DNA from: Thalassospira sp. MCCC 1A03138 | GTDB taxonomy: Bacteria > Pseudomonadota > Alphaproteobacteria > Rhodospirillales > Thalassospiraceae | Direction of reading: 5' to 3' | Assembly (NCBI RefSeq): GCF_002115785.1 | Contig: NZ_JFJY01000005.1 | Coordinates: forward strand, 248,001 to 312,000 | Length of the DNA: 64,000 nt | Part shown: positions 1-64,000 of the stretch, one piece after another | Layout: each line of letters starts with the position of its first letter | How positions within the stretch are numbered: position 1 is the stretch's first letter | Program-made: the position numbers and the translations under genes | The notes under the pieces: generated by a model | Told to the model about the DNA's origin: nothing | The model's input: only the letters and a program-made list of their open reading frames with translations | Databases searched by the model: none

Positions 1-833
1 TTTTCATTCCCGCCCAGCGCATAAATACGGCGACCAAGCGTTGTGCTGTTGGTGATGAAGGTGAATATCGCAATCAGAAGCGCCATCACGATCAAAACGT
101 TCGGTAACCCGCGATAGGTCGACAGAAGATAGGTGACATAAAGTATCGCGATACCGGCAATCGCATGTTTGGCGGCAAAGAACGCGATCGGCTCTTCGAC
201 TTCGGCGAACTTCGCCTGCTTGGCGCGTGCCCGCAGACCAAGGACCGGCAGGATCACCGCGATTGCAACGCCCAGAACCATCGAAAAGATGTTAAACCGG
301 CCTTCGATCAAACCGGCAAAGAAATCGGGGAGGAAGCCCGAAGACATCGCCTGGAAGCTGTCAGGGAACGGACCAACCGATGCCCCGCCCAGAAGCGCCA
401 GCGTCAAACCTTTAAACACCAGCATACCGGCCAGCGTCACGATAAAGGACGGAATGCGCCAATAGGCAACCCAATATCCTTGGGCGGCACCGATAATCGC
501 ACCGACGATCAGACAGGCCGGGATCACAATAATCGTCGGCAAATCCCAATGGACAATCATCACCGCAGCAAGCGCACCGATAAAGCCGACGACCGATCCG
601 ACCGAGAGGTCAATATGGCCACCGACAATCACCAGCAGCATGCCTACTGCCATTATGATGATATAGCTGTTCTGAAGGAACAGGTTGGTCAGGTTGACCG
701 GTTTGAGCATCACGCCATCGGTCATCACCTGGAAGAAGGCCAGAATCGCGATCAGCGCGATCACCATGCCGTATTCGCGCATATGCGTGCGCAGGTAATA
801 ACCCATTGATTTTCTGCTAGAAGTATCCGTCAT
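1..833 (-). CDS. gguB: Sugar ABC transporter permease GguB/MmsB-like (partial, C-terminus off the window)
   Basis: Inner-membrane permease of a ribose/multiple-sugar ABC importer. Reading the minus strand from the ATG at 833 gives MTDTSSRKSMGYYL followed by a series of hydrophobic segments and the family-typical GGHIDLSVGS motif of BPD_transp_2 (RbsC-class) permeases. About 277 residues are visible; the reading frame is still open at base 1, so the last third is missing. The start lies 11 bases after the stop of the ATPase gene, so it is the third gene of the operon chvE-gguA-gguB. It should pair with the ATPase to move monosaccharides delivered by the ChvE-like binding protein. Family assignment is firm; the exact sugar is inferred only from ChvE. 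Confidence 0.9.
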   Translation of the reverse strand, partial: MTDTSSRKSMGYYLRTHMREYGMVIALIAILAFFQVMTDGVMLKPVNLTNLFLQNSYIIIMAVGMLLVIVGGHIDLSVGSVVGFIGALAAVMIVHWDLPTIIVIPACLIVGAIIGAAQGYWVAYWRIPSFIVTLAGMLVFKGLTLALLGGASVGPFPDSFQAMSSGFLPDFFAGLIEGRFNIFSMVLGVAIAVILPVLGLRARAKQAKFAEVEEPIAFFAAKHAIAGIAILYVTYLLSTYRGLPNVLIVMALLIAIFTFITNSTTLGRRIYALGGNE

Positions 834-844
834 TGTCTGCTTCC

Positions 845-2368
845 TCACGCTTTCAGGATCATGCGCATGATTTTTTCCTGGCTGGCATCGTTTGCCGCCA
901 GTTGCCCTTTGATCTCACCCTCGTTCATCACATAGATGCGATCGCACATGCCCAGAAGCTCCGGCATCTCCGACGAGATCATGATGACCCCCTTACCGTC
1001 GGCTGCCAGCTGGTTGATAATCGTATAAATCTCGTATTTCGCACCCACATCGATACCACGTGTTGGCTCGTCCAGAATAAGGACCTCCGGCCCGGCAAAC
1101 AGCCATTTTGCCAGAACGACTTTCTGCTGGTTCCCGCCCGAAAGATTGACCGCCTTTTGCGCGACATTCGGGGTGCGGATATTGATTTTGCTGCGGTATT
1201 CCTCGGCCACCTGACGTTCGGCACCTTCATTGATGACACCACGTTCGGCAACACCATCAAGATTGGCGAGCGTAATATTGGTCGTGATGCTTTCTTCAAG
1301 CACCAGCCCCATTTCCTTGCGATCCTCGGTGACATAGGCAAGACCCGACGCAATCGCCTTTTCGACGGTCGTTACATCCGCAGGCTTGCCATTGATCAGG
1401 ACTTCGCCGCTGATGTCCGCGCCATAGGCACGGCCAAAGATGCTCATGGCAAGTTCGGTCCGCCCGGCCCCCATCAGACCGGCAATGCCAACAACCTCGC
1501 CCGCCGCAACATCGATATTGACGTTTTTGACGACCTTGCGTTCAGGATGCAGTGGATGGGTCACATTCCAGTTGCGGACTTCCATCAGCTTGGCCGTACC
1601 GATATTGGGCGTACGATCCGGATAGCGGTGCGCCATATCGCGCCCGACCATATCCTTGACGATATCGTCCTCGGTAATTTTGCCGCCGCGCGCATCTAGG
1701 GTCGAAATCGCCTTGCCATCGCGAATGATCGTGATGCGGTCCGCAACGCGATTGATCTCGTTCAGTTTGTGCGAAATCAGGATCGACGTAATGCCCTGCG
1801 CCTTGAATTCCAGCAACAGGTCCAGAAGCTTCTGGCTATCATTTTCCTGCAAGCTTGCCGTGGGCTCGTCAAGGATCAGAAGTTTGACCTTTTTCGAAAG
1901 CGCCTTGGCAATTTCAACAAGCTGCTGCTTGCCGACACCAATATTCGTAATCAGTTCGCTGGGTGTTTCGCGAAGGCCGACCTTTTTCAAAAGCTCGCCA
2001 GTGCGCGCAAAGGTCGCGGGCCAGTTGATCACACCATTTTCACAAATCTCGTTGCCCAGAAAGATGTTTTCGGCAATCGACAGCAACGGTACAAGTGCCA
2101 GTTCCTGGTGAATGATGATGATGCCGCGCTCTTCGCTGTCGCGGATATCCTTGAATTCCTGCACATCCCCGTCATAAAGGATGTCACCTTCATAGCTACC
2201 GATCGGGTAAACGCCGCTCAGTACCTTCATCAGGGTCGATTTACCGGCCCCGTTTTCGCCGCAAAGGGCGTGGATTTCACCACGTTCCACTTTAAGGCTG
2301 ACATCGTCCAGCGCCTTCACCCCCGGAAAGGTTTTGGTGATGTTGCGCATTTCCAGGATGGTATCCAT
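845..2368 (-). CDS. gguA: Sugar ABC transporter ATP-binding protein GguA-like
   Basis: 507-residue duplicated ATPase typical of monosaccharide importers. The N-terminal half has Walker [10 protein letters not shown] at residues 37-45, Walker [11 protein letters not shown] and a degenerate signature ([11 protein letters not shown]). The C-terminal half has a shortened Walker A region (GLMGAGRTE), the canonical signature [14 protein letters not shown] and [13 protein letters not shown]. This asymmetry is normal for RbsA/MglA/GguA proteins. It lies between chvE (149 bases upstream) and the permease (11 bases downstream) on the same strand. It should energise uptake of the sugars captured by the ChvE-like protein. 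No defect seen. Confidence 0.93.
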
Positions 2369-2517
2369 CCGGTCCTCCCACTGCCGATGCTATTACAACG
2401 GCCATATTCTCGGTCGCAGTCTTGTTTACCTGCAACTGTCCATTTTCGGCAGCACAGGAAAAAGGCGGGCCAGCATTCAAGAGCGAGCCCGCCCTTTGTC
2501 ACGTTCAGATCAGCAAA

Positions 2518-3597
2518 TTACTGAACCTGATCCTTTTCGTAGTAGCCCGAGCCGACCAGGATTTCTTCCCAGTTGGATTTGTCGACCATGACCGGTTCCA
2601 GCAAATAGGACGGCACAACCTTGACACCGTTGTCATAGGTTTTGGTGTCATTGATGGTCGGTTCTTTACCGGCAAGAACGGCATCAACCATCGAAACTGT
2701 GACACGTGCAAGTTCACGGGTGTCCTTGAAGATCGTGGAATACTGTTCACCGGCAAGGATCGACTTGACCGACGGCAGTTCCGCATCCTGACCGGTTACA
2801 ACCGGCATTTTCATGTCGCCGGAACCATAGCCAACGCCCTTAAGCGACGACAGGATACCGATCGAAAGACCGTCATAGGGCGACAGGACACCATCAACCT
2901 GATCGTCAGTGTAATAAGCCGACAGCAGGTTATCCATACGGGCCTGTGCAACCGCACCGTCCCAGCGAAGTGTACCGACCTTGTCCATGCCCATCTGGCC
3001 GGATTTGATCACAACCGTGCCCTCATCGATCAACGGCTGCAGAACCGACATTGCGCCGTTATAGAAGAAGTAAGCGTTGTTATCGTCCGGCGATCCACCG
3101 AACAGTTCAACGTTGAACGGCGGTTCGCCCTGCGCCAGAAGACCGTCAACAAGCGAGGTTGCCTGCTGCACGCCGACCTGGAAGTTATCAAAGGTCGAAT
3201 AATAATCGACATTGGCACTTTCGCGGATCAGGCGGTCATAGGCGAAAACCTTGATCCCGGCGGCCTTGGCATTTTCAAGTGCATTCGAAAGCGTTGTGCC
3301 ATCGATTGCAGCAATCACAAGGACATCGACGCCCTTGACGATCATGTTTTCAATCTGGGAAAGCTGGTTGGGAATATCGTCTTCTGCATATTGCAGATCG
3401 GTTTTGTAACCGGCGTCTTCGAACTGCTTAACCATGGACTCGCCGTCCGAAATCCAGCGTGCCGAGGATTTGGTGGGCATCGCGATCCCGACATATCCTT
3501 TTTCATCGGCATGTGCATAACTGCCAGAAATCATCGGGCTCATCATTGCGGCCGCGCCAAAGGCGACCCCTGCCATTACGGCACTGAGACGTTTCAT
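2518..3597 (-). CDS. chvE: ChvE-like multiple-monosaccharide periplasmic binding protein
   Basis: 359-residue exported sugar-binding protein. An N-terminal signal peptide (about residues 1-30, ending SYAHA) precedes a Peripla_BP_4 domain. Long blocks match Agrobacterium ChvE as I remember it: [86 protein letters not shown]. ChvE binds several aldoses (galactose, glucose, arabinose, xylose and others), delivers them to the GguAB importer and in Agrobacterium also stimulates chemotaxis and a sensor kinase. It is the first gene of the operon, directly divergent from a GbpR-like regulator. A pathogenic signalling role is not implied here. Confidence 0.94.
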
Positions 3598-3776
3598 ATC
3601 TTTCCTCCCTAAAAGACACGGCCTTTACAGCCTTTTGCCCGACTTTCCAGGCAAAGCTGCCTGTATGCGCCGCGTCTTTGTTTTTCGCTTGGTGATGCAT
3701 CCCGTTTTCCCGCAGGATGCGGCGCCATTATTCCGGGGCCAGACATAACAATCAAATAAGGAATTTCGAAACTTGC

Positions 3777-3792
3777 ATATCAAAAATGATAT
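3777..3792. promoter_or_regulatory. ATATCA-N4-TGATAT palindrome between chvE and gbpR
   Basis: A perfect 6-bp inverted repeat (ATATCA, AAAA spacer, TGATAT) sits 30 bases before the gbpR start and 180 bases before chvE, in the only intergenic space between the divergent genes. LysR-type regulators usually bind such dyads upstream of a divergent target, so this is a candidate GbpR site. The sequence is seen; the function is inferred. Confidence 0.4.
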
Positions 3793-3821
3793 ATTAAACT
3801 TGTCTGGCAAGGAGAACCATC

Positions 3822-4808
3822 ATGACCGAACCCGCCAAGACGCTGCCGCTCAGTTCCGCGAAATCCCTGCTGTTTCGATCCGGCAATCTGTTTCAACGTG
3901 GACTGAAGCTTAGCCATCTGCGCATGATCGTCGCGATGGAAGAAACCGGGCAGATCAGCCAGGCCGCAGACATGTTGCAAACATCGCAGCCCGCGGCATC
4001 GCGTCTGTTGTCGGAAATGGAAACCATCCTTGAAGCCCGACTGTGCGTGCGCGGATCACGCGGTATTGAAATGACCAATGCCGGTCGCGCCCTTGCCCGG
4101 CGTGCGCGCAGCATGCTGATTGAAATCCGCGAGGCCGAACGCGAGATTGAGGATATCAAACATGGCGGCGGCACGGTTTTTATCGGTGCGGTGACCGCCG
4201 CGGCAGTCGATCTGGTCGTGCCCGCGATCCGAACCGTACAGTCGATCAATGCCCTGCTTGAAGCCCATGTTTCGGTCGGGCCATCGCATTTGCTGATCAA
4301 GGATCTACTGGCAGGCGATCATGATTTTGTCATTGGTCGCGTGCCCGAGGACATGGACCCACGCCAGTTCAATATCCGCGAAATCCGAAGCGAGAAAATC
4401 CGCCTGATGGTCCGCGCCGGGCACCCGTTGCTTGCCGAAAACAAAGCGGTATCCCTTGCCCGTCTTGCCAAGTTCGAATGGATTTTACCGCCACCGGGCA
4501 ACCTGATGCGCCGTACGATCGAAGATGTTTTCATCTCGCGCCATTTGCCTTTGCCGCATTCCAGCCTGAATTCCGCGTCACTTCTGGTCACCCTTTCCAC
4601 CCTGTCGGGCACGGATGCCATTGCGCCAATGGCCGAAGAAGTCACATCGCTTCTGAGTATCGGGGGCATGATTGCCGAACTGCCATTTGACGATGCGATT
4701 GAAATCAAGCCCTACAGCCTGATTACCGCGCGCGGGCATCGTCTGTCGCCATCGGCACAACTTGTTTCGGACCATATTCTGGCCCGTATCGAAAAGCCCG
4801 ATCCATAA
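3822..4808 (+). CDS. gbpR: LysR-family regulator, GbpR-like
   Basis: 328-residue LysR-type regulator. A winged helix-turn-helix at about residues 28-90 (LRMIVAMEETGQISQAADML, then TSQPAASRLLSEME) is followed by a LysR substrate-binding domain (TVFIGAVTAAAVDLV onward). It is divergent from chvE, the arrangement known for Agrobacterium GbpR, which controls chvE in response to galactose and related sugars. The start is supported by AAGGAGA about 7 bases before the ATG. The extended N-terminus before the HTH is shared with GbpR-type proteins. The orthology call rests on sequence plus synteny. Confidence 0.87.
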   Translation: MTEPAKTLPLSSAKSLLFRSGNLFQRGLKLSHLRMIVAMEETGQISQAADMLQTSQPAASRLLSEMETILEARLCVRGSRGIEMTNAGRALARRARSMLIEIREAEREIEDIKHGGGTVFIGAVTAAAVDLVVPAIRTVQSINALLEAHVSVGPSHLLIKDLLAGDHDFVIGRVPEDMDPRQFNIREIRSEKIRLMVRAGHPLLAENKAVSLARLAKFEWILPPPGNLMRRTIEDVFISRHLPLPHSSLNSASLLVTLSTLSGTDAIAPMAEEVTSLLSIGGMIAELPFDDAIEIKPYSLITARGHRLSPSAQLVSDHILARIEKPDP

Positions 4809-4910
4809 TTTTGTGCCGCTGCCCCGGCTCCTACCAAATGCGAGTGGCGCAATGGCATATGTTTCGCATAAGATTCTGACACAAATACAAAACATTTCAC
4901 CGGACACGTA

Positions 4911-5957
4911 ATGCGACCTGTAACACTTACAGTTTTGACAGTTTTGACAACCGGACTGGCACATTTTTCCGCTACAGGCTTTGCGCAGGAAAATGCTGCC
5001 GAGATGCAAGCGGCCGATCCCTACGTCCTGTTTGACCTGCGCGACGATTTTGTCTGGAACCTGACGCATTACCAGATCCTCAACCCCGACGAGGATGTTG
5101 TAAGAACCCTGATCGCCGAAGCCGATCAGGGTCAGATGGTTTTTGATATGGTCCTGCGCGATACGGTCCCGCCCTATTGCGAATTGCGGTTTGATCCGAC
5201 GATTTGCGATGATCGTGGCACCCCGGTCGACTGGTATAGCGACCTTCCACAGACAATCTGCATGGATATTCCGGCCAATGTTACCTTTGACCATGCCGAC
5301 CGGTTAAAGGGGGCAAAGTACCTGTGTCTTGAACCACGTGAACGACTTCTGTTGCCCGAAAGCTGGCAAGACAGACAATCGGGTGCGCAAACCTATCTGT
5401 CGCAGCGGATCGAACCTGGGGCTGTTACGGTCCGCGACGATATCGCCACCATCGATATTCTTGTCCTTGATGCCATAAACACCCCGCTTTCGACATTGAC
5501 ACCCGAAGGATATGGTGACGCCAAAACTGGCATGACCGAGGATGAAGTTCGTGCTGCCATGGTCGAACCGATGACATCAACCCGCGAAGGGACCGAGGAT
5601 GCCGAATGCTATCACCTGCAATCGGCTGGCGGCCCGACCGGGCTTGGCTTTATGATGGTCGATAGCAAACTGGCCCGCATTTCGGTTTATGCCGACGAAT
5701 ATGACATCGCTACCAGCCTGATCCGAACTGGCCGCGCCATTCAGGTCGGCGATACCATTGATGACGTGCGCGCCGCATATGGCGATGGCCTGATCGAGGA
5801 AGAACACGAATATGACGGCCCCGATGGCCGTTATCTGACATGGTGGGCAAATGATGCCAAAACATCGGGCATCCGCTTTGAAACCGGGCGGGACGGCACC
5901 GTAACCGCCATCCATGCCGGGACCGGCTCTATCGCCCGGGCCGAAAGCTGCTACTAG
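4911..5957 (+). CDS. Secreted protein of unknown function
   Basis: 348 residues beginning with a clear signal peptide (MRPVTLTVLTVLTTGLAHFS, cleavage probably near GFAQ-EN), so periplasmic or outer-surface. The mature protein is acidic. The N-terminal part has four cysteines in about 60 residues (PYCELRFDPTICDD, TICMD, YLCLE) that could form disulfides. The C-terminal half has two successive 'GMTEDEV' / 'GDTIDDV' turns (KTGMTEDEVRAAM, VGDTIDDVRAAYG), a pattern seen in small BamE/SmpA-like or PepSY-like periplasmic domains. I do not recognise a named family. It stands alone between gbpR and the ATPase gene, same strand, with about 100 bases before it. Confidence 0.7.
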   Translation: MRPVTLTVLTVLTTGLAHFSATGFAQENAAEMQAADPYVLFDLRDDFVWNLTHYQILNPDEDVVRTLIAEADQGQMVFDMVLRDTVPPYCELRFDPTICDDRGTPVDWYSDLPQTICMDIPANVTFDHADRLKGAKYLCLEPRERLLLPESWQDRQSGAQTYLSQRIEPGAVTVRDDIATIDILVLDAINTPLSTLTPEGYGDAKTGMTEDEVRAAMVEPMTSTREGTEDAECYHLQSAGGPTGLGFMMVDSKLARISVYADEYDIATSLIRTGRAIQVGDTIDDVRAAYGDGLIEEEHEYDGPDGRYLTWWANDAKTSGIRFETGRDGTVTAIHAGTGSIARAESCY

Positions 5958-6115
5958 GCGTCCATCTCTGTATTGACAGCCTGTCGCCAGCGGATTAATG
6001 CCCTGCGTCTCCCTGCCTTGCGGGCGTCCTGCCCCAAAGGTCCAAACAATCATTTTTACGCCATCAGCTTGCCGCAAAGCGCTTTCATATCGTGCGCCTT
6101 GTGCAGGGAATACGA

Positions 6116-6670
6116 ATGCAATCGCCTTATCCATCCAATCTTGTTGTCATCACCGGCGGGCCCGGTGCAGGCAAGACCACATTGATCAATTATCTTCATG
6201 AACGTGGCTATGAAATCAGCCGCGAAGTCGCGCGTGCCGTGATCAAGGAACAGCAGGAACGCGGCGGCAATGCCCTGCCTTGGGGCGATAACGAAGCCTA
6301 TGCCGGGTTAATGACGCGCGGTTCGATCCGCGCCTGGCAACATGGCATGGGTCAGGACCCGCAAATGGTTTTCTTTGATCGCGGCCTGCCCGATACGCTC
6401 GCCCACCGTGAACTTTCCGGCCTGCCCGATGATCCCGGGCTTAAACGCGCCATTGAAACCTATCGCTATCGCAGAACGGTTTTCATCCTGCCGCCATGGT
6501 CGGAAATCTACAAAAACGACAATGCGCGAACACAAAGCTTCTCTGAGGCCGTCAGAACATATGTCGTTCTGTATCGCACCTATCTTCAATGCGGTTATGA
6601 GCCGGTTGAAATCCGTAAAGGTCCCGTCGAACAACGCGCCGGCCAGATTCTTGCCCGCCTGAAACTTTAA
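6116..6670 (+). CDS. AAA_28-type P-loop ATPase of unknown role
   Basis: 184-residue single-domain ATPase. Walker A is GGPGAGKTT near the N-terminus (NLVVITGGPGAGKT); a later VFFDRGLPDT segment fits Walker B. The C-terminal half (PPWSEIYKNDNARTQSFSEA, then VLYRTYLQCGYEPVEIRKG) is characteristic of the AAA_28 'predicted ATPase' family, which resembles small nucleotide kinases. An upstream in-frame ATG exists at 6092, but AGGGAA five bases before the ATG at 6116 favours the shorter form. The family's substrate is not established. Neighbouring genes give no functional clue. Confidence 0.82.
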   Translation: MQSPYPSNLVVITGGPGAGKTTLINYLHERGYEISREVARAVIKEQQERGGNALPWGDNEAYAGLMTRGSIRAWQHGMGQDPQMVFFDRGLPDTLAHRELSGLPDDPGLKRAIETYRYRRTVFILPPWSEIYKNDNARTQSFSEAVRTYVVLYRTYLQCGYEPVEIRKGPVEQRAGQILARLKL

Positions 6671-6701
6671 TCCGCCTTAGACAAGCCAAAAGAACACGCC
6701 C

Positions 6702-7166
6702 ATGCCCCGCCGGTCCGTCCATCACACGATCATGACTTCGCTCCTCGTTACTCTCCTCTCGCCATTCGCCCCTATCGCTGCCAACGCCGCCTGCTATGAC
6801 TGGCCGCTTCGTGAACGTCAGGGCGAATATGCCTATGACGGCGACACCATCTATGTGAATATCCCCGGCCTTCCCGGCGAAATTGCCGAAATGTCGGTGC
6901 GTGTGCGTGGGGTGGATACGCCCGAAATCCGTGGCAAATGCGAAACCGAAAAATCCCTTGCCGGCAAAGCCCGTGATTTCGCGCGTCAAAGCCTGAAATC
7001 GGCCAAACGCGTTGAATTCTGCGAACCTGAATGGGGGCGTTATGGTGGGCGTGTCGTTGCATCGGTGCGCATTGACGGCAAGGCACTTGATCAGGAACTA
7101 ATCAATCAGGGTTTCGCCCGCCCTTATGACGGCAAAACAAAGCGCCAGCCGTGGTGCCAAGGGTGA
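6702..7166 (+). CDS. Secreted staphylococcal-nuclease-like (thermonuclease) protein
   Basis: 154 residues: a signal peptide (to about residue 29, PIAANA-AC) and one SNase domain. The family's active-site pattern is intact: YDGDTIYV (metal-binding Asp), VRVRGVDTPEIRGKC (catalytic Arg and Glu) and YGGRVVASVRIDG (second catalytic Arg), ending in LINQGFARPYDG. Three or more cysteines fit an extracytoplasmic location. Such proteins cut DNA/RNA outside the cytoplasm, for nutrition or defence; here that is inference. The ribosome site is weak; a second Met eleven codons in would still leave a signal peptide. Confidence 0.85.
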   Translation: MPRRSVHHTIMTSLLVTLLSPFAPIAANAACYDWPLRERQGEYAYDGDTIYVNIPGLPGEIAEMSVRVRGVDTPEIRGKCETEKSLAGKARDFARQSLKSAKRVEFCEPEWGRYGGRVVASVRIDGKALDQELINQGFARPYDGKTKRQPWCQG

Positions 7167-7268
7167 ACAAGCCACCAAAATCCATAACTTTGCCGTGAAG
7201 GCACTGGACATTGCGGCCAATCCGACCATCTTCGGAAGCATGACAAAATCACGCCTGCCGGAGTAACC

Positions 7269-7709
7269 ATGACGAAATACACCAAGAACCCGGACGCAAT
7301 CAAAGCACTTGACGCCAACCAGTATCACATCACGCAAAACAGCGGCACCGAACCGCCGTTTCGCAATGAATTCTGGGATCACAAGGAAGACGGGCTTTAT
7401 GTCGATATCGTCTCGGGCGAGCCGTTATTCACATCCCGCGACAAGTTTGATTCCGGCTGCGGCTGGCCAAGCTTCACCCGCCCGGTCGAAACCGATCATG
7501 TCATCGCCCGCGAAGACAATACGCACGGCATGCGCCGGATTGAAGTCCGCTCCAAACATGGTGACAGTCATCTGGGCCATGTTTTTCCCGATGGCCCCAA
7601 AGAAGCCGGTGGCCTGCGCTATTGCATCAATTCCGCATCGCTGCGTTTTATCCCCGTCCGCGATCTTGAGGCAGAGGGATACGGCGACTATCGTCACGAA
7701 TTCGAATAA
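7269..7709 (+). CDS. msrB: Peptide-methionine (R)-S-oxide reductase MsrB, zinc-less form
   Basis: 146-residue repair enzyme reducing methionine-R-sulfoxide in oxidised proteins. Diagnostic blocks: [21 protein letters not shown] and the catalytic-cysteine block [12 protein letters not shown]. The two CxxC zinc-binding pairs found in many MsrB proteins are absent: the positions read [11 protein letters not shown] and [10 protein letters not shown]. It therefore belongs to the metal-free form, with Cys in SGCGW as likely resolving cysteine. Stand-alone gene; the AT-rich island begins right after its stop. Confidence 0.95.
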
Positions 7710-7989
7710 TTATTGCGGCAAGATATCTCTGCAAACGCCACCCTAAAGACAGCACTTATTACCTCAGAACAGCCGTAGACCCCATCTACACAACTAGCTG
7801 TCGACATAGAAGTATCGAACCGCAAATAGAACTGGGTCTCGGCACCAAAAGCACTATGCGACAGTACGGTCTAGTATTAATTTTACATTAACAATCATGA
7901 ATGTTGCGCAACCCAAAGCTGTTTAGCATAATAAGATATTATCTATTCACAAACTGAATAGCTGGCTTGTTTAGGCTGCTCAACTATGG

Positions 7990-8009
7990 AGTTGACATAT
8001 ATGTCAACT
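7990..8009. promoter_or_regulatory. Perfect 20-bp palindrome over the start of the island operon
   Basis: AGTTGACATA followed by its exact reverse complement TATGTCAACT. It contains the likely start codon (ATG at 8001) and abuts the ribosome-binding GGAG at 7988-7991. A palindrome here is well placed as an autoregulatory operator for the HTH protein encoded by the second gene, and would also fold in the mRNA over the initiation site. Confidence 0.6.
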
Positions 8010-8540
8010 GTACGCAAACTGGTAGAAGATGGTCAGCTACAGAAGTTCGAGTGTGAACTTGAAGCAAGCGCTTTACCACAGCGTTACATATATGCCACCC
8101 CTGAAGTTGCTCAGTTTGTCGAAGAAGAGCTTGGAAATGCACAAACGCTATACCCGGAAAACTCTGTATCCCCAGCAGAACAACTGGACGATGTATTTCA
8201 TCAATATTGCTCAGGCGGGAGCATAACTGTAGCCGGTGCCTGTTATTGGATGGGCGCAAACAAACGCCACGATAACCTTAAAGAGCTTCGTATCGCCCCT
8301 AAAGATGTCTGGGAATTCAAAACCACCGACCTAAGAATTTTTGGTTGGTTTCACGAAGTCAACATCTTCATCGTCACAAACATCAAGATGAAATCAACCC
8401 TTGAGCAACTTCGAGAAGAACGCGATCTGGATTTATACCCAGGACTCTGTGAAGAGGCGGTTACCAAAAGAACGAGACTAGGGCTGGAACCCAAGAAAAG
8501 ACCGACATATCTGGAGATAGTCAATGGGCTTCAAAATTAA
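8001..8540 (+). CDS. Putative HigB/Gp49-like toxin
   Basis: 179 residues from the ATG at 8001, chosen because GGAG lies 9 bases upstream; an ATG at 7986 adds five residues but has no ribosome site. The middle (LKELRIAPKDVWEFKTTDLR, then IFGWFHEVNIFIVTNIKMKS) resembles the RelE/HigB/phage Gp49 toxin core, in which a beta-sheet carries basic residues that act on mRNA at the ribosome. The C-terminus is basic (KRTRLGLEPKKRP). It overlaps the next gene, an HTH protein, by 17 bases, the toxin-first order of HigBA modules. It is longer than usual for HigB (about 90-120), so the extra N-terminal 80 residues may be another domain. Function is inferred, not certain. Confidence 0.6.
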   Translation: MSTVRKLVEDGQLQKFECELEASALPQRYIYATPEVAQFVEEELGNAQTLYPENSVSPAEQLDDVFHQYCSGGSITVAGACYWMGANKRHDNLKELRIAPKDVWEFKTTDLRIFGWFHEVNIFIVTNIKMKSTLEQLREERDLDLYPGLCEEAVTKRTRLGLEPKKRPTYLEIVNGLQN

Positions 8541-8904
8541 CCTTACACCACACAGTCGTGCGGCTGGTCGCTTCATTGGGCAAGTGCGCCGAGATTTAGT
8601 GAAAGCGGTTGAAGAAGCAACAAGCAAATATGGGAAAACACGCTCTGATATGGCTCGCAATATTGGATGCGATAAAGCCGTAATCACGCGCAAACTCTCC
8701 GGCAAGGCTGACTTGACTCTCCGATCTATCGCTGAGATCGCTTACGAGTCAAACACCCGACCCAAGATAGTTTTCGAGAAAGCTCATATTGTGAAAGAGG
8801 GAAGCAATCAAGCATCTACAAACCCAAATGAGCACATGCATGAACTTGATGCACACCACTCGGCACAGACACAATCAACTACCGTCATGGTTCAAGTAGC
8901 ATGA
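8524..8904 (+). CDS. XRE-type HTH protein, putative antitoxin/autorepressor
   Basis: 126 residues. A helix-turn-helix lies at about residues 35-75 (TRSDMARNIGCDKAVITRKL, SGKADLTLRSIAEIA), as in XRE/Cro-like antitoxins of HigA type. The C-terminal 45 residues are polar and His-rich (EHMHELDAHHSAQTQ) and probably flexible. Translation is coupled on both sides: 17-base overlap with the preceding putative toxin and an ATGA overlap with the following gene. It probably neutralises the toxin and represses the operon through the palindrome at 7990-8009. Both roles are inferred from family and layout. Confidence 0.7.
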   Translation: MGFKINLTPHSRAAGRFIGQVRRDLVKAVEEATSKYGKTRSDMARNIGCDKAVITRKLSGKADLTLRSIAEIAYESNTRPKIVFEKAHIVKEGSNQASTNPNEHMHELDAHHSAQTQSTTVMVQVA

Positions 8905-9677
8905 CTGTACAAAACTTTGCAACTGCGGCCTTTTATGATGACGCTCGCCGAGAGGTGAGCGGCAAGGTAACATTTGTTGGGCGCTACAATCGGGAGCTAT
9001 TAGTTCAAAATTTCCCGCATACGATCACGGCGATGCATATTGATGTTACTTACGGAACAGATGTACGCACGCCCGATTTTCTAAAAGAAATACGGTTGAC
9101 TATTCCGAACGAGCCAGAACCAATAGTAGTTCCCCTTGAAGCTCCACTATCAGGCGAGCAGCTCGGCCCGATACCTGACGATGCTAAAGTAATACAATTT
9201 ACTGTCGGAATTCCAATCGCCGGAATTGAAGCAAATGCCCCCAGCGAGATAGTTGTTCATACTTACTCAACCAAAGGAACTCACATCATTGCCGGACGCT
9301 TAAAAATTAATACCGCACCTAAACCATCAGCGGTTAACTGGCATCAAGCAGCCCTGCAATCGATCATCAACCATTTTTCTTCTATAGAAAAGACTGGTGA
9401 CATATCCTTGTTTGATTTATCAGCTAGCACTCTGATGCATCAAATAGTGGCATCATCAGTATGTTCCCCAGACGCGTCTCAAACGGAATGTCGCATAGCA
9501 CTATCTCCACGATCTTGCCTCGTATTACTGCCGATGAAGGTTGAAAATCTAGCATCGAAGCTTGTCTTACGTAGTGAGCACGAGTCATTTGAAACGCTAA
9601 ATGACATCGGTTTCCGTGTTTTATTTTCAGAAGACCAAAAGAATCCCAGAGCAGTCGAGTTTGAAATTCAAAACTAA
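8901..9677 (+). CDS. Third protein of the island operon, unknown function
   Basis: 258 residues, no signal peptide or membrane segment. The first 110 residues look like a beta-sandwich (AAFYDDARREVSGKVTFVGR, then FPHTITAMHIDVTYGT and ...EPEPIVVPLEAP); the 'D-D-x-R-x-E-x-x-GK-x-x-x-x-G-x-Y' start loosely recalls small DUF6941-type proteins, which I cannot verify. The rest has no recognisable motif. It is translationally coupled to the HTH gene by ATGA, so it belongs to the same operon and may be a chaperone, a second effector or cargo of the toxin-antitoxin-like pair. Confidence 0.6.
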   Translation: MTVQNFATAAFYDDARREVSGKVTFVGRYNRELLVQNFPHTITAMHIDVTYGTDVRTPDFLKEIRLTIPNEPEPIVVPLEAPLSGEQLGPIPDDAKVIQFTVGIPIAGIEANAPSEIVVHTYSTKGTHIIAGRLKINTAPKPSAVNWHQAALQSIINHFSSIEKTGDISLFDLSASTLMHQIVASSVCSPDASQTECRIALSPRSCLVLLPMKVENLASKLVLRSEHESFETLNDIGFRVLFSEDQKNPRAVEFEIQN

Positions 9678-9725
9678 TCTTTGGATTATCCAACCAACCA
9701 TTTTAGCGAGACGGTTCAAAAGCGA

Positions 9726-10220
9726 TTAAAAATCCCCCGGAGCACATTGCAGACAGGTCAGCCCCATATCACGCCATTTGTCCACCACCCGCTTGCGATC
9801 ATCGACCACCAGCCATGGGTTAAAACCATCCGCCCGGATTTGTGCCAGAAGTTCTTCCTTGACTTCCTCGTCTGTGCGGTGATCTGCATCTTCCGGGCGC
9901 AGATACATGCCGTCAAACGGAATGCCATGCGCACGAAGCCATGCTTCGGAGCGGTGCTGCCACCCGGCCGGGCGGCCCGAGCAGATTACAATCGCCTGCC
10001 CGGATTGATGCAGAACCCGCAAAAGCCGTTCGATATCTGCAATCGGGGCGGCCTTGTCCATTTCATCGAAAAACGCATCCCAATGCTTTTCCACCCCATG
10101 CACCAGATGCCCCAATTCATCGGCATCGAAATGGGCCAATGTGCCATCCATATCAAACACCACCGCATCACGAACGGACGATATGTTTACCCCTAAAGTA
10201 CTGGTTGTGGGCTGGCTCAC
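9726..10220 (-). CDS. HAD-superfamily phosphatase (polynucleotide-kinase-3'-phosphatase-like)
   Basis: 164 residues. Motif I DMDGT at residues 23-27, motif II in IVICSGRPAG, motif III/IV in the C-terminal VVDDRKRVVDKWRDMGL. The ICSGRPAGW motif with the short cap is like the phosphatase domain of bacterial/phage polynucleotide kinases, which remove 3'-phosphates, but small-molecule phosphatases share the fold. Last gene of the six-gene operon; it overlaps the histidine phosphatase gene by ATGA. With two other phosphoesterases and an ABC importer it probably processes an imported organophosphate. Confidence 0.8.
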   Translation of the reverse strand: MSQPTTSTLGVNISSVRDAVVFDMDGTLAHFDADELGHLVHGVEKHWDAFFDEMDKAAPIADIERLLRVLHQSGQAIVICSGRPAGWQHRSEAWLRAHGIPFDGMYLRPEDADHRTDEEVKEELLAQIRADGFNPWLVVDDRKRVVDKWRDMGLTCLQCAPGDF

Positions 10221-10807
10221 GCGGAAATCTCCCTGATCAAATCTTCGGTCAAATTTTCATATTCCCATCCCATTGCCGTCGGACGAAACAGGATCGGTGT
10301 TGCATTGGCAATGCGCGGGCCTTCGGCATCAAAGCCGGTCATATAAAGAATGCAGCGCCCGACACCCGAATGGGCTACCACCACGGTCAGACGATCACTG
10401 ACCCCGGCCAGCGCGGTCTGCATGGCAAACGATACCCGCTGACACATGGCATCAAATCCCTCGCCATTTGGCGGAGTGTCGAACCGCGAACACACTTCGG
10501 AAATCGGACGGCCTTCAAGATCGCCCCAATGGCGTTCGCGCAATCCGTTAAGAATGTGCAAATCATAATCGGGCAAAACAAGTTCGGCTGTTTTGCGCGC
10601 CCTGTCCTGCGGGCTGACATAGACCGCCTGCCATTTTCCCATCGCCATCAATGGTGCAATCGCACGCGCCTGTTCGCGGCCGGCATTGTTCAATGGCGGC
10701 TCGCTTGACCCGGCGATGATTTCGGCCTTGTTGGCATCGGTTTCCCCGTGCCGGATAAACACAAACGGCACTTTCGGAAAATCGAACGTCTTTGCAGGAT
10801 AAATCAT
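10217..10807 (-). CDS. Histidine phosphatase (phosphoglycerate-mutase-like)
   Basis: 196 residues of the histidine phosphatase superfamily branch 1. The catalytic RHGE sits at residues 19-22, the second catalytic His in VVVAHSGVGR, and the supporting Arg/Glu in VSPQDRARKT and NGLRERHWGDLEG. The active site is complete. It lies 17 bases after the metallo-beta-lactamase-fold gene and is coupled to the HAD gene. It resembles CobC/GpmB-like broad phosphomonoesterases; a role in dephosphorylating a product of the imported compound is inferred from the operon. Confidence 0.87.
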   Translation of the reverse strand: MIYPAKTFDFPKVPFVFIRHGETDANKAEIIAGSSEPPLNNAGREQARAIAPLMAMGKWQAVYVSPQDRARKTAELVLPDYDLHILNGLRERHWGDLEGRPISEVCSRFDTPPNGEGFDAMCQRVSFAMQTALAGVSDRLTVVVAHSGVGRCILYMTGFDAEGPRIANATPILFRPTAMGWEYENLTEDLIREISA

Positions 10808-10824
10808 GTCTGGTTTTCGCCCAT

Positions 10825-11913
10825 TTACAGATAAAACCGATCCGAAAGCTGTAACCGCCCGTCAAAGCCATCGACAAGGGCAAAGTCCTCCGGACGGCCA
10901 TTAAACAGCGGTACGATCTGCATCGCGTGGCAATCATTGGCCATCGCGACCACGTCATCAAACAGCGGATGCACGTTCCAGCGCCGGAAATGGGCATGCC
11001 CCTTTTCGACCATGCGGCGTGCCTCGGCTGGCATGAAACCGGTAAAGATTACATGCGCATCGCGGCCCAGCCGTCCGTCCCTTCCCCATTTTTCAATCAG
11101 TTCGCCCGCCACGCCATATGTGCCGCACGGCGCGTGACACAAAAGCAATCTGGCATCCGGATTGAAATCCCGCGCCTTGTCCTTAAGCCCGCGCAGCTTT
11201 TTGATCGAATCAAACGATACATAATCCGATCCCCCGTCGCCCAGAACCTGTTTAACGCGCCCATAGCACCGCGCATCCATCGACCAGTCGGCCATGCCGT
11301 GTTTTTCAAACAGCAACGCCATTTCAGCCGCCCGCCCGCTCGGCGGTACAGGAAACAGGATCTGGCCATCAAGTTTGGACATCTTGGTCAAAAGCCCGTC
11401 GATCCGCACCTGCTGTGTCAGGCGTTCCATACCATAGGACGCGTCCATCAAAACCGTCGCCGCGTCGGGCGGCGTGTCATACAGGAAGTAATCAGATTCC
11501 TTGCAGAAATCGCCGGTGTAAAGAACCCCGCCACCCAGTTCAAAATGCAGCCATACTCCGCCAAAGGCATGCCCAGTCCTCCCGGTCGTAACCGTCACAC
11601 CGTCAACCTGGATTTCCCCATAAGGTGGCAGGATGATCACATTCGCACCGGCGGGTAATGACCGTGCTGTGACTTCGGTACAATAAATCGGCAGGCCTGC
11701 CGCAATAACTTCGGCCGCGGCCCCGATATGATCGACATGATCATGAGTAATGAAAACAGCGTTAACTTTATTGAGCCATGCCAGGTCAAAACCGCTGTCA
11801 TTTTCCGGACCGACCCCGCAATCAAGCAGCCAGCGCCGGTTGAAAAACTCCAGCCACAGACAGGCCGGGCCCTTTTCACCAAGTCCCGATAAAACACGAA
11901 TCCGGGCAGACAT
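10825..11913 (-). CDS. Metallo-beta-lactamase-fold hydrolase (phosphodiesterase-like)
   Basis: 362 residues. The metal site HDHVDH is at residues 57-62; later ligands are in the GRTGHAFGG block and the YTGDFC block (bridging Asp), followed by a long C-terminal part (LLLCHAPCGTYG, VIFTGFMPAEARRM) resembling RNase Z/beta-CASP-like or PhnP-like phosphodiesterases more than thiolesterases. It overlaps the ABC ATPase stop by the TCA/CAT junction at 11911-11915, so it is the fourth gene of the operon. Likely the first enzyme to act on an imported phosphodiester; substrate unknown. Confidence 0.82.
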   Translation of the reverse strand: MSARIRVLSGLGEKGPACLWLEFFNRRWLLDCGVGPENDSGFDLAWLNKVNAVFITHDHVDHIGAAAEVIAAGLPIYCTEVTARSLPAGANVIILPPYGEIQVDGVTVTTGRTGHAFGGVWLHFELGGGVLYTGDFCKESDYFLYDTPPDAATVLMDASYGMERLTQQVRIDGLLTKMSKLDGQILFPVPPSGRAAEMALLFEKHGMADWSMDARCYGRVKQVLGDGGSDYVSFDSIKKLRGLKDKARDFNPDARLLLCHAPCGTYGVAGELIEKWGRDGRLGRDAHVIFTGFMPAEARRMVEKGHAHFRRWNVHPLFDDVVAMANDCHAMQIVPLFNGRPEDFALVDGFDGRLQLSDRFYL

Positions 11914-12989
11914 CAGGCGGCCTCATCTTCTGATCGGTTAAACACCCATCCATCGGAAATCACCAATCCGACGGTTTCGCCGATCCGTGCGCGTTTCGTC
12001 GCATAAACCGGTAAAACCTGGTCGGCACCGACCCGAACCTGAAGACGGAACCGACCGCCCAGATAAACGCAATCCTCGACCGAACCGCGCAATGTCCCGA
12101 CCTCGTCGACCCAGACATCCTCTGGCCGCAAACACAAACCAAGTTCGTTCATATTGCTGGCCGCCTTCTGGCAAATCCGCGCATGGATCGCCGCATCACC
12201 CAATCGCACCGAACACCGTCCGGCACCCCGCATGGATACGTCACCAATCGGCAACACCGCCCCAGCCCCGACAAAGCCCGCGACCATATGATCGGCCGGT
12301 TCACGGTAAAGGGTTTCCGGGGCCGCCATCTGACGAATGCAGCCCTTGTCCATCACCGCAATCCGGTCGGCCATGGCCATGGCTTCGGCCTGATCGTGGG
12401 TGACGTAAATCATTGTCGCCCCGGTCCGGCGATGGAAATCCAGAAATGCCTGCTGCATGGTTTCGCGCAGATGCACATCAAGGTTTGCAAGCGGTTCGTC
12501 CAGCAACACCGCGCGCGGCTCCATCACCAGACAGCGCGCCAATGCAACCCGCTGGCGCTGCCCACCCGAAAGTTCCGTCGGGCTGCGGTCGGCATAAGGT
12601 TCAAGGGCAACAATCGACAATGCCTCGGCAATTTTCGCATCACGTTCCGCCCGGCCAAGCCCGCGCACCTCCAACGGATAACCGACATTGCGCGCCACCG
12701 ACATATGCGGCCAAAGCGCATAGGACTGAAACACGATGCCAAGGTTGCGTGCTTCTGGATTGATCATCACCCCGTTGGCAGGATCGGCAACTGCCTGCCC
12801 GCCCAGTGCGATGACGCCCTGATCGGGTTCCTCGAAACCGGCCAGAAGACGCAGCAAAGTCGTCTTGCCACAGCCCGACGGCCCCAGAAGGGCAACAAAT
12901 TCGCCATCATGGATATCAAGCGATACCTGATTGACCGCGCGGTAATCGCCAAAAGATTTGGTAATCCGCGAAAGATTTATGTCTGCCAT
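11913..12989 (-). CDS. ABC transporter ATP-binding protein (Fe3+/phosphonate/polyamine type)
   Basis: 358-residue importer ATPase of the FbpC/PhnT/PotA class. Walker A GPSGCGKTT at residues 36-44, signature ELSGGQRQRVALARCL, Walker B AVLLDEPLANLD, the switch His in IYVTHDQAEAMAMADRI, and a C-terminal TOBE domain (PIGDVSMRGAGRCSVRLGDA). It overlaps the permease gene by 13 bases. It drives the permease encoded immediately upstream. The sequence class covers iron, spermidine, thiamine, aminoethylphosphonate and glycerophosphodiester; the neighbouring phosphoesterases argue for an organophosphate. Confidence 0.9.
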   Translation of the reverse strand: MADINLSRITKSFGDYRAVNQVSLDIHDGEFVALLGPSGCGKTTLLRLLAGFEEPDQGVIALGGQAVADPANGVMINPEARNLGIVFQSYALWPHMSVARNVGYPLEVRGLGRAERDAKIAEALSIVALEPYADRSPTELSGGQRQRVALARCLVMEPRAVLLDEPLANLDVHLRETMQQAFLDFHRRTGATMIYVTHDQAEAMAMADRIAVMDKGCIRQMAAPETLYREPADHMVAGFVGAGAVLPIGDVSMRGAGRCSVRLGDAAIHARICQKAASNMNELGLCLRPEDVWVDEVGTLRGSVEDCVYLGGRFRLQVRVGADQVLPVYATKRARIGETVGLVISDGWVFNRSEDEAA

Positions 12990-14713
12990 GGCACAACTCC
13001 CTTGGGCAAACGACGTGATGCCAGTTGGAAACCGGTCATCAACGCAATAACAACCAGCACGACCAATACCGCCACGGCCGAGGCCAGAACGGTGTCGCCA
13101 CTGTCATCGAGATTGAAGATCAAAACACCCAGCGTCTCGTTTCCGGCCGACCACAAAAGGGCCGAAACCGTCAATTCGTTAAACGCTGTCAAAAACACAA
13201 GTAACGCGCCGGCTGCCGCCGACGGTGCCGCCAATGGCAAAAGGATATCGCGCAACCGGCGGCCAAGCCCTGCACCGCATGCCTGTGCCGCTTCTTCCAA
13301 TGCCGGATCAAGCTGGGAAAAACTGTTCATCACCGGGCGCAGCGCAATCACCAGAAACCGAGCCAGATAGGCAACAAAAATGATCGCAAGCGTGCCATAC
13401 AAACTGATATCGATTACCGGAATGCGGATGAACAGAAGAATACAGGCAATCGCCAAAACCACACCGGGCAAGGCATAGGGCACCTCGACCAGAAGATTGA
13501 CCATATGGGTCAACCGGGTTGGCCGCCGGACAATCACATAAGCCAGCGGCAAACAGATCGCGACCAGCGTCACCGCCGCACCGATCGACAACATGAAACT
13601 GTTATGGAACGCCCGGATGGTCGAGGGCTGAACAAACAGGACTTCGTAAAACGCATCGAAACTGTAATTGGCAAGACTTAGCTTAACGCCAAATGCCGGG
13701 ACCAATGCGGTCGCAACCAACGCCATCAACGGGATCACCAGAATGGCGATCAAAACCGTCCAAAGCACCGCTTCAACAAATGTCCTGCGTGCGCCCAACC
13801 GGATATCAAGTGGCCGCCCCACCATCCCCATAAGACGATAGTCACGCTTGCCCAATAACCGGTGATGCACCGCCACGCCCAAAATCGCAATCGTCCCGAT
13901 CAGCATCGCCAGTACCGAAACCTCGCCCAGAACCGACGGACCAAATCCCGCCAGCTTCTGATAAATCAAGGTCGGTAATGTCGAATAATTGGCGGGTATC
14001 CCCAACATCGCCGGTATCCCGAAATTGCCAAGGGCCGTGACAAACGCCATCGCCGTCCCGGCAATCAAACCGGGGCTTGTCAGTGGCAAAATGATCTGCC
14101 ACCACAAACGACCGCCACGCGCACCCGCCAAACGGGCTGCTTCGATCTGTTCGCGCGGCAGCATGCGCAAATTGGCCCGAAGGGTCAGAAACACGATTGA
14201 TGCATGCTGAATACCCAGCAAAAGCGCAATCCCCTCGGCCGAATAAAACGGCTGGGGCGATCCCATCGGGGGTGCCATGCCAAGCGCATTCAAAAGCGCG
14301 CTGCTCGGCCCGGTCAGTTGCACCCACGCCAACGCCGTGATCTGCGGCGGGATCATCATCGGGATCATGAAACAGAAAACCAGTACCGCCTTGGCGCGGA
14401 TATCGGTCAGTGCGACCAGAAAGGCAAACGCGCCCCCGATCAGAAGCGAGATAATCGTTCCAAGCCCTGCGGTATAGAGACTGTTGGCAGTTGCCCGCCA
14501 TGTCGTCGAACTGCCCAGAACATCGCGGATGTAATCCGCACTGGGCACACCGCCAACAAACACGCCCTCAATCGCAAGGCGCACAATCGGTAAAATCGAA
14601 ATCACGAACACCGGCAATAAAAGCCATGGCAGCAACCGGTCCGAAGACCGGTTGCCAACCGTCGGGCTTTCAAAGCCGGGCATGAAGCCGCGAAGGCGAC
14701 TTGCAGCCTGCAT
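12977..14713 (-). CDS. ABC transporter permease, double-domain (FbpB/PhnU-V-like)
   Basis: 578 residues with about twelve membrane segments and two binding-protein-dependent permease domains in one chain (EAA-type loops ARLAGARGGRLWWQIILPL and EEAAQACGAGLGRRLRDILL). This fused form is typical of iron(III) and aminoethylphosphonate-type importers. The start codon shares a base with the TAA of the binding-protein gene (14711-14715), and its end overlaps the ATPase gene by 13 bases, showing one transcript. Confidence 0.88.
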   Translation of the reverse strand: MQAASRLRGFMPGFESPTVGNRSSDRLLPWLLLPVFVISILPIVRLAIEGVFVGGVPSADYIRDVLGSSTTWRATANSLYTAGLGTIISLLIGGAFAFLVALTDIRAKAVLVFCFMIPMMIPPQITALAWVQLTGPSSALLNALGMAPPMGSPQPFYSAEGIALLLGIQHASIVFLTLRANLRMLPREQIEAARLAGARGGRLWWQIILPLTSPGLIAGTAMAFVTALGNFGIPAMLGIPANYSTLPTLIYQKLAGFGPSVLGEVSVLAMLIGTIAILGVAVHHRLLGKRDYRLMGMVGRPLDIRLGARRTFVEAVLWTVLIAILVIPLMALVATALVPAFGVKLSLANYSFDAFYEVLFVQPSTIRAFHNSFMLSIGAAVTLVAICLPLAYVIVRRPTRLTHMVNLLVEVPYALPGVVLAIACILLFIRIPVIDISLYGTLAIIFVAYLARFLVIALRPVMNSFSQLDPALEEAAQACGAGLGRRLRDILLPLAAPSAAAGALLVFLTAFNELTVSALLWSAGNETLGVLIFNLDDSGDTVLASAVAVLVVLVVIALMTGFQLASRRLPKGVVPWQT

Positions 14714-15696
14714 TATTCAGCCCCGAAAATGTCCGCGAACTTTTTCTTGTTCGCTTCTGCCTGTTCCAGTGCCACGGCCGGATTGAAATCCATCAGCTTG
14801 ATGTCGCTGCGTGCCGGGAAACCTTCCGGCAATGCCATGTCGCCGCGTGCCGGGACATAACCCATGTCCAGAACCAGTTCCTGGCCTTTGCTCGACAGAA
14901 CAAAATCAACAAACTTGTGCGCCGCATCGACGTTTTTGGCGTCTTTCATGATCGCAACCGGCTCGGTCACATAGGTGACACCTTCGGTCGGGAAAACGAA
15001 ATCAACCGGCGAACCTTCGGCCTTGCCACGGATCGCAAGGAAATCGACAACCACACCATACGGCTTTTCGCCCGATGCAACGGCCTTGAACACGCCGCCA
15101 TTACCACCCTGTGCACGCGCTTCGTTCGCGGCCAGTGCCTGATAATAATCCCAACCCAGTTCCTTGTTTTCCGTCAGGGTCGACAGATGAATAAGGGCTG
15201 CACCGGAATAAAGCGGGCTTGGCATCACAACCTGATTTTTCATCGCCGGATCGGCAAGATCGGCCCAGCTTTTCGGGGCTTTCTCGACACCAGTATTATA
15301 AACAATGCCGGTCGTGATCAGCTTGGTCGAATAGTAATAACCATCCGCATCATAAAGGGCGGCTTCATAGGCCGATGCTTCGGGCGATTTATACGCTTGC
15401 AAAAGCCCCTCGCCCTTCATGCCTTCCAGGGTCACGGTATCGGCGATCAGCAAAACATCCGGGCGCGGATCACCTGCCGCAATCTCGGCACGTAGTTTTG
15501 CCATCAGCTTGGTGGTGCCATCACGCACCCATTCGACTTCAACATCCGGATAGGCAGCCTTGAAGGCATCGACGGTGGTCTGGGCATCCTGATTTGGCTG
15601 GCTGGTATAAAGAACCAGTTTCTCGGCTGCCTGACCAACAACTGGCAGCATCATCGCAGCCGAAGCCACGGCAGCAAGAAGAACGTTACGCATCAT
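14713..15696 (-). CDS. Periplasmic solute-binding protein (AfuA/FbpA/PhnS-like)
   Basis: Exported family-1 solute-binding protein. The ATG at 15696 is preferred because AAGGG lies six bases upstream; the ATG at 15702 touches that ribosome site. A signal peptide (VLLAAVASAAMMLPVVGQAA) precedes EKLVLYTSQPNQDAQTTVDA, the hallmark start of iron/aminoethylphosphonate binding proteins; DVLLIADTVTLEGM and YNTGVEKAPKSWADL are also family blocks. The two tyrosines that clamp Fe3+ in FbpA are not obvious to me. First gene of the six-gene operon, divergent from the DeoR gene. Confidence 0.87.
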   Translation of the reverse strand: MMRNVLLAAVASAAMMLPVVGQAAEKLVLYTSQPNQDAQTTVDAFKAAYPDVEVEWVRDGTTKLMAKLRAEIAAGDPRPDVLLIADTVTLEGMKGEGLLQAYKSPEASAYEAALYDADGYYYSTKLITTGIVYNTGVEKAPKSWADLADPAMKNQVVMPSPLYSGAALIHLSTLTENKELGWDYYQALAANEARAQGGNGGVFKAVASGEKPYGVVVDFLAIRGKAEGSPVDFVFPTEGVTYVTEPVAIMKDAKNVDAAHKFVDFVLSSKGQELVLDMGYVPARGDMALPEGFPARSDIKLMDFNPAVALEQAEANKKKFADIFGAE

Positions 15697-15745
15697 CCAC
15701 ATCCCTTGATTGCGTGGGGCGTACCTTTTGCGGCCACCCCGAAGG

Positions 15746-15757
15746 TTTCGTTCGAAA
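15746..15757. promoter_or_regulatory. TTTCG-TT-CGAAA palindrome, candidate DeoR/GlpR-type operator 1
   Basis: A perfect 5-2-5 palindrome 50 bases upstream of the binding-protein start, in the divergent promoter region shared with the DeoR-family gene. Operators of GlpR-like repressors are typically built from TTTCG/CGAAA half-sites. Well placed to block the transporter operon. Confidence 0.5.
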
Positions 15758-15894
15758 ACAATCCGACGGGGACGCTATATGGATTTCGATTTCAGTTGTG
15801 TGACAAAGCAAAGAATTAAATGTTTCAACAAGCGTACCGGGCTTTTCAGACATAACCAAGCCTGTCTATACTCCGTGACATCGCGAAACACCTG

Positions 15895-15908
15895 CTTTCG
15901 AACGAAAG
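15895..15908. promoter_or_regulatory. CTTTCG-AA-CGAAAG palindrome, candidate DeoR/GlpR-type operator 2
   Basis: A second perfect palindrome with the same TTTCG-NN-CGAAA core, 18 bases before the DeoR-family start codon. Together with site 1 (about 150 bases away) it would allow autoregulation and looping. Recurrence of the same core twice in one intergenic region is the main support. Confidence 0.5.
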
Positions 15909-15925
15909 AATATCAAAGGAAACCA

Positions 15926-16699
15926 ATGTCCGATCCCGTGCCACTTGACCGCCGCCGCGACCGGATTGTCGCCCTTGTCAAATCCTGCGGCTTCATGGCG
16001 GTCGAAGAACTGGCACGCCGCTTTAACGTCTCGGTCCAGACAATCCGGACCGATCTGCGCGATTTGCAGGAACAGGGGCGCATCTTCCGCCGCCATGGCC
16101 TTGCCGGTCCGGCGCCCGATCCGGATAACTCGGCCTATGAAAAACGCGAAGTCTGGAACCGCAGTGGCAAACGCGCCCTTGCCGCCAAACTCGCCGATAT
16201 CATCCCCGAAGGCTGCACCATCGCGATTGGCACCGGCACCACCGCCGAACTGGCCGCCCAAAGCCTGACCTCGCACCGTAACCTGACGGTGCTGACCAAC
16301 AATATCCATGTGGTACTGACATTACAAAACGCGCCCAATGTCACGTTACGCCTTGCGGGCGGGACCATCCGCACCCGCGATCTTGATATCATCGGGGCTG
16401 ACAGTGCGGAATTCTTTGGCACCTACCGCGCCGATTTCGGGATTGTCAGTGTCGGGGGGATGTCGGAAACCGGGGACCTGATGGATTTCAACATGGACGA
16501 AGTCCGCGCACGTCGCGCCCTTGCCGCCTGCTGCGATCACGCGATCCTATTGGTCGATGAAAAAAAGGTCGGTCGCAAGGCCCTGTGCCGCGATGGTCAT
16601 GCATCGGATTTCAAAACCGTAATGCTTAACACCGCACCGGGCGATATTTTGCAACAGCAACTGGTTCGGGGCCGATCACAGGTGATCGTCGCGAACTAG
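15926..16699 (+). CDS. DeoR-family transcriptional repressor, GlpR-like
   Basis: 257 residues from the ATG at 15926, chosen by AAAGGA just upstream and by the normal DeoR N-terminus (DRRRDRIVALVKSCGFMAVE). An HTH_DeoR at residues 8-60 contains VEELARRFNVSVQTIRTDLR. The sensor domain is GlpR-like: GTGTTAELAAQSL, NNIHVVLTL, GADSAEFFGTYRADFGIVSV, MDFNMDEVRARRAL. GlpR-type repressors respond to glycerol-3-phosphate. It is divergent from the six-gene transporter/phosphoesterase operon, with two TTTCG-NN-CGAAA palindromes between them, so that operon is the probable target. Confidence 0.85.
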   Translation: MSDPVPLDRRRDRIVALVKSCGFMAVEELARRFNVSVQTIRTDLRDLQEQGRIFRRHGLAGPAPDPDNSAYEKREVWNRSGKRALAAKLADIIPEGCTIAIGTGTTAELAAQSLTSHRNLTVLTNNIHVVLTLQNAPNVTLRLAGGTIRTRDLDIIGADSAEFFGTYRADFGIVSVGGMSETGDLMDFNMDEVRARRALAACCDHAILLVDEKKVGRKALCRDGHASDFKTVMLNTAPGDILQQQLVRGRSQVIVAN

Positions 16700-16701
16700 G
16701 A

Positions 16702-17496
16702 TTACGCTGCGCCCTTGCACCCGGTCGCCGAAAGTGTCGGTTCTTCGCAGATATTCAAATCACGGCAAACATGCAGGGTATGGTTGGGTGCCACCGCGAT
16801 CCAGCTATCGCTTTCGGCATCCAGCGGTTCGGACACGACAATCACATGATCCCCACGCTTGCGCCAGTAAAGTGAGGGCGGCTTGTCATCGCTGGCATGG
16901 CGGATGGCACAAACGCTTTCGCCATTTGACAGGCAGGCGGTGAAACGGAAGGGCGCAGTTGCACCGCGTTCGTTCATTTCACGTTCGACAACTTCGATGG
17001 TTTTGCGGATCGCGCGATGCGGATCGGTGCGCAAACCAAATGTCAGCATCAAACAGAAAATAAGCTCGCTATCGGTCGTGCCATGGCGGGTGGCGTAAAA
17101 TTCATCATCGATCATCGCTTCCAGCACGCGCCGCACCAACGGATAATCCCCGATCTGGCCGTTATGCATGAACAGGTAATTGTCATGCGCAAACGGATGG
17201 CAGTTGGTGCGGCTGGTTTCGGTCCCCGTCGATGCCCGAACATGGGCGAAAAACATGCCTGATCGGATATGATGGGCAAGCGACCGCAGGTTCGGATCAT
17301 TCCAAGCCGGAAGGATTTCACGATAAAGACCAGGCGTCTTGCGCTCGTCATACCAGCCGATACCAAAACCATCGCCATTGGTTGGCGTTTTGGCCTGTTC
17401 GGCATGCAGGCTTTGTTCAACAAGGGAATGGCGCGGCTCGAACACCAGTTTTTCAAGATAAACCGGATCTCCGATATAGCTCAGCCAGCGGCACAT
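16702..17496 (-). CDS. Class II glutamine amidotransferase (YafJ/EgtC-like)
   Basis: 264 residues. Starts MCRWLSYIG: Met removal exposes Cys2, the nucleophile of N-terminal-nucleophile amidotransferases. Supporting blocks NGDGFGIGWY, FAHVRASTG, NCHPFAHDNYLFMHNGQI and DSELIFCLML match the YafJ/GATase_4 family. It hydrolyses an amide, classically the glutamine side chain; in EgtC the substrate is a gamma-glutamyl ergothioneine precursor, but no egt genes are visible here. It converges on the DeoR gene with only two bases between stops. Confidence 0.85.
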   Translation of the reverse strand: MCRWLSYIGDPVYLEKLVFEPRHSLVEQSLHAEQAKTPTNGDGFGIGWYDERKTPGLYREILPAWNDPNLRSLAHHIRSGMFFAHVRASTGTETSRTNCHPFAHDNYLFMHNGQIGDYPLVRRVLEAMIDDEFYATRHGTTDSELIFCLMLTFGLRTDPHRAIRKTIEVVEREMNERGATAPFRFTACLSNGESVCAIRHASDDKPPSLYWRKRGDHVIVVSEPLDAESDSWIAVAPNHTLHVCRDLNICEEPTLSATGCKGAA

Positions 17497-17716
17497 ATGA
17501 CTTCCCTTGATTGACGTTACGGCATGAAGCGGCGCGACGCGTTATCTATGCCGGGAAACTACATAACGGTCAATGTGATATTTATGGTTTTGGTCGATCT
17601 TCCGGCTGCCTTGCGCAATCTGCCGGATACAGTTGGGGATGGATAATAAAAAGAACAATAAAGCACTTGCCAACCGGGGGGATTATCCGTATTTTCCGCG
17701 CCACAAAATGAATCGT

Positions 17717-17792
17717 GCTGATGTAGCTCAGCTGGTAGAGCGGCGCATTCGTAATGCGTAGGTCGTAGGTTCAAATCCTATCATCAGCACCA
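17717..17792 (+). tRNA. tRNA-Thr (anticodon CGT)
   Basis: 76-nt cloverleaf with encoded CCA. Acceptor GCTGATG pairs with CATCAGC; D arm GCTC/GAGC; anticodon stem GCGCA/TGCGT around loop TTCGTAA, giving anticodon CGT (reads ACG); T arm GTAGG-TTCAAAT-CCTAT. It is very close to E. coli thrW. The R-body locus starts directly downstream of its terminator. Confidence 0.97.
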
Positions 17793-17796
17793 CTAT

Positions 17797-17832
17797 AACC
17801 CCGTCGGGCTAACAGCCCTGCGGGGTTTTTTG
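17797..17832 (+). terminator. Rho-independent terminator of tRNA-Thr
   Basis: ACCCCG...CGGGGT stem with an inner GGGCT/AGCCC stem, followed by TTTTTT. It isolates the tRNA from the R-body locus promoter starting 33 bases later. Confidence 0.85.
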
Positions 17833-17864
17833 TTGCCTTTCCCCGGACGCGACTTGACGTTTTT

Positions 17865-17890
17865 TGTCACAACCTCCGGTGCTCCCCGTC
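17865..17890 (+). promoter_or_regulatory. R-body sigma-type promoter P1 (TGTCACAA-N14-CGTC)
   Basis: -35-like TGTCACAA at 17865-17872 and -10-like CGTC at 17887-17890 with a 14-nt spacer. It precedes the first large gene (ATG 17990) by 99 bases. It is one of six copies of this motif in the locus with identical spacing. Confidence 0.75.
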
Positions 17891-17989
17891 CTTTTGACAT
17901 GTGAACCGTCGCAATCCTTGTGAAATCCGGTTCGGCGCAGGCGTGCACCCTCCGCAGCGTTTCGCAAGTGCAACCAGGGGATTGTCAGC

Positions 17990-19735
17990 ATGACCGACAA
18001 AGACCAACAGCCCAACAGCACCGAAAATGGCGGAAGCAATCCCGCCGCCACCAACGGCCCCAAAAGCCCGGCCGTCGATAACTGGCCGTGGGCCCATGTG
18101 CTGGGTTTCGACACGGCAAAGGAATGGGGTCTTGACGCCGTCATTCCACGCCCGTCTTCGGCCTCCCCAATCCCCGATCCGTCCAGTGGCACGACCGGCG
18201 GCAACAATCCGGGGCCGCTCGATGGGCTATCGGGCCATGCACCACTGCAAGGCCAGAATCTGATCGAATATGCCATGCAGAAAATCGAACAAGCCCTTGG
18301 CCAACCGATGCAGGCGGTCCCGCCACTGTCATCTTATAGCTATGACGAATACGGCAACCTGACTACAACGGCGAGCGCGACCGTACCGGCTCCGGCTCCG
18401 GCCCCGCAAAACGCGGCATCGGAAACATCATCTACCGGCTCCGCCCCCCCCGACAACGGAGGCGACGGGGACGACGATCTCACCGACGAAGAAGCCCCCC
18501 CCCGCTTTCAGGACCACGACGATACCGCAACCACGCCAAGCCGCCCGGCACCCGGGACGCCCGGCGTCAGCGGCCCGCAGTCCTATCGCGTTGATCTGAT
18601 CCGTGATGACGGCCGTGCGACACGGCTCGAAGGCAGCGTGACGTATGGCGATCTTTATCGCCCGCTTCTGCCCGAGCTATCCGGCAATGTCCAAAATGCC
18701 AAGACGCCGGACTGGTCGATCACACTTGATCAATTGCCCAACCCCGGCCCTACCGGCAGCGACACGGATGCCATCGTCACCGCACGGCTTGATGCCGCCG
18801 AAATCCCGGCTGATATCCGGCAATGGGCGCTATCGGCAGGGCCACAAGACATCAACACCGCCCGGCTGGCACTTGATATCCCGGCAACTCTGCCGTCTCT
18901 GACACGGGCCAGCATCATCGGTGGATTACCGTCCAGCGAATGGCACATGGCCGCGGCAACACTGGCAGCGGGCGGCAGCAGTACGGACAACTCCGGCACT
19001 TCGGTCCCGGACGCTGCCGAACCCGTTGCTCCGGCAAGCCTTGGCATGGATCAGCAACTCGGTACGATTGACAGCACGCAGGATCCGTTCATCGCCACCC
19101 TGCGCATCACATCGGCCATCACCAGCATCCCGACCTCGATCCCGGTTCAACTGCAATATACAGGTGCCCTGCCCAGCCCGATCTTGCAGGGTGACGTCCC
19201 TCTCACGACCGAAACCAGCCTGTCGCTTCGCATGCAGGTCATCGCCCCCACCGACGGTAAATCGGGCGCAACCCTTGTCGCGCTGATCCTGCGCGGGGCT
19301 GCGTCGGGCTTTTCGGTCACCGCACAACTGCGCGGCGATCACAAAATCTCAACCCCGACCGCGATGCTCGGCTGCATCGATCCGGACCAGGATACCGAAT
19401 GCCGCGCAGAAAGCATGATCGCCAATGCGAATTCCAGCCTGCAAACCAGCCTGATCAGCATCACCGACGCCCCCGATGATGACGGGCTTGCCGCCTATGG
19501 CTTTGTGCTGCCCGCACCGTCCGGTAACGACAGCACCACCGACGCAACCCCGACCGGCAAACCGGACAAAGGCACAAATATCGCCAAATCAGCCCCGGCG
19601 AAGCCAGCATCGGTAAAGGGCAAGGCCACCATCACTGACAACACCAGCAGCCCCCCCGATGCTGACAGCAATAACGGCGATACCGGCACTACCGCCACCA
19701 ACAGCCCCGGAAAAGCGGACAAGGGAGCCTCCTGA
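17990..19735 (+). CDS. Large low-complexity protein at the head of the R-body locus, unknown function
   Basis: 581 residues, no signal peptide or membrane helix, very rich in Pro, Ser, Thr, Gly, Asp and Ala. The N-terminal 60 residues hold an apparently structured piece (NWPWAHVLGFDTAKEWGLDA). Residues about 125-200 are disordered, encoded partly by C8 and C9 homopolymers. A central beta-rich region follows (SYRVDLIRDDGRATRLEGSV; WSITLDQLPNP; PFIATLRITSAITSIPTSIP; TLVALILRGAASGFSVTAQL). The C-terminal 80 residues are again disordered and Lys/Thr-rich. The start is supported by AGGGGA upstream. It is driven by promoter P1 and its TGA overlaps the next ATG (TGATG). I recognise no family. Co-regulation with the reb genes suggests an R-body assembly, packaging or accessory factor. 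Confidence 0.75.
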   Translation: MTDKDQQPNSTENGGSNPAATNGPKSPAVDNWPWAHVLGFDTAKEWGLDAVIPRPSSASPIPDPSSGTTGGNNPGPLDGLSGHAPLQGQNLIEYAMQKIEQALGQPMQAVPPLSSYSYDEYGNLTTTASATVPAPAPAPQNAASETSSTGSAPPDNGGDGDDDLTDEEAPPRFQDHDDTATTPSRPAPGTPGVSGPQSYRVDLIRDDGRATRLEGSVTYGDLYRPLLPELSGNVQNAKTPDWSITLDQLPNPGPTGSDTDAIVTARLDAAEIPADIRQWALSAGPQDINTARLALDIPATLPSLTRASIIGGLPSSEWHMAAATLAAGGSSTDNSGTSVPDAAEPVAPASLGMDQQLGTIDSTQDPFIATLRITSAITSIPTSIPVQLQYTGALPSPILQGDVPLTTETSLSLRMQVIAPTDGKSGATLVALILRGAASGFSVTAQLRGDHKISTPTAMLGCIDPDQDTECRAESMIANANSSLQTSLISITDAPDDDGLAAYGFVLPAPSGNDSTTDATPTGKPDKGTNIAKSAPAKPASVKGKATITDNTSSPPDADSNNGDTGTTATNSPGKADKGAS

Positions 19736-20376
19736 TGACAAGCGGCCCGAACTTTCCCGGCGTCGAAACGGCAAGCAGTAAAAAGGATGCGGTAAAAAAG
19801 GCCTTCAATCAGGAATATCAGGCCACCATGAAAGCCATGGCGAATGCCGCGGACCGTGCACGTGCGCAAGTTTTGAACCAGAAACTCGCCGCGGGAAGCC
19901 ACGCACAATCAAGCCAAAGCACAAAAACCGCCGCAACCGCCCCGAATGCGCCGGGCACCAACAACGCACCGTCAACCCCGATCGAGCCGGGCGCAATGGT
20001 CATGATCGAAATCGCCAATGAATTGCGCCGCATCATCGTCGCGGAAATTGACATGCGCATGAACCATCTGGCGGGACAGGTCGAACAGGCAATCGCACAG
20101 TCAATTCCGCCTGTGGCATCAAATGCACCTTCCGATACAAAACCCGCGGTCACCCAGCCTGCCGGAAGCGAAACCGGCACTGCCCCACAAACGCCTCAAC
20201 CAAATATTCCCGCCACGCCGCAAAGCAACGCGCAAAACCCAAGCGCCGCAGCGCCTCCCCAACCTACACCTTCTCCGGAAACCGCCCCGTCGGAACACAC
20301 CCGGCCCACAGTACCACAAACTGCCAATGCCGGTTCCGAAAATCCACCAAACGCCGCCCCACCGGCGGATGGATGA
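19735..20376 (+). CDS. Second low-complexity R-body-locus protein, unknown function
   Basis: 213 residues, translationally coupled to the 581-residue gene (TGATG). Residues 15-50 are predicted helical and basic/polar (KKDAVKKAFNQEYQATMKAM). Residues about 85-125 form a second amphipathic, coiled-coil-like helix (MVMIEIANELRRIIVAEIDM, then RMNHLAGQVEQAIAQS). The remaining C-terminal 90 residues are almost entirely Pro, Ala, Thr, Ser, Asn and Gln, hence disordered. No family recognised. Its position in the P1 transcription unit makes it part of the R-body regulon by inference. Confidence 0.72.
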   Translation: MTSGPNFPGVETASSKKDAVKKAFNQEYQATMKAMANAADRARAQVLNQKLAAGSHAQSSQSTKTAATAPNAPGTNNAPSTPIEPGAMVMIEIANELRRIIVAEIDMRMNHLAGQVEQAIAQSIPPVASNAPSDTKPAVTQPAGSETGTAPQTPQPNIPATPQSNAQNPSAAAPPQPTPSPETAPSEHTRPTVPQTANAGSENPPNAAPPADG

Positions 20377-20548
20377 TTCGGCTTTTGCCAAAGGTTGCAA
20401 GTCCGACCTGCAACTCGATCCCGCAGGAGGTGGGCCACGACCTAGGCGAGAAATCTGAAAAATATCTTTTAAAACAGAAGGTTAAAGGGTGCCATCTGCG
20501 ACTTTCCCAGCCAAAAATTGCGCAACCTTAAATAGTATTTTTCTTTTT
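20377..20548. other. Non-coding gap before the sigma gene
   Basis: No gene supported. It holds a weak hairpin GTTGCA...TGCAAC at about 20394-20414 that could end the two-gene P1 transcript, then AT-rich DNA leading into promoter P2. Confidence 0.4.
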
Positions 20549-20574
20549 CTTCACAATTAAGACTGCGCGCCGTC
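20549..20574 (+). promoter_or_regulatory. R-body sigma-type promoter P2 (CTTCACAA-N14-CGTC) of the sigma gene
   Basis: CTTCACAA at 20549-20556 differs from the other sites in the first two bases, with the identical 14-nt spacer and CGTC at 20571-20574. The GTG start of the sigma gene lies 62 bases after it. This implies positive autoregulation. Confidence 0.65.
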
Positions 20575-20635
20575 ATAATAGTCGCGAGAGACCTAAACAG
20601 CCTTTGGTTGTAATCTTTCTGAGGAGGGGTCCGAA

Positions 20636-21829
20636 GTGCAGTACGAAAAGAATACCGAACAGGGACAGACAGAACTATCGGAAAACGAAATCACGTTTGC
20701 CCAATCTCTAGACCATGCCTTGGAAAAGGCATTGGGGACAGGCGACAATGTCACATCAATCTGGTCGCACCTCAAAGATGAACAGCGCGCCAGACTGGCT
20801 GCAGACTACCTTGCCGCATTGAATACTGATTCTCGTAAAAGTAGCAATTTTGAAAACAATTCGCCAGCCTCACCCACCACGCCAGAGGCACAGCAAGGAA
20901 CAGCAGCAGCCCACACAGCCCCCCCGCCAACCGGGCCAGAAACCTCTGCCGTGCCGCGTGGTTATCCGGAGAATTTCAATCCATTGGCCGGATTTCCGGG
21001 ACTGGAACCATCGTCAAACGGCCCAAGCCCAACTGATATCATCGCCGGTAGCCTTGGCAATCCTGGCAGTCTTGCCGGGTTGGCCGGGTTGCAGGGAATG
21101 CCCGGCTCGCTAGGATTAGGCAACACCGGCAATCAGATCGACCAGATGCAGCGATCCCTGCAGGATGCGATGTCGCTGCTGGGCAATCTCGGTTTCGAAC
21201 AACCGGCTCCTTGCCAGCCCCTTGGCACCCCACCGACACACGCCCCCCATCCACGGGCATGGCAATCCGATCCCCTCGACGTTTCCGACCTTCCCGGTAT
21301 GGAACCGGCCGCGCCAAATTTCTGGCCGCTCTGGATGGATCAACAGGACAGCCTTCTTAAGCAATGCCTGAAACTGATGTCTGGCAATATGGATGACGCG
21401 CAGGATGCACTGTCCGAAGCCATGCTAAAGGCATCGGTAAAGTTCGAGGATTCAATGGACGAAATCCGTAATCACCGCGCATGGCTGTCACGGATCGTGC
21501 ACAATGCCTGCATTGATCTGCATCGGCAAAACCGCCGAAAGGCGGAATACAAGGAAGAAAACCACGGCACTGCGGATGCCGCCCTGCCGCCGATTTCTGG
21601 TCGCAACGAACCCAGCCCCGAGGAATCCTTCCTTGCGACCGAAATGTTCGACCACCTTGAACGCGCCTTACGCGCCCTTCCTGAAAAACTGCGCAAGCCA
21701 CTTCTGATGCGATGTGTCGAAGACCGCAGCTACGATGATATCGCGGTCAATCTCGGACTAAGCAATTGTGCCGTGCGTAAACGCGTTCAGCTTGCCCGCG
21801 ATCATCTGCGTGGCGCAGGCATCCAGTAA
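20636..21829 (+). CDS. Sigma-70-family (ECF-like) factor with long disordered N-terminus, putative R-body regulator
   Basis: 397 residues starting at a GTG with a strong AGGAGG eight bases upstream. Only the last 170 residues resemble a sigma factor. Region 2 is DSLLKQCLKLMSGNMDDAQD, ALSEAMLKAS and HRAWLSRIVHNACIDLHRQN. Region 4 is ALPEKLRKPLLMRCVEDRSY with the HTH YDDIAVNLGLSNCAVRKRVQ. Residues about 60-220 are Pro/Gly-rich (GSLGNPGSLAGLAGLQGMPG) and probably disordered, an unusual appendage for an ECF factor. No anti-sigma gene with a membrane helix lies nearby, so the N-terminus may itself be regulatory. It sits between the P1 genes and the reb genes, and the TGTCACAA-N14-CGTC promoters around it are its likely targets. 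Confidence 0.85.
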   Translation: MQYEKNTEQGQTELSENEITFAQSLDHALEKALGTGDNVTSIWSHLKDEQRARLAADYLAALNTDSRKSSNFENNSPASPTTPEAQQGTAAAHTAPPPTGPETSAVPRGYPENFNPLAGFPGLEPSSNGPSPTDIIAGSLGNPGSLAGLAGLQGMPGSLGLGNTGNQIDQMQRSLQDAMSLLGNLGFEQPAPCQPLGTPPTHAPHPRAWQSDPLDVSDLPGMEPAAPNFWPLWMDQQDSLLKQCLKLMSGNMDDAQDALSEAMLKASVKFEDSMDEIRNHRAWLSRIVHNACIDLHRQNRRKAEYKEENHGTADAALPPISGRNEPSPEESFLATEMFDHLERALRALPEKLRKPLLMRCVEDRSYDDIAVNLGLSNCAVRKRVQLARDHLRGAGIQ

Positions 21830-21849
21830 CCGCACGTGAAACCTGTTTA

Positions 21850-21881
21850 ACGGGCAGAATGACAAATGCCATTCTGCCCGT
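21850..21881 (+). terminator. Strong 12-bp hairpin after the sigma gene
   Basis: ACGGGCAGAATG pairs perfectly with CATTCTGCCCGT around an 8-nt loop, 20 bases after the sigma stop. There is no T-run, so it is either a weak/Rho-assisted terminator or an mRNA 3'-end stabiliser. Confidence 0.5.
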
Positions 21882-21961
21882 CTCAACGCCGGGCTTGAAA
21901 AAGATCCGGCCCGCAAAAGACTTACAGAAATCCCCTTGCTGGTAAAAAAAATCATCCGTCC

Positions 21962-21987
21962 TGTCACAACCCCGAATTGCCAGCGTC
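21962..21987 (+). promoter_or_regulatory. R-body sigma-type promoter P3 (TGTCACAA-N14-CGTC)
   Basis: TGTCACAA at 21962-21969, CGTC at 21984-21987, 14-nt spacer, 72 bases before the first reb gene (ATG 22060). Confidence 0.78.
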
Positions 21988-22059
21988 GATAGGGTGAATT
22001 CGGGACGGAGAAACCCCGTCAGGATTTCCACCGCAAGCAGCATACGAAGGAGTTTTGAA

Positions 22060-22383
22060 ATGGCGATTCCGACCCCGGTAAACGGTCAAATCACCGATGC
22101 CGTCACCCAGGCAAACGTCAAGGTGCTCGGTGATGCCCCGGCCATGGCTATGGGCTCGATCTTCCAGTCACTGGCCCATTCCACGGGCATTCTCTATGAA
22201 AATGCCGTCAGCGCCCAGCAGCAGCTTGGCATTTCCTCTCAGGCGGCAACCAACCAGGGTGTTATCCAGATCTATTCGATCGACACCATGGCAGATGCCG
22301 TCGCGACCTCGAAAATTGCCCAGAGCGACGTCCCCGACAACATGCTTTCGCTTCTGACCACCCTTCAGGCAGTCAAAAGCTAA
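22060..22383 (+). CDS. RebB-family R-body protein 1
   Basis: 107-residue R-body structural subunit. The start at MAIPTPVNGQITDAV is set by GAAGGAG upstream. The N-terminal hallmark VNGQITDAVTQANVKVLGDA is followed by PAMAMGSIFQSLAHSTGIL and NAVSAQQQLGISSQAATNQG, the RebB ('killing trait', PF11747) pattern as I know it; the C-terminus DNMLSLLTTLQAVKS is hydrophobic. Reb proteins polymerise into a coiled ribbon that can extend violently, for example at low pH in Caedibacter. Own promoter P3 and own terminator-like hairpin. Closest relatives in the window are reb proteins 2 and 6. Confidence 0.9.
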   Translation: MAIPTPVNGQITDAVTQANVKVLGDAPAMAMGSIFQSLAHSTGILYENAVSAQQQLGISSQAATNQGVIQIYSIDTMADAVATSKIAQSDVPDNMLSLLTTLQAVKS

Positions 22384-22407
22384 GCCCCGTCCTCCAAGAC
22401 CTCCCCG

Positions 22408-22441
22408 ATTGGGCGGCCCGTTTTCCGACCGGCCGCCCAAT
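22408..22441 (+). terminator. Hairpin terminator after reb gene 1
   Basis: ATTGGGCGGCC and GGCCGCCCAAT form a perfect 11-bp stem with a 12-nt loop, followed by ATCGTTT. The T-run is poor, so termination may be partial. Confidence 0.6.
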
Positions 22442-22483
22442 ATCGTTTCCCGGCAATTTCGCCCGCAGTTTTTGGCGGTTTGA

Positions 22484-22509
22484 CGTCACAAAGGCACATC
22501 CCCCCCGTC
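22484..22509 (+). promoter_or_regulatory. R-body sigma-type promoter P4 (CGTCACAA-N14-CGTC)
   Basis: CGTCACAA at 22484-22491 (first base differs), CGTC at 22506-22509, 14-nt spacer ending in a run of Cs; 77 bases before the reb gene 2 start. Any change in C-run length would alter the spacer. Confidence 0.72.
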
Positions 22510-22585
22510 AAATGACTGATCGCCGCGCACCACGCGGAACGGGCCGGTTTCCGGCATATTTATCCAGGCAACCAGGAGACAGATT

Positions 22586-22921
22586 ATGGCTGATAATACC
22601 CCGGTCAATGGCATGATTACCGATGCAGTGACCCAGGCCAATGTCAAAGTACTGGGCGATGCACCGGCCATGGCCATGGGCTCGCTGTTTCAGTCGCTGG
22701 CACATTCCCACGGCATTCTTTACGAAAACGCCGTCAGCAACCAGCAGCAGGTCGGCATCTCGTCGCAGGCTGCAACCAATCAGGGCGTCATTCAGGTCTA
22801 TTCCGTCGATACCATGGCGGGTGCCGTGGCAACGCAGAAAATCGCAACTAGCGACGTTCCGGACAACATGCTTGCATTGCTGTCCGCCCTGAAGGCAACC
22901 ACCGGCACAGCAGTGTCGTAA
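22586..22921 (+). CDS. RebB-family R-body protein 2
   Basis: 111 residues, nearly a duplicate of protein 1: VNGMITDAVTQANVKVLGDA, PAMAMGSLFQSLAHSHGILY, SSQAATNQGVIQVYSVDTMA and a C-terminal DNMLALLSALKATTG. The start has AGGAGA nine bases before it. It is a likely major R-body subunit. It is monocistronic between promoter P4 and a clear Rho-independent terminator. The high identity with protein 1 suggests a recent tandem duplication including the promoter. Confidence 0.9.
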   Translation: MADNTPVNGMITDAVTQANVKVLGDAPAMAMGSLFQSLAHSHGILYENAVSNQQQVGISSQAATNQGVIQVYSVDTMAGAVATQKIATSDVPDNMLALLSALKATTGTAVS

Positions 22922-22950
22922 ACCTTCATTGGTTTCACCGCCCGAACCGG

Positions 22951-22982
22951 CCCGGCATGCAAAAGCTTGCCGGGCTTTTTTT
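22951..22982 (+). terminator. Rho-independent terminator after reb gene 2
   Basis: CCCGGCA...TGCCGGG stem (22951-22973) followed by a run of T. The T-run leads straight into promoter P5 at 22984 with no gap. Confidence 0.85.
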
Positions 22983-22983
22983 G

Positions 22984-23009
22984 TGTCACAAATTCCGATC
23001 CTCACCGTC
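22984..23009 (+). promoter_or_regulatory. R-body sigma-type promoter P5 (TGTCACAA-N14-CGTC)
   Basis: TGTCACAA at 22984-22991, CGTC at 23006-23009, 14-nt spacer, 38 bases before the reb gene 3 start. It abuts the preceding terminator. Confidence 0.78.
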
Positions 23010-23047
23010 ATTGCGATGTAGTTCACGCGCCAGCCAAGGAGACCGCG

Positions 23048-23347
23048 ATGGCACCGGCAAATACCGACCCGTCCGACAACAATTCCGACGCAACCCCCGT
23101 CGCAGACGCGGTGGAAAATTTGCAGGATCAGGTATCCCATCAGATCAGTGACGCTGTCAGTCTGGTAAATGTTGGCACCCTTGGTGTCGGCCCGGCCTAC
23201 GCCACCCTGCAATCCATGCTGGCACAGTCACAGGCACAGGGTGTTTTGATGGCCAACATGGTTTCCGGTCAGCGGCAACTATCCATGACCGGCATGGCCA
23301 CCCTGACCAAAAGCATCGAACAGATGATGTCGCGTCCTAACCGATAA
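23048..23347 (+). CDS. RebB-related R-body protein 3 (divergent)
   Basis: 99 residues from the ATG at 23048, supported by AAGGAGA. About 30 residues of polar, Asp/Asn-rich N-terminus precede the reb core SHQISDAVSLVNVGTLGVGP and AYATLQSMLAQSQAQGVLMA, then NMVSGQRQL. It shares 'AQSQAQGVL-AN-MV--Q-QL' with protein 4, so the two form a separate sub-type. Eleven bases separate it from gene 4 on one transcript from P5. It may be a minor subunit or assembly factor comparable to the non-structural Reb proteins; this is inference. Confidence 0.82.
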   Translation: MAPANTDPSDNNSDATPVADAVENLQDQVSHQISDAVSLVNVGTLGVGPAYATLQSMLAQSQAQGVLMANMVSGQRQLSMTGMATLTKSIEQMMSRPNR

Positions 23348-23358
23348 GGATCAGAACG

Positions 23359-23604
23359 ATGAGCAACCCGCGCGAAGTCGACGAACAGATCACCGATGGC
23401 GTAACGCAAACAAACACCACCGTCATAGGCTCCGCACCCGCCATGGGAACCATGCAGACTTACCTGTCGCAGGCCCAGGCACAGGGCGTGCTGTTTGCAA
23501 ACATGGTCAATGAACAGCAACAGCTTGCCGTCGCCAGCCTGGCGACCACCATGGAATGCGCCCGTAATACGCTGGCGATCGGGGACAAAGGCCCAAAGTC
23601 CTAA
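23359..23604 (+). CDS. RebB-related R-body protein 4 (divergent)
   Basis: 81 residues. Core DEQITDGVTQTNTTVIGSAP is the canonical Reb N-terminus; AMGTMQTYLSQAQAQGVLFA and NMVNEQQQLAVASLATTMEC follow, like protein 3. It lacks the C-terminal 'QAATNxGV' block of the 107-111-residue subunits. Second gene of the P5 unit. Confidence 0.84.
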   Translation: MSNPREVDEQITDGVTQTNTTVIGSAPAMGTMQTYLSQAQAQGVLFANMVNEQQQLAVASLATTMECARNTLAIGDKGPKS

Positions 23605-23616
23605 GGGGGGATAATA

Positions 23617-23768
23617 ATGGGACAGCAAAGCGCCCCCCCGACCTAAAGAGCGCACCGCCTCCCGCCCCCAAAAGACCGGAAGATCCGAACAGCAATACCG
23701 AACTGAACGACGACGAACTTAAACGCCAGCAGGACGAATACGAAAGACAGAGACAGGCCGGACAATAA
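23617..23768 (+). pseudogene. Small charged R-body-locus gene interrupted at a C7 tract
   Basis: An ATG at 23617 with a GGGGGG ribosome site opens MGQQSAPP and stops after ten codons. Immediately after the C7 run (23633-23639), the alternative frame continues DLKSAPPPAPKRPEDP, NSNTELNDDELKRQQDEYER and QRQAGQ to the TAA at 23766-23768. One extra C restores a continuous 50-residue Pro-then-coiled-coil protein. So this is either a natural off-state of a slippery tract, a decayed gene, or a sequencing error. Confidence 0.5.
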
Positions 23769-23839
23769 CAGCACTTTAAACGGCTGCGTCGATTCTGACC
23801 CGACCTGCGGACAAACCTTCAAGACAAAGGCATGACGTC

Positions 23840-24064
23840 ATGAGCGATATCGTCAATCCGCAAATCACCGATGCCGTGACTCAGACCAACGTCAAGGTGC
23901 TGGGCGAAAGCCCGGCACAGGCGGTATCAATCGCCCTGCAATCGCATTCCCATTCGACAGGCCTGGCTATGGAAAATGCCACTCTGACACAGGGAAACAT
24001 GCAACAGGTCGCCAATACCGCAACCTCAAAACTGGTGGCCATGATCACAGCCCAAGCCGGTTGA
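23840..24064 (+). CDS. RebB-family R-body protein 5 (short form)
   Basis: 74 residues: VNPQITDAVTQTNVKVLGES, PAQAVSIALQSHSHSTGLAM, then NATLTQGNMQQVANTATSKL. It matches protein 7 in length and in the 'MQQV-NTATSKL' type ending, and lacks the C-terminal hydrophobic part of proteins 1, 2 and 6. I found no copy of the promoter motif directly upstream, so it probably depends on read-through from P5. Confidence 0.87.
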   Translation: MSDIVNPQITDAVTQTNVKVLGESPAQAVSIALQSHSHSTGLAMENATLTQGNMQQVANTATSKLVAMITAQAG

Positions 24065-24089
24065 TAAAAAGGTCACCATTCAGGATTTT

Positions 24090-24115
24090 TGTCACAAAGA
24101 TCAATCATCTGCGTC
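24090..24115 (+). promoter_or_regulatory. R-body sigma-type promoter P6 (TGTCACAA-N14-CGTC)
   Basis: TGTCACAA at 24090-24097, CGTC at 24112-24115, 14-nt spacer, 42 bases before the reb gene 6 start at 24158. Confidence 0.78.
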
Positions 24116-24157
24116 AAAACGGGTACGGTCATCGTGACCGCCAAATCGGAGGAAGAA

Positions 24158-24481
24158 ATGGCTATTCCAACCCCAGTGAACGGTCAGATCACAGATGCGG
24201 TGACCCAGACATCGGTCAGCGTTCTCGGCTCGGCCCCGGCAAATGCCATGGGCATGATCTATCAAAGTGCCGCGCATTCGACATCCATCCTGTTCCAGAA
24301 CGCTATCCAGGCCCAGCAACAGGCCTCGATGTGCTCGCAGGCCGCAACCAATATGGGTGTGATGCAGCTTTACTCGGTCAATACAATGGCCGGTGCGCAG
24401 GCAACAACCAAGCTGTCGCGATCCGACAACAGCAACACACTTCTGACCCTTTTGGTCATTTTGGCAGCAACTCGCCGGTAG
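24158..24481 (+). CDS. RebB-family R-body protein 6
   Basis: 107 residues with the start MAIPTPVNGQITDAVTQTSV set by GGAGGAA. It carries the full-length pattern: LGSAPANAMGMIYQSAAHST, NAIQAQQQASMCSQAATNMG, VMQLYSVNTMAGAQATTKLS. It is identical to protein 1 over the first 16 residues and divergent later, including a basic end LLVILAATRR. A Cys (MCSQ) is unique among the paralogues. First gene of the P6 unit, followed by reb genes 7 and 8. Confidence 0.9.
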   Translation: MAIPTPVNGQITDAVTQTSVSVLGSAPANAMGMIYQSAAHSTSILFQNAIQAQQQASMCSQAATNMGVMQLYSVNTMAGAQATTKLSRSDNSNTLLTLLVILAATRR

Positions 24482-24540
24482 GCAGCATTCGGATGTCACG
24501 CGCCGTGCGTGTTATCCGGCAATTTCAGTGAGGGCGTGAC

Positions 24541-24798
24541 ATGGCAGACAACACCCCGGTAAATTCCCAGATTACGGACGCGGTCACGCAGACCAACGTC
24601 AAGGTTCTGGGCGAGGCTCCGGCACAGGCAATGGGGCTCGTGTATCAGACGATGGCACATTCCATCAGTCTATCGATGCAGAACGCCATGCAAACCCAGG
24701 GCGGACTGCAACAGATCGGCAATGCCGTAACCTCCAGCGCGTGCAAAATGATTCTCGACAGCACCGGTGGCGGCATGGGTGGCGGCGGCAAATCCTGA
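24541..24798 (+). CDS. RebB-family R-body protein 7 (short form)
   Basis: 85 residues: VNSQITDAVTQTNVKVLGEA, PAQAMGLVYQTMAHSISLSM, NAMQTQGGLQQIGNAVTSSA, ending in a Gly-rich tail (GGGMGGGGKS). Short-form subunit like protein 5. A partial motif TGTCACG at 24494 lacks a correctly spaced CGTC, so it is probably co-transcribed with gene 6 (59-base gap). Confidence 0.87.
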   Translation: MADNTPVNSQITDAVTQTNVKVLGEAPAQAMGLVYQTMAHSISLSMQNAMQTQGGLQQIGNAVTSSACKMILDSTGGGMGGGGKS

Positions 24799-24887
24799 CG
24801 CCGCCAACATGATTTCCCACGCCTTAAACGTCCGGCAACTTTGCGCCAAGCTCCTGAAACCGACCTGTTAACGCGATGAGGCCCGTC

Positions 24888-25457
24888 ATGGCTGACGAAA
24901 ACGAAAATCCCCCAAAGGATACCCCTCCCGCTGGTGGAAATCCCGCCGATGAACAGGGTGCCGCCGATCCCGAAAAAGCCGAAGACAAAGCCTCCCCTGC
25001 GGCCGAAGCCCAAGGTGGTGCTGGTGACGGCAAAGCTGCCGGCGGCGACACTCCGCCCGCGAATGTTGGCACCGCTGGCGGAGGAGGTGGCGGTGGCGCA
25101 AACAACACACCGCTCAGCACCGCCCTTAACCCGCAAATCGTTCAGGCCGTCGGCACCACCAATCACGCCGTACTGAACGGGGCCGGTCCGGGCGCCAACG
25201 GGATCGCCTATCAAAAGGTCGCGCAGGCCGCCGCCTACGCCGTACAGGACAGCACCGATTACATGCGCAACATCATGTCGATGGCGTCTGCCACAACCGG
25301 TGTCGCGCTGCAAAAGATGCTGGTGGAAAAAACGACCGATCCCTATGCCGATATCATCAAGGCGGCAACGCAGGCCGTCACCGATGCCCAGCAAACATTT
25401 ACCAATGTCGGTACGGCATCAAGCGGTGTGGTCAAGGATTTCGACAGTATGGCCTGA
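24888..25457 (+). CDS. Reb-related protein 8 with long acidic low-complexity N-terminus
   Basis: 189 residues from the ATG at 24888 (GATGAGG upstream; an ATG at 24876 lacks a ribosome site). Residues 1-75 are Asp/Glu/Pro/Gly/Ala-rich with an eight-Gly stretch. Residues about 80-145 are a diverged Reb core (NPQIVQAVGTTNHAVLNGAG, PGANGIAYQKVAQAAAYAVQ). The C-terminal 45 residues (DIIKAATQAVTDAQQTFTNV) look helical. It could be a ribbon-capping, nucleating or tethering component. Last gene of the P6 unit. Confidence 0.78.
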   Translation: MADENENPPKDTPPAGGNPADEQGAADPEKAEDKASPAAEAQGGAGDGKAAGGDTPPANVGTAGGGGGGGANNTPLSTALNPQIVQAVGTTNHAVLNGAGPGANGIAYQKVAQAAAYAVQDSTDYMRNIMSMASATTGVALQKMLVEKTTDPYADIIKAATQAVTDAQQTFTNVGTASSGVVKDFDSMA

Positions 25458-25467
25458 TAATAGTGAA

Positions 25468-25482
25468 GCGGGATCATCCCGC
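25468..25482. terminator. Bidirectional hairpin between reb gene 8 and the cyclase
   Basis: GCGGGA-TCA-TCCCGC, a short symmetric hairpin lying in the 16-base convergent gap and over the cyclase stop codon. No T-run on either strand. Confidence 0.35.
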
Positions 25483-26778
25483 CTGCATCAACTGGATACG
25501 CTCGCACGCTTCGGCAAAGTCCGGCGCAAACAGTTTCAGGCTCAAACCCGTGCCGTGAAGCTCGAAGGCGCCCATTTCTTCCGTCGGACAGGAAATGAAC
25601 TTCGCCACCTGATGACTGACCAGAACCCGTTTGCCAAGCTGCTTGGTCAACTGTTCGATCCGGGCGGCTTCGTTGGCCGCCTGCCCGATCACGGTAAAAT
25701 CGACCCGGTCGGGCACGCCGACATTGCCGTAAATCACATCACCAACATGCATGCCAAGCCCGTAATCAAAGGCCGGCAATCCGGTTTCTTCGCGCTGGCG
25801 GTTAAGCTGATCGATATTAAGCTGCGCCTCGGCTGCGGCGTAAACCGCGGCCGTACAGGCCTGTTCCAGATCCTGCTCATCCTCGCGGATCGGGAAAATC
25901 GCCAATGTCGCATCCCCGATATAGCGTAAGACCTGCCCGCCATGCTTCAGGACCGCACCGGCCGTCGCGGCAAAGAAATCATTCATTTCGCCCAGAAAAG
26001 CATCATCCCCGACACTGGCGGCAACCGATGTCGAATTGCGCATATCGGAAAACCAGATCACTGCACGCGTCTTGGTACTGTCGCCCAGCTTGATCTGCCC
26101 GTCGCGCACCCGATGCCCGGCATCCGAACCCAGATAGGTTTCAAGGATCGTCTTGGTTTCTTCGTGCATGATGCGCATTTTGCACGACACGGCAAAACGG
26201 CGCTGGATCGATGACAGGATTGCCAGATCCTCGTCGGTAAAGCCGCTGGGCCGACGCGTCATATAGGTCATGAAGATACGGTTCGTACCCAGCGTGCTGT
26301 CGCGGTCCGTGGTAAAGGGCGTCATCAGCGCCAGATAATCCGTGCCGCCGGATTTGCGGAAAGTCTGCAAAACATTGAAATCAAGGATCGCCCCCGGCCC
26401 GATCAGATGGCGACGCATGAAGGTGACATCGTTATCGGACATCCACTTCATCGGGCTATCAAGCCAGTCGGGGTTCTTTTCGCGCACATCAAGATGCAGC
26501 GACCGTTCAACCCGGCCCTCATCCTTGGACCAGATATAGGAAACGCCTTCATACAGCGGATGCAGGGTCTTGAAACCAACCATGACTCGTTCGATCGGAA
26601 TGCCCGCGGCAACAAGCCGCGACACCATGCCTTCAACAATCGCGTCAATATCGGTATCGTCGAGTGCGCGCTCCATCAGCCAATCATTGACCGCCCGCAC
26701 AAAGCCACCGCCAGACAGGGCACTGTTCGTACCCGGCAGCGACGTGACATTGTTGTTGGACTTCGTGTTTTCCGGCAT
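25474..26778 (-). CDS. Class III adenylate/guanylate cyclase
   Basis: 434 residues. The C-terminal half is a class III cyclase domain: AVIWFSDMRNSTSVA (first metal Asp), QVLRYIGDATLAIFP (second metal Asp), GLGMHVGDVIYGNVG and DFTVIGQAANEAARIEQ. The N-terminal 230 residues (ERVMVGFKTLHPLYEGVSYI; GAILDFNVLQTFRKSGG) resemble a GAF-like sensory region seen in many alphaproteobacterial cyclases. It makes cAMP (or cGMP) for signalling. It converges on the R-body locus; whether the two are functionally linked is not shown by the sequence. Confidence 0.9.
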   Translation of the reverse strand: MPENTKSNNNVTSLPGTNSALSGGGFVRAVNDWLMERALDDTDIDAIVEGMVSRLVAAGIPIERVMVGFKTLHPLYEGVSYIWSKDEGRVERSLHLDVREKNPDWLDSPMKWMSDNDVTFMRRHLIGPGAILDFNVLQTFRKSGGTDYLALMTPFTTDRDSTLGTNRIFMTYMTRRPSGFTDEDLAILSSIQRRFAVSCKMRIMHEETKTILETYLGSDAGHRVRDGQIKLGDSTKTRAVIWFSDMRNSTSVAASVGDDAFLGEMNDFFAATAGAVLKHGGQVLRYIGDATLAIFPIREDEQDLEQACTAAVYAAAEAQLNIDQLNRQREETGLPAFDYGLGMHVGDVIYGNVGVPDRVDFTVIGQAANEAARIEQLTKQLGKRVLVSHQVAKFISCPTEEMGAFELHGTGLSLKLFAPDFAEACERIQLMQAG

Positions 26779-26945
26779 GACGGGCTCCGTCCGATTCTTA
26801 AGCGACTATGACATGAATATGACATCGCATAAATGGGACAGGCTTGTGATTTCGCAATCGCAAAATCGCAAAAACTGCACTGACCGATATTATTCCTGAC
26901 AAATTTCGGTCAATCCAGCGAAACCTTTTGCCCAAGCCCCCGGGA

Positions 26946-28487
26946 TCACTGCGCAATCGGCGGAAGGTAAATCCGCGCCAGAAGCCCGCCAGACGGCGCA
27001 TCTTCCAGATAAATCTCGCCGCCATGCGCCCGGATCGCGGTGCGGGCAATCGCCAGACCAAGGCCAATTCCACCCGTTTCACGATTGCGCGAGGACTCAA
27101 GCCGGAAGAACGGCTCGAACACCTGATCGCGCTGATCGGGCGGAATTCCCGGCCCGTCATCACTGACTTCGATCCACATGCCACCATCATCGGCGGGCTT
27201 CAACGATACGTCGACATGATCGCCAAATGTCAGGGCATTTGACATCAGATTGCCCATCGCCCGCTTGATCGAAAGCGGACGGCATGGATAAACCCGTGGT
27301 GCGCCAGCACCCACGAACCAGATCGGTCGCCCGGTTTCGGCAAGGTCTTCGACCGCGGCCTCGATCAGGGCGGCAATATCGATTTTGCGGGTCGCCTCGT
27401 TCGCGGTTTCTTCGCGCGCAAAGGTCATGGCCGCTTCGACCATCTGTTCCATTTCATTCAATGTCTCGATGATCCGCGACCGGTTTTCCGCATCCTCGAC
27501 AAATTCCGCCCGCAGCCGAAGAGACGTGATCGGAGTGCGCAAATCGTGCGAAATCGCGGCCAGCATCCGGGTCCGATCCTCGACAAAACGTTTCAGCCTT
27601 GCGGTCATGCGGTTGAACGCCTTTGCTGCACGGCGGATTTCAAGCGGGCCATCTTCGGGCACCGGTTCGGGATAATCACCACGCCCCACACGGTCGGCGG
27701 CCTGTGCCAGAACTGCCCAGGACCGTGTCATGCGACGCGCCAGGAAAAACGCGATGATCCCGATCAGGACCGCCGAAATAACAATACGCAGGATATTTTG
27801 CAAAACCGCACGCGGCGGCGGTGCAACACCATTGATCCGCGCTTCCAGCCAGACAACAGGCTGTACACTTTCAGCCCCCCCCGATACGGCAGCGTTTGCC
27901 GTAACCCCCACCGGGAAGATCGGCACACTAATCTGCATTAATGGTGCGGCAACACAGTCAAGGTGATCAAAGAAACGCGGCCCGTGATGTCCGTCGCGAA
28001 CAAAGTCATCCTTGCGCCATTTCTTGTCGCGATCATCATCGTCATCGTCACCATGCTTTTCGTGTTTCTTTTTCTCGCGCTCCTCAACCGCCTCACAATC
28101 ATCCTCCGACAGGATATGCACTCGCGCGGGCACCGCGGGACCGTCAAGCGCCTGATTAAGCCGCTCGCTCAGTGTATAACTGATGTCAGACATCGGCAGG
28201 CTGTTATCGGGCTTGTCCGCCAGACGCATGATGCTTTGCGGCGACTGGCCGACCTTCAGGACATCACGCCAGTTTTCCGATGGGGTCGCCGACAGAATGC
28301 GCGAAATCGCAGCAACGCGCGCCAATGCACCACCACGCCGCTCGCTTAACAACGCATCACGCCGTTCTTCGGCCAAAAGCAATCCTAACACCACATGGGT
28401 CAGAACCACGGCCCCAAGGATTAGCAACACCAGCTGCCCGACAAGGGTTTCTGGCCATAAACGGGAAATGAAACCGCGCAGTTTCAT
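26946..28487 (-). CDS. Sensor histidine kinase with charged metal-binding-like periplasmic loop
   Basis: 513 residues from the ATG at 28487, which overlaps the regulator stop as ATGA. An N-terminal membrane helix (LVGQLVLLILGAVVLTHVVL) is followed by a periplasmic domain of about 150 residues containing a Lys/Asp/His run (EEREKKKHEKHGDDDDDDRD) and GHHGPRFFDHLD. Then come a second helix, HAMP, the H-box (AAISHDLRTPITSLRLRAEF), N-box (AMGNLMSNALTFGD) and G-boxes (DDGPGIP, GGIGLGLAIA). The loop suggests sensing of a metal cation or cationic compound. Partner: the regulator directly upstream. Confidence 0.9.
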   Translation of the reverse strand: MKLRGFISRLWPETLVGQLVLLILGAVVLTHVVLGLLLAEERRDALLSERRGGALARVAAISRILSATPSENWRDVLKVGQSPQSIMRLADKPDNSLPMSDISYTLSERLNQALDGPAVPARVHILSEDDCEAVEEREKKKHEKHGDDDDDDRDKKWRKDDFVRDGHHGPRFFDHLDCVAAPLMQISVPIFPVGVTANAAVSGGAESVQPVVWLEARINGVAPPPRAVLQNILRIVISAVLIGIIAFFLARRMTRSWAVLAQAADRVGRGDYPEPVPEDGPLEIRRAAKAFNRMTARLKRFVEDRTRMLAAISHDLRTPITSLRLRAEFVEDAENRSRIIETLNEMEQMVEAAMTFAREETANEATRKIDIAALIEAAVEDLAETGRPIWFVGAGAPRVYPCRPLSIKRAMGNLMSNALTFGDHVDVSLKPADDGGMWIEVSDDGPGIPPDQRDQVFEPFFRLESSRNRETGGIGLGLAIARTAIRAHGGEIYLEDAPSGGLLARIYLPPIAQ

Positions 28488-29209
28488 TTTTTCACCACGT
28501 CGCAGGTAAACATATATCCCCCGCCCCAAACGGTTTTGATCAGGGTCGGGTTCTTCGGGTCGGGTTCGATCTTTTTGCGCAGGCGGCTAACCTGATTATC
28601 AATACTGCGATCAAACGGAATGGCTTCGCGCCCCTTGGTCAGGTCAAGCAACTGGTCGCGGTTCAGCACCATATTGTGGTGATCGACAAAGGCGCATAAC
28701 AGGGCAAATTCACCAGCACTCAGCGGCACGACAACATCGTTTTCGTCACGCAATTCATGACGCGTACGATCCAGTATCCAGCGATCAAAGGCAATTTCAC
28801 CCCCGGCCTTCTGGCCGCGCCGCCCGCTTGGCAAACTTTGCGCCCGACGAAGCACCGCCTTGATACGTGCCAGCAACTCACGCGGATTGAAAGGCTTTGC
28901 CAGATAATCATCCGCCCCCATTTCAAGGCCGATGATCCGATCGGTTTCCTCGCCAAGGGCGGTCAGCATCACAACCGGCACGTCATAATTCTCGCGCAGC
29001 CACCGGCAAAGACTCAATCCGTCTTCGCCAGGCATCATCAGATCGAGCACGATCAGATCGGGCAGAACATTCTCCCCCATCAGCTTGCGCAATTCACGCC
29101 CGTCAGACGCCAGCGTCACGCGGTATTCATGCTGGCGCAAATACCGCCCCAGCAGATCGCGAATATCGCGGTGGTCATCAACGACAAGAATGTGGGCCGG
29201 ATCACTCAT
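28484..29209 (-). CDS. OmpR-family response regulator
   Basis: 241 residues from the ATG at 29209; an upstream extension would need a TTG. The receiver domain has the acidic pair VVDDHRD, phosphorylation Asp in LIVLDLMMPGEDG, Thr/Lys in VVMLTALGEE and DDYLAKPFNPREL. The C-terminal winged helix ends RSIDNQVSRLRKKIEPDPKN and KTVWGGGYMF (Trans_reg_C). It is co-transcribed with the kinase and divergent from the His/Asp-rich periplasmic protein gene, its probable target. Confidence 0.92.
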   Translation of the reverse strand: MSDPAHILVVDDHRDIRDLLGRYLRQHEYRVTLASDGRELRKLMGENVLPDLIVLDLMMPGEDGLSLCRWLRENYDVPVVMLTALGEETDRIIGLEMGADDYLAKPFNPRELLARIKAVLRRAQSLPSGRRGQKAGGEIAFDRWILDRTRHELRDENDVVVPLSAGEFALLCAFVDHHNMVLNRDQLLDLTKGREAIPFDRSIDNQVSRLRKKIEPDPKNPTLIKTVWGGGYMFTCDVVKK

Positions 29210-29419
29210 CAAGCTGTGCCTGTCTTTCAAAGATTATCTGATCCCAGTTTATCGCGCCCGGTGCCCCATCAAAAACAGCAATTTGTATCAGATTGTCGCA
29301 AAAGCCCGTTTTGGTAGACATTGCGACCATTTCCCCGGTTTATCGGGATCATTTCGCGACAAATCAGCTTCATAAAGGCCTCAGCCAAACAAAACGTCCC
29401 CCAACGAAAAGAGGCCCAC

Positions 29420-30070
29420 ATGACCCGTAACAGCAAACTTAAAATCGCATCCCTCCTGATCGCGACCAGCATTGTCGCAACCCCCATCGCCACCGCCCTT
29501 GCATCGGGCGGCGATCATCGCCCCTGGCAGATGAGCGATGATGACCGAGGCGATGGCCCGAAATTCCGCGATCATGACCGTGACCACCACAAAGGCATGT
29601 ATGGCAAACATGGCATGCGCCGCAGCACTCCGCTAACGGTCGAGGAAGCCAAAATTCTGGTCGATGCAATGCTTCTGCGTCGCGGCACGACGGAGCTTAA
29701 AACCGGTGATGTCAAATCGGTTGATAACGGCGAGGAAATCGAAGTCACCCTGCTGAATGCCAACGGCAATGTTGTTGATACCGTGAGTTTCGATGCCCAA
29801 TCGGGCCGCCCGGATCGCGACGAAATGCGTGACATGCACCGCATGATGCCCAAACCGGACGCGGAGGACCGCTTTGACCGTCGCTTTACCACTGAACAGA
29901 TGACCCTTCTGGCCAATGCCATGGTAATCCGGTTTGGTGGCGGTGAACTGACGCTGGGCGAAATCAAGGAAACGCCGCGCGGCACCTATATCGCGACCAT
30001 CACCAACAAGGCCGGCGACATCGTTCGCGAAATGGAGCTTAGCCGCGTGACCGGTCGCCCGGTCAGCTAA
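29420..30070 (+). CDS. His/Asp-rich periplasmic protein, putative cation-binding
   Basis: 216 residues; the ATG at 29420 has AAAGAGG upstream and starts a signal peptide (KIASLLIATSIVATPIATAL). The mature N-terminus is extremely rich in His and Asp (DRGDGPKFRDHDRDHHKGMY, then GKHGMRR). Two similar ~70-residue PepSY-like repeats follow (LTVEEAKILVDAMLLRRGTT... and FTTEQMTLLANAMVIRFGGG...). It is divergent from the two-component genes, whose sensor loop has a similar Asp/His/Lys character. It may bind or buffer metal cations in the periplasm; family unnamed. Confidence 0.75.
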   Translation: MTRNSKLKIASLLIATSIVATPIATALASGGDHRPWQMSDDDRGDGPKFRDHDRDHHKGMYGKHGMRRSTPLTVEEAKILVDAMLLRRGTTELKTGDVKSVDNGEEIEVTLLNANGNVVDTVSFDAQSGRPDRDEMRDMHRMMPKPDAEDRFDRRFTTEQMTLLANAMVIRFGGGELTLGEIKETPRGTYIATITNKAGDIVREMELSRVTGRPVS

Positions 30071-30157
30071 CCGGCTTTGTCAGAACACGGACTTCCCTTC
30101 TACCCAACTTCCATTGTCCGGGTCCCTCCCCCACCCAACCGATAGCCCGGACAACAC

Positions 30158-30191
30158 TGGCGCCCCTCTCCCCGGGGGGCGCCACTTTTTA
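30158..30191 (+). terminator. Rho-independent terminator after the periplasmic protein gene
   Basis: TGGCGCCCC pairs with GGGGCGCCA, followed by CTTTTTAT. Just upstream a second inverted repeat, TTGTCCGGG (30114-30122) / CCCGGACAA (30146-30154), spans 23 bases. Confidence 0.8.
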
Positions 30192-30267
30192 TATTTGCAT
30201 GACTTTTGGTTTGACGCGCCTTCGATCCCTGATCATTCTGCGTTTTTAGGAACCAAGAAGCTGCATC

Positions 30268-30726
30268 ATGACTGCCACCCACCTTTCCCCCGCCCCACGT
30301 ACCGCCCTTGAAACCGACATTCCCGCAATCACCAAACTCTGGCAGGAAACCGGGCTTTACCGCCCGTATAATCCGCCGGAATGGGATGTGCGATTTGCCC
30401 TCTCGGATCGCAATTCGACGCTGATGGTATGGGAAGACATCGACGGTCTTATTATTGCCACTGTCATGGCTGGCCATGATGGGCATCGCGGCTGGATTTA
30501 TTATCTAGCCGTTGCGCCAAGTCATCAGAAAACCGGGCTTGGCAAAAAACTGGTTGCCATCGGCGAAGACTGGCTGCGTGAACACGGTGTCTGGCGCATG
30601 CAATTAATGGTGCGATCAGAAAACAGCGTGATGCAGGATTTCTATCGCCATCTTGGCTATCGTGCGCTTGATGTCACCGTCATGCAAAAAGACATCGACA
30701 CCCCGCCCGCCGACCGTACCAAATAG
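30268..30726 (+). CDS. GNAT-family acetyltransferase (YpeA-like)
   Basis: 152 residues with a single GNAT domain: ETDIPAITKLWQETGLYRPY, then IIATVMAGHDGHRGWIYYLA and the acetyl-CoA-binding VAPSHQKTGLGKKLVAIGE, ending NSVMQDFYRHLGYRALDVTV. The GLYRPYNPPEWD start and YLAV motif match the YpeA group. It transfers an acetyl group to an unknown amine or protein N-terminus. Stand-alone gene. Confidence 0.85.
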   Translation: MTATHLSPAPRTALETDIPAITKLWQETGLYRPYNPPEWDVRFALSDRNSTLMVWEDIDGLIIATVMAGHDGHRGWIYYLAVAPSHQKTGLGKKLVAIGEDWLREHGVWRMQLMVRSENSVMQDFYRHLGYRALDVTVMQKDIDTPPADRTK

Positions 30727-30806
30727 CGATCAAACCAAGTCCGTCTTTGCAATAGCGGGGCAATCTTGCAAATTCCGCACAAAGGTCGCCGGAATTGCTT
30801 AAACTA

Positions 30807-32624
30807 TTACGCAGGCTCGGGGGTTGGTCGCTGTTCCGTCGGATTGCTGTTGCGATCATCCTGAGTGATGGCAAGGGATGCATGCGCAATGCGCCGTGCG
30901 CGTTCATAAAGACGGTTGATACGCTCAACCAATGCGACTTCTGTGCGATAACGGCGAATATCGGCATCTCTTGGCCCGATCTCGTCGCTGATGCGGCGCA
31001 GGGTAACATCCATTTTTTCGATGAACTCGCCCTTACGGGCCAACACACGATTGGCGGCTTCAACGTCATCACTGGCAAAGGCCGTCAGTGCCTGCTTGAG
31101 GCATTCTTCAGAAAAAGTGAATAATTCGGACATTTTTTCACGGCTATCTAATAATGGCAGATTGCGTTCGGCTAACAATCTGCCAACCAGCTCGGTCATT
31201 TCCTCGCTGATAATATCGCCGATAGCCTCCAAATGATTGCTGATCGCAAGCTTGTTTAACAGCCGGTTCTGATCTGATGGCAGTAATTCCGAATGGCGCA
31301 GTTTTCCGGCAAACCGCGCAATAGCATCCTGAAGACTATCAACCCCATCATCAAGCTCGGCAATCTTTTCAAGCTTTTCACGTGTCGGGTTTTGCATGGT
31401 TTCGCGCCCACGCCGCACAACGTCGCACACGATATCCCCCATATGCATGATCTCGTTCCGCAGCAGCATCAGCGCGGCAGACGGGGTATCGGTGATGTCG
31501 TCGACCAGAAATTTTGGCGCAGGATCAAGCGGGGGTTCAAACACATCGCGCACCGGCACGCATTTTTCGATCAGACGCGCGATCCACGGCACAAAACAGA
31601 TCATGATCACCACATTGGCGATATTAAAAATGCTGTGCGCATTGGCGATCTCACGCGCAATATCAACCTGCCCGCCGTTTCCACCCAGCGATATGACACG
31701 CACGATATCTGCCAGTTGCGGAATAAACGGCAACCAGATCAACACCCCGACCACGTTAAAGAACACATGCCCAAGGGCGGTACGCATCGCGTCGCGGTTC
31801 TTGCCGATTGTCACCAGAAGCGCTGTGACACAGGTACCGATATTCGCCCCGAAAATCAGAGCAATCCCAGCTTCCAGCGGCACCAGTCCCTGCCCCGCCA
31901 GCACAATGACAATCCCGGTTGTTGCCGCACTTGATTGCACAAGAGCGGTAAAGGCCGCGGCAATCGCAATCCCGATCAGCGGATTGGTCATTTGCGCCAT
32001 CAGATCGATGAAGGGGCCATAGGTGCGAAGCGGTTCCATCGCATCGCTCATCATGCCCATGCCAAAGAACAAAAGCCCCGTTCCCAGCAACGCCCGCCCG
32101 GCAAGCGACCAACCACGATGGGGAACGAAGCTCATGACGCCAAAACCGACCGCAATCATCAGCGGTGCGATTGCATCAATCCGAAAGGCAATAATCTGTG
32201 CGGTCAGCGTACTGCCGACATTCGCCCCCATAATCACCGCAATCGATTGCCCGAACCCCATCAACCCGGCCGACACAAAACCGACCACCAGAACGGTGGT
32301 AACACTGGAAGACTGGACAAGTCCGGTAATCGCCGCACCGGAAAGGGCCGCCATAAACCGGTTTCGCGTCATTTTTGCAAGGATCGCGCGCAACCGTCCC
32401 CCGGCCAGCGTTTTAAGCGCCGTCGCCAGATGATCCATGCCATACAGGAAAAGGGCAAGCCCGCCCAAAAGACCAACCGCCATCCAGCCCGGATGCAATT
32501 CCGACACCGCAGGATCATTGGTTGCCGCAAGAATGCCGTACATCGGAAGAACGGTCAGCAGAACTGTCAGGACAGGTAAAAAAGCAGATAAGCGAAGGGA
32601 TGACATCGGCACGGAACCTGCCAT
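30807..32624 (-). CDS. Na+/phosphate cotransporter-like membrane protein (NptA/YjbB type)
   Basis: 605 residues. Two Na_Pi_cotrans repeats with the family's Gln-Ser-Ser motifs (GLVQSSSVTTVLVVGF and ALVQSSAATTGIVIVL) and GANVGSTLTAQI / GANIGTCVTALL. A cytoplasmic PhoU-like helical C-terminus follows (LLNKLAISNHLEAIGDIISE). It probably moves phosphate or a similar anion. A Met six codons in (32606) is an equally possible start; neither has a good ribosome site. Its paralogue lies at 59714-61378. Confidence 0.87.
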   Translation of the reverse strand: MAGSVPMSSLRLSAFLPVLTVLLTVLPMYGILAATNDPAVSELHPGWMAVGLLGGLALFLYGMDHLATALKTLAGGRLRAILAKMTRNRFMAALSGAAITGLVQSSSVTTVLVVGFVSAGLMGFGQSIAVIMGANVGSTLTAQIIAFRIDAIAPLMIAVGFGVMSFVPHRGWSLAGRALLGTGLLFFGMGMMSDAMEPLRTYGPFIDLMAQMTNPLIGIAIAAAFTALVQSSAATTGIVIVLAGQGLVPLEAGIALIFGANIGTCVTALLVTIGKNRDAMRTALGHVFFNVVGVLIWLPFIPQLADIVRVISLGGNGGQVDIAREIANAHSIFNIANVVIMICFVPWIARLIEKCVPVRDVFEPPLDPAPKFLVDDITDTPSAALMLLRNEIMHMGDIVCDVVRRGRETMQNPTREKLEKIAELDDGVDSLQDAIARFAGKLRHSELLPSDQNRLLNKLAISNHLEAIGDIISEEMTELVGRLLAERNLPLLDSREKMSELFTFSEECLKQALTAFASDDVEAANRVLARKGEFIEKMDVTLRRISDEIGPRDADIRRYRTEVALVERINRLYERARRIAHASLAITQDDRNSNPTEQRPTPEPA

Positions 32625-32760
32625 AAACTATTGATATGCCATCATAGCACACAGTAACCCCGCGTATAGATCAGACTGGATTACCCCGATGTGCCGGCCC
32701 CGAACTGACACGAAAGGATGCGCATATCGGCACGACATTGCCCCATCGCGCAAACAGGAA

Positions 32761-32802
32761 TTCCGCGATTTACTGGCGCAGTTACGCAGTGAAATCGCGG
32801 AA
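32761..32802. repeat. Long imperfect hairpin between glpD and the Na/Pi gene
   Basis: TTCCGCGATTT (32761-32771) pairs with AAATCGCGGAA (32792-32802), extended inward by ACTG/CAGT with one bulged base, and outward by GGAATT/AATTCC after an internal loop. It starts 17 bases after the glpD stop (minus strand), so it is probably a terminator or 3'-end stabiliser. Bases 32625-32818 otherwise hold no supportable gene. Confidence 0.5.
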
Positions 32803-32818
32803 CGATAATTCCTGCAGA

Positions 32819-34357
32819 TTACTGGGCCGCAATCCGGTCCGACTTTACCGATGCCAGTCGTTTGCGCAGCACGGCAATCTGATCTTCTGACAGGCGCAAA
32901 CCAAGTTTCGAACGATGCCAGACAAGGTCTTCGACGCCACGTACCCATTCCTGATCAATCAGGTAACGGACCTCGGCTTCATACAGGTCATGACCATAAC
33001 AAACACCAAGGTCGGCCACGCTATTGCAGCCATCAAGCAGTTTTTCGATCCTGCTGCCATAGGCACGTAGAAGACGTTTCAGGGTTGCTTCCGGTAGCCA
33101 GTCATAACGGGCACCATAGGATTGCAGGGCCTTTTCAAAGGATGCATCGGGCAGATCACCACCGGGCAGTACTTCGCCCGCCGTCCAGGGACGATCAGTC
33201 ACGCCAAGCTGTTTTGAAATCAGTTGCAAGGCATGCTCGGCCAGCTTGCGATAGGTGGTGATTTTGCCACCAAACACATGCAGCGCCGGGACTTTGCCCT
33301 GTCCGGCTTCGAGTTTGAGCGTGTAATCACGCGAGACTTTGGATGCGTTGGCAACTTCGCCCTCGCCCGCATACAGCGGGCGCACACCGGAATAGGACCA
33401 GACAACATCCATCGGTGAAATTGGCGTTTCGAAATAATCACCAGCCAACTTGCACAGATAATCAACTTCGTCAGCACTGATTTCAACCTTGCCCGGGTCG
33501 CCAGTAAAATCGACATCGGTGGTACCGATCAGGGTAAAATCATCCTGATAGGGAATGGCGAAAACGATGCGACCATCCGGGTTCTGGAAAATGTAGCAAT
33601 GATCATGATCGAACAGTTTCGGAACCACGATATGGCTCCCCTTGACCAAACGGATGTTCGCCTTGGTTTCGGCCTTGACCACACCGTTTTCAGGATCGAT
33701 CAGCGAAGCACACCACGGTCCGGCGGCATTGATCAGCATCTTGCCATCAACAACACGCTCGGCACCGCTATCGCGATCATGCAGGATCACCTGCCATTTG
33801 CCATCCTGCTGGGTTGCACCGACACATCGGGTGCGTGTCAGGATTTCGGCACCGCATTCGCGGGCATCCATGGCGTTCAGGACAACAAGCCGCGCATCAT
33901 CGACCCAGCAATCAGAATAGACGAATGCCTTGTCCATCCCGGCCTTAAGCGGCTGCCCCGCAACATGTTTGTCTAGTGAAATGCCTGTGCTTCCCGGCAG
34001 TTTCTTGCGCCCGCCAAGATGATCATAAAGGAACAGGCCAAGGCGGATCATCCATGCCGGGCGCAGGCCGGGAACATGAGGCAGAACAAACCGCAACGGC
34101 CAGATGATATGCGGCGCATTGCCCAAAAGGATTTCGCGTTCGCTGAGCGCCTCGCGTACCAGACGGAATTCATAATGCTCAAGATAACGCAGGCCGCCAT
34201 GGATCAGCTTGGTACTGGCCGAAGACGTGGCACTTGCCAGATCGTTCATTTCGCACAGCAGGACCTTCAACCCGCGACCGGCCGCATCACGGGCGATCCC
34301 CGCCCCGTTGATTCCGCCTCCGACGATGATCAGGTCATATTCCGAATGGTTCTGCAT
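32819..34357 (-). CDS. glpD: Aerobic glycerol-3-phosphate dehydrogenase
   Basis: 512 residues, membrane-associated FAD enzyme oxidising glycerol-3-phosphate to dihydroxyacetone phosphate and passing electrons to quinone. FAD-binding GGGINGAGIARDAAGRG at the N-terminus, SSASTKLIHGGLRYLEHYEF, the substrate-domain block FTLIGTTDVDFTGDPG, VFGGKITTYRKLAE, and a C-terminal DAO_C domain. Normal length. The GlpR-like regulator at 15926 could act on it, but no other glp gene is adjacent. Confidence 0.96.
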   Translation of the reverse strand: MQNHSEYDLIIVGGGINGAGIARDAAGRGLKVLLCEMNDLASATSSASTKLIHGGLRYLEHYEFRLVREALSEREILLGNAPHIIWPLRFVLPHVPGLRPAWMIRLGLFLYDHLGGRKKLPGSTGISLDKHVAGQPLKAGMDKAFVYSDCWVDDARLVVLNAMDARECGAEILTRTRCVGATQQDGKWQVILHDRDSGAERVVDGKMLINAAGPWCASLIDPENGVVKAETKANIRLVKGSHIVVPKLFDHDHCYIFQNPDGRIVFAIPYQDDFTLIGTTDVDFTGDPGKVEISADEVDYLCKLAGDYFETPISPMDVVWSYSGVRPLYAGEGEVANASKVSRDYTLKLEAGQGKVPALHVFGGKITTYRKLAEHALQLISKQLGVTDRPWTAGEVLPGGDLPDASFEKALQSYGARYDWLPEATLKRLLRAYGSRIEKLLDGCNSVADLGVCYGHDLYEAEVRYLIDQEWVRGVEDLVWHRSKLGLRLSEDQIAVLRKRLASVKSDRIAAQ

Positions 34358-34404
34358 GGCATGAATTCCGCGCTTTAGTTTCGATATTAACCATAAAATA
34401 TTTC

Positions 34405-34416
34405 ATTTTCGAAAAT
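34405..34416. promoter_or_regulatory. ATTTTCGAAAAT palindrome upstream of glpD
   Basis: Perfect 12-bp palindrome 48 bases before the glpD start in an AT-rich promoter region, with another TTTCG at about 34379. GlpR/DeoR-type operators use TTTCG half-sites, so this is a candidate repressor site. Bases 34417-34557 hold no gene. Confidence 0.4.
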
Positions 34417-34557
34417 TTTCAAGCTCTGAATTGTGACAATTTATAGTCAAAAGCGATCGATATCTTAGCTTAGCACTACCAAAACCAATTGCATCCGATT
34501 GAAATTTCGATTATGAAAATAATGATTATCTTGGGAACGAAACCCATACGCAAAAAC

Positions 34558-34583
34558 GAAAAACCCCGCCAAATGGCGGGGCT
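34558..34583 (-). terminator. Rho-independent terminator of the asparagine synthetase gene
   Basis: On the minus strand, CCCCGCC-ATTT-GGCGGGG followed by TTTTTCG, about 35 bases after the asnB stop. Confidence 0.82.
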
Positions 34584-34615
34584 TCCGAAGGTCAAATTTT
34601 TGCAATCAGCTTCAC

Positions 34616-36556
34616 TTACGCAAGCCAGCGACGCTGCCAATCAGACAACATGGCAATTGTCCAAAGCTGGTGCGGCCAGTTGCGGTGACCTGAAAGATGC
34701 TCGGCAAACCGCTTGTTAACTTCCGCTCGGTTAAGTCCGAAATCAGAATAAAGATCATCCCGTGCCAGCAAGTCGCCTAGCCATTCCTTAAGCGGTCCAC
34801 GCAGCCATTCTGCCAACGGTACACCAAAACCGGTTTTGGGACGATCAATCAGCTCACGCGGGACATATTTGTAAAGAATACGCCGAAGGGCAACCTTTCC
34901 CACCGAACCATCCAATTTAAGGTGCGCGGGCATCCTCCATCCAAATTCGATGACGCGATGATCAATCAAAGGCACACGAACTTCAAGCGAGCTTGCCATT
35001 GATGCCCGGTCGACCTTGGTCAGAACATCATCCACCATATACATCATCGTATCCATGACCTGCATCGAGGATACATAATCAAGATTGCGGTTACGGCAGA
35101 ACTTTTCGCCCGGAAAGCGGAATTTCTTATGAGCTTTACCCGACTCATCCGCCATCAGGACATCGGGATCCCAAAGCGACAGCAACGCCTGATAACGATC
35201 CAGATCATCGCGGATCGACAAAAGTGGCGCGACTTTGTGAATCTTGTCGCCCAATGCCGCCGTCCCGCGCTTGCCGGGCAAAAGACCAATCAGCGCATCC
35301 CATTGCCCGGGCGACAGGGCCGTAAGCCCCTTGGACACCAGCGACGACCCAAATGGGATATTTTTTGCGACATTGCTGATCTGGCGCGCCCACAGATACC
35401 GATTATAACCACCAAAGGTTTCATCCCCGCCATCCCCCGAAAGGGCAACCGTAACTTCCTTGCGGGTCAGGGTCGAAATCAGGCTGGTCGGGATGGATGA
35501 ACTATCAAAGAACGGCTCATCATAGATTTCCGAAAGGCGCGGCACCAGATCAAGCGCATCCTGCGCCGTAACATAAAGCTCGGTATGGTCGGTGCCAAGG
35601 TGTTTGGCGACTTTACCGGCAAAGGCCGCCTCGTTATAGGCATCATGGTCAAAGCCGATGGAATAGGTTTTTACCGGCCGGTCGGAAATCGATTGCATCA
35701 GGGCAACGATTGCCGAGGAATCAATACCGCCGGACAGAAACGCCCCCAAGGGCACATCGGCAATCATCCGCCGTTCGACGGCATCGCGCAGCAAATCTTC
35801 AAGCGCATTGATCGCACTTTGATCATCACCACTCCAATGATGGTTCTGACCGCTTAGAACGGCATCTTCGACCGACCAGTACGCAAATTCGGATGCATGG
35901 CCTTCACCCGTGATTTCAAGAATGTGTCCGGGCTGCAACATTTTGGCATGGGCATAGATCGAATGCCCTGATGGCACATAGCCAAACCGCAAATAGGCAT
36001 CAAGGGCGGTACGATTGACCTCGCGCGAGATGACATTGCCCGCGATCAGGCCTTTAAGCTCGGACGCAAAGGCGATGTTCCCGTCATAACGCGACCAGTA
36101 GAGCGGCTTGACCCCCAAACGATCACGCACCAGCGTCAACTTGCCGGTCTTTTTATCCCAAAGGGCGATGGCGAACATGCCGATCAGGCGTTTGACCGTA
36201 TCGCGCACGCCCCAGCGGGCCATGCATTCAAGGATCACCTCGCTATCGGAATGACCGCGCCACGCGACATTTTCACCGGCCAGTTTGGCACGAAGGTCCT
36301 CGGCGTTATAGACCTCGCCATTATAAACCATGACGTATCTGCCATCGGCCGAATGCATTGGCTGTTTTCCGGCATCGGAAAGATCGATGATGGCAAGGCG
36401 ACGCTGCCCCAGCGCCAGTCCGGCATCGCTATCGCACCAGACATCGCCGCCGTCCGGCCCGCGATGAAGCAATGCATCGGTCATGCGCGTGATGGTTTCG
36501 CGCAATTTATCGCCGTCGCTATTGCGATCAAGCCACAGACCAGTGATGCCGCACAT
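34616..36556 (-). CDS. asnB: Asparagine synthetase, glutamine-hydrolysing
   Basis: 646 residues from the ATG at 36556; longer versions would bury the essential Cys2 (MCGITGLW). An N-terminal glutaminase domain (GPDGGDVWCDSD, MVYNGEVYNAEDL, GHSDSEVILE) is followed by a synthetase domain with PP-loop LSGGIDSSAIVALM and VALSGDGGDETFGGYNRYLW. It converts aspartate to asparagine with ATP and glutamine. Complete, monocistronic with its own terminator, and divergent from an Lrp-family gene. Paralogous AsnB enzymes also serve in polysaccharide clusters, but no such genes are visible here. Confidence 0.93.
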   Translation of the reverse strand: MCGITGLWLDRNSDGDKLRETITRMTDALLHRGPDGGDVWCDSDAGLALGQRRLAIIDLSDAGKQPMHSADGRYVMVYNGEVYNAEDLRAKLAGENVAWRGHSDSEVILECMARWGVRDTVKRLIGMFAIALWDKKTGKLTLVRDRLGVKPLYWSRYDGNIAFASELKGLIAGNVISREVNRTALDAYLRFGYVPSGHSIYAHAKMLQPGHILEITGEGHASEFAYWSVEDAVLSGQNHHWSGDDQSAINALEDLLRDAVERRMIADVPLGAFLSGGIDSSAIVALMQSISDRPVKTYSIGFDHDAYNEAAFAGKVAKHLGTDHTELYVTAQDALDLVPRLSEIYDEPFFDSSSIPTSLISTLTRKEVTVALSGDGGDETFGGYNRYLWARQISNVAKNIPFGSSLVSKGLTALSPGQWDALIGLLPGKRGTAALGDKIHKVAPLLSIRDDLDRYQALLSLWDPDVLMADESGKAHKKFRFPGEKFCRNRNLDYVSSMQVMDTMMYMVDDVLTKVDRASMASSLEVRVPLIDHRVIEFGWRMPAHLKLDGSVGKVALRRILYKYVPRELIDRPKTGFGVPLAEWLRGPLKEWLGDLLARDDLYSDFGLNRAEVNKRFAEHLSGHRNWPHQLWTIAMLSDWQRRWLA

Positions 36557-36719
36557 GAAAAATATCCCTTTATCATTTGCCCTACTTAAAAACGATCCGG
36601 GCGCGTTCGACAACCAAAATCATGGGCTTGCCGACATGGATTTGCAGTTTGTTTCGGGGATTTTGGTCGCATGCAATGGCAAGCGGTGATAAACAGGCAG
36701 CATTGCCCATCAAGCTGGA

Positions 36720-37232
36720 ATGACCATGCTGAAACTGGATCGACTGTTCATCAAAATCCTGCAGGTTTTGCAAACCAATGGCCGGATTTCGAACCTTGAT
36801 CTTTCAGAAGAGGTCAATCTGTCGCCATCACCCTGTCTGGAGCGGGTGCGCAAGCTTGAGGAAGCCGGGCTGATCACGCAGTATCTGGCGGAAATCGACC
36901 TTGATAAAATCGGCGCCAACCTGCACATCATGGCAGAAATCACGCTGGGCAATCATCTAGTCGATGATTTCAAACGGTTCGAAGCCGCGATCACCGATGT
37001 GCCCGAAGTCATATCATGCTACAAAATCGCCGGTCCGTTCGATTACACGATGGATATGATCTGCCGCGATATCGCGCATTTTAATCAGCTGAAAGAAAAG
37101 CTTCTGGCCGCCAAAATCGGGATCGAACATTTCCGCGGCCATGTGGTGATGGAACGCACCAAAACATTTTCGGGCTATCCGCTCGAAAGCCTGACCGCGC
37201 CCTCGCCACTTGACGGCGTGCTTAAGGGCTAG
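36720..37232 (+). CDS. Lrp/AsnC-family transcriptional regulator
   Basis: 170 residues (an ATG at 36726 is equally likely). N-terminal HTH_AsnC: LQTNGRISNLDLSEEVNLSP, SPCLERVRKLEEAGLI; C-terminal RAM ligand domain: VPEVISCYKIAGPFDYTMDM, GIEHFRGHVVMERTKTFSGY. The SPSPCLERV motif and FSGYP ending match PutR/BkdR-like regulators responding to amino acids. Divergent from asnB, which it may control. Its 3' end overlaps the convergent AcoR gene by four bases. Paralogue at 55985. Confidence 0.88.
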   Translation: MTMLKLDRLFIKILQVLQTNGRISNLDLSEEVNLSPSPCLERVRKLEEAGLITQYLAEIDLDKIGANLHIMAEITLGNHLVDDFKRFEAAITDVPEVISCYKIAGPFDYTMDMICRDIAHFNQLKEKLLAAKIGIEHFRGHVVMERTKTFSGYPLESLTAPSPLDGVLKG

Positions 37233-39151
37233 GCTTCACGTCTTATATCGAACCGATCCATCTTGCGATAAAGCGTATTGCGACTGATGCCGAGCGCCTT
37301 GGCGGTTTTGCTGATATGCCAGCGGTGATCATCAAGCACCTGACGCAATGCATCGGCTTCAGCCCGCTTCAGGATCGATCCGGCAGGGGCCGGGTCGCAC
37401 GTAACGGTTTCGTGGAAATCATCGGGCAGGTGCGACCTCAGGATCAAACCACCTTCGGCAAAGACGCAGGCATATTGCAAGACATTAACCAGTTCGCGGA
37501 TGTTGCCCGGCCAGTCATGGCGTGCCAGCAATTCAAGAACATCGTCCGAACAACGAACATCCCCCGCCATATCGCCAGAAACACCGCGAAGAAGCCGGGC
37601 GATGAGATCGGGCAGATCGGACCGTTCGCGAAGCGCTGGCAGGGAAAGCCGCGCCCCTTTGATCCGGTAAAGCAGATCTTCGCGGAATTTGCCATCCGCG
37701 ACGGCACGGGTCAGATCGACATTGCTGGCACAAATCAGACGGAAATTGACCGGCACGGACTTGGTACTGCCAAGCGGCTCAACCGTGCGCTGCTCAAGCA
37801 CGCGCAAAAGCCGTCCCTGTGCCGATAACGGCATATCGCCGATTTCATCCAGAAACAGCGTCCCGCCATCCGCCTGTTTGATCCGCCCGCCAAAACCATC
37901 ACGCGCCGCCCCGGTAAAGGCACCACCGGCATGACCAAACAATTCGCTTTCGATCAGGCTTTCGGGAAGGGCCGCGCAATTGATCGCGACAAAAGGTTTG
38001 CGCGTGCCAACCGCTGCCGCATGGATGGCACGCGCCATATGTTCCTTGCCGCTGCCGGTTTCGCCCGACATCAGAACATTGATACGGTTGGTAATAAGCT
38101 TGCTGCCGACCTTGTAAAGACGACGGATTGCCGGGTCCTGATCGGGTATGTCACCGGTTTCGTTCGCCGCCAAACGTACGGACGAACGCGATACTGGTGC
38201 GGGCCGCATCGAAATGAATTTGCGCCGCTGCTTTTCGGGCAAGGTCACCCGCCCGAACAGAAGCCCCCCACCATTAACCGGCAGGGCCTTGGCCGATCCG
38301 GAGGTCGAAGTTTCCTCCCCCACGCCAAGGGTGGTGATCAGGCCATCAAGATCAAAACCGAACATCGATTGCACATCGCGCGCATTGTCCACCGCGGCCA
38401 GCAAACGGCGCGCGGTTGAGGTTGCTCCGCGAATATTGCCATCCGGGCCAATCGAAATCAGGGCGTCACGGGTCGATCCGACATGCTGGGCATCGGGATG
38501 AAGATGCAGGATCAGATCGGATGCACATTCATCAAAGAACAGGATACGTTCAAGCGCATCGGCATAATCGGCAATCAGGCTTCGGACACGCAAACAATCC
38601 GTACGTTTGATGTCTTCGCGCACGGCAGAAACATCAAGGACCGAACAAACCTGCCCTTCGGGGGCAAATACCGGGGCGGCCGTACAGGTCAGCACTGCAT
38701 GTTGCGCCAGAAAATGTTCGTCCTTGTGAATGGTGATCGGACGGCCTTCAACGATGCAGGTGCCGATACCGTTGGTACCTTCGCGTTCCTCGCTCCAGAC
38801 CGCCCCCGGCAGAAGGCCGTTGGTGCGAAACGATGGCAGCAGCGTGTGGGCTGCGACACTGTCAAGGATCACACCGTCATTATCGGTCAGGAAAACCGCA
38901 TAGCCCGACGCATCGATTTTGCGATAAAGGGTGCGCACCAGATCATGGGCATGATGATAGAGCCGCCCGCTGCGATCTCGACGCTGGCGGGTCTGACTTT
39001 CAGGCATGACTTCGGGACGGCGCCGCGTGTCATGGGCAAGGCCAAAGCGCTGTTCGCAGCGTTGCCAGCTTTCAAGGACGGCGCGATTTTGGGCGACGCC
39101 ACTTAACTGCAACGCAGCTTCTATCCGTCCACCGTAATGGTTTCCAGACAT
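37229..39151 (-). CDS. Sigma-54-dependent activator, AcoR-like
   Basis: 640 residues. A GAF-type sensor (LTDNDGVILDSVAAHTLLPS, EGTNGIGTCIVEGRPITIHK) is followed by a PAS-like section and an AAA+ domain: Walker A SGETGSGKEHMA, the sigma-54-contacting GAFTGA, Walker B GGTLFLDEIGDM, and RICASNV-type sensor LICASNVDLTRA. A C-terminal Fis-type HTH follows (HISKTAKALGISRNTLYRKM). The GTNGIGT block is diagnostic for AcoR-type activators of acetoin, alcohol or aldehyde catabolism. It is divergent from an aldehyde dehydrogenase gene preceded by a sigma-54 promoter. Confidence 0.92.
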   Translation of the reverse strand: MSGNHYGGRIEAALQLSGVAQNRAVLESWQRCEQRFGLAHDTRRRPEVMPESQTRQRRDRSGRLYHHAHDLVRTLYRKIDASGYAVFLTDNDGVILDSVAAHTLLPSFRTNGLLPGAVWSEEREGTNGIGTCIVEGRPITIHKDEHFLAQHAVLTCTAAPVFAPEGQVCSVLDVSAVREDIKRTDCLRVRSLIADYADALERILFFDECASDLILHLHPDAQHVGSTRDALISIGPDGNIRGATSTARRLLAAVDNARDVQSMFGFDLDGLITTLGVGEETSTSGSAKALPVNGGGLLFGRVTLPEKQRRKFISMRPAPVSRSSVRLAANETGDIPDQDPAIRRLYKVGSKLITNRINVLMSGETGSGKEHMARAIHAAAVGTRKPFVAINCAALPESLIESELFGHAGGAFTGAARDGFGGRIKQADGGTLFLDEIGDMPLSAQGRLLRVLEQRTVEPLGSTKSVPVNFRLICASNVDLTRAVADGKFREDLLYRIKGARLSLPALRERSDLPDLIARLLRGVSGDMAGDVRCSDDVLELLARHDWPGNIRELVNVLQYACVFAEGGLILRSHLPDDFHETVTCDPAPAGSILKRAEADALRQVLDDHRWHISKTAKALGISRNTLYRKMDRFDIRREA

Positions 39152-39309
39152 AAGACGTTATCTCCCTTGTGCCGGTGTTTTATCGGGAATGCGTTCTGGC
39201 ATCGCCCGGCTTGCGGATTTGTCCGCGTCCGATCACAGGCAGGATCGTAACACACCAAAGCCCCGAAACGCCAAAAGGTTTCACTGCAAATCCGCGGCAT
39301 AATCGGGTG

Positions 39310-39327
39310 TGTCACGAATATGGGACA
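39310..39327. promoter_or_regulatory. TGTC-N10-GACA dyad, candidate AcoR upstream activating site
   Basis: TGTC (39310-39313) and GACA (39324-39327) lie about 130 bases before the -24/-12 element; a related ATGACACA lies at 39361-39368. Distances of 80-200 bp are usual for activators that loop to sigma-54 polymerase. The rest of the 385-base gap (39152-39536) holds no gene. Confidence 0.4.
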
Positions 39328-39456
39328 GTTTGTATCATCTGTGCCACCGTCGGGAACGGAATGACACAATCGCTCCCAATCACCGCCCTCCTCCAACCGA
39401 TTGTTAAAAGACGAAAAAACGGATCATTCGATCATCTGGCACGGGATTTTACGAAC

Positions 39457-39472
39457 TGGCACGGGCTTTGCG
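39457..39472 (+). promoter_or_regulatory. Sigma-54 (-24/-12) promoter of the aldehyde dehydrogenase gene
   Basis: TGGCAC (39457-39462), five-base spacer, TTGCG (39468-39472): GG and GC are correctly spaced for RpoN. It lies 64 bases before the start codon and opposite an AcoR-type activator with GAFTGA. Confidence 0.8.
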
Positions 39473-39536
39473 GAAATGTCAGGGCCAAAACCAAAAACAG
39501 GTGGCAAAGCCGCCTTCCGATCATGGAGGATCCAAG

Positions 39537-41057
39537 ATGATTTACAAGAATCCGGGCGACGCGGGCAGCGTCGTTGCATTCAAATCCCGTTATGACAACT
39601 ATATCGGTGGCGAATGGACCGCCCCGGCCAAGGGCCAGTATTTCGAAAATGTCTCGCCGGTGAATGGCAAGCCGTTCTGCGAAATCGCACGATCCAGTTC
39701 GGAAGATATCGAAAAGGCACTTGATGCCGCCCATGCCGCCGCCGATGCATGGGGCAAAACATCGGTCACCGAACGCGCCAATATCCTCAATAAAATCGCC
39801 GACCGCATGGAACAGAACCTTGAAATGCTGGCGGTTGCCGAAACATGGGATAATGGCAAGGCCGTGCGTGAAACGCTGGCCGCCGATATTCCGCTGGCGA
39901 TTGATCATTTCCGGTATTTTGCCGGTGCGATCCGCGCCCAGGAAGGATCGCTTGGCGAGATTGACGACAACACCGTCGCCTATCATTTCCATGAACCGCT
40001 TGGCGTTGTCGGGCAGATCATCCCATGGAACTTCCCAATCCTGATGGCAGTCTGGAAACTCGCCCCGGCACTGGCGGCTGGCAACTGCGTTGTCCTGAAA
40101 CCGGCCGAACAGACCCCGGCATCAATTTGCGTGCTGCTGGAACTGGTTGGTGATCTTCTTCCGGCCGGTGTGCTGAACGTTGTGCAGGGCTTCGGGGTCG
40201 AAGCAGGCAAACCATTGGCACAAAGCAACCGGGTCGCCAAGGTCGCCTTTACCGGTGAAACCACCACCGGCCGCCTGATCATGCAATATGCCAGTGAAAA
40301 CATCATTCCGGTTACGCTGGAACTGGGTGGCAAATCGCCCAACATCTTCTTTGATGACGTGATGGCACAGGATGACGATTTCCGTCAGAAAGCCGCCGAA
40401 GGCCTGACCATGTTCGCGCTCAACCAGGGCGAGGTCTGCACCTGCCCGTCGCGCGCACTTATTCAGGAAAATATCTATGACAAGTTCATGGATAGCGTGC
40501 TTTCACGCGTGGCCCACATCAAGCAGGGCAACCCGCTTGATAGTGAAACCATGATCGGCGCGCAGGCATCGACCGAACAGATGGAAAAAATCCTGTCCTA
40601 TCTTGATATCGGCAAGCAGGAGGGTGCCGAAGTCCTTTGCGGCGGTGGCAAGGCGGAACTGGGTGGTGATCTTTCGACCGGGTTCTATATCCAGCCAACC
40701 ATCTTCAAGGGCCATAACCGGATGCGGATTTTCCAGGAGGAAATCTTTGGCCCGGTGGTTTCCGCCACGACCTTCAAGGACGAGGCCGAGGCGCTAAAAA
40801 TCGCCAATGACACGCTTTACGGTCTTGGTGCCGGGGTCTGGACCCGTGATGGCACACGCGCCTACCGGTTTGGCCGCAATATCAAGGCCGGTCGCGTCTG
40901 GACCAATTGCTATCACCTTTATCCGGCACATGCGGCCTTTGGCGGCTACAAGCAATCAGGCATCGGACGTGAAAACCACAAGATGATGCTAAACCATTAT
41001 CAGCAGACCAAGAACCTGCTGGTTTCGTATGATCCGAAACCGATGGGCTTCTTCTGA
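39537..41057 (+). CDS. Aldehyde dehydrogenase (acetaldehyde-type, AldB/ExaC-like)
   Basis: 506 residues from the ATG at 39537 with GGAGGA seven bases upstream. NAD-binding and catalytic blocks are complete: [52 protein letters not shown] (general base Glu), [15 protein letters not shown] (catalytic Cys). The ending [31 protein letters not shown] is characteristic of AldB/ExaC acetaldehyde dehydrogenases. It oxidises short aldehydes to acids. Controlled by the sigma-54 promoter at 39457 and probably by the adjacent AcoR-like activator. Confidence 0.93.
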
Positions 41058-41117
41058 TCGGAATGCTCTGGCCGGGGTCCTGTTCGTCCCCGGCCCTTCC
41101 CGATACAGGAGGCGAAG

Positions 41118-41531
41118 ATGACAGCAGATCAAATTCCGGCACGAGTGACGGCCACCGACGCGGCCACCGCCCTGATCCGGAAGCTTAAGGACATTCACGG
41201 CCCCCTGATGTTTCATCAGTCGGGTGGATGCTGCGACGGCAGTGCACCGATGTGCTTTCCGAATGGGGAGTTCAAAACCGGCGATCAGGACGTGTTGCTG
41301 GGCGAGATTGAAGGCAGCCCGTTTTACATCGGACGCGCACAATTCGAATATTGGCGTCACACACAGCTGATCATTGACGTCGTGGATGGACGCGGCGGGA
41401 TGTTTTCGCTTGAGGGACCCGAAGGCAAACGCTTTCTGACCCGATCACGCATCTTCACCGATGACGAATGGAATGCACTGAAACACGCAGAACAAGGAAA
41501 CGAGCAATCTAAAACAGAAGCAAGAACGTAA
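41118..41531 (+). CDS. DUF779 family protein
   Basis: 137 residues. The conserved MFHQSGGCCDGSAPMCFPNG motif, with a Cys-Cys pair plus a third Cys, and FYIGRAQFEYWRHTQLIIDV identify DUF779. Members are regularly found next to AldB/ExaC-type aldehyde dehydrogenases. The three cysteines suggest a redox or metal role, not established. It follows the dehydrogenase by 60 bases and ends before a terminator, so it is the second gene of that operon. Confidence 0.88.
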   Translation: MTADQIPARVTATDAATALIRKLKDIHGPLMFHQSGGCCDGSAPMCFPNGEFKTGDQDVLLGEIEGSPFYIGRAQFEYWRHTQLIIDVVDGRGGMFSLEGPEGKRFLTRSRIFTDDEWNALKHAEQGNEQSKTEART

Positions 41532-41632
41532 AGAAGATTACCAACGCAGATTTACCCGTGACATTGCGCGATCCCTGCCTCCCACAGTGCCTGCTCGCCA
41601 ATGTCTGAAGATGCCGGACGCATCTTCCCCTT

Positions 41633-41673
41633 GCCCGTCGCCATTCCCCCCGAACAGGCGGCGGGCTTTTTTT
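41633..41673 (+). terminator. Rho-independent terminator of the aldehyde dehydrogenase operon
   Basis: GCCCGTCGCC pairs with GGCGGCGGGC (one G-T pair), followed by TTTTTTT. It lies at the convergent junction with the YeiH-type gene. Confidence 0.82.
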
Positions 41674-41681
41674 GTCTGCGA

Positions 41682-42686
41682 TCAGGCCAAAATCACCAGC
41701 ACCAGAAAACCAAGTGCACACAGCACCAGAAGCGAAAGAAGGGCTGCGGCAATGACCCGCCCGCCGACATGCATGACGCTTCGGATATCGACACTTAACC
41801 CCAATGCCGCCATGGCAAGGATGGTCAGGAAGGATGAGGTTGTGCGCATCGGTTCCAGCGCGATTTCGGGGATCAGACCAAACGAGCGTGCCGCCATCAT
41901 CGCAACGAACCCGACAATGAACCACGGCACCATCTGGGTGACAGGAAGGCGGACCTCGCGTTTGCGCTCCCCCATAAGGGCAAGCGCAAAGATCACCGGG
42001 CCAAGCATCAGAACCCGGATCAGCTTGACCAGGGTGCCGACCTGCACGGCCAAGGCTCCTGCCGGGGCGGTCGCAGCCAGAACCTGCGGGACGGCATAAA
42101 CCGTCAGCCCGGAAAAGATACCATACTGCGCGGCACTCAAGCCCAGACCGACATGCACCAGCGGCAGAACAAAGACAAACAGAACCCCCAGAACGGCGGT
42201 AAAGGCGATGGATGCCGCGACATCATCGGATTTTGCCGAAATCACCGGGGCGGTGGCGGCAATCGCCGAATTGCCGCAGATCGAATTGCCGCACGCCACC
42301 AGCATCGCTAAATGCTTCGACAGTCCAAGTAACCGCCCGATATGGAAGCTTAAAAACAGACTGGCGCAAACCACCAGAACAATGGCCGCAATCAGGCCAA
42401 AGCCCGCCTGCCCCAAAGCCTGCGCACTGATTGAGGCACCTAGGAAGACAATCGCGATTTCAAGCACGGTCTTCCCACAAAACCGCACACCATCATGAAA
42501 CGGCTTGGCAAGGCCAAACACGGATCGCACCACCACACCAAGCAGGATGGCAAAAACCAGACTTTCGATCCAGCCATGCCCCAAAAGGCTACGCTCCGCC
42601 TGCTCAACCAGTTTGGCGATCAGGGCAATCGCCGTGGTCAGGAACAGACCGGGCAAAAGGGATTTGAGGTGGGCTTTAAAAAACAT
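41682..42686 (-). CDS. YeiH-family (UPF0324) putative sulfate/anion exporter
   Basis: 334 residues with about ten membrane segments. Diagnostic blocks: EIAIVFLGASISAQALGQAG, VACGNSICGNSAIAATAPVI (the CGNSICGNSAI motif of UPF0324), MVPWFIVGFVAMMAARSFGL and ALGLSVDIRSVMHVGGRVIA. The family is linked to export of sulfate from sulfonate breakdown, but direct evidence is limited. Divergent from a LysR regulator, as in E. coli yeiH-yeiE. Confidence 0.87.
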   Translation of the reverse strand: MFFKAHLKSLLPGLFLTTAIALIAKLVEQAERSLLGHGWIESLVFAILLGVVVRSVFGLAKPFHDGVRFCGKTVLEIAIVFLGASISAQALGQAGFGLIAAIVLVVCASLFLSFHIGRLLGLSKHLAMLVACGNSICGNSAIAATAPVISAKSDDVAASIAFTAVLGVLFVFVLPLVHVGLGLSAAQYGIFSGLTVYAVPQVLAATAPAGALAVQVGTLVKLIRVLMLGPVIFALALMGERKREVRLPVTQMVPWFIVGFVAMMAARSFGLIPEIALEPMRTTSSFLTILAMAALGLSVDIRSVMHVGGRVIAAALLSLLVLCALGFLVLVILA

Positions 42687-42741
42687 GATCTGCCTGTAAA
42701 ATGTGACAGGCGAAAAATCACACGATCAATCATTTACTTCC

Positions 42742-42770
42742 ATCGAATAAAAATTGATATTTCATTCGAT
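42742..42770. promoter_or_regulatory. ATCGAAT-N15-ATTCGAT dyad between yeiH-type gene and LysR gene
   Basis: A perfect 7-bp inverted repeat (42742-42748 and 42764-42770) centred in the divergent promoter region, 28 bases before the LysR start. It is a natural candidate binding site for that regulator. Confidence 0.45.
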
Positions 42771-42797
42771 AATTTCGAACAATAACGGGCATGTGCC

Positions 42798-43691
42798 ATG
42801 ATGACTCTTGAACAGCTTGCCATCTTTGTGGCCGTGGCCGAACGCGAACATCTTACAAAAGCCGCCGATGCGATTGGCCTCACCCCCTCGGCGGTCAGTT
42901 CGGCGATCAAGAACCTAGAAGGGTTTTATGGCGTTGCGCTGTTCCACCGGGTCGGACGACGGATCGAGCTTAGCGAAACCGGGCGGCTGTTTTTAAACGA
43001 GGCCAAGGCGACCTTGGCACGCGCACGCGCCGCCGAACTGACACTGGCCGAACTTGGCGGATTGCAGCGCGGCGAACTTAACGTTTATGCCAGCCAGACA
43101 ATCGCCAGTTACTGGCTGCCACCGTTTTTGATGCAGTTTCATGATCAGTATCCCGGCATTGCCATCAATCTGACGATTGGCAATACAAAAACCGTGGCCG
43201 ATGCCGTCCGTGGTGGTGCTGCCGATATCGGCTTTATCGAGGGTGAAGTTGATGAACCCGCCCTTGCCATGCGCGAAGTCGCCGAAGATGCATTGGTGGT
43301 GGTGGTCGGCCCCAAACATCCCTGGGCCGATGGCAGGCCCTTAAGCGCGCAGGACCTGACAATCCAAAGCAGTTGGGTCCTTCGCGAAGCCGGATCTGGC
43401 ACACGTTCCGAGTTTGAGAATGCGGTACACCAGTCGGGCATTGATCCGCAAAAACTCAAAATCGCCCTGACATTACCGGCGAACGAGGCGGTGATTACCG
43501 CGGTTGAAACCGGCATCAGCGCAACCGCCGTTTCAAGCTTCGCAGTCAGTTCCCTGATCGCGCAGGGGCGGCTTTTCCGTGCGGCATTTCATATCCGCCC
43601 ACGCAAATTCATGATGCTGCGCCACAAGGAACGCCGCCAGACGCAAAGTTCGCTGGCTTTGGAAAAGCTTTGCCTTTCCACAAACGCATAA
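42798..43691 (+). CDS. LysR-family regulator (YeiE/CysB-like group)
   Basis: 297 residues. HTH: LTKAADAIGLTPSAVSSAIK NLEGFYG; substrate-binding domain with NVYASQTIASYWLPPFLMQF, TIGNTKTVADAVRGGAADIG and FIEGEVDEPAL. This 'NTxxVxxxVxxGxxDxGxIEG' pattern is shared by YeiE and CbbR-type regulators. Divergent from the YeiH-type exporter, its likely target, and upstream of the cio oxidase genes by about 190 bases. Confidence 0.88.
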   Translation: MMTLEQLAIFVAVAEREHLTKAADAIGLTPSAVSSAIKNLEGFYGVALFHRVGRRIELSETGRLFLNEAKATLARARAAELTLAELGGLQRGELNVYASQTIASYWLPPFLMQFHDQYPGIAINLTIGNTKTVADAVRGGAADIGFIEGEVDEPALAMREVAEDALVVVVGPKHPWADGRPLSAQDLTIQSSWVLREAGSGTRSEFENAVHQSGIDPQKLKIALTLPANEAVITAVETGISATAVSSFAVSSLIAQGRLFRAAFHIRPRKFMMLRHKERRQTQSSLALEKLCLSTNA

Positions 43692-43883
43692 TCGAATTTT
43701 TCCAGATCAAAATTGCGAATACGCAATGCACAATTCGGACGGGAACTGTATCACTTTGTCCTTATGAACACGGCCCCTGATCCGCTGTTCTCAGTGGATC
43801 AGGTCATGCAATGAGCGATTTCGCGTTGCAACGAAAAACGCGGCCCGACAGGAAGGCTTTGCCTGATAAAAGGACCAACGCCA

Positions 43884-45269
43884 ATGTTTGATCCCGACAT
43901 ATTGGCCCGCGTACAATTCGCGTTCACCATCTCATTTCACATCATTTTTCCGTCCTTTACCATTGGACTGGCCAGTTATCTTTTCGTGCTCGAAGCCCTA
44001 TGGCTGCGCACACGCGATGATACCTATCTGGCGCTATATAAATTCTGGCTGAAAATCTTTGCGCTGGCCTTTGGCATGGGTGTCGTTTCGGGCATTGTCA
44101 TGTCCTATCAGTTCGGCACGAACTGGGGACCGTTTTCCGAATTTACCGGCAGCGTGCTGGGCCCGCTTCTGGCCTACGAGGTGCTAAGCGCCTTTTTCCT
44201 TGAGGCCGGGTTCCTCGGCATCATGCTGTTTGGCCTTAACCGTGTCGGACCGAAGCTGCATTTCACCGCGACCACCATGGTTGCGATTGGCACATTGTTT
44301 TCCGCCTTCTGGATTTTGTCGGCCAATAGCTGGATGCAAACACCCACCGGCCATATCATCGAAAATGGTCGGGCTGTTGTGCAAAGCTGGTGGGATGTGA
44401 TCTTTAACCCAAGCTTCCCCTATCGACTTGTTCACATGGTTCTGGCGGCATTTCTGACCACCGCCCTTGTGGTTGGTGCGGTGGGTGCGTGGCATCTGCT
44501 GCGTGATCGGGAAAACCGCGCTGCACGGATCATGTTTTCCATGGCAATGTGGATGGCCGCCATTGTGGCCCCGATCCAGATCGTGGCCGGTGACATGCAC
44601 GGGCTTAATACCCTTGAATATCAACCGGCCAAGGTCGCGGCGATGGAAGGCCATTTTGAAACACAGAATGGCGCGCCGCTGATCCTTTTTGGCTGGCCCG
44701 ACATGGCGGCAGAGGAAACAAAATACGCCGTTGAAATCCCGAAACTGGGATCAATGATCCTGACCCATGACTGGGATGGCAGGATCACCGGATTAAAGGA
44801 TTTCGCCCCCGAAGACCGCCCGAATGCGACCATCGTATTCTGGACATTCCGCATCATGGTCGGGCTGGGCGTTTTGATGGCGTTACTTGGTATCGTCAGC
44901 CTGTTCGCCCGGTGGCGCAAATCGCTTTATAGCTGCACGTGGCTGCATCGCTTTGCCCTGATCATGGGACCAAGCGGCTTTATCGCCATTCTGGCCGGAT
45001 GGTTCACCACCGAAATCGGGCGTCAGCCCTGGGTGGTTTACGGATTGATGCGCACATCGGATGCCGGATCGCCCGTCGCCCCGACCGCAATTGCCGGATC
45101 GCTTGCCGCATTCGTCATTGTCTATGCCATCGTGTTCGGGGTTGGCACCGCCTATATCATCCGCGCGATGAACAGGGACCCGCGTTTTGCCCATTCGCCG
45201 AAGGGCGAAGTCCTGCGCGCCGGAAGCCGCCCGGTTTCTGATCCCACCATCCCGACGGCAGGAGAATGA
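43884..45269 (+). CDS. cioA: Cytochrome bd-type (cyanide-insensitive) ubiquinol oxidase subunit I
   Basis: 461 residues. Haem-ligand His in QFAFTISFHIIFPSFTIGLA, the quinol-oxidase core GMGVVSGIVMSYQFGTNWG and FSAFWILSANSWMQTPTGHI, and the second ligand region YRLVHMVLAAFLTTALVVGA. The Q-loop is short and the ending GWFTTEIGRQPWVVYGLMRT is typical of CioA rather than E. coli CydA. It is a terminal oxidase with high oxygen affinity or cyanide resistance in the inner membrane. Overlaps cioB by ATGA. Confidence 0.93.
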   Translation: MFDPDILARVQFAFTISFHIIFPSFTIGLASYLFVLEALWLRTRDDTYLALYKFWLKIFALAFGMGVVSGIVMSYQFGTNWGPFSEFTGSVLGPLLAYEVLSAFFLEAGFLGIMLFGLNRVGPKLHFTATTMVAIGTLFSAFWILSANSWMQTPTGHIIENGRAVVQSWWDVIFNPSFPYRLVHMVLAAFLTTALVVGAVGAWHLLRDRENRAARIMFSMAMWMAAIVAPIQIVAGDMHGLNTLEYQPAKVAAMEGHFETQNGAPLILFGWPDMAAEETKYAVEIPKLGSMILTHDWDGRITGLKDFAPEDRPNATIVFWTFRIMVGLGVLMALLGIVSLFARWRKSLYSCTWLHRFALIMGPSGFIAILAGWFTTEIGRQPWVVYGLMRTSDAGSPVAPTAIAGSLAAFVIVYAIVFGVGTAYIIRAMNRDPRFAHSPKGEVLRAGSRPVSDPTIPTAGE

Positions 45270-46264
45270 TCATGGATTATCAACTGATCTGGGCACTGCT
45301 GATTGCGGTTGCCGTTTTCGCCTATGTCACGCTTGATGGCTTTGATCTTGGCATCGGTATTCTGTTTCCGTTCATCAAAGACCCGGCCAAACGCGGCAGG
45401 ATGATGAATACGGTTGCCCCTGTGTGGGATGGCAATGAAACCTGGCTGGTTCTGGGCGGTGGCGGGCTTTATGCCGCCTTCCCGCTGGCCTATTCATTGC
45501 TGATGACCGCGTTTTATATCCCGGTTTTCACCATGCTGCTCGCCCTTGTGTTTCGCGGGGTGGCGTTCGAATTCCGGTTCAAAAGCCGTGATCATCAAAA
45601 ACACTGGGACTTTGCCTTTTCCGCCGGATCGATCATTGCTGCCGCTATGCAGGGTGCAATGCTGGGCGCCTTTATTGAAGGGATTGCGGTTGAAAATGCC
45701 AAATTCGTTGGCGGCCCGTTTGACTGGCTAAGTCCGTTTTCGGTGTTCTGCGCATCCGCCGTTGTGGTCGGCTATGCCCTGCTTGGCACCGGCTGGTTGA
45801 TCATGAAGATGGAAGGCAATTTTCAGGGACGTTTGCGTGGCCTTGCCAAGCCTGCGGTCATCTGGATGGCGGCCAATCTTGGCGTGGTGTCGCTGATGAC
45901 AAGCTATATCCACCCCGCTTATGCCGCGCGCTGGTTTGATATGCCAAACCTGTTTTTCCTTGCCCCGATCCCGATTGTCACGGCCGGTCTGCTTTTCTGG
46001 CTCTGGCATGCGGTAAAGCACCGCGAAAAGACGGTATTTGGCATTACACTTGGAATTTTCTTCCTGTGCTATGCCGGGTTCGGCATCACACTTTATCCCA
46101 ATATCGTCCCACCGATGATTGATTTCAGAACGGCCGCCGCCCCAGATAACAGCCTGTCCTTCATGCTGGTCGGTGCCGCTATCCTGATCCCGATCATTCT
46201 GGCCTATACTGCCTATGCCTATTGGGTATTCCGGGGCAAGGTCGGGGATGAAGGATATCACTGA
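45266..46264 (+). CDS. cioB: Cytochrome bd-type ubiquinol oxidase subunit II
   Basis: 332 residues, eight or nine membrane segments. Diagnostic start MDYQLIWALLIAVAVFAYVT LDGFDLGIG and GNETWLVLGGGGLYAAFPLA; later FALALVFRGVAFEFRF-type segment (LLALVFRGVAFEFRFKSRDH). Translationally coupled on both sides: ATGA with cioA, and TGATG with the small 42-residue gene. Together they form the oxidase complex. Confidence 0.94.
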   Translation: MIMDYQLIWALLIAVAVFAYVTLDGFDLGIGILFPFIKDPAKRGRMMNTVAPVWDGNETWLVLGGGGLYAAFPLAYSLLMTAFYIPVFTMLLALVFRGVAFEFRFKSRDHQKHWDFAFSAGSIIAAAMQGAMLGAFIEGIAVENAKFVGGPFDWLSPFSVFCASAVVVGYALLGTGWLIMKMEGNFQGRLRGLAKPAVIWMAANLGVVSLMTSYIHPAYAARWFDMPNLFFLAPIPIVTAGLLFWLWHAVKHREKTVFGITLGIFFLCYAGFGITLYPNIVPPMIDFRTAAAPDNSLSFMLVGAAILIPIILAYTAYAYWVFRGKVGDEGYH

Positions 46265-46392
46265 TGACGGCATTTTCACCCAAACCCAAAACCCGGCGTG
46301 TGCTTTGGTTTATCGGGCTTTATGCAGGAGGCATCCTTGTGATCGGGGCTGTGTCGCTTTTGCTGCGTAGCCTGATCACCGGGATTTCCTGA
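46264..46392 (+). CDS. 42-residue membrane protein of the cio operon (DUF2474/CydX-like)
   Basis: MTAFSPKPKTRRVLWFIGLY followed by one hydrophobic helix (AGGILVIGAVSLLLRSLITG) and IS. Its ATG overlaps the cioB stop (TGATG). A basic N-terminus, one helix and a position after subunit II match the DUF2474/CydX small subunits that stabilise bd-type oxidases. It is too short for most gene finders. Confidence 0.8.
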   Translation: MTAFSPKPKTRRVLWFIGLYAGGILVIGAVSLLLRSLITGIS

Positions 46393-46455
46393 AAGTATCC
46401 GTTCACAAATATCGGATTACTCCGTCTACCTGCTGACACTTGTCAGCAACTCCGG

Positions 46456-46492
46456 CCCGGCAGCAAGGTCCCCCACCCCTGCCGGGCTTTTT
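46456..46492 (+). terminator. Rho-independent terminator of the cio operon
   Basis: CCCGGCAG...CTGCCGGG stem followed by CTTTTTC, located before the convergent cupin gene. Confidence 0.8.
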
Positions 46493-46505
46493 CATTCGGG
46501 GTCAG

Positions 46506-46904
46506 TCATTGGCCCAGATAATCGCTATCCGCCACTTTTTCCAGCCAATCGACCGCCGATCCGTTGACCGATTCCGCAATCGCGATATGGGTCATCGCGG
46601 TTTTATCGGTCGCCCCATGCCAATGTTTTTCACCCGGTTCGAACCAGACGATATCGCCGGGGCGGATTTCTTCGCGGGGTCCGCCTTCACGCTGCGCCCA
46701 GCCAAGGCCGCTTGTGATGATCACGGTCTGGCCTAGCGGATGGGTGTGCCATGCGGTGCGGGCACCCGGTTCAAACGTCACAATGGCCCCGCCAACACGG
46801 GCGGGATCGGCGGTCTGAAACGGGCTGTCGATCCGAACCGTACCCGTGAAGTAATCCAACGATCCCTTGGTCGATGGTTTTGATGCGTTGCGCTGGATGT
46901 TCAT
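46506..46904 (-). CDS. Small cupin protein
   Basis: 132 residues with one cupin_2 barrel. Motif 1 is [20 protein letters not shown] (metal-binding His-x-His), motif 2 is [17 protein letters not shown]. This form (also [13 protein letters not shown] at the end) resembles the carboxymuconolactone-decarboxylase-associated and hydroxynitrile-lyase-like cupins. Substrate unknown. It lies 32 bases downstream of the aminotransferase gene on the same strand, so co-transcription is possible. Confidence 0.83.
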
Positions 46905-46936
46905 GGTGACCCTTCGGCTTTGTTTCCTGGTGAACT

Positions 46937-48154
46937 TTACTGATTGTGCACCCGCCGGATCAGCAAGGCCAGACGTTCGATGCCATCGCGAATGCGATCG
47001 GCCTTTTCCGTCGCGAAGCTGAGACGTGCGGTATTACGGCCCGTGTGATCACAGAAGAAAGCCTGACCAGGGACGAAGGCGACCTTGGCGTCGTGCAGGG
47101 CCTGTTCCAGCAATTGGCGACTATCGATATTTTCCGGCAGGGTCAGCCAGATGAACATGCCACCCTCGGGTCTTGTATAGGACGCGGTTTCGGGCATGAA
47201 TTCGTCAAGGGCGGCCAGCATCGTATCGCGTTTGGCGCGATAGGCATCGCGGATGGCATCCAGATGCCCGGGAAACAGTCTGCGTGCTGCACGCAGGGCG
47301 ACTTCCTGATTGATGGTCGACACATGCAGATCACCCGCCTGCTTCATCAGAACCAGCCGTTCGATCACCGGACGCGGCGCACAGACCCAGCCAATCCGAA
47401 GGGCAGGCACCAGCGTTTTGGAAAATGTGCCAAGCTGGATGACGGTTCCGGCCTGCGGATCGCCGTTGGTTTCATCAAGGGCAAGCAACGATGGCAAAAC
47501 ATCGCCTTCGTAGGACAGCTTGCAATAGGCTGCGTCTTCAAGAATGACCGCACCATATTTACGTGCAACTTCAAGCACCGCCAAGCGCCGATCAAGACTA
47601 TAGGACCGCCCGGTCGGGTTCTGGAAATCCGGCGCCAGATAGGCAATGCGCGCACCAAGTTCAAAGGCTGCTTCGAGCTCGGCAATCACCGGGCCATCGT
47701 CATCCATATTCACCCCGACATAGGTCGGACGGCGCATGGAAAAGGCCTGCATCGCGCCAAGGTAGCTTGGCTTTTCCACGACGATTTCACGCCCCGGTTC
47801 CAGCAACAGACGAGCAAGCATATCAAGCCCCTGCTGCGCGCCACAGGTAATCAGGATGTTATCAATCCCGCGCACCGCCCCGCTGGCTGCCAGATCATCG
47901 GCAATCCATTGACGAAGCGCGGGCAGGCCTTCACTGATGGAATATTGCAGGCTTTTGTGACCGGCAACCTCGTCGGTCGTCAGATCACCATAGATCGCAT
48001 TGAAATCGGCCAGCGGAAAAAGCGACGGGTCAGGCACCCCCCCGGCAAAGGAAATGATTTCCGGCAGGTCGGCCACTTTAAGCAGATCACGGATTTCGGA
48101 GGCGGTGAGCGCACGGGCATCACGAACGATCAGGTCATTCCATTGGACAGTCAT
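46937..48154 (-). CDS. PLP-dependent aminotransferase (LysN/2-aminoadipate type, fold I)
   Basis: 405 residues from the ATG at 48154 (AAAGAGA upstream; the longer ATG at 48196 lacks one). Fold-I blocks: [60 protein letters not shown]-lysine in [20 protein letters not shown], and [20 protein letters not shown]. Related to aminotransferases of the MocR-like/LysN group acting on aromatic, branched or 2-aminoadipate substrates. Divergent from the AST genes, so arginine or ornithine-related nitrogen metabolism is plausible. Confidence 0.88.
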
Positions 48155-48385
48155 GGGGCTTCTCTTTAGGTCAGTGTTGTTGCCATTATTTGGCAAGGAA
48201 GACTGACCTAAATCAAGTTTATTTTTCTATGGATGATGATTTTGAAACAAAATTACCTTTTGGCCTTTTGCTCGCCCGCATGTAATTCCGTTTCCATCCC
48301 TCGATCCCGCACCACCTGCCGGGCGGTTTTTGGCACGATATATCCAATAAACAATCAACAATGCCAAAACGTCCCAAAGGTTATC

Positions 48386-49627
48386 ATGACCGAATATGCA
48401 AAGTTTCAGCCCTGGCTCGACTGGCTTGATCAGCGTTACGATGAAGCGGTTGATCGCCTGAAATCGTGGTCGGCGATCAATAGTGGCACGGGCAATATCG
48501 ACGGGCTTGATCGGATGCATGACGCCATTCTGGATGCCTTTGCCGAACTTGACACCACAACCACCGTCATCGACCTCCCCGATAGCGAAACCGTCGCCGC
48601 CGACGGCAGCATCGCCCCCGTGCGCTATGGCAAGCTTTTGCATTTTTCCAAACGGCCACAGGCCCCGGTTCGGGTTTTGCTGTGCATTCATTATGACACG
48701 GTCTTTGCCATCGACAGTGCCTTTCAAACCCCGCGCCTGATCGATGAAAACACCTTGAATGGGCCGGGTGTTGCCGATGCTAAGGGCGGCATCCTGACGA
48801 TCCTCAATGCCTTAAGCGCACTGGAACGAAGCCCGTTTGCGGGTGGCATCGGCTGGGACGTGATCCTGAACCCGGATGAAGAAACCGGCTCCATCGGATC
48901 GGCCCCGTTTTTGGCCGAACACGCCCGCGCCGCCGATTTCGGGATGCTGTATGAACCGGCGCTGGAAGACGGCACCCTTGCCGGGGCACGCAAGGGATCG
49001 GGCAATTTTGCCATCCGGATCAAGGGGCGTGCTGCCCATGCGGGGCGCGAATTCCATGCCGGGCGCAGTGCGATGGTCGCGGCCAGTGACTGCGTCATGC
49101 GCCTTGATCAGCTTAACGGCAAGGTTGGCGAGGCCACATTCAATATCGGCAAGATCGATGGCGGAGGGCCGGTCAATGTCGTACCCGATAGCGCCGTGGT
49201 GCGATTTAATGTTCGGATTTCAAACCATGACGAACGCCATCAGGCCGAAAATGAAATTGCCGATGTCATTGCCGCGATCAATCAGCGTGACTGCATCACG
49301 GCCGAACTGCATGGCCAGTTTGGCCGCGCGCCAAAACCAATGGCTGGCAGGACCAGGGCGCTTTTTGAATGGGTGCGCGAGCTCGGTCATGACCTTGATC
49401 TGGACATCTCATGGAAGGCAACGGGGGGCTGTTGCGATGGCAACAATCTGGCCGAGGCCGGATTACCCAATATCGATACCCTTGGGGTACGCGGTGGCCT
49501 GATCCATTCCGATCAGGAATTTGTGAAGCTCGACAGTTTGATCGAACGGGCAAAGCTTTCGGCCCTGATCCTGATGAAAGCCGGTTCAGGCGATTTACCC
49601 AACGCATTGAAAAAGACGGAGATATAA
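48386..49627 (+). CDS. M20-family metallohydrolase of the AST cluster
   Basis: 413 residues from the ATG at 48386 (AAAGG upstream). M20 blocks: LLCIHYDTVFAID (metal His/Asp), LNGPGVADAKGGILTILNAL, LNPDEETGSIGSAPFLAEHA (catalytic and metal Glu), KGRAAHAGREFHAGRSAMVA in the dimerisation domain, and LGVRGGLIHSDQEFVKLDSL. Such enzymes remove N-acyl groups or cut dipeptides. It is four bases before astA. Because astE is not visible, it may hydrolyse a succinylated intermediate; this is inferred from position only. Confidence 0.85.
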   Translation: MTEYAKFQPWLDWLDQRYDEAVDRLKSWSAINSGTGNIDGLDRMHDAILDAFAELDTTTTVIDLPDSETVAADGSIAPVRYGKLLHFSKRPQAPVRVLLCIHYDTVFAIDSAFQTPRLIDENTLNGPGVADAKGGILTILNALSALERSPFAGGIGWDVILNPDEETGSIGSAPFLAEHARAADFGMLYEPALEDGTLAGARKGSGNFAIRIKGRAAHAGREFHAGRSAMVAASDCVMRLDQLNGKVGEATFNIGKIDGGGPVNVVPDSAVVRFNVRISNHDERHQAENEIADVIAAINQRDCITAELHGQFGRAPKPMAGRTRALFEWVRELGHDLDLDISWKATGGCCDGNNLAEAGLPNIDTLGVRGGLIHSDQEFVKLDSLIERAKLSALILMKAGSGDLPNALKKTEI

Positions 49628-49631
49628 AATC

Positions 49632-50651
49632 ATGATGCGTGTCCGCCCCGCCCGTATGAGCGACCTTGACCGGCTGGTTGATCTGGCATCCTCGGCCAGC
49701 AAGGGTTTGACCACCCTTCCGGCCAATCGTGACGTGCTCGAAGCCCGCATTATCGAAAGCATCGAGGCCTTCGTGGCCGATATCGACGGCCCCGGTGGTG
49801 AAAGCTATTTCATGGTTCTCGAAGATACCGCCAATGGCAAGGTCGCAGGCACCTGCGCGATCTATGCCGGGGTCGGATTATCAAAGGCATTTTATAACTA
49901 CAAAATCCTGAAACTGACGCAATATTCGCATGAACTGAATGTCACGGTGACATCGCGCCTGCTGACCCTTGTGAACGATTATCAGGGTGCTACCGAGGTG
50001 GGCACACTTTACCTTGACCCCGATTATCGCAAGGACGGCAACGGGCAGCTTCTGGCACGGTCGCGATATCTGTTGATGGGGTGCTTCAAGGAACGGTTTT
50101 CGGAAATGGTCATGGCCGAAATGCGCGGCTGGCAGGATGAAAACGGCAAATCACCGCTTTGGGAAGCGCTGGGATCGCATTTCTTCAACATCCCGTTTCC
50201 CGATGCCGATTACATTTCCGGGATTGGCAATAACCAGTTCATTGCCGATCTGATGCCGAAATATCCGATCTATATCGAAATGCTGCCCAAAGCAGCACAG
50301 GATGTGATCGGCAAAACCCATGATGAAACGCGACCGGCGCTGAACCTTTTGAAAAAGGAAGGTTTCCGGTTTTCAAATGCGGTCGATATTTTTGATGGCG
50401 GACCCTGCGTTGATGTCCGGCTTGATGACATCCGCACCATCCGTCATTCCAAAATCGCTACCATCCGCAAAACAGTTGATCGCAGCCCATCTATGGAACG
50501 CCATCTTGCCTGCACGCTGGAACTTCGCGGCTATCAGGCAAGCTGGCTTTATATGACGGTTGTGAATGGCACGCATGTCGATCTGGACCGCGATCAGGCC
50601 GAAATCCTTGGTCTGCGTGCTGGCGATCAGATCCGTTTTGTCATCGATTAA
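49632..50651 (+). CDS. astA: Arginine N-succinyltransferase
   Basis: 339 residues, first step of the arginine succinyltransferase (AST) pathway: arginine plus succinyl-CoA to N2-succinylarginine. Family blocks: MMRVRPARMSDLDRLVDLAS, GLTTLPANRDVLEARI, GTCAIYAGVGLSKAFYNYKI, VGTLYLDPDYRKDGNGQLLA, FFNIPFPDADYISGIGNNQF, and NAVDIFDGGPCVDVRLDDIR. Length is normal. The frame runs hydrolase-astA-astD-astB on one strand. Confidence 0.96.
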   Translation: MMRVRPARMSDLDRLVDLASSASKGLTTLPANRDVLEARIIESIEAFVADIDGPGGESYFMVLEDTANGKVAGTCAIYAGVGLSKAFYNYKILKLTQYSHELNVTVTSRLLTLVNDYQGATEVGTLYLDPDYRKDGNGQLLARSRYLLMGCFKERFSEMVMAEMRGWQDENGKSPLWEALGSHFFNIPFPDADYISGIGNNQFIADLMPKYPIYIEMLPKAAQDVIGKTHDETRPALNLLKKEGFRFSNAVDIFDGGPCVDVRLDDIRTIRHSKIATIRKTVDRSPSMERHLACTLELRGYQASWLYMTVVNGTHVDLDRDQAEILGLRAGDQIRFVID

Positions 50652-50669
50652 ACCGCAGGAGCAGGCATC

Positions 50670-52154
50670 ATGATGACCCAGAAATCAAATCCCGCCCTGT
50701 TCATCAATGGCACATGGCAAACCGGAAAAGGCAAAGCGTTTCACGCCGAAAACCCGGCCAATGGCGATATCATCTGGCAGGGTAATTCCGCCAGACCCGA
50801 TGATGTTAACGCCGCGATCATGGCGGCACGAAATGCCTTTCCGGCATGGGCAAAACGCGACCTGAATGAACGGATTGAAATCCTTGAACGGTTTGCCGGG
50901 TTGCTCAATGATCACAGGGACGCACTGGCACGCACCATCAGCCTTGATGCCGGAAAGCCGCATTGGGAGGCCCTGACCGAAGTCGGCGCAATGGCCGGCA
51001 AGATCGCGATTTCGATCAAGGCCTATCATGATCGCACCGGCACCCGCCACGGCGATGCGCCGGGCGGCGGACAGGCGATCTTGCGCCATAAACCCCATGG
51101 GGTGGTTGCGGTCTTTGGTCCCTATAACTTCCCCGGCCATCTGCCCAACGGCCATATCGTCCCGGCCCTTCTGGCGGGCAATTGCGTGGTGTTCAAGCCA
51201 TCCGAACTAACCCCGCTTGTCGCCGAGGAAACCGTAAAGCTCTGGCAACAGGCCGGATTGCCGGGCGGGGTTATGAACCTTGTGCAGGGCGAACGCGATA
51301 CCGGCATTGCCGTGGCGCAGCATCCCGGTATCGACGGGCTGTTCTTTACCGGCAGTGTCCCGACCGGACGCCATTTGCACCATGCCTTTGCCGGGCAGAT
51401 GGACAAAATCCTGGCGCTGGAACTTGGCGGGAATAATCCGCTTGTCGTCTGGGACGCCGCCGATCTCGATGCCGTCGCCCACCATACCGTCATGTCGGCC
51501 TTTATCACGGCAGGGCAGCGTTGTACCTGTGCGCGCCGCCTGATCGTGCCATCCGGCGCAAGGGGCGATGCGATGATTGCCACCATCAATGATTATTGCG
51601 ACAGGCTGATTATCGGTGCGCCAGATGATGATCCCGAACCCTTCATGGGACCGGTGATTTCCAACCGGGCGGCGGATGCATTGATCGCGGCGCAGGAAAA
51701 ACTTGTTGCCAATGGCGCCAAAATAATCCGCGAAATGACGCGTCCCGATCCTGCCCGCCCGTTCCTGACACCGGGTCTGATTGACGTGACCGGTGTAAAG
51801 GATCGCGCGGACGAAGAACTGTTTGGCCCGATCCTGCAAATCATCCGGGTCGATCACTTTGACGATGCGATCCGTGAGGCCAACAATACCCGTTTTGGCC
51901 TAGCCGCCGGGTTGCTGTGCGATGATGCCGAACTTTGGCAGCGTTTTATCCATGAAAGCCGCGCCGGGATTGTCAACTGGAACAAGCAACTGACCGGCGC
52001 GTCCAGTGCCGCCCCGTTTGGCGGCATCGGCGAAAGCGGCAACCACCGCCCATCGGCCTATTACGCCGCCGATTACTGCGCATGGCCGGTCTCAACCCTT
52101 CAGACCGACAAACTAATCGCCCCCGATGCCGCCCCCAAAGGAGTCCGCCCATGA
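50670..52154 (+). CDS. astD: N-succinylglutamate 5-semialdehyde dehydrogenase
   Basis: 494 residues, fourth step of the AST pathway. ALDH blocks: [65 protein letters not shown] (catalytic Cys), and [25 protein letters not shown]. The [11 protein letters not shown] and [11 protein letters not shown] motifs are diagnostic for AstD. 18 bases follow astA; its TGA overlaps the astB ATG. Confidence 0.96.
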
Positions 52155-53506
52155 CCCGATACGCCATCGAAGCCAATTTTGACGGTCTGGTCGGCCCGAC
52201 GCACAATTATGCCGGGTTAAGCTTCGGCAATGTCGCATCAACCAGCAATGCCAGCACCCATTCCAACCCGAAATCGGCCGCCCTTCAGGGCCTGACCAAG
52301 ATGAAGGCGCTGCATGATATGGGTTTTGTGCAGGGCGTGCTGCCGCCTCATGAACGCCCGCATGTCAAAACCCTGCGCGATGTTTTCGGGTTTACCGGGT
52401 CGGATGGTGATGTCCTGGCGTCCGCCTGGAAAACCAATCCGAACCTTGTTCTGGCGGTATCATCGGCATCCCCGATGTGGACGGCCAACGCCGCAACCGT
52501 TTCGCCCAGCGGTGATACCGATGATGGCAAGGTGCATTTCACCCCCGCCAATCTGTGCGCCATGTTCCACCGATCCATCGAACATCCAGTGACGGGGCGC
52601 GCACTTGCCGCGACATTCGCCAATCCCGATCATTTCACCCATCATGCCGCCCTGCCCGGCACGGACCATATGGGGGACGAGGGGGCTGCCAACCATACCC
52701 GTTTTTGCGGCGATTATGGCGCGCGCGGGGTCGAATTTTTTGTCTATGGCCGCCACGCTTTTGATCCTGGCAAAACCCGGCCAAACCGTTATCCGGCGCG
52801 CCAGACGTTCGAAGCCAGCAGCGCGATAGCACGCCATCATGGCCTATCGGAAAACGGTGTCGTCTATGCGCAGCAAAACCCGGACCTGATTGATGCCGGG
52901 GTCTTTCATAATGACGTGATTTCGGTCGGCAATGCCAATGTGCTGTTCCATTACGAGGACGCCTTTGTCGACACGCCCGCCGTCATCAACGACATCCGGC
53001 GCAAGATGGACGGCATTGCTGATTTCACCAGTATTGAGGTGCCCAAAAGTGCGGTGCCGCTCTCCGACGTGATCAAAAGCTACCTGTTCAATTCACAGCT
53101 TTTGCGCCTGCCGGAAAATGGTCAGATGATGCTGATCCTGCCGACCGAGGCCGAAGAAACCATATCGGTCCGCGATTACCTTTATGACCTTATCGGCAAG
53201 GGCACTACACCGATCAGACAGATCAAGTTTTTCGATCTGCGCCAAAGCATGCGCAATGGCGGTGGCCCTGCCTGCTTGCGGCTGCGCATCGCCCTGACCG
53301 AGGATGAACTTACCGCGACCAACCAACAAAGCCTGATCGACGATCAGTGCTTTGCTGAACTGACAGGCTGGGTCGAAAAACATTATCGCGACCGCCTAAG
53401 TGCAGATGATTTCCGCGACCCATCGCTTCTGAACGAAGTCCGGACAGCCCTTGACGAGCTGACGCAACTTCTTGACCTTGGCCCGATTTATGATTTCCAG
53501 CGATAG
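52151..53506 (+). CDS. astB: N-succinylarginine dihydrolase
   Basis: 451 residues from the ATG at 52151 (ATGA overlap with astD). It converts N2-succinylarginine to succinylornithine, ammonia and CO2. Blocks: [80 protein letters not shown], and [17 protein letters not shown]. All are typical of AstB. It completes the set astA, astD, astB; no astC-named or astE gene is directly adjacent. Confidence 0.96.
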
Positions 53507-53541
53507 AAGAAATGGCGAAGGTGCAGGCGAGTGCGCTTTCA

Positions 53542-54279
53542 CTATTTCAATTCACCCAGTGTTACGACCATTTCCTGCTCGTTTTCGCGGCCTTCGCTGC
53601 CCGATACCCCGGCCCTGAAAACCAGAAGATCAATGCCGCCTTCTGCTTCCGACTTCACCTCTACGGTGAATTTGACGGTGACTTCGATCACTGAGCTGCT
53701 CAGATCACCGACAGTAGGATCATTGGCGATCCGAAAACTCGGCGGCAAAAATACTGCCCCTGCAAGACCATCGCCAACACCCAGCATGCTGCTGACAATT
53801 GCATCGGCAACCGGATGTTGTTCAAGCGCGGCAGTTACATCTTTGCGGGTTGCCGTTTGGCATATCTCGACTAAATCACCATCGGCAAGCCTTGCCGCAT
53901 CATCTGCCTGCAAGGTTATTTTGTAAATTCGGCTGGCAACGGTACTCCGTTCCCCCGAAAGATTTGCCGAAACCGGTACAAAGCTAAATGCCCCACCGGC
54001 TTCGCCACCGACGGTGGATGATTTGGCTGTCGCCAGTGTTACTTTTGCATTTAATGGCCTGCGTCCATGCCACGGCAAATCGTCCGCCTGACAGATATCT
54101 GCAATTCTTAAAATGTTTTCGGCAATCTGCAACGACACCCGCAATTCTTTAAGCACATCCGAAACAGCTTTCTGTTCCATTGTGTTTTTGACAACCGGAA
54201 CAGAAAGCTGGCCGATAGGGGCTCCCGCCGTACAACCAGAAAGAAAGGCGACCATCCCCAAGATCAAAATTTTCCTCAT
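53542..54279 (-). CDS. Lipoprotein of unknown function
   Basis: 245 residues from the ATG at 54279 (GAGGGGAAG upstream). The lipobox LSGC sits at residues 13-16, so the mature N-terminus is lipid-anchored Cys16. The rest (EQKAVSDVLKELRVSLQIAE, VASRIYKITLQADDAARLAD, SSSVIEVTVKFTVEVKSEAE) is mostly beta with one helical stretch and has no family I recognise. It converges on astB with 35 bases between and is divergent from the omega-aminotransferase. Confidence 0.72.
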   Translation of the reverse strand: MRKILILGMVAFLSGCTAGAPIGQLSVPVVKNTMEQKAVSDVLKELRVSLQIAENILRIADICQADDLPWHGRRPLNAKVTLATAKSSTVGGEAGGAFSFVPVSANLSGERSTVASRIYKITLQADDAARLADGDLVEICQTATRKDVTAALEQHPVADAIVSSMLGVGDGLAGAVFLPPSFRIANDPTVGDLSSSVIEVTVKFTVEVKSEAEGGIDLLVFRAGVSGSEGRENEQEMVVTLGELK

Positions 54280-54469
54280 CTTCCCCTCGCCAACCCTCAA
54301 CTCTTGATTGTTTTTATCATAAAATCAGATGGCGAAGACAAACCGTTTTCTGAAATCAGCATTCTTCACCGTCGGGAAGTGCTGCTTCGAAATTTAATAC
54401 CGGACCAACCGTGGCAGAATAACCGGAATAACAAGCTTCACGCCCCACACAAAGTCCGGGAGCCCCGCC

Positions 54470-55882
54470 ATGTCGACCCTCTATGATACCGAACATCTCA
54501 AAAGATCGGATGCGGCCAATATCCTGCATCCGGCATCCGTGGTTGCCGATGTGTCAAATAACGGCCCGGCCCGTATCTTTGTCGAGGGCAAGGGCGCGTT
54601 CATTACCGACACCGACGGCAACAGGATGCTGGACGGGGTTGGCGGACTTTGGTGCATGAATATCGGCTATGGCCGGACCGAGATCGGCGATGCGATGAAG
54701 GCCGCATCCGATCAGATGGGCTATTTTCATACCTTTGCCGGGGCATCCAACCCGGCCCAGATCGAACTGGCCGAAAAGCTGGTGGCAAAGATGCCAAGTC
54801 ACATAACAAAGGTCTTCTTTGGCAGTTCCGGGTCGGATGCCAACGACACATTGATGAAGATCGTCTGGTATTATAACGGGCTTCGCGGCAAGCCGGAAAA
54901 ACGCAAGATTATCGCCCGTAAGCAGGCCTATCACGGCACCACCATTGCCACCGCCAGCCTGACCGGGCTTGCATCCTTTCATCGCAATTTCGGCCTGCCG
55001 ATCCCTGAAGTCAAACACACCTCGCTTCCGCATTATTATCGCGAAGCCAAGCCGGGCGAGAGCGAGGAACAGTTTTCGGTCCGATTGGCAAACGAGCTTG
55101 AAGAGCTGATCATCGCCGAAGGCCCGGAAACGATCGGTGCCTTCATTGCCGAACCGATCATGGGGGCCGGTGGTGTCATCACCCCGCCAAAGGGCTATTT
55201 CAAAGCCGTTCAGGCGGTTCTGAAAAAGCACGATATCCTGTTCATCTGTGACGAGGTTGTTTGCGGTTATGGCCGCACCGGGCACTGGTTTGGCCATCAA
55301 CTTTATGACATTCGCCCCGATATGATCGCCACCGCCAAGGGCCTGACCAGCGGCTATTTCCCGATGTCAGCGGCCTTCATCAGCGATGATATCTGGAAAG
55401 TCCTGCGTGACGGATCGGCAACCCTTGGTGCATTTGCCCATGGCTTCACCTATTCCGGCCATCCGGTGGGATCGGCCGTCGCACTGGCGAACCTTGCGAT
55501 CATCGAAGGCGAAAATCTGGTCGCGAACTCGGCGGAAACCGGTGCTTACCTGCATGCGCGGCTTAACGACACCTTTGGCCATCATGCCCATATCGGCGAA
55601 GTGCGCGGTGTCGGCCTTCTGGGCGCCTTGCAACTGATGGCGGACCGGGACACAAAAACCGGGTTCGATCTGAAACACAAGATCGCCGCGCGCTGTGCGG
55701 CGGCCATCGGAAACCAAGGCGTGATTGTCCGCCCGCTTCCAACCGCCGACAGCCTCGCATTTTCCCCGCCGCTGACGATTAACCGGCGCGAAGCCGACCA
55801 GATGGTCGATGCCATCAAAAAGGGGATTGATCAGGTGATGGGCGAACTGAGTGCTGAGGAACGCAAGGGCATGGCCGCCTGA
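54470..55882 (+). CDS. Class III (omega) aminotransferase
   Basis: 470 residues, fold-I class III PLP enzyme. Blocks: [86 protein letters not shown]-lysine in [20 protein letters not shown], and [18 protein letters not shown] segment ([20 protein letters not shown]). The [11 protein letters not shown] start marks the putrescine/omega-amino-acid:pyruvate group. It could supply the transamination step for ornithine- or polyamine-type substrates beside the AST genes, as an AstC stand-in; that is inference. An Lrp regulator follows. Confidence 0.9.
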
Positions 55883-55913
55883 TTCTCGTAACGCCCCAAA
55901 TCCTGCCCCACTT

Positions 55914-55947
55914 GCCCGACCGGAATACTGGTCGGGCCGTTTTTTTA
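55914..55947 (+). terminator. Rho-independent terminator of the omega-aminotransferase gene
   Basis: GCCCGACC pairs with GGTCGGGC around an 8-nt loop, followed by CG and TTTTTTT. Confidence 0.85.
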
Positions 55948-55984
55948 TGTGTAAGGTGGCGCAAACAAGATAACGGCGACCCCG

Positions 55985-56446
55985 ATGATCAAGATCGACG
56001 AGATCAACCTTAAAATCCTGCGCGCCCTTCAGGCCAACGCAAAGCTGACCAATCTGGCCCTTTCAAAGCTGGTGGGACTAAGCCCAAGCCCGTGTCTTGA
56101 CCGGGTCAAGAGGCTCGAAAAAGAAGCGGTCGTGAAGCGCTATCGCGCGGTACTTGATATCGAAAAAATCTGCCCGCATGTCCGGGTCTTTGCCGAGGTC
56201 ACCTTAACCGGCAAGACCGCTGCCGATTACAAACGCTTTGCCGATGCGGCCAAAACCATCCCCGAAGTCGTTGCCGCCTACCGGATTTCAGGACCATATG
56301 ATTATATGCTGTGCCTCGTTTGTCGCGATGTGCAGCATTACCATTCCCTGTCCGAAGACATGATCCACGGCAATCTTGGCATTACCAAATTCATCGGCCA
56401 TGTCGCTTTGGCCCAGACGAAGGCATTCAAAGGCTATCCGGTTTGA
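55985..56446 (+). CDS. Lrp/AsnC-family transcriptional regulator
   Basis: 153 residues. HTH: LQANAKLTNLALSKLVGLSP, SPCLDRVKRLEKEAVVKRYR; RAM domain: FAEVTLTGKTAADYKRFADA, VVAAYRISGPYDYMLCLVCR, KAFKGYPV. It is clearly paralogous to the protein at 36720 (same SPSPCL and GPFDY/GPYDY blocks). It follows the omega-aminotransferase and its terminator, so it has its own promoter, and may regulate that gene or the AST genes in response to an amino acid. Confidence 0.88.
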   Translation: MIKIDEINLKILRALQANAKLTNLALSKLVGLSPSPCLDRVKRLEKEAVVKRYRAVLDIEKICPHVRVFAEVTLTGKTAADYKRFADAAKTIPEVVAAYRISGPYDYMLCLVCRDVQHYHSLSEDMIHGNLGITKFIGHVALAQTKAFKGYPV

Positions 56447-56486
56447 CGTCCAGGCTTCATAGACCACAAAGAAAACACCCAAAGAA

Positions 56487-56514
56487 CATATTTCCTTTGT
56501 ACTAGAAAATATGT
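56487..56514. promoter_or_regulatory. ACATATTT-N12-AAATATGT dyad upstream of cysD
   Basis: Perfect 8-bp arms with a 12-base spacer, about 130 bases before cysD in an AT-rich promoter region. Candidate regulator site; protein unknown. Confidence 0.35.
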
Positions 56515-56604
56515 GGTTATCTTTTTTGTGTGATTTGGATAGATCGCGCTTGCATCAAAGCCGTTTCCATATTACCCATCAAAGCAACGTGAAATACATT
56601 TATA

Positions 56605-56621
56605 AACACAAATTTTGTGTT
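56605..56621. promoter_or_regulatory. AACACAAA-T-TTTGTGTT palindrome upstream of cysD
   Basis: Perfect 8-bp arms with one central base, ending 21 bases before the cysD start, where it could act as an operator or 5'-UTR hairpin. With the dyad at 56487 it suggests regulated sulfate activation. Confidence 0.4.
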
Positions 56622-56642
56622 GATTGATCGGCAGGAACGAGA

Positions 56643-57548
56643 ATGCAGCCTAATCTGACCCATCTCCGCCAGCTTGAGGCCGAGAGTATTCACATTATCC
56701 GCGAAGTTGCGGCATCGTTCGAACGGCCGGTGATGCTTTATTCCATCGGCAAGGATTCGTCGGTTTTGCTGCATCTGGCGCGCAAGGCATTTTACCCGGC
56801 CCCGCCGCCCTTTCCGCTCATGCATGTCGATACCACATGGAAATTCCGCGAAATGATCGAATTTCGCGACAAGGTGGCGGCGGAATATGGCTTTGAGCTG
56901 ATTGTTCACATCAATCAGGAAGGTGTGGAACAGGGCATTGGCCCGTTCACCCACGGATCAAGCCTGCATACTGACGTCATGAAAACCCAATCGCTGAAAC
57001 AGGCGCTGAACAAATACAAGTTCGATGCAGCCTTTGGCGGTGCGCGCCGGGATGAGGAAAAGGCACGCGCGAAAGAACGCGTATTTTCGTTCCGCACCGA
57101 AACCCATCGCTGGGATCCGAAAAACCAGCGCCCGGAACTTTGGGATATATACAACGCACGGATCAACAAGGGCGAAAGCATTCGCGCCTTCCCGATCTCG
57201 AACTGGACCGAGCTTGATATCTGGCAATATATCTATCTCGAACAGATCCCGATTGTGCCGCTGTATTATTCGGCCAAACGCCCGGTTGTTGAACGTGACG
57301 GCATGCTGATCATGGTTGATGACGACCGCATGCCGCTTAATCCGGGTGAAAAACCGGAAATGAAATCGGTGCGTTTCAGAACGCTTGGCTGCTATCCGTT
57401 GACCGGTGCGGTTGAGTCCGAAGCCGCCACCCTGCCCGACATTATCCAGGAAATGCTGCTGACCCGCTCAAGCGAGCGTCAGGGGCGCATGATCGACCAT
57501 GATCAGGCCGGTTCAATGGAAAAGAAAAAGCAGGAAGGCTACTTCTGA
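56643..57548 (+). CDS. cysD: Sulfate adenylyltransferase subunit 2
   Basis: 301 residues, small subunit of ATP sulfurylase: sulfate plus ATP to adenosine phosphosulfate. PP-loop [80 protein letters not shown] and the C-terminal [20 protein letters not shown] are all characteristic. The stop overlaps the cysNC start, so the two subunits are coupled. Confidence 0.97.
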
Positions 57549-59467
57549 TGGCACACAAATCCGATCTGATTGCCGATGACATTCTCGGCTACCTGAAAGC
57601 TCAGGAAGAAAAAAGCCTGCTGCGTTTCATCACGTGTGGCAGCGTTGATGATGGCAAATCGACCCTGATTGGCCGTCTGCTTTGGGATTCCAAACTGATT
57701 TTCGAAGACCAGTTGGCCGCCCTTGAATCTGACAGCCGCAAGGTCGGCACCCAGAATGGCGAAATTGATTTCGCCCTGCTGCTTGACGGGCTTCAGGCCG
57801 AACGCGAACAGGGCATCACGATTGATGTCGCCTACCGGTTCTTTTCGACCGACAAACGCAAATTCATTGTCGCAGATACCCCCGGCCATGAACAATATAC
57901 TCGTAACATGGCAACCGGTGCCTCGACCGCCGATGTCGCTGTGATCCTGATTGATGCCCGCAAAGGCATCCTGACACAGACACGCCGCCACAGCTTCATC
58001 ACGTCGTTGCTGGGGATCAAGCATGTGGTTCTGGCGGTAAACAAGATGGACCTGATCAGCTATGATCAGGCCAAGTTCGACACCATTGTTGCGGACTATA
58101 AAGAATTCGTCAAAGACCTTGGCTATAGCTCGATCACGCCAATCCCGTTATCGGCCCTTCGCGGCGATAACATGATCGAAGCCAGCCCGAATACCCCCTG
58201 GTACGAAGGCCCGACGCTGCTCGCACATCTTGAAACCGTTCAGGTCGAACAGGATGCAATTGAAAAGCCGTTCCGCCTTCCGGTCCAGTGGGTCAACCGC
58301 CCGAACCTTGATTTCCGTGGCTTTTCCGGCACCATCGCGTCGGGCATGATCAAGCCGGGCGATCCGATTGCCGTCACCGCATCGGGTCAGACCAGCAAGG
58401 TCAAGGAAATCGTCACCTTTGATGGCAACCTTGATCAGGCCTTTGCCGGTCAGGCGGTCACCCTGACGCTTGAAGATGAAATCGACATTTCGCGCGGCGA
58501 TGTTCTGGCGCGACCGGATGAACGCCCGGAATTTGCCGATCAGTTCGAAGCCCGTATCATCTGGATGCACGAAGATCATCTTCTGCCCGGCCGCCCCTAT
58601 ATCATCAAGATGGGCGCGCAGGTCACCAACGCGCAGATTAGCGACCTGAAATACAAGGTCAATGTCAACACGCTGGAACATATTGCAGGCAAGACGCTGG
58701 AACTGAACGAAGTCGGCATTGCCAATATCGCAACCGACAAGGCACTGGCCTTTGATCCCTATGATGACAACCGCCATTCGGGCCGGTTCATCATCATCGA
58801 CCGTTATTCCAACGCCACCGTTGGTGCGGGCATGGTCAACCATTCGCTTCGCCGTGCGACCAACGTCAAATGGCAGGAAATGGACATCAACAAAAAGTCT
58901 CGTGCCTATCAGAAAGGTCAGCAATCGGCCGTTCTATGGTTCACGGGTCTTTCGGGTGCTGGTAAATCGACCATCGCCAACCTGGTCGAGAAAAAGCTGC
59001 ATGCCATGGGCAAGCACACTTACACCCTTGATGGCGACAATGTCCGTCATGGATTGAACAAGGACCTTGGCTTTACCGATGCCGACCGGGTGGAAAACAT
59101 CCGCCGCGTCGGTGAAACCGCCAAGCTGTTTGTCGATGCCGGGATCATCACGCTGGTATCCTTCATCTCGCCGTTCAAAAGCGAACGCCAGTTTGCGCGT
59201 AGCCTTGTCGAAGATGGCGAGTTCATCGAAGTCTTTATCGACACCCCGATTGAAATCTGCGAACAGCGCGACGTGAAAGGCCTTTATAAAAAGGCCCGCG
59301 AAGGCAAGATCGCCAACTTCACCGGGATCGACAGCCCGTATGAAGCGCCAGAAAACGCTGAGATCACGGTCAACACATCCGATCAAACCGCCGAACAGGC
59401 CGCCGAGATCATCGTTGCCAAGCTCGAAGAATTCGGTGTTCTGGGTGCGTGGTATCCTGAAATCTAA
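57548..59467 (+). CDS. cysNC: Bifunctional sulfate adenylyltransferase large subunit / APS kinase
   Basis: 639 residues, fusion of CysN and CysC. Residues about 25-440: translation-factor GTPase with [47 protein letters not shown] and two beta-barrel domains. Residues about 445-639: APS kinase with P-loop [40 protein letters not shown] and [20 protein letters not shown]. It drives APS formation with GTP and then makes PAPS. The fusion is common in alphaproteobacteria (NodQ-like). A terminator follows at 59505. Confidence 0.97.
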
Positions 59468-59504
59468 GAATACCGGCAACCTCGATACGAACGAAACGGC
59501 ATCA

Positions 59505-59536
59505 AAGCCCCGGCCTTCGCGCCGGGGCTTTTGTTT
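59505..59536 (+). terminator. Rho-independent terminator of cysDNC
   Basis: AAGCCCCGGC pairs with GCCGGGGCTT around loop CTTCGC, followed by TTGTTT. Confidence 0.85.
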
Positions 59537-59553
59537 GCCTTTCATTCGTCAAA

Positions 59554-59577
59554 TTCAAATTATAATGTTCATTTGAA
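59554..59577. promoter_or_regulatory. TTCAAAT-N10-ATTTGAA dyad upstream of the second Na/Pi-like gene
   Basis: Perfect 7-bp arms with a 10-base spacer in the 177-base AT-rich gap between the cysNC terminator and the transporter. Candidate operator. No gene in this gap. Confidence 0.35.
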
Positions 59578-59713
59578 AATGTGATATGATCGAATGAATG
59601 ACGCAGTTCGTTGCCTTATACACATTGAATAATGCAGGCACCGTGATCACGTGAATATCAAAGGCCCGCTCATTGAGCTCGCATCATAAGAAGACCGGAA
59701 CAACGAGGCGCCC

Positions 59714-61378
59714 ATGGAAATTTCCCTGAAGCTGTTTGAGATTGCGGGCATGATTGCCCTTCTTCTATGGGGTCTTCACATGGTGCAAACCGGTATTCAG
59801 CGCGCCTATGGGCCAGAGCTCCGCAGATTTCTGTCATTCGCACTGGGCAACCGGTTCAAGGCATTTTTCGCCGGGATCGGCGTAACCGCAATTCTTCAAA
59901 GCAGCACGGCCACCGGCCTGATGGCGACCGCCTTTACCGCCGAAAGATTGATCAGCCTTGTTACCGCCCTTGCGATCATGCTGGGCGCGAATGTCGGCAC
60001 CACACTGATTGTTCAGGTCCTGTCCTTTGACATCACACAGATCGCCCCGGTCTTTATCCTGATCGGGGTTCTGATGTTCCGGCGTGGTGGCGTCACCCGC
60101 ACACGTGACCTTGGCCGGGTGGTGATCGGGCTTGGCATGATGCTGCTATCCCTTCATCTGGTGCATGGTGCGGTTGCCCCCTATGCCGATGCACCGGGAT
60201 TGCGTACCGTCCTGACCGCAATTACTGTCGCCCCGGTTTTGAATGTCCTGCTGGCCGCGGCCCTGACATGGCTAGCCCATTCCAGCGTTGCGATTGTGTT
60301 GCTGATCATGTCCTTTGCCTCGGCCGGGATTATTCCGCTTGAAGCCGCCTTTGCATTGGTGCTCGGTGCCAATCTGGGAACCGCGATCAATCCGTGGCTT
60401 GAAGGCGGCAATAACAGCGACCCGGCGTCAAAACGCCTGCCGCTTGGCAATCTTTTGAACCGAATGGCGGGTTGCGTTCTCGCACTGGCGGCTCTGGAAC
60501 CTGCGACAAACCATATTGCCCGGATCATCCCTGATCCGGCACAGGCTGTTGCGGCATTTCACCTTGTTTTCAACCTGTGCCTTGCGGTTCTGATGCTGCC
60601 GACCTTGCCGCTTCTTGCCCGGCTTTTATGCCGCTGGCTGCCGACACGCAATGATGGCAGCGATCCGGCAAAGCCGGTTTATCTTGATGATGATGCCAAG
60701 GCGTCACCGCCCATCGCAATGGCGGTTGCCGCCCGCGAAGCCCTTCGCATGGCCGATACATTGCAGCAAATGCTGGCCGGGGTTGAAGATGCGCTTGAAA
60801 ACGGGGATCGCAAACGCGCCGCCCAGACACGGCGCATGGACGATATCCTTGATCACCTCAATACCGCGATCAAAGAATACCTGACGTCACTGGATGTCCG
60901 GACATTCGATGACCGGGATCGCCGCAGGATGCGTGAAATCCTGACCTTTGCAACCAACCTCGAACAGGCTGGCGATGTGATTGAACGCGATCTGGTCAAT
61001 CTGACCAGCAAACGGATCAAGCGCGGCCTGACCTTCTCGCCCGAAGGGCAGCGTGAATTGCTTGATATGCTTGAACGGCTTGAAAGCAATCTTCGGTCTG
61101 CAACGGCGGTTTTCATGAATGAGGACCCGCGTATGGCCCGCAAACTTGCCAGGGAAAAGGAAGCCTTCCGCGACCTTGAAGAACGCACGATTAACGCGCA
61201 TTTCCAACGCCTGCAGGCCGGGCGTCAGGACAGCACCGAAACCAGCACCCTGCATCTTGATATCGTCCGCGACCTTAAACGCATCAATGCGCATCTGGTT
61301 GCTGCCGCCGCCTATCCGGTATTGAAGGATCAGGGCGAACTTCTTACCAGCCGCCTCAAAATGCCCAAGCATGGCTGA
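59714..61378 (+). CDS. Na+/phosphate cotransporter-like membrane protein (second copy)
   Basis: 554 residues. LLLWGLHMVQTGIQRAYGPE at the start, QSSTATGLMATAFTAERLIS and HSSVAIVLLIMSFASAGIIP in the two repeats, GANVGTTLIVQVLSFDITQI and VLGANLGTAINPWLEGG, then a PhoU-like C-terminal helical domain (REILTFATNLEQAGDVIERD). The first repeat has the QSS motif, the second HSS. It is downstream of cysDNC with a terminator between. The adjacent sulfate-activation genes raise the possibility of a different anion as substrate. Confidence 0.86.
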   Translation: MEISLKLFEIAGMIALLLWGLHMVQTGIQRAYGPELRRFLSFALGNRFKAFFAGIGVTAILQSSTATGLMATAFTAERLISLVTALAIMLGANVGTTLIVQVLSFDITQIAPVFILIGVLMFRRGGVTRTRDLGRVVIGLGMMLLSLHLVHGAVAPYADAPGLRTVLTAITVAPVLNVLLAAALTWLAHSSVAIVLLIMSFASAGIIPLEAAFALVLGANLGTAINPWLEGGNNSDPASKRLPLGNLLNRMAGCVLALAALEPATNHIARIIPDPAQAVAAFHLVFNLCLAVLMLPTLPLLARLLCRWLPTRNDGSDPAKPVYLDDDAKASPPIAMAVAAREALRMADTLQQMLAGVEDALENGDRKRAAQTRRMDDILDHLNTAIKEYLTSLDVRTFDDRDRRRMREILTFATNLEQAGDVIERDLVNLTSKRIKRGLTFSPEGQRELLDMLERLESNLRSATAVFMNEDPRMARKLAREKEAFRDLEERTINAHFQRLQAGRQDSTETSTLHLDIVRDLKRINAHLVAAAAYPVLKDQGELLTSRLKMPKHG

Positions 61379-61483
61379 TGCTCTTTCCTTTCATGCCAAT
61401 GGCTTGACGGGTATTGCGCACAGCATCTGACATTTCCCGGATCAATGATGCTTGACTCCTGTTCCATCCTGACCACATAAAAA

Positions 61484-61498
61484 GAACAAATCAGGAAC
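61484..61498. promoter_or_regulatory. LexA (SOS) box GAAC-N7-GAAC upstream of imuA
   Basis: GAAC (61484-61487), AAATCAG, GAAC (61495-61498), an exact match to the alphaproteobacterial LexA consensus (reverse complement GTTC-N7-GTTC). It ends eight bases before the imuA ATG and overlaps its ribosome-binding AGGA. Confidence 0.88.
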
Positions 61499-61505
61499 TC
61501 ACATC

Positions 61506-62261
61506 ATGTCGGACAGACGTCTTCATCTTGCCCGTGCCGCGTTGCAACGGGCCGAAAAACAGTGGAAAGGACAGGTCACCTGTCTGCCCGGCGGTGCGGA
61601 CAGGGTTATTCGCCGTGCCTTTGGCGGGGTCGATCTTGCACATCATATCAGCATAGGCGGAATTGCCCCGGTTGGCCTGCATGAAATCATCTGCGGCCAT
61701 GATGATACCGGCGCATCGGTTCTGGCATGGTATCTGGCGCGGCTTTCCAACGGGGATCAAACAGGCAAAAGCCTGTTCTGGATCCGGCAAAGGCGCGCGA
61801 TTGATCAGGGCGGGCTTTATCCGCTTGCGCTACCAGCGACGGACATGCCGGTCATGATGGTGGTTGATCAGCAGGCCATCGCCCTTTGGACCTGCGAGGA
61901 AGCGGCAAAATCCGGACAGATCGCCAGCATCATAGCCGAAACCACGGATTATGACCTGACCGCGGCACGCCGCCTGCAACTGGCCTGCGAAGCCGGGCAC
62001 ACCCGCCTGATTGCGATCCGGCATATGCGGTCCGATGGCAAAACCATCGCATCCAGTGCGCATACACGCTGGCGGATAACACCGGATGCACCGGCACATT
62101 CAACAACAGGCAACCGACACATACTCAGCCTGATCGGGGGACGCGGGGTTCGACCGGGCAGCTGGAGAATGCAAATTGATGCAACAACGTTTTCTTTATC
62201 TGTGGCTGACGCATTGGAAAACAGACTGCCACCGGATCGATATGCCGAAAACCGGGGATGA
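61506..62261 (+). CDS. imuA: ImuA, SOS mutagenesis accessory protein
   Basis: 251 residues. RecA-like fold without a clean Walker A: GGVDLAHHISIGGIAPVGLH EIICGHDDTG, then LFWIRQRRAIDQGGLYPLAL, VDQQAIALWTCEEAAKSGQI, LACEAGHTRLIAIRHMRSDG and the typical end [20 protein letters not shown]. Placed before imuB and dnaE2 with a LexA box, the standard ImuA-ImuB-DnaE2 damage-tolerance cassette. It overlaps imuB by 83 bases, so translation is coupled. Confidence 0.93.
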   Translation: MSDRRLHLARAALQRAEKQWKGQVTCLPGGADRVIRRAFGGVDLAHHISIGGIAPVGLHEIICGHDDTGASVLAWYLARLSNGDQTGKSLFWIRQRRAIDQGGLYPLALPATDMPVMMVVDQQAIALWTCEEAAKSGQIASIIAETTDYDLTAARRLQLACEAGHTRLIAIRHMRSDGKTIASSAHTRWRITPDAPAHSTTGNRHILSLIGGRGVRPGSWRMQIDATTFSLSVADALENRLPPDRYAENRG

Positions 62262-63777
62262 CAGCCCCAAACCGGAACCGATCGTGATAACACGCGCCGA
62301 TCACAAGGGCGTTCTTGTCTGCGGCAGTGACAAGGCAGCACAATCACGCGGACTTGCACCGGGCATGCGCCTTGCCGAAGCACGCAGCATATACCCGGCT
62401 TTGCGCGACCTTCCCGAACAGCCCGATCTTTATGAACGCCATCTGGCCCGCTTGATCCGGGCGATGGACCGATACAGCCCGTGGGTTGCCCGCGACCGGT
62501 TCCTGCAGGAAGCAGGTCAGGACGGCCCCATGGATGGGGGCGATGCCGGATTGTGGCTTGAAATTACCGGCGGCAGTCATCTTTTTGGCGGGGAAAGCGC
62601 CCTTCTGGAATTGGTTCTGCGCGATGGGAAATCACGCGGTTATGCCTGCCGGGCAGCCATTGCCGATACGGCAGGTGCGGCATGGGGTGCGGCACGATGC
62701 CACCCTGCCCCGGCTGAACAACGGATTTTAAGCCTGCCGCGCGACCACGATATTGCCGCCGGTTTTCCGATATCCGCACTGCGTCTGCCCGAACAGACAC
62801 GGGTCACCCTGTTTCGGCTGGGGCTGAAACATCTGGGCGACATCACCCCGATGCCGCGCGCCAATATCACCACACGTCTGGGGCCGGAAGTTTTGCAACG
62901 GCTGGACCAGTTTTATGGTCGCCTGCCCGAACATCTGAATTTCAATCTGCCAGATCGGCCATGGCTGATCCGACGCAGCTTTGGCGAACCGCTGGGCGAT
63001 GCGGCCAATCTGGCAATTGCCGTTGAAAGCATGATCACGGAACTATGTGATAATCTGGCGCAGGAAAATCTTGGCCTGCGTCGGATCATCCTGCGCTGTG
63101 TGCGGGTTGATGGGCATACCCATACCATCACACTTGGCACAGGAAGCCCGTGCCAGTCCGCCCCGCATGTCTTGCGGTTGCTGTCTGAAAAAATGCCCGG
63201 TGTCGATACCGGTTTTGGCATCGAACAGGTGATTGTCTATGCCCCGTGGGTCGAACATGTGGCCTTTCGCCAGTCGCGCCTTGATCAGCAACAGGAAGAA
63301 ACCACCGACCAGATTGCCCTTGCCCAGTTGATCGACCGGATTTCACATCATCTGGGTCCGCGTGACATGCTGTTTCACCCCGGCCACCACGCAAGCCATT
63401 TGCCTGAGCGGGCTTCTGTGCGGCAGGCCGTTAACGCCCGGACATATCCAGCCAGACGCACCGACATGACATTACCCAAACGCCCAGTGCGCCTGATCGA
63501 CCCACCCGAACCGGCCGAAATCCTTGCGCGCGACACCAATGGCACGCCAAGCCGCCTGCGCTGGCGCAAAATGGCGGTCGATATCATCCATGCCGAGGGA
63601 CCCGAACGGATTTGTCCGGAATGGTGGCAGTGCCTTGATCAGGATGAATATGCCCTATCCCCCAAAACGCGGGATTATTTCCGCATCCGTGATCAGGCAG
63701 GCCGGTTGTTATGGGCCTTTCGCACCGGCACAACCGGGCAGGATATCTGGTCCATCCATGGATTATTCGGGAACTGA
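62179..63777 (+). CDS. imuB: ImuB, catalytically inactive Y-family polymerase-like protein
   Basis: 532 residues from the ATG at 62179 (GGAG upstream; the TTG at 62176 is less likely). Y-family polymerase fold with [16 protein letters not shown] at the start, [47 protein letters not shown] and a little-finger-like domain. The catalytic acidic residues of active Y-polymerases (DxD, SIDE) are missing: LYLWL and LWLEITG stand there. This is normal for ImuB, which bridges the beta-clamp and DnaE2. DnaE2 starts one base after the stop. Confidence 0.93.
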
Positions 63778-63778
63778 C

Positions 63779-64000
63779 ATGACCGATTTCCCCCCTCCCC
63801 AAACGACACCTGCCTATGCCGAATTACAGGTCAGCAGCAATTTTTCCTTCCTGCGCGGCGCTTCCCACGCCGAGGAACTGGTTCTTATGGCCGCGACCAA
63901 AGGATTGCATGCCATTGCGATAACCGACCGCAACACCTTGGCCGGGGTCGTGCGCGGCCACACCGCACATCAGCCCCACAGGGATCGGCTGAATTATATT
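63779..64000 (+). CDS. dnaE2: Error-prone DNA polymerase III alpha DnaE2/ImuC (partial, N-terminus)
   Basis: 74 residues to the window edge: [53 protein letters not shown], the PHP domain of C-family polymerases. DnaE2 differs from DnaE1 by [10 protein letters not shown] at the start, as here. It is the translesion polymerase of the LexA-regulated cassette. The ATG at 63779 follows the imuB TGA by one base. Only the first seventh or so of the gene is present. Confidence 0.93.

What the first reader, a model, noticed from the sequence alone, without database searches (positions are those of the whole stretch)
17865..25457. Complete R-body (Reb) locus with eight reb-type genes and unknown accessory proteins
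Eight small proteins (74-189 residues) share the Reb core QITDAVTQxNVKVLGxAPA. R-bodies are coiled protein ribbons that unroll like a spring; in Caedibacter and Azorhizobium reb genes are linked to killing of eukaryotic hosts. Here the reb genes come with two large low-complexity proteins, a sigma factor and a possible phase-variable small gene. Membership in the Reb family is recognised from sequence; that this strain makes R-bodies is inference. In a marine-type alphaproteobacterium the target could be protists or algae.
Basis: partly seen in the sequence, partly recalled or inferred. Interest (0 to 1): 0.95.

Follow-up and report, generated by a model that had tools for sequence, protein, structure and literature searches.

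The report
R-body cluster with a frameshifted subunit
This bacterium (of the marine Thalassospira group) carries a gene set for R-bodies, coiled protein ribbons linked elsewhere to killing of other cells; its gene units share one promoter-like pattern that the cluster's own sigma factor likely reads, one ribbon-protein gene is predicted to make two proteins by a programmed ribosome slip, and the same pattern also sits before genes of DNA-cutting enzyme families in some related clusters, which gives a way to look for the long-sought R-body toxin.

Summary
In detail: 17,866-25,457 is a reb (R-body) cluster. Seven of the eight small proteins pass the PF11747 cut-off; the eighth is a remote, S4-like relative. 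Reb clusters in Thalassospira are already published, so the locus itself is not new. Three things in it appear to be.

(1) Promoter-like sites GTCACAA-N14-CGTC occur five times in the locus (0.01 expected in the window), plus one with T for G before the sigma gene. A relaxed form precedes cluster genes in 63 of 72 reb loci. The cluster's ECF sigma factor is the likely reader.

(2) The 'phase-variable small gene' is better read as a -1 frameshift tail on reb4. In 23 of 24 reb-bearing genomes of the genus a canonical slippery heptamer sits in frame and the -1 frame stays open 30-75 codons past the stop.

(3) In some relatives the same site precedes nuclease-family genes: DNase II (Kordiimonas) and a CdtB-like protein (Paraburkholderia). 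Here that slot holds a fast-evolving 581-residue protein. These are candidate cargo, untested.

R-body formation, promoter use, frameshifting and killing were not tested.

The parts
17866..17890 (+). promoter-like site 1, GTCACAA-N14-CGTC, 99 bp before the 581-aa ORF
17990..19735 (+). 581-aa accessory protein (A581): predicted disordered ends, two predicted beta-rich (sandwich-like) regions (about 197-310 and 350-491); no Pfam or PHROG match, no fold match
19735..20376 (+). 213-aa accessory protein (B213), conserved N-terminal block and Pro-rich tail; its start overlaps the stop of A581
20550..20574 (+). promoter-like site 2, TTCACAA-N14-CGTC, 61 bp before the sigma gene (autoregulation inferred)
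20636..21829 (+). ECF-type sigma factor, 397 aa, with about 230-aa N-terminal extension; GTG start behind GAGGAGGGG
21963..21987 (+). promoter-like site 3, before reb1
22060..22383 (+). reb1, 107 aa, PF11747 99.2 bits
22485..22509 (+). promoter-like site 4, before reb2
22586..22921 (+). reb2, 111 aa, PF11747 96.3 bits
22985..23009 (+). promoter-like site 5, before reb3 (a reb3-reb4-reb5 unit is inferred)
23048..23347 (+). reb3, 99 aa, PF11747 42.8 bits
23359..23604 (+). reb4, 81 aa in frame 0, PF11747 50.2 bits
23592..23598 (+). predicted -1 slippery heptamer C CCA AAG, in frame 0 of reb4, 10 nt before its stop codon
23598..23768 (+). -1 frame tail of reb4, 56 codons and TAA, no ATG/GTG/TTG in frame; predicted long form 136 aa
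23605..23639 (+). possible frameshift-stimulating stem-loop (G6 with C6 of C7), 6 nt after the heptamer; not stronger than shuffles
23840..24064 (+). reb5, 74 aa, PF11747 67.2 bits
24091..24115 (+). promoter-like site 6, before reb6 (a reb6-reb7-S4-like unit is inferred)
24158..24481 (+). reb6, 107 aa, PF11747 87.1 bits
24541..24798 (+). reb7, 85 aa, PF11747 86.5 bits
24888..25457 (+). S4-like remote Reb protein, 189 aa: Pro/Gly/charged N-terminal part, then a Reb-like region
25474..26778 (-). flanking nucleotide cyclase (PF00211), in the same place in all 20 Thalassospira-type loci and in the five reb-less species examined

Best explanation
The stretch 17,866-25,457 is an R-body (reb) gene cluster with seven Reb-family genes, a remote S4-like Reb relative, two accessory proteins and its own ECF sigma factor, which likely switches on the whole cluster, itself included, through six matching promoter-like sites, and its gene reb4 is predicted to yield a short and a long protein by programmed -1 frameshifting. 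Shown by sequence: the PF11747 memberships, the six sites at one fixed spacing, their recurrence before reb and sigma genes in relatives, the in-frame slippery heptamer and the conserved open -1 tail. Inferred: that the sites are promoters and that this sigma reads them, that ribosomes rather than RNA polymerase slip, that the long Reb4 is a minor capping or cargo-holding subunit of the ribbon, and that A581/B213 are carried by or fitted to the R-body. Once made, the ribbon would unroll in an acid vacuole of a grazer and break its membrane, as held for other R-bodies (recalled, not tested here).
For: Reb family. Sites: five exact GTCACAA-N14-CGTC matches in the window against 0.01 expected, none of 100 shuffles reaching five. 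In the own 4.56-Mb genome 6 of 14 KTCACAA-N14-CGTC matches lie in this locus. In the window's 20 kb plus 71 reb loci of other genomes there are 127 matches (118 on the forward strand), 0 for the reversed pattern; on the forward strand the gaps 10-13 and 15-19 together give 9. Of the 127, 116 precede ORFs classed as Reb (85), sigma (24), A581 (5) or S4-like (2). Relaxed KTCACR-N15-CGTY: 182 of 237 before cluster genes, in 63 of 72 loci; reversed control 16, of which 2 before cluster genes. Frameshift: in-frame X XXY YYZ heptamer plus -1 frame open 30-75 codons past the reb4 stop in 23 of 24 reb-bearing genomes of the genus, 23 distinct predicted products; 19 of 20 in the named loci, an overlapping set, against 11 of 419 other Reb-like ORFs; tail dN/dS 0.21-0.79 in the 10 of 12 chosen pairs that give a ratio; the window and five other genomes have no ATG/GTG/TTG in the tail. 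The NPLAG block of the sigma extension is in 20 of 20 sigma ORFs beside reb genes and 0 of 5 in reb-less species.
Against: No transcript, protein or micrograph. Eight of 14 own-genome site matches lie outside the locus, one of them in the window at 46402, with no R-body-like ORF seen behind them by eye. The sigma-site pairing is by association only. The relaxed site with a gap one longer has 84 matches, 21 of them before cluster genes, so that control is not clean; nine of 72 loci lack the relaxed site before a cluster gene. The stem-loop after the heptamer is no more stable than shuffles (z -0.88 and -0.46). One genome, G025 (L163, the L025 type), has no heptamer and instead a separate ORF overlapping the stop. 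Seventeen of 23 tails do hold an ATG, GTG or TTG somewhere. The dN/dS pairs are short and not independent: four of the ten ratios rest on two to six changes, and one of the two pairs without a ratio has two changes, both non-synonymous. Five genus members keep the sigma gene without any reb gene, so the sigma may have other work.
Confidence: 0.72

Rival explanations
1. The tail region behind reb4 is a separate, phase-variable small gene whose poly-C (here) or poly-T (relatives) tract switches it on and off by changes of length.
For: There is an ATG at 23616 in a third frame followed by a C7 tract and a stop, and T7-T8 tracts are present in the relatives of the T type.
Against: In 23 of 24 genomes the tail lies in the -1 frame of reb4 and no tract length that alters this was seen. 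The close relative L023 has no ATG at that place. Two unrelated slippery sequences serve the same frame relation. The C7 tract here lies inside the -1 frame after the reb4 stop, so its length in this genome keeps the tail open.
Confidence: 0.08
2. The long Reb4 is made by RNA-polymerase slippage or by coupled re-initiation at the reb4 stop rather than by ribosomal -1 frameshifting; the products would be the same or similar.
For: A run of at least seven T lies at the junction in all 18 genomes whose heptamer is not C CCA AAG; the L025 type has an ATG overlapping the stop.
Against: The window and four close genomes have no long homopolymer before the reb4 stop but a canonical C CCA AAG heptamer, with a 6-nt spacer and a possible stem in the three such loci folded, and no start codon in the tail.
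Confidence: 0.22
3. The repeated sites bind a different regulator, for example another sigma factor encoded elsewhere or a Crp/Fnr-type activator, and the local sigma factor serves other genes.
For: Five reb-less species keep the sigma gene. A Crp/Fnr gene lies in 11 of 71 reb loci by one query (see also PMC3583457 Results). In PA14 both RcgA and FecI2 are needed (PMC8322103 section 8). The own genome has 12 cyclic-nucleotide-binding proteins elsewhere.
Against: Two blocks at a fixed 14-base gap with CGT in the second block is an ECF promoter form (recalled); 24 of the 127 strict sites precede a sigma gene of the cluster, and all five orphan sigma genes keep such a site 35-61 bp upstream; outside the locus no regulon stands out.
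Confidence: 0.15
4. The cluster is ordinary and inactive: a conserved but cryptic reb locus that makes no R-bodies in this species.
For: No expression data; the one search for Thalassospira with R-body lists two papers, one a survey of reb genes, the other seen in the listing only.
Against: Gene order and open frames are kept in all 20 Thalassospira-type loci; reb1 is 92-100% identical across them.
Confidence: 0.1

Closest known systems
Reb loci of Group 2 synteny in Proteobacteria (Raymann et al. 2013, PMC3583457; Dorr et al. 2026, PMC13430693)
   Same: PF11747 genes side by side, an RNA-polymerase sigma gene, hypothetical proteins of about 200 aa; Thalassospira is named by Dorr et al. as a genus where reb genes are prevalent.
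   Different: Seven Reb genes plus one remote relative, a 581-aa protein found only in Thalassospira-type loci and records, no cyclic-nucleotide-binding protein on the whole contig, a -1 tail on reb4 and a promoter-like pattern; neither paper, in the sections read, reports frameshifting or a promoter pattern.
P. aeruginosa PA14 reb cluster (rebP1P2, rapA, fecI2, rcgA; PMC8322103)
   Same: A sigma factor of the cluster (FecI2) is needed for reb expression; a further protein (RapA) sits on the R-body, as the S4-like protein here may.
   Different: The three Pseudomonas loci at hand (L080, L082, L088) lack the pattern before cluster genes, so the code differs or has drifted; PA14 itself was not fetched.
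Azorhizobium caulinodans reb operon (PMC5527310)
   Same: Reb genes in an alphaproteobacterium, tight control, effect on a eukaryotic host (abstract).
   Different: Controlled by PraR and RebR (Crp-Fnr); the words 'sigma factor' do not occur in the paper (listing).
Phage lambda gpG/gpG-T and similar -1 frameshifted assembly proteins (recalled, no call)
   Same: A small structural or assembly protein made in two lengths by a slippery heptamer near its 3' end.
   Different: No sequence relation tested; here the host is a cellular R-body cluster and frameshifting is predicted only.

Membership tests
Reb / R-body protein family (PF11747) | Pfam RebB domain above the curated cut-off, seven proteins | tested here: met
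   42.8-99.2 bits against 24
Reb / R-body protein family (PF11747) | the same for the eighth protein (24888-25457) | tested here: not met
   no PF11747 match at E <= 10; remote match to a local Reb profile only
R-body-producing locus | visible coiled ribbons that unroll, for example at low pH | not testable with these tools
   needs microscopy
Group 2 reb synteny (Raymann 2013) | sigma-factor gene in the cluster | tested here: met
   20636-21829, sigma70 r2/r4
Group 2 reb synteny (Raymann 2013) | HP2.1 and HP2.2 (about 205-220 aa) | tested here: inconclusive
   B213 (213 aa) and the S4-like protein (189 aa) are near in size; their sequences were not compared with HP2.1/HP2.2
Group 2 reb synteny (Raymann 2013) | cyclic-nucleotide-binding regulator (HP2.4) nearby | tested here: not met
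   12 PF00027 matches in the own genome, none on contig C29 that holds the locus; a nucleotide cyclase lies beside the cluster instead. Raymann calls the association frequent, not universal
Secondary group S4 (Dorr 2026) | extended Pro-rich and charged N-terminus, weak Reb region, extended C-terminus | tested here: inconclusive
   features seen, but the paper's seed sequences were not at hand
ECF sigma factor | sigma70 regions 2 and 4 without region 3 | tested here: met
   PF04542 and PF08281, no region 3 model listed; TIGR02937 68.3 bits against 42.9
Programmed -1 frameshift site | X XXY YYZ heptamer in the zero frame | tested here: met
   C CCA AAG at 23592-23598; 23 of 24 genomes
Programmed -1 frameshift site | conserved -1 coding sequence after the stop | tested here: met
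   open 30-75 codons in 23 of 24; dN/dS 0.21-0.79 in the 10 of 12 pairs with a ratio
Programmed -1 frameshift site | stimulating RNA structure 5-9 nt downstream | tested here: inconclusive
   6-bp stem at 6 nt in the window, L022, L023 and L024, not beyond shuffles in the window
Programmed -1 frameshift site | measured frameshifting | not testable with these tools
   needs a reporter or peptides

The most novel reading that the evidence does not exclude
R-bodies are delivery machines run by one dedicated sigma regulon with exchangeable cargo. The shared promoter code marks not only the ribbon genes but the poison they deliver: DNase II in Kordiimonas, a CdtB-like nuclease in Paraburkholderia, an unknown protein of about 205 aa in Caulobacterales and the beta-rich A581 in Thalassospira, which uses a frameshift-made long Reb4 as the ribbon's cap or cargo hook. 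The killing toxin sought since kappa particles would thus be lineage-specific and readable from its promoter.
Probability: 0.3. Interest if true: 0.88.

Novelty: new variant of a known kind. Interest (0 to 1): 0.64.

Why it matters
R-bodies have been known since the kappa particles of Paramecium, but what they deliver and how they are switched on is open in most bacteria; Raymann et al. found no shared toxin beside reb genes (PMC3583457, Results read in part). A promoter-like pattern shared by most of the clusters examined gives a sequence handle on the whole R-body regulon, including genes no homology search would connect to it, and points to nucleases as candidate cargo. A conserved frameshift on one ribbon subunit would be, as far as the searches show, the first translational recoding described for R-bodies, and would explain how a minor long subunit is supplied at a fixed ratio. 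Each point can be tested with a reporter, a deletion or mass spectrometry.

Tried and rejected
Phase variation of a small gene at 23616: rejected, see rivals. A wider regulon in the own genome: around the eight site matches outside the locus the ORFs of 110 aa or more, read by eye, show nothing R-body-like; no homology search was made on them. A regulon of the orphan sigma in the five reb-less species: 33 matches against 20 for the reversed control, so nothing stands out. Fold of A581: model usable only for residues about 197-310 and 350-491 (mean pLDDT 53.4); no Foldseek match at E <= 0.001 in PDB or viral models; the sequence search (7,994 candidates scored, a capped number) gave seven proteins, four with a Thalassospira or Thalassospiraceae name and three without a name. 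Phage origin: no reb1 match in 50,697 phage records and none confirmed in viral contigs by a search that reaches close relatives only, but of the seven Reb proteins six were sent to PHROGs (reb6 was not) and all six match phrog_32040 (best E 1.3e-20), so a viral relative exists in that library; left open. Plasmid carriage: 17 of 72,556 plasmid records hold reb1 relatives; here the locus is on a 353-kb contig, replicon not determined. The first heptamer scan had a frame bug and missed the window's own reb4; it was replaced and its numbers are not used. One search stopped with a script error and was redone. DNase II is not a general part of R-body loci: 2 of 71 loci, and none of 385 genomes of the class, 15 of which have Reb genes; the search itself works, since it found the gene in both genomes known to have it. 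The relaxed site has chance matches: 55 of 237 lie before no classed cluster gene, so some of the 'other' genes named here may be chance too.


Full report
What is there. The window belongs to a 4.56-Mb assembly of 33 contigs whose nearest named relatives are Thalassospira. Between a tRNA-Thr gene (17717-17792) and a nucleotide cyclase gene on the other strand (25474-26778, PF00211) lie eleven ORFs on the plus strand: a 581-aa protein (A581), a 213-aa protein (B213), a sigma factor, seven Reb proteins and a 189-aa remote Reb relative. Seven of eight small proteins pass PF11747; the own genome has no other PF11747 match and 14 control genomes have none. In the genus 24 of 29 genomes have Reb genes. 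The order A581-B213-sigma-Reb genes-S4-like, with the cyclase behind, is the same in all 20 Thalassospira-type loci: the window, 18 records named Thalassospira and one MAG named Rhodospirillales. Several of them have an extra Reb gene.

Known background. Reb homologs are widespread, and two synteny groups were described by Raymann et al. (PMC3583457; abstract and parts 1-2 of 3 of the Results read): Group 2 has two hypothetical proteins of 205-220 aa and frequently a sigma-factor gene and a cyclic-nucleotide regulator; no shared toxin was found. Dorr et al. 2026 (PMC13430693; abstract, Results and part 1 of 2 of the Discussion read) list Thalassospira among genera where R-body genes are prevalent and define secondary groups S1-S4. 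In PA14 the sigma factor FecI2 and RcgA are needed for rebP1 expression, and RapA sits on the R-body (PMC8322103; abstract, sections 6, 8, 9 and passages). In Rhodospirillum centenum a seven-gene R-body operon rises up to 50-fold during encystment (PMC4340629, passages); in Pseudomonas Pf-5 two reb genes rise under iron limitation (PMC3377617, passages). So the locus as such is a new member of a known kind.

Promoter-like sites. GTCACAA, 14 bases, CGTC occurs five times in the 64-kb window, all in this locus and all on the plus strand; shuffles give 0.01 on average and none of 100 reached five. A sixth site with T for the first G precedes the sigma gene; one more such T-form lies outside the locus at 46402. 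The distances from site to start codon are 99, 61, 72, 76, 38 and 42 bp. In the whole genome KTCACAA-N14-CGTC has 14 matches, six of them here, and the reversed control has one; behind the other eight no R-body-like ORF was seen by eye. In the window's 20 kb plus the 71 named reb loci (one search kept 80 of 173 confirmed stretches, 71 distinct loci) there are 127 matches, 118 on the forward strand, and none of the reversed pattern; on the forward strand gaps 10-13 and 15-19 together give 9, six of them gap 15. A site was assigned to the first-ending ORF on its strand that a profile of a window protein recognises, ends at least 150 bp on and starts less than 400 bp or 300 bp on; the classes 'Reb' and 'S4-like' overlap, since the S4 profile also takes small Reb proteins. 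Of the 127, 116 precede a Reb (85), sigma (24), A581 (5) or S4-like (2) ORF and 11 precede none of these, one of which is a sigma gene by its sequence (L058). Of the 71 loci, 48 have the strict site; the 23 without it are 20 loci of other classes and three alphaproteobacteria (L038, L070, L084), while one gammaproteobacterium, Methylobacter (L048), has it.

A wider form. For 22 of the loci without the strict site (L038 left out) a count of spaced word pairs in 72 upstream regions gave, behind pairs that run into the coding start, TTCAC-N16-CGTT in 16 regions: the same site with a changed last base. KTCAC-N16-CGTT has 38 matches in these 22 loci, 22 before cluster genes; gaps 14, 15, 17 and 18 give 13, 4, 8 and 3 matches with 0, 1, 0 and 1 before cluster genes. 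The joint form KTCACR-N15-CGTY has 237 matches in all 72 loci: 118 before Reb, 33 sigma, 15 A581, 16 S4-like and 55 other. It precedes a cluster gene in 63 of 72 loci. Controls: reversed 16 matches (2 before cluster genes), gap one shorter 20 (2), gap one longer 84 (21); the last is not clean, and some Kordiimonas-type loci do seem to use the longer gap. The nine loci without it before a cluster gene are L068, L070, L074, L078, L080, L082, L087, L088 and L092, which include the three Pseudomonas and three Xanthomonas loci of the set. On the Ruegeria pomeroyi megaplasmid three sites of this kind lie 38, 36 and 38 bp before annotated genes of the reb cluster, two of them RebB genes. That these are promoters, and that the cluster's own sigma factor reads them, is inference from association and from the ECF promoter form (recalled).

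The sigma factor. It has regions 2 and 4 only and an N-terminal extension of about 230 residues. The extension keeps a block with NPLAG in 20 of 20 sigma ORFs beside reb genes in the Thalassospira-type loci (alignment, partly cut). No anti-sigma gene stood out in the cluster; no dedicated search was made. Five genus members without Reb genes keep the tRNA, this sigma gene (46-48% over the whole protein in two, 77% over the sigma domains in three) and the cyclase, while tblastn at E <= 1e-3 finds no A581, B213 or Reb gene between. All five orphan sigma genes keep an ATCACAA-N14-CGTC site 35-61 bp before the ORF start used, and four of five have a second KTCACAA-N14-CGTC site 276-378 bp further up; the NPLAG block is in none of the five. 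This looks like loss of the reb genes with the sigma left behind; what the orphan does is unknown.

The reb4 tail. Frame 0 of reb4 ends GGC CCA AAG TCC TAA (23590-23604). C CCA AAG is a canonical X XXY YYZ heptamer in frame. After a slip of -1 the frame is open for 56 codons to TAA at 23766-23768, with no ATG, GTG or TTG. Among the 24 reb-bearing genomes of the genus 23 have such a heptamer and a -1 frame open 30-75 codons past the stop: C CCA AAG in five, U UUU UUU alone in two, A AAU UUU with U UUU UUU in sixteen. All 23 predicted long products are distinct. The one exception (G025) has a separate ORF whose start overlaps the reb4 stop. The named loci, an overlapping set, give 19 of 20, against 11 of the other 419 Reb-like ORFs by the same two criteria; the +1 frame gives 12 of 439, six of them reb4 genes again. 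In the -1 tails past the stop, 12 chosen pairs were compared: ten give dN/dS of 0.21, 0.26, 0.27, 0.28, 0.31, 0.39, 0.45, 0.51, 0.57 and 0.79; two give no ratio, one for want of synonymous changes (two non-synonymous ones seen), one by saturation. Pairs share lineages, and four of the ten rest on two to six changes. By eye most T-tract tails share a W..LD.RF.G-like block, and the window type shares EL.D.EL.RQQ. Outside Thalassospira the Reb gene next upstream of the 74-80 aa Reb carries an in-frame tail of 34 to 123 residues in L038-L041 and L048, so a long form seems useful there too. The window, L022, L023 and L024 place a 6-bp stem 6 nt after the heptamer, but in the window the stem is not beyond shuffles. 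No paper found joins R-bodies with frameshifting in this sense: one search lists one paper, where the words are unrelated (passages), and one search lists two unrelated ones.

Accessory proteins and candidate cargo. A581 evolves fast: in tblastn best segments it is 57-77% identical in three loci and 26-34% in the other sixteen, where reb1 is 92-100% and the cyclase 77-96% identical. Its model has two beta-rich regions between disordered ends and no fold match. Under the relaxed site, relatives have other non-Reb genes (which took only ORFs with a Shine-Dalgarno-like stretch). In Kordiimonas marina there is a DNase II (PF03265, E 1.2e-77) with the site 28 bp before its start; its 63% identical relative in locus L039 has the site with the longer gap. 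In Paraburkholderia loci L069 and L072 there is an Exo_endo_phos protein (PF03372 for the one scanned, L069; the two are 91% identical) whose nearest solved relatives are CdtB proteins (best E 4.3e-6). Five Caulobacterales loci have a family of about 205 aa, without Pfam match in the two scanned. Others have a large family (L059, with relatives in L044, L048 and L060), small families, and the Crp/Fnr regulator (L067; relatives in ten more loci). DNase II is absent from 385 genomes of the class drawn evenly, of which 15 have Reb genes, while the same search finds it in both genomes where it is known. Its place in two reb clusters is therefore unlikely to be background, though the two organisms are related and may count as one event. 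No paper held joins R-bodies with DNase II or with cytolethal distending toxin. In P. aeruginosa the ribonuclease Ribocin has been discussed as possible R-body cargo, with evidence that other routes are plausible too (PMC13189344, passages). That any of these is delivered by R-bodies is a hypothesis.

Verdict. R-body locus: very likely. Sigma-run regulon: likely. Frameshifted Reb4: likely on comparative evidence, unmeasured. Cargo idea: open, and now testable. Statements that something is not in print rest, in an open-access library only; classical R-body papers are mostly outside it.

Noticed in passing
L107-L111 (five Thalassospira genomes without Reb genes): The ECF sigma gene, with its own promoter-like site, survives between tRNA-Thr and the cyclase where all reb genes are absent; its remaining targets are unknown.
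   Followed up: partly
L040:6421-7494 and L039:6396-7442: A DNase II gene (PF03265), absent from 385 other genomes of the class, sits in the reb cluster behind the R-body promoter-like site in Kordiimonas marina and a related MAG (there with a gap one longer).
   Followed up: partly
L069:12050-12745 and L072:12115-12813: A CdtB-like endonuclease-family protein behind the R-body promoter-like site next to reb genes in two Paraburkholderia.
   Followed up: partly
L049:8726-9334(-), L052, L054, L056, L058: A family of about 205 aa (no Pfam match in the two scanned) behind the same site in Caulobacterales reb loci; a DEIVVEMK stretch recalls nuclease motifs (recalled, not tested).
   Followed up: partly
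L059:16991-20092(-), with relatives in L044, L048 and L060: A very large protein family (no Pfam match in the two scanned) beside reb clusters; its C-terminal part has Cys/His motifs that recall cysteine peptidases (recalled, not tested).
   Followed up: no
L048 (Methylobacter tundripaludum): A gammaproteobacterium with two reb sub-clusters of alphaproteobacterial type and the CGTC form of the site; suggests transfer.
   Followed up: no
25474-26778, minus strand: A nucleotide cyclase is the conserved neighbour of the cluster in Thalassospira, while cyclic-nucleotide regulators neighbour reb clusters elsewhere; a link is possible, but the cyclase also stays in reb-less species.
   Followed up: partly
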